The translations under genes and the position numbers were made by a program. Under the pieces are notes generated by a model. That model saw nothing but the letters and a program-made list of their open reading frames with translations, ran no database searches and was not told the DNA's origin. Below are positions 1 to 9,781 of a stretch of DNA of 9,781 nucleotides, one piece after another (within the stretch, counting starts at the first letter, position 1; every line of letters starts with the position of its first letter). The DNA is taken from positions 1 through 9,781 of the forward strand of contig JAFSFU010000299.1 of assembly GCA_017435025.1 (NCBI GenBank), given 5' to 3'. The stretch comes from Lachnospiraceae bacterium. Its GTDB lineage: Bacteria; Bacillota_A; Clostridia; Lachnospirales; Lachnospiraceae.

Positions 1-1524
1 GTAAGCACCGATGTGCTGTGTGATACCGCCTGCCTCACGTGCAGTTACGTTTGTCTGACGGATTGCATCCAGAAGGGATGTTTTACCATGGTCAACATGA
101 CCCATAACACAGATAACCGGCGGTCTTGCAGTCATATCGTCTTCGCTCTCTTCTTCTTCTTTTAAGAGTTCCTCGATTACGTCAACTTTCTCTTCCTTCT
201 CGCAAAGTACATCGTACTCCATTGCGATCTCTTCTGCCTTTTCGAAGTCGATCTCCTGGTTGATGGTTACGATGGTGCCCTGTAAGAATAATTTCTTAAC
301 GATCGCGGACGGCTGCAATTTCATCTTGTCAGCCAGATCCTTAATTGTGATAACATCCGGAATTACGATGGTCTTAACTTCCTCAACCTTCGCCTCTTCC
401 TTCTTCGGCGCCTGCATAACCGGAGCTTTAAAGCCCTTTCCGCCCTTGCCGTTCTTACCGCCTCTCATCTCGTCATCGCGGTCTTTCTTCGCATCCTGCT
501 CCTTCTTGTAAGCATTCTTGGATGCCTTTGTATTCTGCTGCTTCTGATTGATCGGAGTCTCAAAAGTTGGCTTCGGAATGCTCAGACCGCCCTCGCGTCT
601 CTGGCCGCCACGGTTCTGACCGCCCTCTCTGCCCTGCTGAGCGTCTTTATTGAAGCCGCCTTCACGTCTCTGACCATCTCTCGGCTGACCATCACGGTTC
701 TGGAAACCGCCTTCACGTCTCTGACCGTCTCTCGGCTGGAAGCCGCCTTCACGTCTCTGACCGTCTCTCGGCTGGAAACCGCCTTCACGTCTCTGGCCAT
801 CTCTCGGCTGGAAGCCGCCTTCTCTTCTCTGGCCGTCTCTCGGCTGTCCATCACGGTTCTGGTAACCGCCCTCGCGTCTCTGACCGTCTCTCGGCTGGAA
901 ACCGCCTTCTCTTCTCTGACCATCTCTCGGCTGGAAACCGCCTTCTCTTCTCTGGCCATCTCTCGGCTGTCCGTCACGGTTCTGGAAACCGCCTTCTCTT
1001 CTCTGACCGTCTCTCGGCTGGAATCCACCTTCGCGTCTCTGGCCGTCTCTCGGCTGTCCATCACGGTTCTGGTAACCGCCCTCGCGTCTCTGGCCGCCTT
1101 CTCTTCTCTGGCCGTCACGGTTCTGATAACCGCCTTCACGTCTCTGACCACCCTCACGGTTTGCTGCCGGAGCTGCCTGTGTGTTTTCCTGTACCGGTGC
1201 TTTTGTTTCAACCTGCGGCTTTGCTGCCGGAGTCTCTGTCTGAACCGGAGCTGCCTCCGGAGTCTTTGTCTCTGTCTGCGGTTTTGCCGGTCTAGTGCCC
1301 TGCGGCTTCTGTCCCTGCGGTTTCTGACCTGCCGGACGGCTCTTCTGCTGCGCACTGTTCTGCGGACGATATACCGCTGCAATTCTCTTCTTTGCCGGAG
1401 CTGCCTGCTCGCCTGCAGCGCCAGCCGGATTCTTTACTTCTTCATTATTCTTCTGCAAGATATCACTACCCTCTTTATTTGTCTTTTCTAAATCTTTCGC
1501 CAACTCGTTCACCCTCGCTTTCAC
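1..1524 (-). CDS. infB: Translation initiation factor IF-2, N-terminal part (runs off left edge)
   Basis: IF2 is the GTPase that brings initiator tRNA to the 30S subunit and promotes 50S joining. 508 codons are visible. The start is a GTG at 1524 whose G is also the last base of the ylxQ TAG stop. The first residues ([13 protein letters not shown]) resemble the short IF2_N helical motif. Residues 123-313 are an Arg/Gly/Gln-rich repeat tract, followed by a Lys-rich linker. A second IF2_N-like module lies at about 389-435 ([13 protein letters not shown], then [15 protein letters not shown]). The GTPase domain begins with [19 protein letters not shown] (P-loop GHVDHGKT at residues 475-482), then switch I region [11 protein letters not shown], where the window ends. 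The N-terminal extension of about 470 residues is long for IF2 but common in style for Clostridia. The upstream ribosome binding site is weak, so translation probably depends on coupling to ylxQ. Identity is certain; the exact start is slightly less so, because an in-frame GTG four codons later at 1512 is an alternative. Confidence 0.97.
586..1158 (-). repeat. In-frame tandem repeat tract inside infB (RREGG / RDGQ repeats)
   Basis: The protein motif GQRREGG occurs 14 times. Two interleaved units are seen: a 12-residue (36-bp) unit of the form [12 protein letters not shown] and an 18-residue (54-bp) unit that inserts NRDGQP, with F/Y alternating before Q. Copies differ mostly at synonymous sites (for example ACG/TCT/GCG in the + strand reading), so the tract is imperfect DNA but nearly uniform protein. 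All unit lengths are multiples of three, so copy-number changes would keep the frame. The region is strongly charged, glycine-rich and presumably disordered. It lies between the IF2_N-like motifs and has no known catalytic role. Confidence 0.95.
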
Positions 1525-1826
1525 TACATATACTTCAGAATCGCCTTAGAAAAGCCTTCATCCTGAATAGCCAAGGAAGCACGCATTCCCTTACCTAATG
1601 CATGACCAAGCTCTTCCTTTCCTCCGAACTCATAATAAGGAACCTCATAGTAAGTACACATATTCCGGAATGCCTTCTTCGTATTCTCTGATGCTTCTTC
1701 TGAAACGATCACAAGAAAAGCTGTGCCTGCTTTTACCGCCTTTTCTGTGGCAAATTCGCCGCTCTGCACCTTTCTTGCCTTCGCTGCCAGTCCCAGAAGA
1801 CCAAACACTCTGCTTTTATTTTCCAA
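1524..1826 (-). CDS. ylxQ: YlxQ, L7Ae/L30e-family RNA-binding protein
   Basis: 100 residues, the usual size for the L7Ae/L30e/S12e/Gadd45 fold. The N-terminus ([21 protein letters not shown]) and the central [17 protein letters not shown] are typical of bacterial YlxQ, whose relatives bind kink-turn RNA and are associated with ribosomes. Ser21-Gly22 and the following glutamate sit where family members contact RNA. The start is a TTG at 1826, inside the end of ylxR (11-base overlap), preceded by AAGGAG and a closer GGAG. No in-frame ATG lies nearby upstream. The stop TAG shares a base with the infB GTG, so ylxR-ylxQ-infB are probably translationally coupled. The family is well recognised; the precise cellular role in this organism is not established. 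Confidence 0.93.
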
Positions 1827-2091
1827 TCTGCTCCATCTCCTTTTCCAGACTCTCGTAAACTTCTTTCGGAATTGCCATCTTGAAGGAACGCTCCAGACCC
1901 TTGCCCTTCACTGCCTTCTTAAAGCAATCCACAGACGGGCAGATATATGCCCCACGGCCATTTTTTCTGCCTGTCACATCGATGGAAATCAGACCCTCCG
2001 TATCTTTGAGGACACGAATCAGGTCCTTTTTATTCTTCATTTCTCCGCAGCCGATACACTGTCTCTGCGGAATCTTCTTCTCTGTACCCAC
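1816..2091 (-). CDS. rnpM (ylxR): YlxR/RnpM family RNA-binding protein
   Basis: This small basic protein belongs to the YlxR family (DUF448), encoded between nusA and ylxQ in most Firmicutes. In Bacillus subtilis the protein binds RNase P RNA and modulates RNase P, hence the name RnpM. The family signature is visible: PQRQCIGCGEMKNKKDLIRV near the N-terminus (two cysteines, C-x-x-C), then DVTGRKNGRGAYICPSVDCFKKA, a stretch ending in two further cysteines. I place the start at a GTG (2091) because an AAGGAG lies 12 bases upstream and the family usually begins only a few residues before RQC. An in-frame ATG at 2130 would add 13 residues but has no clear ribosome binding site. About 91 residues with the GTG, 104 with the ATG. 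The 3' end overlaps ylxQ. Confidence 0.92.
   Translation of the reverse strand: MGTEKKIPQRQCIGCGEMKNKKDLIRVLKDTEGLISIDVTGRKNGRGAYICPSVDCFKKAVKGKGLERSFKMAIPKEVYESLEKEMEQIGK
1831..1842 (-). promoter_or_regulatory. Ribosome binding site of ylxQ (TTG start)
   Basis: AAGGAGATGGAG within the end of ylxR. The AAGGAG lies ten bases and the second GGAG four bases before the TTG at 1826, supporting a non-ATG start coupled to ylxR translation. Confidence 0.7.
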
Positions 2092-2103
2092 TAAATCCCA
2101 TCT

Positions 2104-2109
2104 CTCCTT
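2104..2109 (-). promoter_or_regulatory. Ribosome binding site favouring the GTG start of ylxR
   Basis: AAGGAG, 12 bases before the GTG at 2091. The spacing is somewhat long. The competing ATG at 2130 has no comparable site, and this sequence would lie inside its reading frame. Confidence 0.5.
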
Positions 2110-2147
2110 ATTCTTCGGAGCTGCAATCATCCGGATACACCGAAAGA

Positions 2148-3299
2148 TTACTCAGCATCCTCTGTATAGTCTTCTTCTGCCGGAACGTTAAGGCCGTCTT
2201 CTGTTTCGTATTCTACATAGCCCTCTTCATAACCTTCTAACTCAAGGTCATCGAAAAGGCCAAGTTCTCTTGCCTGAGATTCACTCTTGATATCGATCTT
2301 GTATGTTGTAAGTCTTGCTGCCAGTCTTGCATTCTGACCTTCTTTACCGATCGCTAAGGATAACTGGTAATCCGGAACGATAACCTGTGCTTCCTTTGCA
2401 TCTTCGTCAGCTGCAACGAGGATAACTTTAGCCGGGCTTAATGCATTCTCGATTAAGAATGCCGGGTTGTCATCCCAGTTGATGATATCGATTTTCTCAC
2501 CGCGAAGCTCATTTACAATCGCATTGACACGGGCACCATTTAAACCAACGCATGCGCCTACCGGATCAACGTTCGGATCCTTGGAGCTTACTGCGATCTT
2601 TGTTCTGGAACCTGCCTCACGTGCGATCGCACGGATCTCTACAGTGCCGTCACGAACCTCTGCGATCTCAGCTTCGAACAGTCTTCTAACGAGATCCGGA
2701 TGGGTACGGGATACGGAAATTCTCGGTCCCTTCGGGTTATCCTTAACTTCAAGGATGTATAATTTGATACGCTCGGTTCTCTGGAACACCTCGCCCTTTA
2801 CCTGCTCGGATTCCGGTAAAATCGCGTCTACCTTGCCCAGATCAACACTTACGTTTCTGCCGATGTAACGCTGAACAATACCTGTTACAACCTCTTTTTC
2901 CTTGCACTGCCACTCATTGAGCTGGGACTTTCTGCTCTCCTCGCGGATCTTCTGCAGAATTACGTTCTTTGCATTCTGAGTTGCGATACGGCCAAATTCA
3001 CGGGAATCGATCGGAATCTGAACCACGTCACCGATCTCGAACTTACCGCCTCTCATTCTTGCGTCCGCAAGACTGATCTGCATAACCGGATCCTCAACAA
3101 CCTCAACAACTTCTTTTTCTGCATATACGGAATAGTCGCAGCCTTCACGGTCGATCACTACCTTCACATTGTCAGCTTTACCAAAATGGTTCTTGCAAGC
3201 TGTCAGAAGGGAATTTTCGATGGCCTCGAGCAATGTTTCTTTGCTGATGTTATATTCCTTTTCCAGGACATCCATTGCTCCCCACAGTTCCTTGTTCAT
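2148..3299 (-). CDS. nusA: Transcription termination/antitermination protein NusA
   Basis: NusA binds RNA polymerase and nascent RNA and modulates pausing, intrinsic termination and antitermination. 383 residues, normal for Firmicutes NusA, which lack the C-terminal acidic repeats of the E. coli protein. Domains in order: polymerase-binding NTD at about 1-130 (MNKELWGAMDVLEKEYNISK start), S1 domain at about 135-200 (VVTGIVQRYIGRNVSVDLG), KH1 at about 200-277 with GxxG loop GLNG (252-255), KH2 at about 278-342 with GKEG (318-321), and a short very acidic tail rich in Glu/Asp/Tyr from about 349. The ATG at 3299 follows an AAAGGAGG seven bases upstream. It lies 13 bases after rimP and 17 bases before the long-form start of ylxR, so it is an internal gene of the operon. 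Confidence 0.98.
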   Translation of the reverse strand: MNKELWGAMDVLEKEYNISKETLLEAIENSLLTACKNHFGKADNVKVVIDREGCDYSVYAEKEVVEVVEDPVMQISLADARMRGGKFEIGDVVQIPIDSREFGRIATQNAKNVILQKIREESRKSQLNEWQCKEKEVVTGIVQRYIGRNVSVDLGKVDAILPESEQVKGEVFQRTERIKLYILEVKDNPKGPRISVSRTHPDLVRRLFEAEIAEVRDGTVEIRAIAREAGSRTKIAVSSKDPNVDPVGACVGLNGARVNAIVNELRGEKIDIINWDDNPAFLIENALSPAKVILVAADEDAKEAQVIVPDYQLSLAIGKEGQNARLAARLTTYKIDIKSESQARELGLFDDLELEGYEEGYVEYETEDGLNVPAEEDYTEDAE

Positions 3300-3306
3300 T
3301 TTTTAT

Positions 3307-3314
3307 CCTCCTTT
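3307..3314 (-). promoter_or_regulatory. Ribosome binding site of nusA
   Basis: AAAGGAGG with seven bases to the nusA ATG. It overlaps the first two bases of the rimP TAA stop, tying ribosome arrival at nusA to termination on rimP. Confidence 0.85.
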
Positions 3315-3780
3315 AAAAATCGAATGCCAGACGAATTAAGGCAATATCTTTTCTATTAAATGTACTTTCAGATCCATCTTCATACTGGATCGTTACCGTT
3401 TCCTCATCGTAAGCGGAAAGTGTTCCGGTAAAATCTTTCTGTCTGTCGATTGCACGGTACAGCTTGATATCAACCTGTTCACCCATGCTTCTCTTAAAAT
3501 CCTTCTCCTTCTTAAGCGGTCTTCCAAGACCCGGAGAACTCACTTCCAGAATATAACTGTCATCGATGAAATCCTTTTCATCCAGCCAGTCACTGAGCTT
3601 TCTGGAAACCATCTCACAGTCATCTACGGTAAATCCGCCCTCTTTATCGATATAGGCTCTCAAATACCATGTGCCTGCTTCTCTCACATACTCTACGTCA
3701 ACCAGTTCAAAGTTATTCTCTTCCATGATCGGAAGTAAGAATGCCTCAACCCGGCTCTCATATGTGTCTCTTTTGGCCAT
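3313..3780 (-). CDS. rimP: Ribosome maturation factor RimP
   Basis: RimP assists 30S subunit maturation. About 155 residues, normal for the family. Diagnostic stretches are ENNFELVDVEYVREAGTWYLRAYID in the N-terminal alpha/beta domain, DDCEMVSRKLSDWLDE, and YILEVSSPGLGRPLKKEKDF, the conserved SSPGxxRPL signature at the domain junction. The SH3-like C-terminal domain follows (FTGTLSAYDEETVTIQYEDG). I choose the ATG at 3780 (MAKRDTYESRVEAF) because GGTGGAG lies five bases upstream. An in-frame ATG at 3801 would add seven Gly-rich residues translated from that same binding site and is unlikely. It is the first gene of the rimP-nusA-ylxR-ylxQ-infB operon, with a 237-base non-coding region upstream. 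Confidence 0.97.
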   Translation of the reverse strand: MAKRDTYESRVEAFLLPIMEENNFELVDVEYVREAGTWYLRAYIDKEGGFTVDDCEMVSRKLSDWLDEKDFIDDSYILEVSSPGLGRPLKKEKDFKRSMGEQVDIKLYRAIDRQKDFTGTLSAYDEETVTIQYEDGSESTFNRKDIALIRLAFDF

Positions 3781-3785
3781 CGTCG

Positions 3786-3792
3786 CTCCACC
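3786..3792 (-). promoter_or_regulatory. Ribosome binding site of rimP
   Basis: GGTGGAG five bases before the ATG at 3780, supporting MAKRD as the N-terminus. Confidence 0.7.
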
Positions 3793-3902
3793 ACCTTTCA
3801 TTTTTCACTGTTCTTCCCCCGCATCCGTGCGTGTCTTATGGAAAATCACAATCTGCCGCCCAGACAGACCCTTTCCATCGGATTGGAAAAAGATATAAAA
3901 CG

Positions 3903-3934
3903 AAAGAGTGGACTTCTTGTTTCGTCCACTCTTT
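3903..3934 (-). terminator. Perfect 11-bp hairpin upstream of rimP (terminator or leader hairpin/attenuator)
   Basis: AAAGAGTGGAC at 3903-3913 pairs perfectly with GTCCACTCTTT at 3924-3934 around a ten-base loop. On the minus strand it is followed by CGTTTTATATCTTTTT, a broken U-rich run. It could terminate transcripts from the upstream cluster. Because the best promoter-like sequence lies just upstream of it (3949-3991), it could instead be at the 5' end of the rimP-nusA-infB mRNA and act as an attenuator or stabilising hairpin. The inverted repeat is seen directly; its role is inference. Confidence 0.6.
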
Positions 3935-3948
3935 ACAACCAGTTACAT

Positions 3949-3991
3949 ATAATACCATAGCTATATTATCACAAGGTAATGAAAAATGCAA
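3949..3991 (-). promoter_or_regulatory. Candidate promoter(s) for the rimP-nusA-infB operon
   Basis: This AT-rich block, read on the minus strand, holds two overlapping sigma-A-like candidates. One is TTGCAT (3986-3991), 17 bases, TAATAT (3963-3968). The other is an extended -10, TGGTATTAT, with the -10 TATTAT at 3949-3954 and a TTGTGA (3969-3974) 14 bases upstream, short for a -35 but tolerable with an extended -10. No better candidate is seen between here and the rimP start. None matches consensus fully. Confidence 0.45.
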
Positions 3992-4005
3992 GCAATTTCT
4001 TGCTT
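3982..4005 (-). terminator. Weak terminator candidate after the coiled-coil gene
   Basis: On the minus strand AAGCAA-GAAA-TTGCTT (3990-4005) forms a six-bp stem with a GAAA loop, then GCATTTTTC. It begins 12 bases after the stop codon of the gene ending at 4018. The stem is short and AT-rich, so termination would be inefficient. It overlaps the -35 of one rimP promoter candidate. Confidence 0.35.
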
Positions 4006-4017
4006 CTTCTTAATTCT

Positions 4018-4764
4018 TTACTCATTCTCACTGAGTTCCTCCGGCGCAAGGAGATATTCTCTGGCATCTGCGAACCTCTCCAAATTCATTTCCAGTGCTC
4101 GAATCTTACCGCGAAGCTTCATCCTCCTTGTTAAAAACACCGTATCTTCCGCATGCCCCAACGCTTCAATTCTCGCCTCCAGATCCTGTATCATTTCCTG
4201 TGACCGTTTTTCCAGATGTTCCGCCTGTTCGATGTGATTTAGACAATAGTTTCTGCAGGCAGCTTTTCCTCTCTCCAACCTCCTCTTTCGATCCTGTTTT
4301 TCCTGACGGAGTCGCTCTTTTTCCGCTTCTTCCGGAGTCGGAACCTTCTGCAACCAGATGTACAAATACTCTTCCGCATCATCCGCTGAACCGAAATACC
4401 CGACATCTGCACGGATACGATACTCCCTGTCATCATGATAATTATAGTAAACATCGTCTTCCTCACGAAGGATCGTAATTTTCTTTTCTTCGCACAATCG
4501 AAGCAGAGGCTCTTTTTTCTCCCCCAGTCCATTTACAGCTTTCTCAGACACACAGATTGCAAAACTGTTACAAGTTCTGTCGAATCCGTCCATTTCCTCA
4601 ACCAATGCTAAAACCGCATCATCCAAAGAAATATCTTCTTTCAGATCAAACCACTGGTCAAAGGTATGATCCTCGATTCCGTCATAGCGGTTTATATCGA
4701 TCTGTTTCTCATCCAGATATCCTTTTTTAGGTTTTAAATACTTTTTATACTTATATTCTTCCAT
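4018..4764 (-). CDS. Unknown protein with charged C-terminal coiled coil, last gene of T7SS-associated cluster
   Basis: I do not recognise the family. 248 residues, no signal peptide or membrane segment, very rich in Glu, Lys and Arg. The N-terminal part (1 to about 140) looks like a compact alpha/beta domain with an acidic helix (DDAVLALVEEMDGF), a strand-like NSFAICVSEKAV and a Tyr/Asp-rich segment (DDVYYNYHDDREYRIRAD). From about residue 143 to 237 it is almost continuous charged helix (EEAEKERLRQEKQDRKRRLE and onward), likely coiled coil, with Cys170, Cys174 and a short break near 203. The start is the ATG at 4764, with GAGGG six bases upstream; a GTG one codon earlier is too close to that site. 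It lies 12 bases after the membrane protein gene, so the two are probably cotranscribed and may act together on the cytoplasmic side. Function unknown. Confidence 0.85.
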   Translation of the reverse strand: MEEYKYKKYLKPKKGYLDEKQIDINRYDGIEDHTFDQWFDLKEDISLDDAVLALVEEMDGFDRTCNSFAICVSEKAVNGLGEKKEPLLRLCEEKKITILREEDDVYYNYHDDREYRIRADVGYFGSADDAEEYLYIWLQKVPTPEEAEKERLRQEKQDRKRRLERGKAACRNYCLNHIEQAEHLEKRSQEMIQDLEARIEALGHAEDTVFLTRRMKLRGKIRALEMNLERFADAREYLLAPEELSENE

Positions 4765-4770
4765 CACATA

Positions 4771-4775
4771 CCCTC
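4771..4775 (-). promoter_or_regulatory. Ribosome binding site of the coiled-coil gene
   Basis: GAGGG six bases before the ATG at 4764. It lies immediately after the stop of the membrane protein gene and decides against the GTG at 4767. Confidence 0.65.
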
Positions 4776-4776
4776 A

Positions 4777-5508
4777 TTACGAAAATGACCACGTACCGAT
4801 CAGTTCAACATCCTGCACCCGGTCATTCATCGTCTTTACCGTAACCTCGTATTCCCTGTCTTCAGTCACATCCAAGAATGTATACGGTCCTGTATGCATC
4901 ACAATATGCATTCCCTCTTTTAAGCACTGTTTATAATAGAAGTCATCACATCCCTTCAATGACTTTTCCGAAGACACACGAATATGTACTTTGTTCGGAG
5001 CAAAGTCTTTGCCAGTAGGATGTGCTTTTCTCCACGCAAGATATGCCTGATACTTGCGGATCGCCAGCTGGACCGACGCCTCATTTGGAACATAATAAAA
5101 CTGATCCACATCTGTATCGTCCTGAAGTTTATTATAATAAATTGTCTCAAGGTCATACGCCGCAAACGGCTTTCGATCTTCCGTCAATAATGGTTTCAAT
5201 TTCTTTCTCAGTTCTTCTCCCTGAGCTTCCCATTCTTCCGAATTCGTTTCTCCATCCTTTATACATGGCTTAAGTTCCTGTTTCTGCAGAGTTGAATTTC
5301 CCTTCCAAAGACGCCAACCAAATTTCACGACATAAACAGACATCACTGCGTATCCCGCAAAAAATACCGCAGGGGGTACAGTCTCACCAGCCACAGAACT
5401 CTCAAGCTTTCCCGTAACTGCTGCAAAAAAACAGATAACAGCACTCACACAAAACACACCCGCGAAGATCATGAGCAAAACACCCAGTACTTTTTTCATT
5501 GCTCTCAT
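4777..5508 (-). CDS. Unknown two-helix membrane protein of T7SS-associated cluster
   Basis: I do not recognise the family. 243 residues. Two hydrophobic helices are seen at about 7-31 (VLGVLLMIFAGVFCVSAVIC) and 46-63 (PAVFFAGYAVMSVYVV), separated by a short loop with GKLESSVAGE, then the basic KFGWRLWKG. The remaining 175 residues are soluble, with Tyr-rich segments (ETIYYNKL, DQFYYV, DDFYYKQC) and a predicted strand-rich end (YTFLDVTEDREYEVTVKTM). Lys/Arg just before helix 1 and after helix 2 suggest both ends face the cytoplasm. The ATG at 5508 has AAAGGA 12 bases upstream; a second ATG at 5499 has a poorer site. It sits 38 bases after the phosphatase and 12 before the coiled-coil gene. It might be a membrane component or an anchor for the phosphatase module, but nothing in the sequence proves this. 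Confidence 0.86.
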   Translation of the reverse strand: MRAMKKVLGVLLMIFAGVFCVSAVICFFAAVTGKLESSVAGETVPPAVFFAGYAVMSVYVVKFGWRLWKGNSTLQKQELKPCIKDGETNSEEWEAQGEELRKKLKPLLTEDRKPFAAYDLETIYYNKLQDDTDVDQFYYVPNEASVQLAIRKYQAYLAWRKAHPTGKDFAPNKVHIRVSSEKSLKGCDDFYYKQCLKEGMHIVMHTGPYTFLDVTEDREYEVTVKTMNDRVQDVELIGTWSFS

Positions 5509-5546
5509 CAGTTACCAGAATCCTTTCATTCATATACCAAATTATA

Positions 5547-6374
5547 TCAGCAAGATTTTAGTAGCGATTTCAATTTACCGAAAAAACCGGCTTGCTCTTG
5601 TTTTTCCTCCGTCACCTGGCACACGATCACCGTCACGTTATCCCTGCCTCCATGTTCCAGTGCCTGTTCTACCAGACGATCTGCCTGTTCTTTCGGACTT
5701 CCCTGCTGCAGGATGTTCACGATTTCCTCATCTGTTACCATATCCGTCAATCCATCACTGCACAGAAGAAACATATCCCCGCCCTTCAAACAGATTTCCT
5801 CTGTAAATGCCGGTTCAATCCTCATCTCATCCTCAAAAATCCCCAAATGCTGTGTTAAAACATGACGGCTTTTATGGGTTTTCGCCTCCTCCGGCGTCAA
5901 TACTCCCATGGCAACCAACTGGCTTACCCGATTGTGGTCTACCGAAAGCTGTTCCAGTTTTCCATCATGCATTCGATATACACGGCTGTCTCCCACATTG
6001 CAGCAGACTGCCTTATCTTCTTCTATATACAAAGCGGCCAACGTTGTTCCCATGCGTTTGCCGTTATTCTTTTCTATTTCATTACAGATCTCTGCATTTG
6101 CCCTCTGAATACAGGCAATTGCCGTTTCCTTCACCTGCTTTACCGGACATGGTTTTAATGCTCGAACCGCGATTAAGGATGCCAGTTCCCCTTGCGTTTC
6201 ACCGCCCATGCCGTCACAAACAGCCGCAAGAACCCGACCCGCAGTTTCCGACCCTTGAAAACAAACCTGATTTTCATTCACGTCTGTACGAATCTTCCCA
6301 TTCCAGTAAAAATTGTCCTCGTTGTTCTCTCGGATTTTTCCCTGGTGAGTACGCACCGCATAGTTCAGTTTCAT
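5547..6374 (-). CDS. PP2C-family (PPM) serine/threonine protein phosphatase
   Basis: A metal-dependent PPM phosphatase that would remove phosphate from Ser/Thr residues of proteins in the cytoplasm. 275 residues, a catalytic domain of usual bacterial size (about 245) plus a short basic tail (FFGKLKSLLKS). Family motifs are present in order: RENNED at 15-20, VCDGMGG at 52-58, MGTTL at 108-112, NVGDSRVY at 126-133, LCSDGLTD at 204-211 and GGRDNVTVIV at 242-251. The metal-binding aspartates (D20, D54, D207, D245) are therefore all in place, predicting an active enzyme. The start ATG lies 14 bases after the previous gene, with GGTGA upstream. Such phosphatases normally oppose Hanks-type kinases or act on FHA-binding phosphoproteins. 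None is in this window, but FHA domains occur in the EssC ATPase of T7b systems, so a regulatory role in secretion is a reasonable inference. Confidence 0.96.
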   Translation of the reverse strand: MKLNYAVRTHQGKIRENNEDNFYWNGKIRTDVNENQVCFQGSETAGRVLAAVCDGMGGETQGELASLIAVRALKPCPVKQVKETAIACIQRANAEICNEIEKNNGKRMGTTLAALYIEEDKAVCCNVGDSRVYRMHDGKLEQLSVDHNRVSQLVAMGVLTPEEAKTHKSRHVLTQHLGIFEDEMRIEPAFTEEICLKGGDMFLLCSDGLTDMVTDEEIVNILQQGSPKEQADRLVEQALEHGGRDNVTVIVCQVTEEKQEQAGFFGKLKSLLKSC

Positions 6375-6388
6375 CTTATTTCACCCAT

Positions 6389-6937
6389 TTAGGCCATTGC
6401 CTTTTTCAACCATTTCCGTTCATAGAACAGGTCCATATGCTCAGAAAACACCGATTCCTGCTCCTCGCTTCCGTCAAGCTGCCACTTTTTTTCAATCGGA
6501 TTCCCTTCTTCGTCCAGTGTCATTGTAACCAAAAGTCCATCTGTCTCCTGTTTCAGGCTTTCCATGACAAACCTCCGGCATCCGGCGGCACTGACAAGCG
6601 TCATAGACCAGAAATCTCCGTCTTTTTCAAGATATAAAATATCCACCGGTCCTAAAATATAATACTGTGTTCGTTTTTCGTTCTCAAACTTCATTGCCGA
6701 ACGCGCATTCTTTACGTTATACATCATACGGGCCAGCTTTCTTGTCGGATGCAGAAGACCGTCAAAATCCAAAACCACCATATCATTGGACTCCCAACGA
6801 TCCCGCACGTCCAAATATTCATCGGATGTAAGGGCAATCTTTTTTGTCCACTGAGGCAGCAGCCAGCTACCGGCCTGCTTATACATTGCCAGCATATGAA
6901 CAAATTCTTTTGTACTCTGGAATTGAATCACGGACAT
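6389..6937 (-). CDS. Unknown 182-residue protein between WXG100 and PP2C genes
   Basis: I do not recognise the family. 182 residues, soluble, no signal or membrane segment. It starts with a helix-like segment (STKEFVHMLAMYKQAGSWLL), then a mixed alpha/beta region with strands MVVLDFDGLL (53-62), QYYILGPVDILYLEKDG (91-107), FWSMTLVSA (109-117) and LLVTMTLDEEG (135-145), and ends with a basic helix (FYERKWLKKAMA). The ATG at 6937 has AAGGGGG about eight bases upstream. It follows the WXG100 gene by 89 bases, a gap containing a hairpin, and precedes the phosphatase by only 14 bases, suggesting that it belongs to the phosphatase expression unit. A chaperone or adaptor for the WXG100 protein, or a phosphatase partner, are possibilities supported only by position. 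Confidence 0.85.
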   Translation of the reverse strand: MSVIQFQSTKEFVHMLAMYKQAGSWLLPQWTKKIALTSDEYLDVRDRWESNDMVVLDFDGLLHPTRKLARMMYNVKNARSAMKFENEKRTQYYILGPVDILYLEKDGDFWSMTLVSAAGCRRFVMESLKQETDGLLVTMTLDEEGNPIEKKWQLDGSEEQESVFSEHMDLFYERKWLKKAMA

Positions 6938-6960
6938 CTCTCATCCCCCTTTTCTCGATG

Positions 6961-7019
6961 GAAGCAGGCCCGAACCTTCACATCCGGGCCATTTTTCCAT
7001 AGAAATATAAGATTGCTTC
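6961..7019 (-). other. Nested inverted repeats between WXG100 gene and the downstream genes
   Basis: GGCCCG (6967-6972) pairs with CGGGCC (6985-6990) around a 12-base loop. Flanking GAAGCA (6961-6966) also pairs with TGCTTC (7014-7019), closing a larger structure with a 23-base bulge. Read on the minus strand the strong stem is not followed by a U-run (TGCTTCCATCG follows), so it is not a classical terminator in the direction of transcription. The ATTTTT run follows it only on the + strand, where no gene is seen. It may be an mRNA-processing or stabilising structure at the 3' end of the WXG100 message. Confidence 0.5.
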
Positions 7020-7026
7020 TGCGAAA

Positions 7027-7323
7027 TTAGATATTTTCGAAACGCTGTGTACCGCCTGCGATCACGTTTCTCTGATCCTGTGCGTATGCTTTCATAGCCT
7101 GAGAAAATGCATTTAACGCACCGATATAGTTTGTCATTGTAGCTTTGAACTGCTCATGCTTTGCCTCAAAAGCTGCCTGCGGACCACCCTGCATATTGCA
7201 GTCTGCTGTTTCACGAACCAGATTTCCGAGTGCCATCATCTCTGCTTCAAAATTTCCTGCAATTACATCCAGACGAGCTGCTGCACTTTCTAATCCTTCA
7301 ATATTAACACTGCTTGTACCCAT
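7027..7323 (-). CDS. WXG100-family (EsxA-like) protein with M-Q-G in place of W-x-G
   Basis: A small secreted-type helical-hairpin protein of the ESAT-6/WXG100 superfamily, the hallmark substrate and component of type VII secretion. 98 residues, the typical length. Pattern: helix 1 (EGLESAAARLDVIAGNFEAEMMALGNLVRETADC), turn, then helix 2 (PQAAFEAKHEQFKATMTNYIGALNAFSQAMKAYAQDQ), followed by a short tail. The turn reads N-M-Q-G-G at residues 43-47, so the family tryptophan is replaced by methionine (M44) while the glycine and the following AAF are kept. The C-terminal export motif Y-x-x-x-D/E is only approximate (Y80, with D at +3 and Q at +4). The ATG at 7323 has AAGGAG seven bases upstream; upstream in-frame ATGs overlap that site. 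It lies 78 bases after the 528-residue gene. Confidence 0.9.
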   Translation of the reverse strand: MGTSSVNIEGLESAAARLDVIAGNFEAEMMALGNLVRETADCNMQGGPQAAFEAKHEQFKATMTNYIGALNAFSQAMKAYAQDQRNVIAGGTQRFENI

Positions 7324-7330
7324 AATCATT

Positions 7331-7336
7331 CTCCTT
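7331..7336 (-). promoter_or_regulatory. Ribosome binding site of the WXG100 gene
   Basis: AAGGAG with seven bases to the ATG at 7323. It fixes the start at MGTSSVNIEG rather than the in-frame ATGs at 7341 and 7329. Confidence 0.8.
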
Positions 7337-7401
7337 CTCATTCTTCATTATTTGAATGCTTTTCGCATCATTTACTTTACTTGTTGTCATTAAAACGGGA
7401 A

Positions 7402-8988
7402 CTACTTTGCATTTACAAGGTCGCCCATATTTACCTGATCAAAGACATGCTTTGATGTCAGTTCAAACTCCGTCGGGAGATTGTTGAGTTCCTCCAGCTT
7501 CTCTGTTGCCAGAATATACCATTCCGATTTCTTATCATCCACGATCTTCAGAATATTCTCATATTCCTGTTTCTTTGTGATCACAAGAATATCATATAGG
7601 TCATTGGCACGCTCCACATCTTCCGCCGTCGCAACTCCCTGCTCCATCAGCGAAACATAGTTCTCGAAGGTTCTGGTCAGAACTCCATCGTACTGATACA
7701 GGCCCATTAGTGTATTCATTGCTCCGGTTTCTTCGCCCCAGGCAATCTTAGCTGCACCACTGATCAGATCCATACCAACTGTTACCTCTTTCAATCCCGG
7801 AATCTCACTGACCAGCTTCATAGCTTCGCCAAAACTCCAATCATACATATTTTCGCACATCTTAGCCGTAAAATATTCCATGTTGTCCGAGTACAAACGT
7901 TCCAGCTCCTCGATCTTTTCAATCACAACACCACTGGTAAATCCACTGATTTCTAATGACTCTCGGAAAGACTCCAGATACCCCACTTGGACAGAATGAT
8001 TACTCATCAAATGAAAGATCATTTTTGTTCCAAACTCCATATATTCCTGGATATCCATCACTATGCCGGCACCCTTGACAAATCCTTTTGAATTCTCGAC
8101 CACATATCCGGCTCCAACGACTCCATTGATCAGATTTTCAAAAAAAGTAGCCAGTCCAGGCACTTTATAGAATTGATATTGCATATCCTTATATGTATCT
8201 AAGAGTCCCTCATACATGTCCGGATCAACAGTTCCATTTGCCTCGTCAATCGTTTTTAATGTCTTTATGAACATCTTCATCAATTGCCCCAGGCCCTGAA
8301 TACCAACTTTTTCACCGAGAGCATCCCAATCGACTACTTCATAATCCACATCCGCACCTTCATATCCCGGAAGTTCCTTTAACATACTTTCCAGAGAAGC
8401 AGTCAGAGCATTATTCATCAATTCGTAATTTCCATCACCAATGCCAAGTCCATTTCCAATAAACTCCCAGTAATTCTCTTTATTGGAAAACTGTGTGGCA
8501 CCCCATTTATTACGTGTAGATTTTCCATATTCAGAATTCCAGATAAATGCACCCAGATCATTGTAATCCACCGAGAAAGACTTTCCGGACTGCAGCATAT
8601 TATACGCCGGTGAGAGATCATAATCCGGTCCCTCTTCCAGTTCAACCTCATAAATTTCAGCAAAACTTGGGCCATTATAGGTATCGGATCCGCCGTCAAT
8701 CTGATCCGCTCTGTTTTTCGCATCTTCCTGCGCCTGCTCCCAGTCTTTCAGATAGGCATCCATTGCTTCTCTAAGATCGGTCAAACGTCTCTGTGCCTCT
8801 TTGAATCGGGCAACTCCGGCACTTACTTCTCCCGATGAGTCATAATGATTCATCATCTCCTGGAGATAATAATGGTCTGCCGAACCAAACATCCGAATAT
8901 TGCAGTCGCTGAAGCACTGCGCGGCTTCCTTTAGAAATCCCTGATTCTTTACAAATCGTTCTTTATCCAGATATTCTACTGTTCCCAC
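7402..8988 (-). CDS. Unknown 528-residue helical protein in T7SS cluster; candidate secreted substrate or component
   Basis: I do not recognise a named family. 528 residues, acidic, no classical signal peptide. The N-terminal 100 residues are predominantly helical (VKNQGFLKEAAQCFSDC; RFKEAQRRLTDLREAMDAYL) and end in a Gly/Asp linker (DQIDGGSDTYNG). This resembles the WXG/LXG-like helical N-termini of T7SS substrates, without a clear WXG motif. A Gly/Asn-rich segment follows (GNGLGIGDGNYEL at 178-190), then a small-residue hydrophobic stretch at 277-312 (LINGVVGAGYVVENSKGFVKGAG), a second at 400-425, and a long helical end (about 430-500, including TKKQEYENILKIVDDKKSEW). No toxin active-site motif is visible, so it is not a recognisable polymorphic toxin. 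The start is a GTG at 8988, with AAAGGAGG seven bases upstream. It sits between yukD-like and WXG100 genes, which argues for a structural component, chaperone or substrate of the system. Confidence 0.88.
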   Translation of the reverse strand: MGTVEYLDKERFVKNQGFLKEAAQCFSDCNIRMFGSADHYYLQEMMNHYDSSGEVSAGVARFKEAQRRLTDLREAMDAYLKDWEQAQEDAKNRADQIDGGSDTYNGPSFAEIYEVELEEGPDYDLSPAYNMLQSGKSFSVDYNDLGAFIWNSEYGKSTRNKWGATQFSNKENYWEFIGNGLGIGDGNYELMNNALTASLESMLKELPGYEGADVDYEVVDWDALGEKVGIQGLGQLMKMFIKTLKTIDEANGTVDPDMYEGLLDTYKDMQYQFYKVPGLATFFENLINGVVGAGYVVENSKGFVKGAGIVMDIQEYMEFGTKMIFHLMSNHSVQVGYLESFRESLEISGFTSGVVIEKIEELERLYSDNMEYFTAKMCENMYDWSFGEAMKLVSEIPGLKEVTVGMDLISGAAKIAWGEETGAMNTLMGLYQYDGVLTRTFENYVSLMEQGVATAEDVERANDLYDILVITKKQEYENILKIVDDKKSEWYILATEKLEELNNLPTEFELTSKHVFDQVNMGDLVNAK

Positions 8989-8995
8989 CGGTCTC

Positions 8996-9003
8996 CCTCC
9001 TTT
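8996..9003 (-). promoter_or_regulatory. Ribosome binding site of the 528-residue gene (GTG start)
   Basis: AAAGGAGG, seven bases before the GTG at 8988, one of the strongest sites in the window. No in-frame ATG competes nearby. Confidence 0.8.
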
Positions 9004-9011
9004 CTGCGACT

Positions 9012-9266
9012 CTATACAATCTGCATTTCCAGTATGCTTCCGTCATAAATTCCACACTGTTCCATTGTACACTCCGGCATCAGTTTTCTTCCGTCGAAAT
9101 ATAATTGAACTTCTTTGTTTTGAAGGGTGATTCCCTGAAATTTCAATTTTGCTGCAGCTTTGAACATTGGAAGCCAGTTTTGCACCGAAACCATGGACGG
9201 AATCTCAAAATCCTCCTCTTGTCCGTTCCAGCGAACCGTCACGATTACCATTTCCGGTATTTTCAT
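9012..9266 (-). CDS. YukD/EsaB-like ubiquitin-fold T7SS protein
   Basis: A small ubiquitin-like protein of the YukD/EsaB type, found in T7b secretion loci of Firmicutes and required for or regulating secretion there. About 84 residues. The beta-grasp pattern is visible: strand MVIVTVRWNG, strand EDFEIPSMVSV, helix VQNWLPMFKAAAKL, strand EVQLYFDGRKLM, then CTMEQCGIYDGSILEMQIV, in which the G-I-x-D-G-x-x-L ending is typical. No C-terminal di-glycine is present, so it is not expected to be conjugated. The upstream gene's TGA overlaps the start (ATGATG), and GGGGAGG lies six bases before the ATG at 9266; the ATG at 9269 is a possible alternative, and an in-frame ATG at 9287 is unlikely. It is probably translationally coupled to the preceding WXG-like gene. 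Symbol withheld because orthology to yukD is by fold pattern only. Confidence 0.86.
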   Translation of the reverse strand: MKIPEMVIVTVRWNGQEEDFEIPSMVSVQNWLPMFKAAAKLKFQGITLQNKEVQLYFDGRKLMPECTMEQCGIYDGSILEMQIV

Positions 9267-9706
9267 CATTTTCCTCCCCAAATCCATTCAAAAAGGTCAA
9301 CAGCATCGTCCTTCACGACTTTGCCAACTTTCTGAGCATCGCTTAGTGCTTTCTCTGCAGCGCTGACTTGATCCCGCTTTTTCTCAAACTTCTTTTCAAG
9401 CTGCTTTTCGATCGTATGAAGTCCTGCAAGGATATCGTCCTTCGCTCCGACAAATTCATTGTATAATTCCCGCAGCTTATGTTCAAATGCATCCGCACTC
9501 TGTCCCTGCCAGAATCCGTAACTTTCTTTCTGCCGTAGAACTCCATACATGTGATGTAGTCCCATACAGCCTTCTCTTGCTGCATAGTTCGGATGCTCAC
9601 CATTAAACTCCCATTCCACATCCTGAATACATGCGCGGCAGCGTTCCAGTTCATCGGCAATTTCCATCATCTCATCATATAACTTTTCATACTCTTTGAC
9701 AGTCAT
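9266..9706 (-). CDS. WXG-like helical protein (146 residues), T7SS-associated
   Basis: A small, almost wholly helical protein with a WXG100-type turn. The N-terminal helix (MTVKEYEKLYDEMMEIADELERCRACI) is followed by an insert with EWEFNGEHPNYAAREG, then GFWQGQSADAFEHKLRELYNEFVGAKD, where W66-Q-G68 and the following ADAF match the WXG100 hinge and start of helix 2. A charged coiled coil (KQLEKKFEKKRDQVSAAEKAL) extends to about 130. At 146 residues it is longer than classical WXG100 proteins (about 100) and has an extra segment before the WXG turn, so it may be a WXG-related partner or chaperone rather than the main EsxA. The ATG at 9706 has AGGA seven bases upstream. Its stop TGA overlaps the next gene's start. 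The preceding gene ends 21 bases upstream. Confidence 0.87.
   Translation of the reverse strand: MTVKEYEKLYDEMMEIADELERCRACIQDVEWEFNGEHPNYAAREGCMGLHHMYGVLRQKESYGFWQGQSADAFEHKLRELYNEFVGAKDDILAGLHTIEKQLEKKFEKKRDQVSAAEKALSDAQKVGKVVKDDAVDLFEWIWGGK
9273..9279 (-). promoter_or_regulatory. Ribosome binding site of the YukD-like gene
   Basis: GGGGAGG inside the last codons (Trp-Gly-Gly-Lys) of the upstream gene, six bases before the ATG at 9266. The Trp-Gly-Gly end of the upstream protein thus doubles as the site that loads ribosomes on this gene. Confidence 0.75.
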
Positions 9707-9727
9707 GAATCTATCCTGTCTCCTCTC

Positions 9728-9781
9728 CTAGCCATGCATCCAGCGGAAGAATATTGCATCGGTATCACTCAGAACCAAACA
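9728..9781 (-). CDS. 3' end of an unknown upstream gene (partial)
   Basis: Only 17 codons and a TAG stop are visible at the right edge, encoding a C-terminus LVLSDTDAIFFRWMHG. The other two minus-strand frames contain early stops or no plausible end, and this stop lies 21 bases before the next start, matching operon spacing. The protein is too short here to identify. By position it could be a core T7SS gene (for example an EssC- or YukC-type protein) or another substrate. Confidence 0.45.
   Translation of the reverse strand, partial: CLVLSDTDAIFFRWMHG

Follow-up and report, generated by a model that had tools for sequence, protein, structure and literature searches.

Type VII secretion systems (T7SS) fall into ten types in all in the classification of Garrett, Higginson, and Palmer (2024; PMC11217815). 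In the sections of that paper drawn on here, PPM phosphatases are placed in types c, e, f, and j; most T7SSa, some T7SSb, T7SSc, T7SSh, and T7SSi have EspG-like proteins, and the phosphatase (component F) occurs together with the EspG-like protein (component G) in T7SSc alone. The parts given there for T7SSc are a single WXG100 protein (TscA), a YukD/EsaB-like protein (TscB), an EccC/EssC ATPase without FHA domains (TscC), a membrane Ser/Thr kinase (TscD), a vWA protein (TscE), a cytoplasmic PPM phosphatase (TscF), and an EspG-like protein that is recognized by fold only (TscG). The same sections count YukD-like proteins as machine parts, raise phosphorylation as a possible control of such systems, and cite kinase-dependent regulation of T7SSb in Enterococcus faecalis. 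T7SSb has the pseudokinase EssB, EsaA, EssA, and an FHA-bearing EssC. In the EsaD-EsaE-EsxB/C/D cassette of T7SSb, as presented in the portion of PMC10653861 used here, the EspG-like chaperone EsaE sits inside the substrate cassette.

The window analyzed here (the whole stretch of 9,781 nt, from a Lachnospiraceae bacterium) carries 13 genes, every one on the minus strand. Five of these form a rimP-nusA-rnpM(ylxR)-L7Ae-like-infB run, in which infB is truncated by the left window edge, and upstream of this run we observe a cluster of eight genes reading from 9706 down to 4018 (minus strand), with intergenic spacing of less than 40 bases or overlap throughout, apart from two gaps of about 60 and 90 bases. 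This bears out the initial annotation in its count of eight complete co-directional genes, as well as in its statement that the window contains no ATPase, since the remaining genes are rimP, nusA, rnpM (ylxR), the L7Ae-like gene, and part of infB. Neither a kinase nor a vWA protein is visible in the window, which stops 75 bases upstream of gene 1, and no complete gene lies in these final 75 bases. A terminator-like hairpin with a T-rich tail (3886..3934, minus strand; 11-bp stem, 10-base loop, −16.4 kcal/mol, z −4.6) closes the cluster ahead of rimP, and none of 200 shuffles gave an equally good structure. It was missed by a simple terminator scan because its loop is 10 bases long and the scan permits 3 to 8. 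Given this terminator-like hairpin after gene 8, the eight genes probably form the end of their own transcription unit.

Three of the published T7SSc features are found among the eight genes, and a fourth is marginal. The TscA-type feature is carried by gene 4 (7027..7341, minus strand; start likelier at 7323 or 7329), which was called a WXG100 protein in the initial annotation and scores as one (PF06013, 30.9 bits against a cut-off of 27.3), though without the W-x-G motif. The T7SSc description in the available text (PMC11217815) has a single WXG100 protein, whereas this cluster has a second, WXG-like gene: gene 1 (9266..9706, minus strand) encodes a 146-aa protein for which the label WXG-like holds as to the motif (WQG at residue 66) but not as to the family score (PF06013, E = 1.1e-3, 19.7 bits, below the cut-off of 27.3). 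Its product is likely a helical-hairpin partner of the Esx/Lap type. We observe that the stronger WXG100 match thus lacks the W-x-G tryptophan and the weaker one has it. The TscB feature is the marginal one. Gene 2 (9012..9287, minus strand), annotated initially as YukD/EsaB-like, encodes a ubiquitin-fold protein that reaches 27.0 bits with Rad60-SLD (PF11976, cut-off 23.8) but only 26.5 bits with YukD (PF08817, cut-off 27.0); the ubiquitin family is likewise under its cut-off, and the matches in the PDB are to ubiquilin (best E = 1.3e-4). A ribosome-site-like sequence makes 9266 or 9269 the likelier start, and a gene 2 that begins there overlaps the stop of gene 1.

The TscF-type feature is the clearest of the four. 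Gene 6 (5547..6374, minus strand) encodes a PP2C/PPM Ser/Thr phosphatase (PF13672, 56.5 bits against 24) that is soluble by its hydropathy profile, which shows no hydrophobic segment, and that resembles PstP-type structures (E = 3e-36). It retains the NNEDN, DGMGG, GTT, GDSR, CSDG, and GRDN motifs, which we take to be the usual PP2C catalytic motifs; the reading of an intact phosphatase stands. The TscG-type feature is found in gene 5 (6389..6937, minus strand), whose 182-aa product was one of four proteins left unassigned in the initial annotation; genes 3, 7, and 8 of that group indeed match no family over a cut-off, but gene 5 is EspG-like in its predicted fold, which it has in common with EspG over most of the protein. 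The model, built on 11 close sequences, is of moderate confidence (pLDDT 71.8, with residues 19 to 26 and 29 to 33 below 50), and the sequence and family searches gave no support for the EspG likeness. With respect to EspG of the mycobacterial ESX systems (T7SSa), which works with PE/PPE proteins, the likeness lies in the predicted fold and in helical proteins being encoded beside the chaperone gene; there is no sequence likeness, most of the matched EspG chains are longer (257 to 297 aa), and gene 3 did not come out as PPE in any test run. All of these likenesses to T7SSc are of family or fold membership, and genes 4 and 5 are candidate counterparts of TscA and TscG.

Genes 3, 7, and 8 have no counterpart in the T7SSc text used here (PMC11217815), and together with gene 5 they gave no family over the cut-off in Pfam or NCBIfam and a single weak row in PADLOC and PHROGs (gene 7, PADLOC, E = 0.017). 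Gene 7 (4777..5508, minus strand; 243 aa) has a strongly hydrophobic N-terminal segment, a putative membrane anchor, with hydropathy windows above 1.6 covering residues 2 to 36 and a maximum of 2.84. Gene 8 (4018..4767, minus strand) encodes a 249-aa protein that has no hydrophobic segment and passes none of the respective thresholds of Pfam, NCBIfam, PADLOC, and PHROGs. Gene 3 (7402..8988, minus strand) encodes a 528-aa protein predicted to be all-helical, with an N-terminal hairpin at about residues 9 to 95 and a variable center; this is a low-confidence model (pLDDT 60.7) for which fold comparison gave no informative match, and no WXG or LXG family was matched by the protein. A protein search (7,998 scored candidates) returned at least 12 homologues, ten of them near full length at 57 to 91% identity, one a fragment (P0022), and one at 29% identity. 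In the alignment of the window protein with 11 homologues (P0022 excluded), conservation peaks in the N-terminal part and at residues 430 to 495, and the middle (about 232 to 330), residues 364 to 396, and the tail are variable (profile calculated without P0023). Over the aligned sequences this pattern is unlike that of a polymorphic toxin, but core-part status does not follow from it; the gene 3 product is a candidate substrate or helical core part.

Taken together, the eight genes are a real, coherent type VII segment. Placement in T7b, as initially proposed, is not supported by the genes in the window, since a search of the eight returned no EssB, EsaA, or EssA family with E ≤ 1 and since, in the sections cited (PMC11217815), it is T7SSc that joins a phosphatase to an EspG-like chaperone. 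The cluster is T7SSc-like and nearest to that type, whether T7SSc proper or a neighboring one, and our preferred reading, which we hold to be probable, is that the genes close a single transcription unit and are part of a phosphatase-plus-EspG type VII system. Points against it are that the window shows no ATPase, kinase, or vWA protein, the sub-cut-off score of gene 1, the missing W-x-G of gene 4, the marginal YukD match, the lack of an informative fold and of a WXG or LXG family match for gene 3, the parts additional to those of T7SSc, the moderate confidence of the EspG-like model, the indirect nature of the contig-size comparison given below, and the PADLOC match of gene 6.

Linkage of the genes in relatives was approached through a proxy, in which the sizes of the longest contig per homologue cluster were compared for genes 3, 5, and 6 and identical sizes were counted. 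The EspG-like list (11 rows) and the gene 3 list (12 rows) have three exact sizes in common. Among the best 120 of 1,134 PP2C hits at 1e-40, the top 11 rows match four EspG-like sizes and two gene 3 sizes, and the other 109 match none. At two of the shared sizes, 23768 and 24703, there is also agreement in contig number (6 and 3). Identities to the window proteins drop broadly together across relatives, although their order is not strict: 68, 80, and 81% for genes 3, 5, and 6 at contig size 11947 and 57, 71, and 73% at size 5042; 87 and 87% for genes 5 and 6 at size 23768 and 70 and 77% at size 24703; and 59 and 69% for genes 3 and 5 at size 2648. Chance equality of such contig sizes is unlikely, and the unmatched rows, which are the majority, say little because only one longest contig per cluster enters the comparison. 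These are indirect signs that the PP2C, the EspG-like protein, and the 528-aa protein stay linked in relatives. As to the conserved linkage between PP2C and WXG genes that the initial annotation had put up for checking, the shared contig sizes, an indirect test, tie the PP2C to the genes on either side of the WXG100 gene (genes 3 and 5) but not to that gene itself; a type VII cluster with a PP2C that appears conserved and linked is supported.

We weighed this reading against three others. The eight genes could combine a satellite substrate island, in which genes 1 to 5 supply an exported helical protein, its partners, and its EspG-like chaperone and the ATPase is encoded elsewhere in the genome, with a PP2C and genes 7 and 8 of separate function. 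This fits the lack of an ATPase in the window, the small number of gene 3 homologues (at least 12), and the position of EsaE in a substrate cassette (PMC10653861, in the portion used). The likeness to that EsaD cassette extends to an EspG-fold chaperone recognized by structure and to its gene lying among those for small hairpin proteins and a long protein whose N terminus is helical, whereas a toxin domain or immunity gene is not recognized here and a PP2C is present. We consider such an island unlikely, as the longest-contig sizes of PP2C relatives recur, for four other clusters, in the gene 3 or gene 5 lists and as the sections cited above (PMC11217815) count YukD-like proteins among the machine parts. 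A lower probability still attaches to T7SSe, f, or j, which also have a PPM phosphatase in the published classification. These three types do share the phosphatase and a YukD-like component with the cluster, and a second WXG100 protein is always present in T7SSe, but none of the three is described with an EspG-like protein in the text available (PMC11217815), and the DUF6382-FHA (J) protein is not among the eight genes.

It is very unlikely, in turn, that gene 6 is a housekeeping PrpC/Stp1 phosphatase lying beside secretion genes by chance. The protein does come near the Stp1/IreP model (NF033484, 207 bits against a cut-off of 230). In two clostridial comparison loci (L001 and L002, picked from the best 40 of 246 matching plasmid records), however, the PP2C adjoins a PASTA kinase gene after rlmN (L002 10001-12801, from the record annotation; L001 12016-14833, read from unannotated ORFs), whereas gene 6 has neither neighbor, and its closest relatives among the matches listed share contig sizes with the EspG-like protein. 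The two PP2Cs are 33% and 36% identical to gene 6, and neither of the plasmid records behind these loci contains the WXG100 family (0/2). Both records are typed as plasmids and yet bear core genes. The best PADLOC match of gene 6 is PDC-M21C, a candidate anti-phage defense protein model (E = 1.1e-9), and a role other than secretion is therefore possible. The PP2C relatives P0035 to P0143, among the matches listed, make up a large group, mostly at 50 to 60% identity, and may belong either to further secretion loci or to a phosphatase family of general function.

For the preferred phosphatase-plus-EspG system, we infer a mechanism that goes beyond folds and families. PPE proteins pair with PE proteins, and EsaD pairs with EsxB/C/D; because of these precedents, we propose that the 528-aa helical protein of gene 3 would pair with a small hairpin protein, that of gene 4 or gene 1. 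EspG chaperones bind a secreted pair at its helical tip and guide it, and the EspG-like gene 5 product could likewise cap this complex and deliver it to an ATPase of the EssC/EccC type whose gene would lie beyond the window edge; the YukD-like gene 2 product may dock on that ATPase. The PP2C would time export by dephosphorylating a Ser/Thr site that a partner kinase phosphorylates, and the membrane-anchored gene 7 product and the gene 8 product might serve as cluster-specific accessory or regulatory parts. Control of secretion by phosphorylation through gene 6, which the initial annotation had suggested, is reasonable, though it was proposed earlier for such systems in the sections of the paper cited (PMC11217815), and the phosphatase idea is not new. 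What is new within the searches made is the narrow gene 3 family together with the extra parts; in the literature search, covering titles and abstract openings, no record describes this gene set. A more far-reaching view, possible yet doubtful, is that of an undescribed type VII subtype of a small bacterial set that is absent from the scanned species-representative contigs, in which the PP2C gates export of a conserved, non-toxin 528-aa helical protein with the EspG-like chaperone as carrier and with genes 7 and 8 as additions.

In pattern scans of GTDB species-representative contigs, 26 stretches for gene 5 and 55 for the gene 3 alignment gave no confirmed hit, and among viral contigs none was confirmed for the gene 3, gene 5, and PP2C alignments, nusA, P0023, gene 6, or gene 8; the whole window had no match in phages. 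In plasmid records, gene 6 has 246 matches, all below 60% identity, as against 0 for each of genes 3, 4, 7, and 8, for the gene 3 relative P0023, and for the PP2C relative P0057 at 1e-40. Phosphatase-plus-EspG type VII systems hereby gain a group that was not recovered from GTDB contigs in pattern-based scans, and the cluster offers a further place to test phosphorylation control of type VII secretion. Genes 3, 4, and 5 make up a testable candidate escort-cargo set, and if the exported protein is conserved and has no toxin end, this would suggest that type VII secretion has a role besides the killing of competitors.

Two minor observations concern the neighboring rimP run. In the 216-base gap ahead of rimP (window 3840-4017), a weak hairpin comes first, followed by an AT-rich stretch that resembles a promoter (TTGTGATAATATAG; called by eye and absent from the output of the simple scan) and then by the strong terminator-like hairpin, elements that possibly constitute an attenuator of the rimP-nusA unit. 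In infB, the translation of window positions 500 to 1170 gives an IF-2 N-terminal region that is rich in near-identical repeats of the RREGG type.
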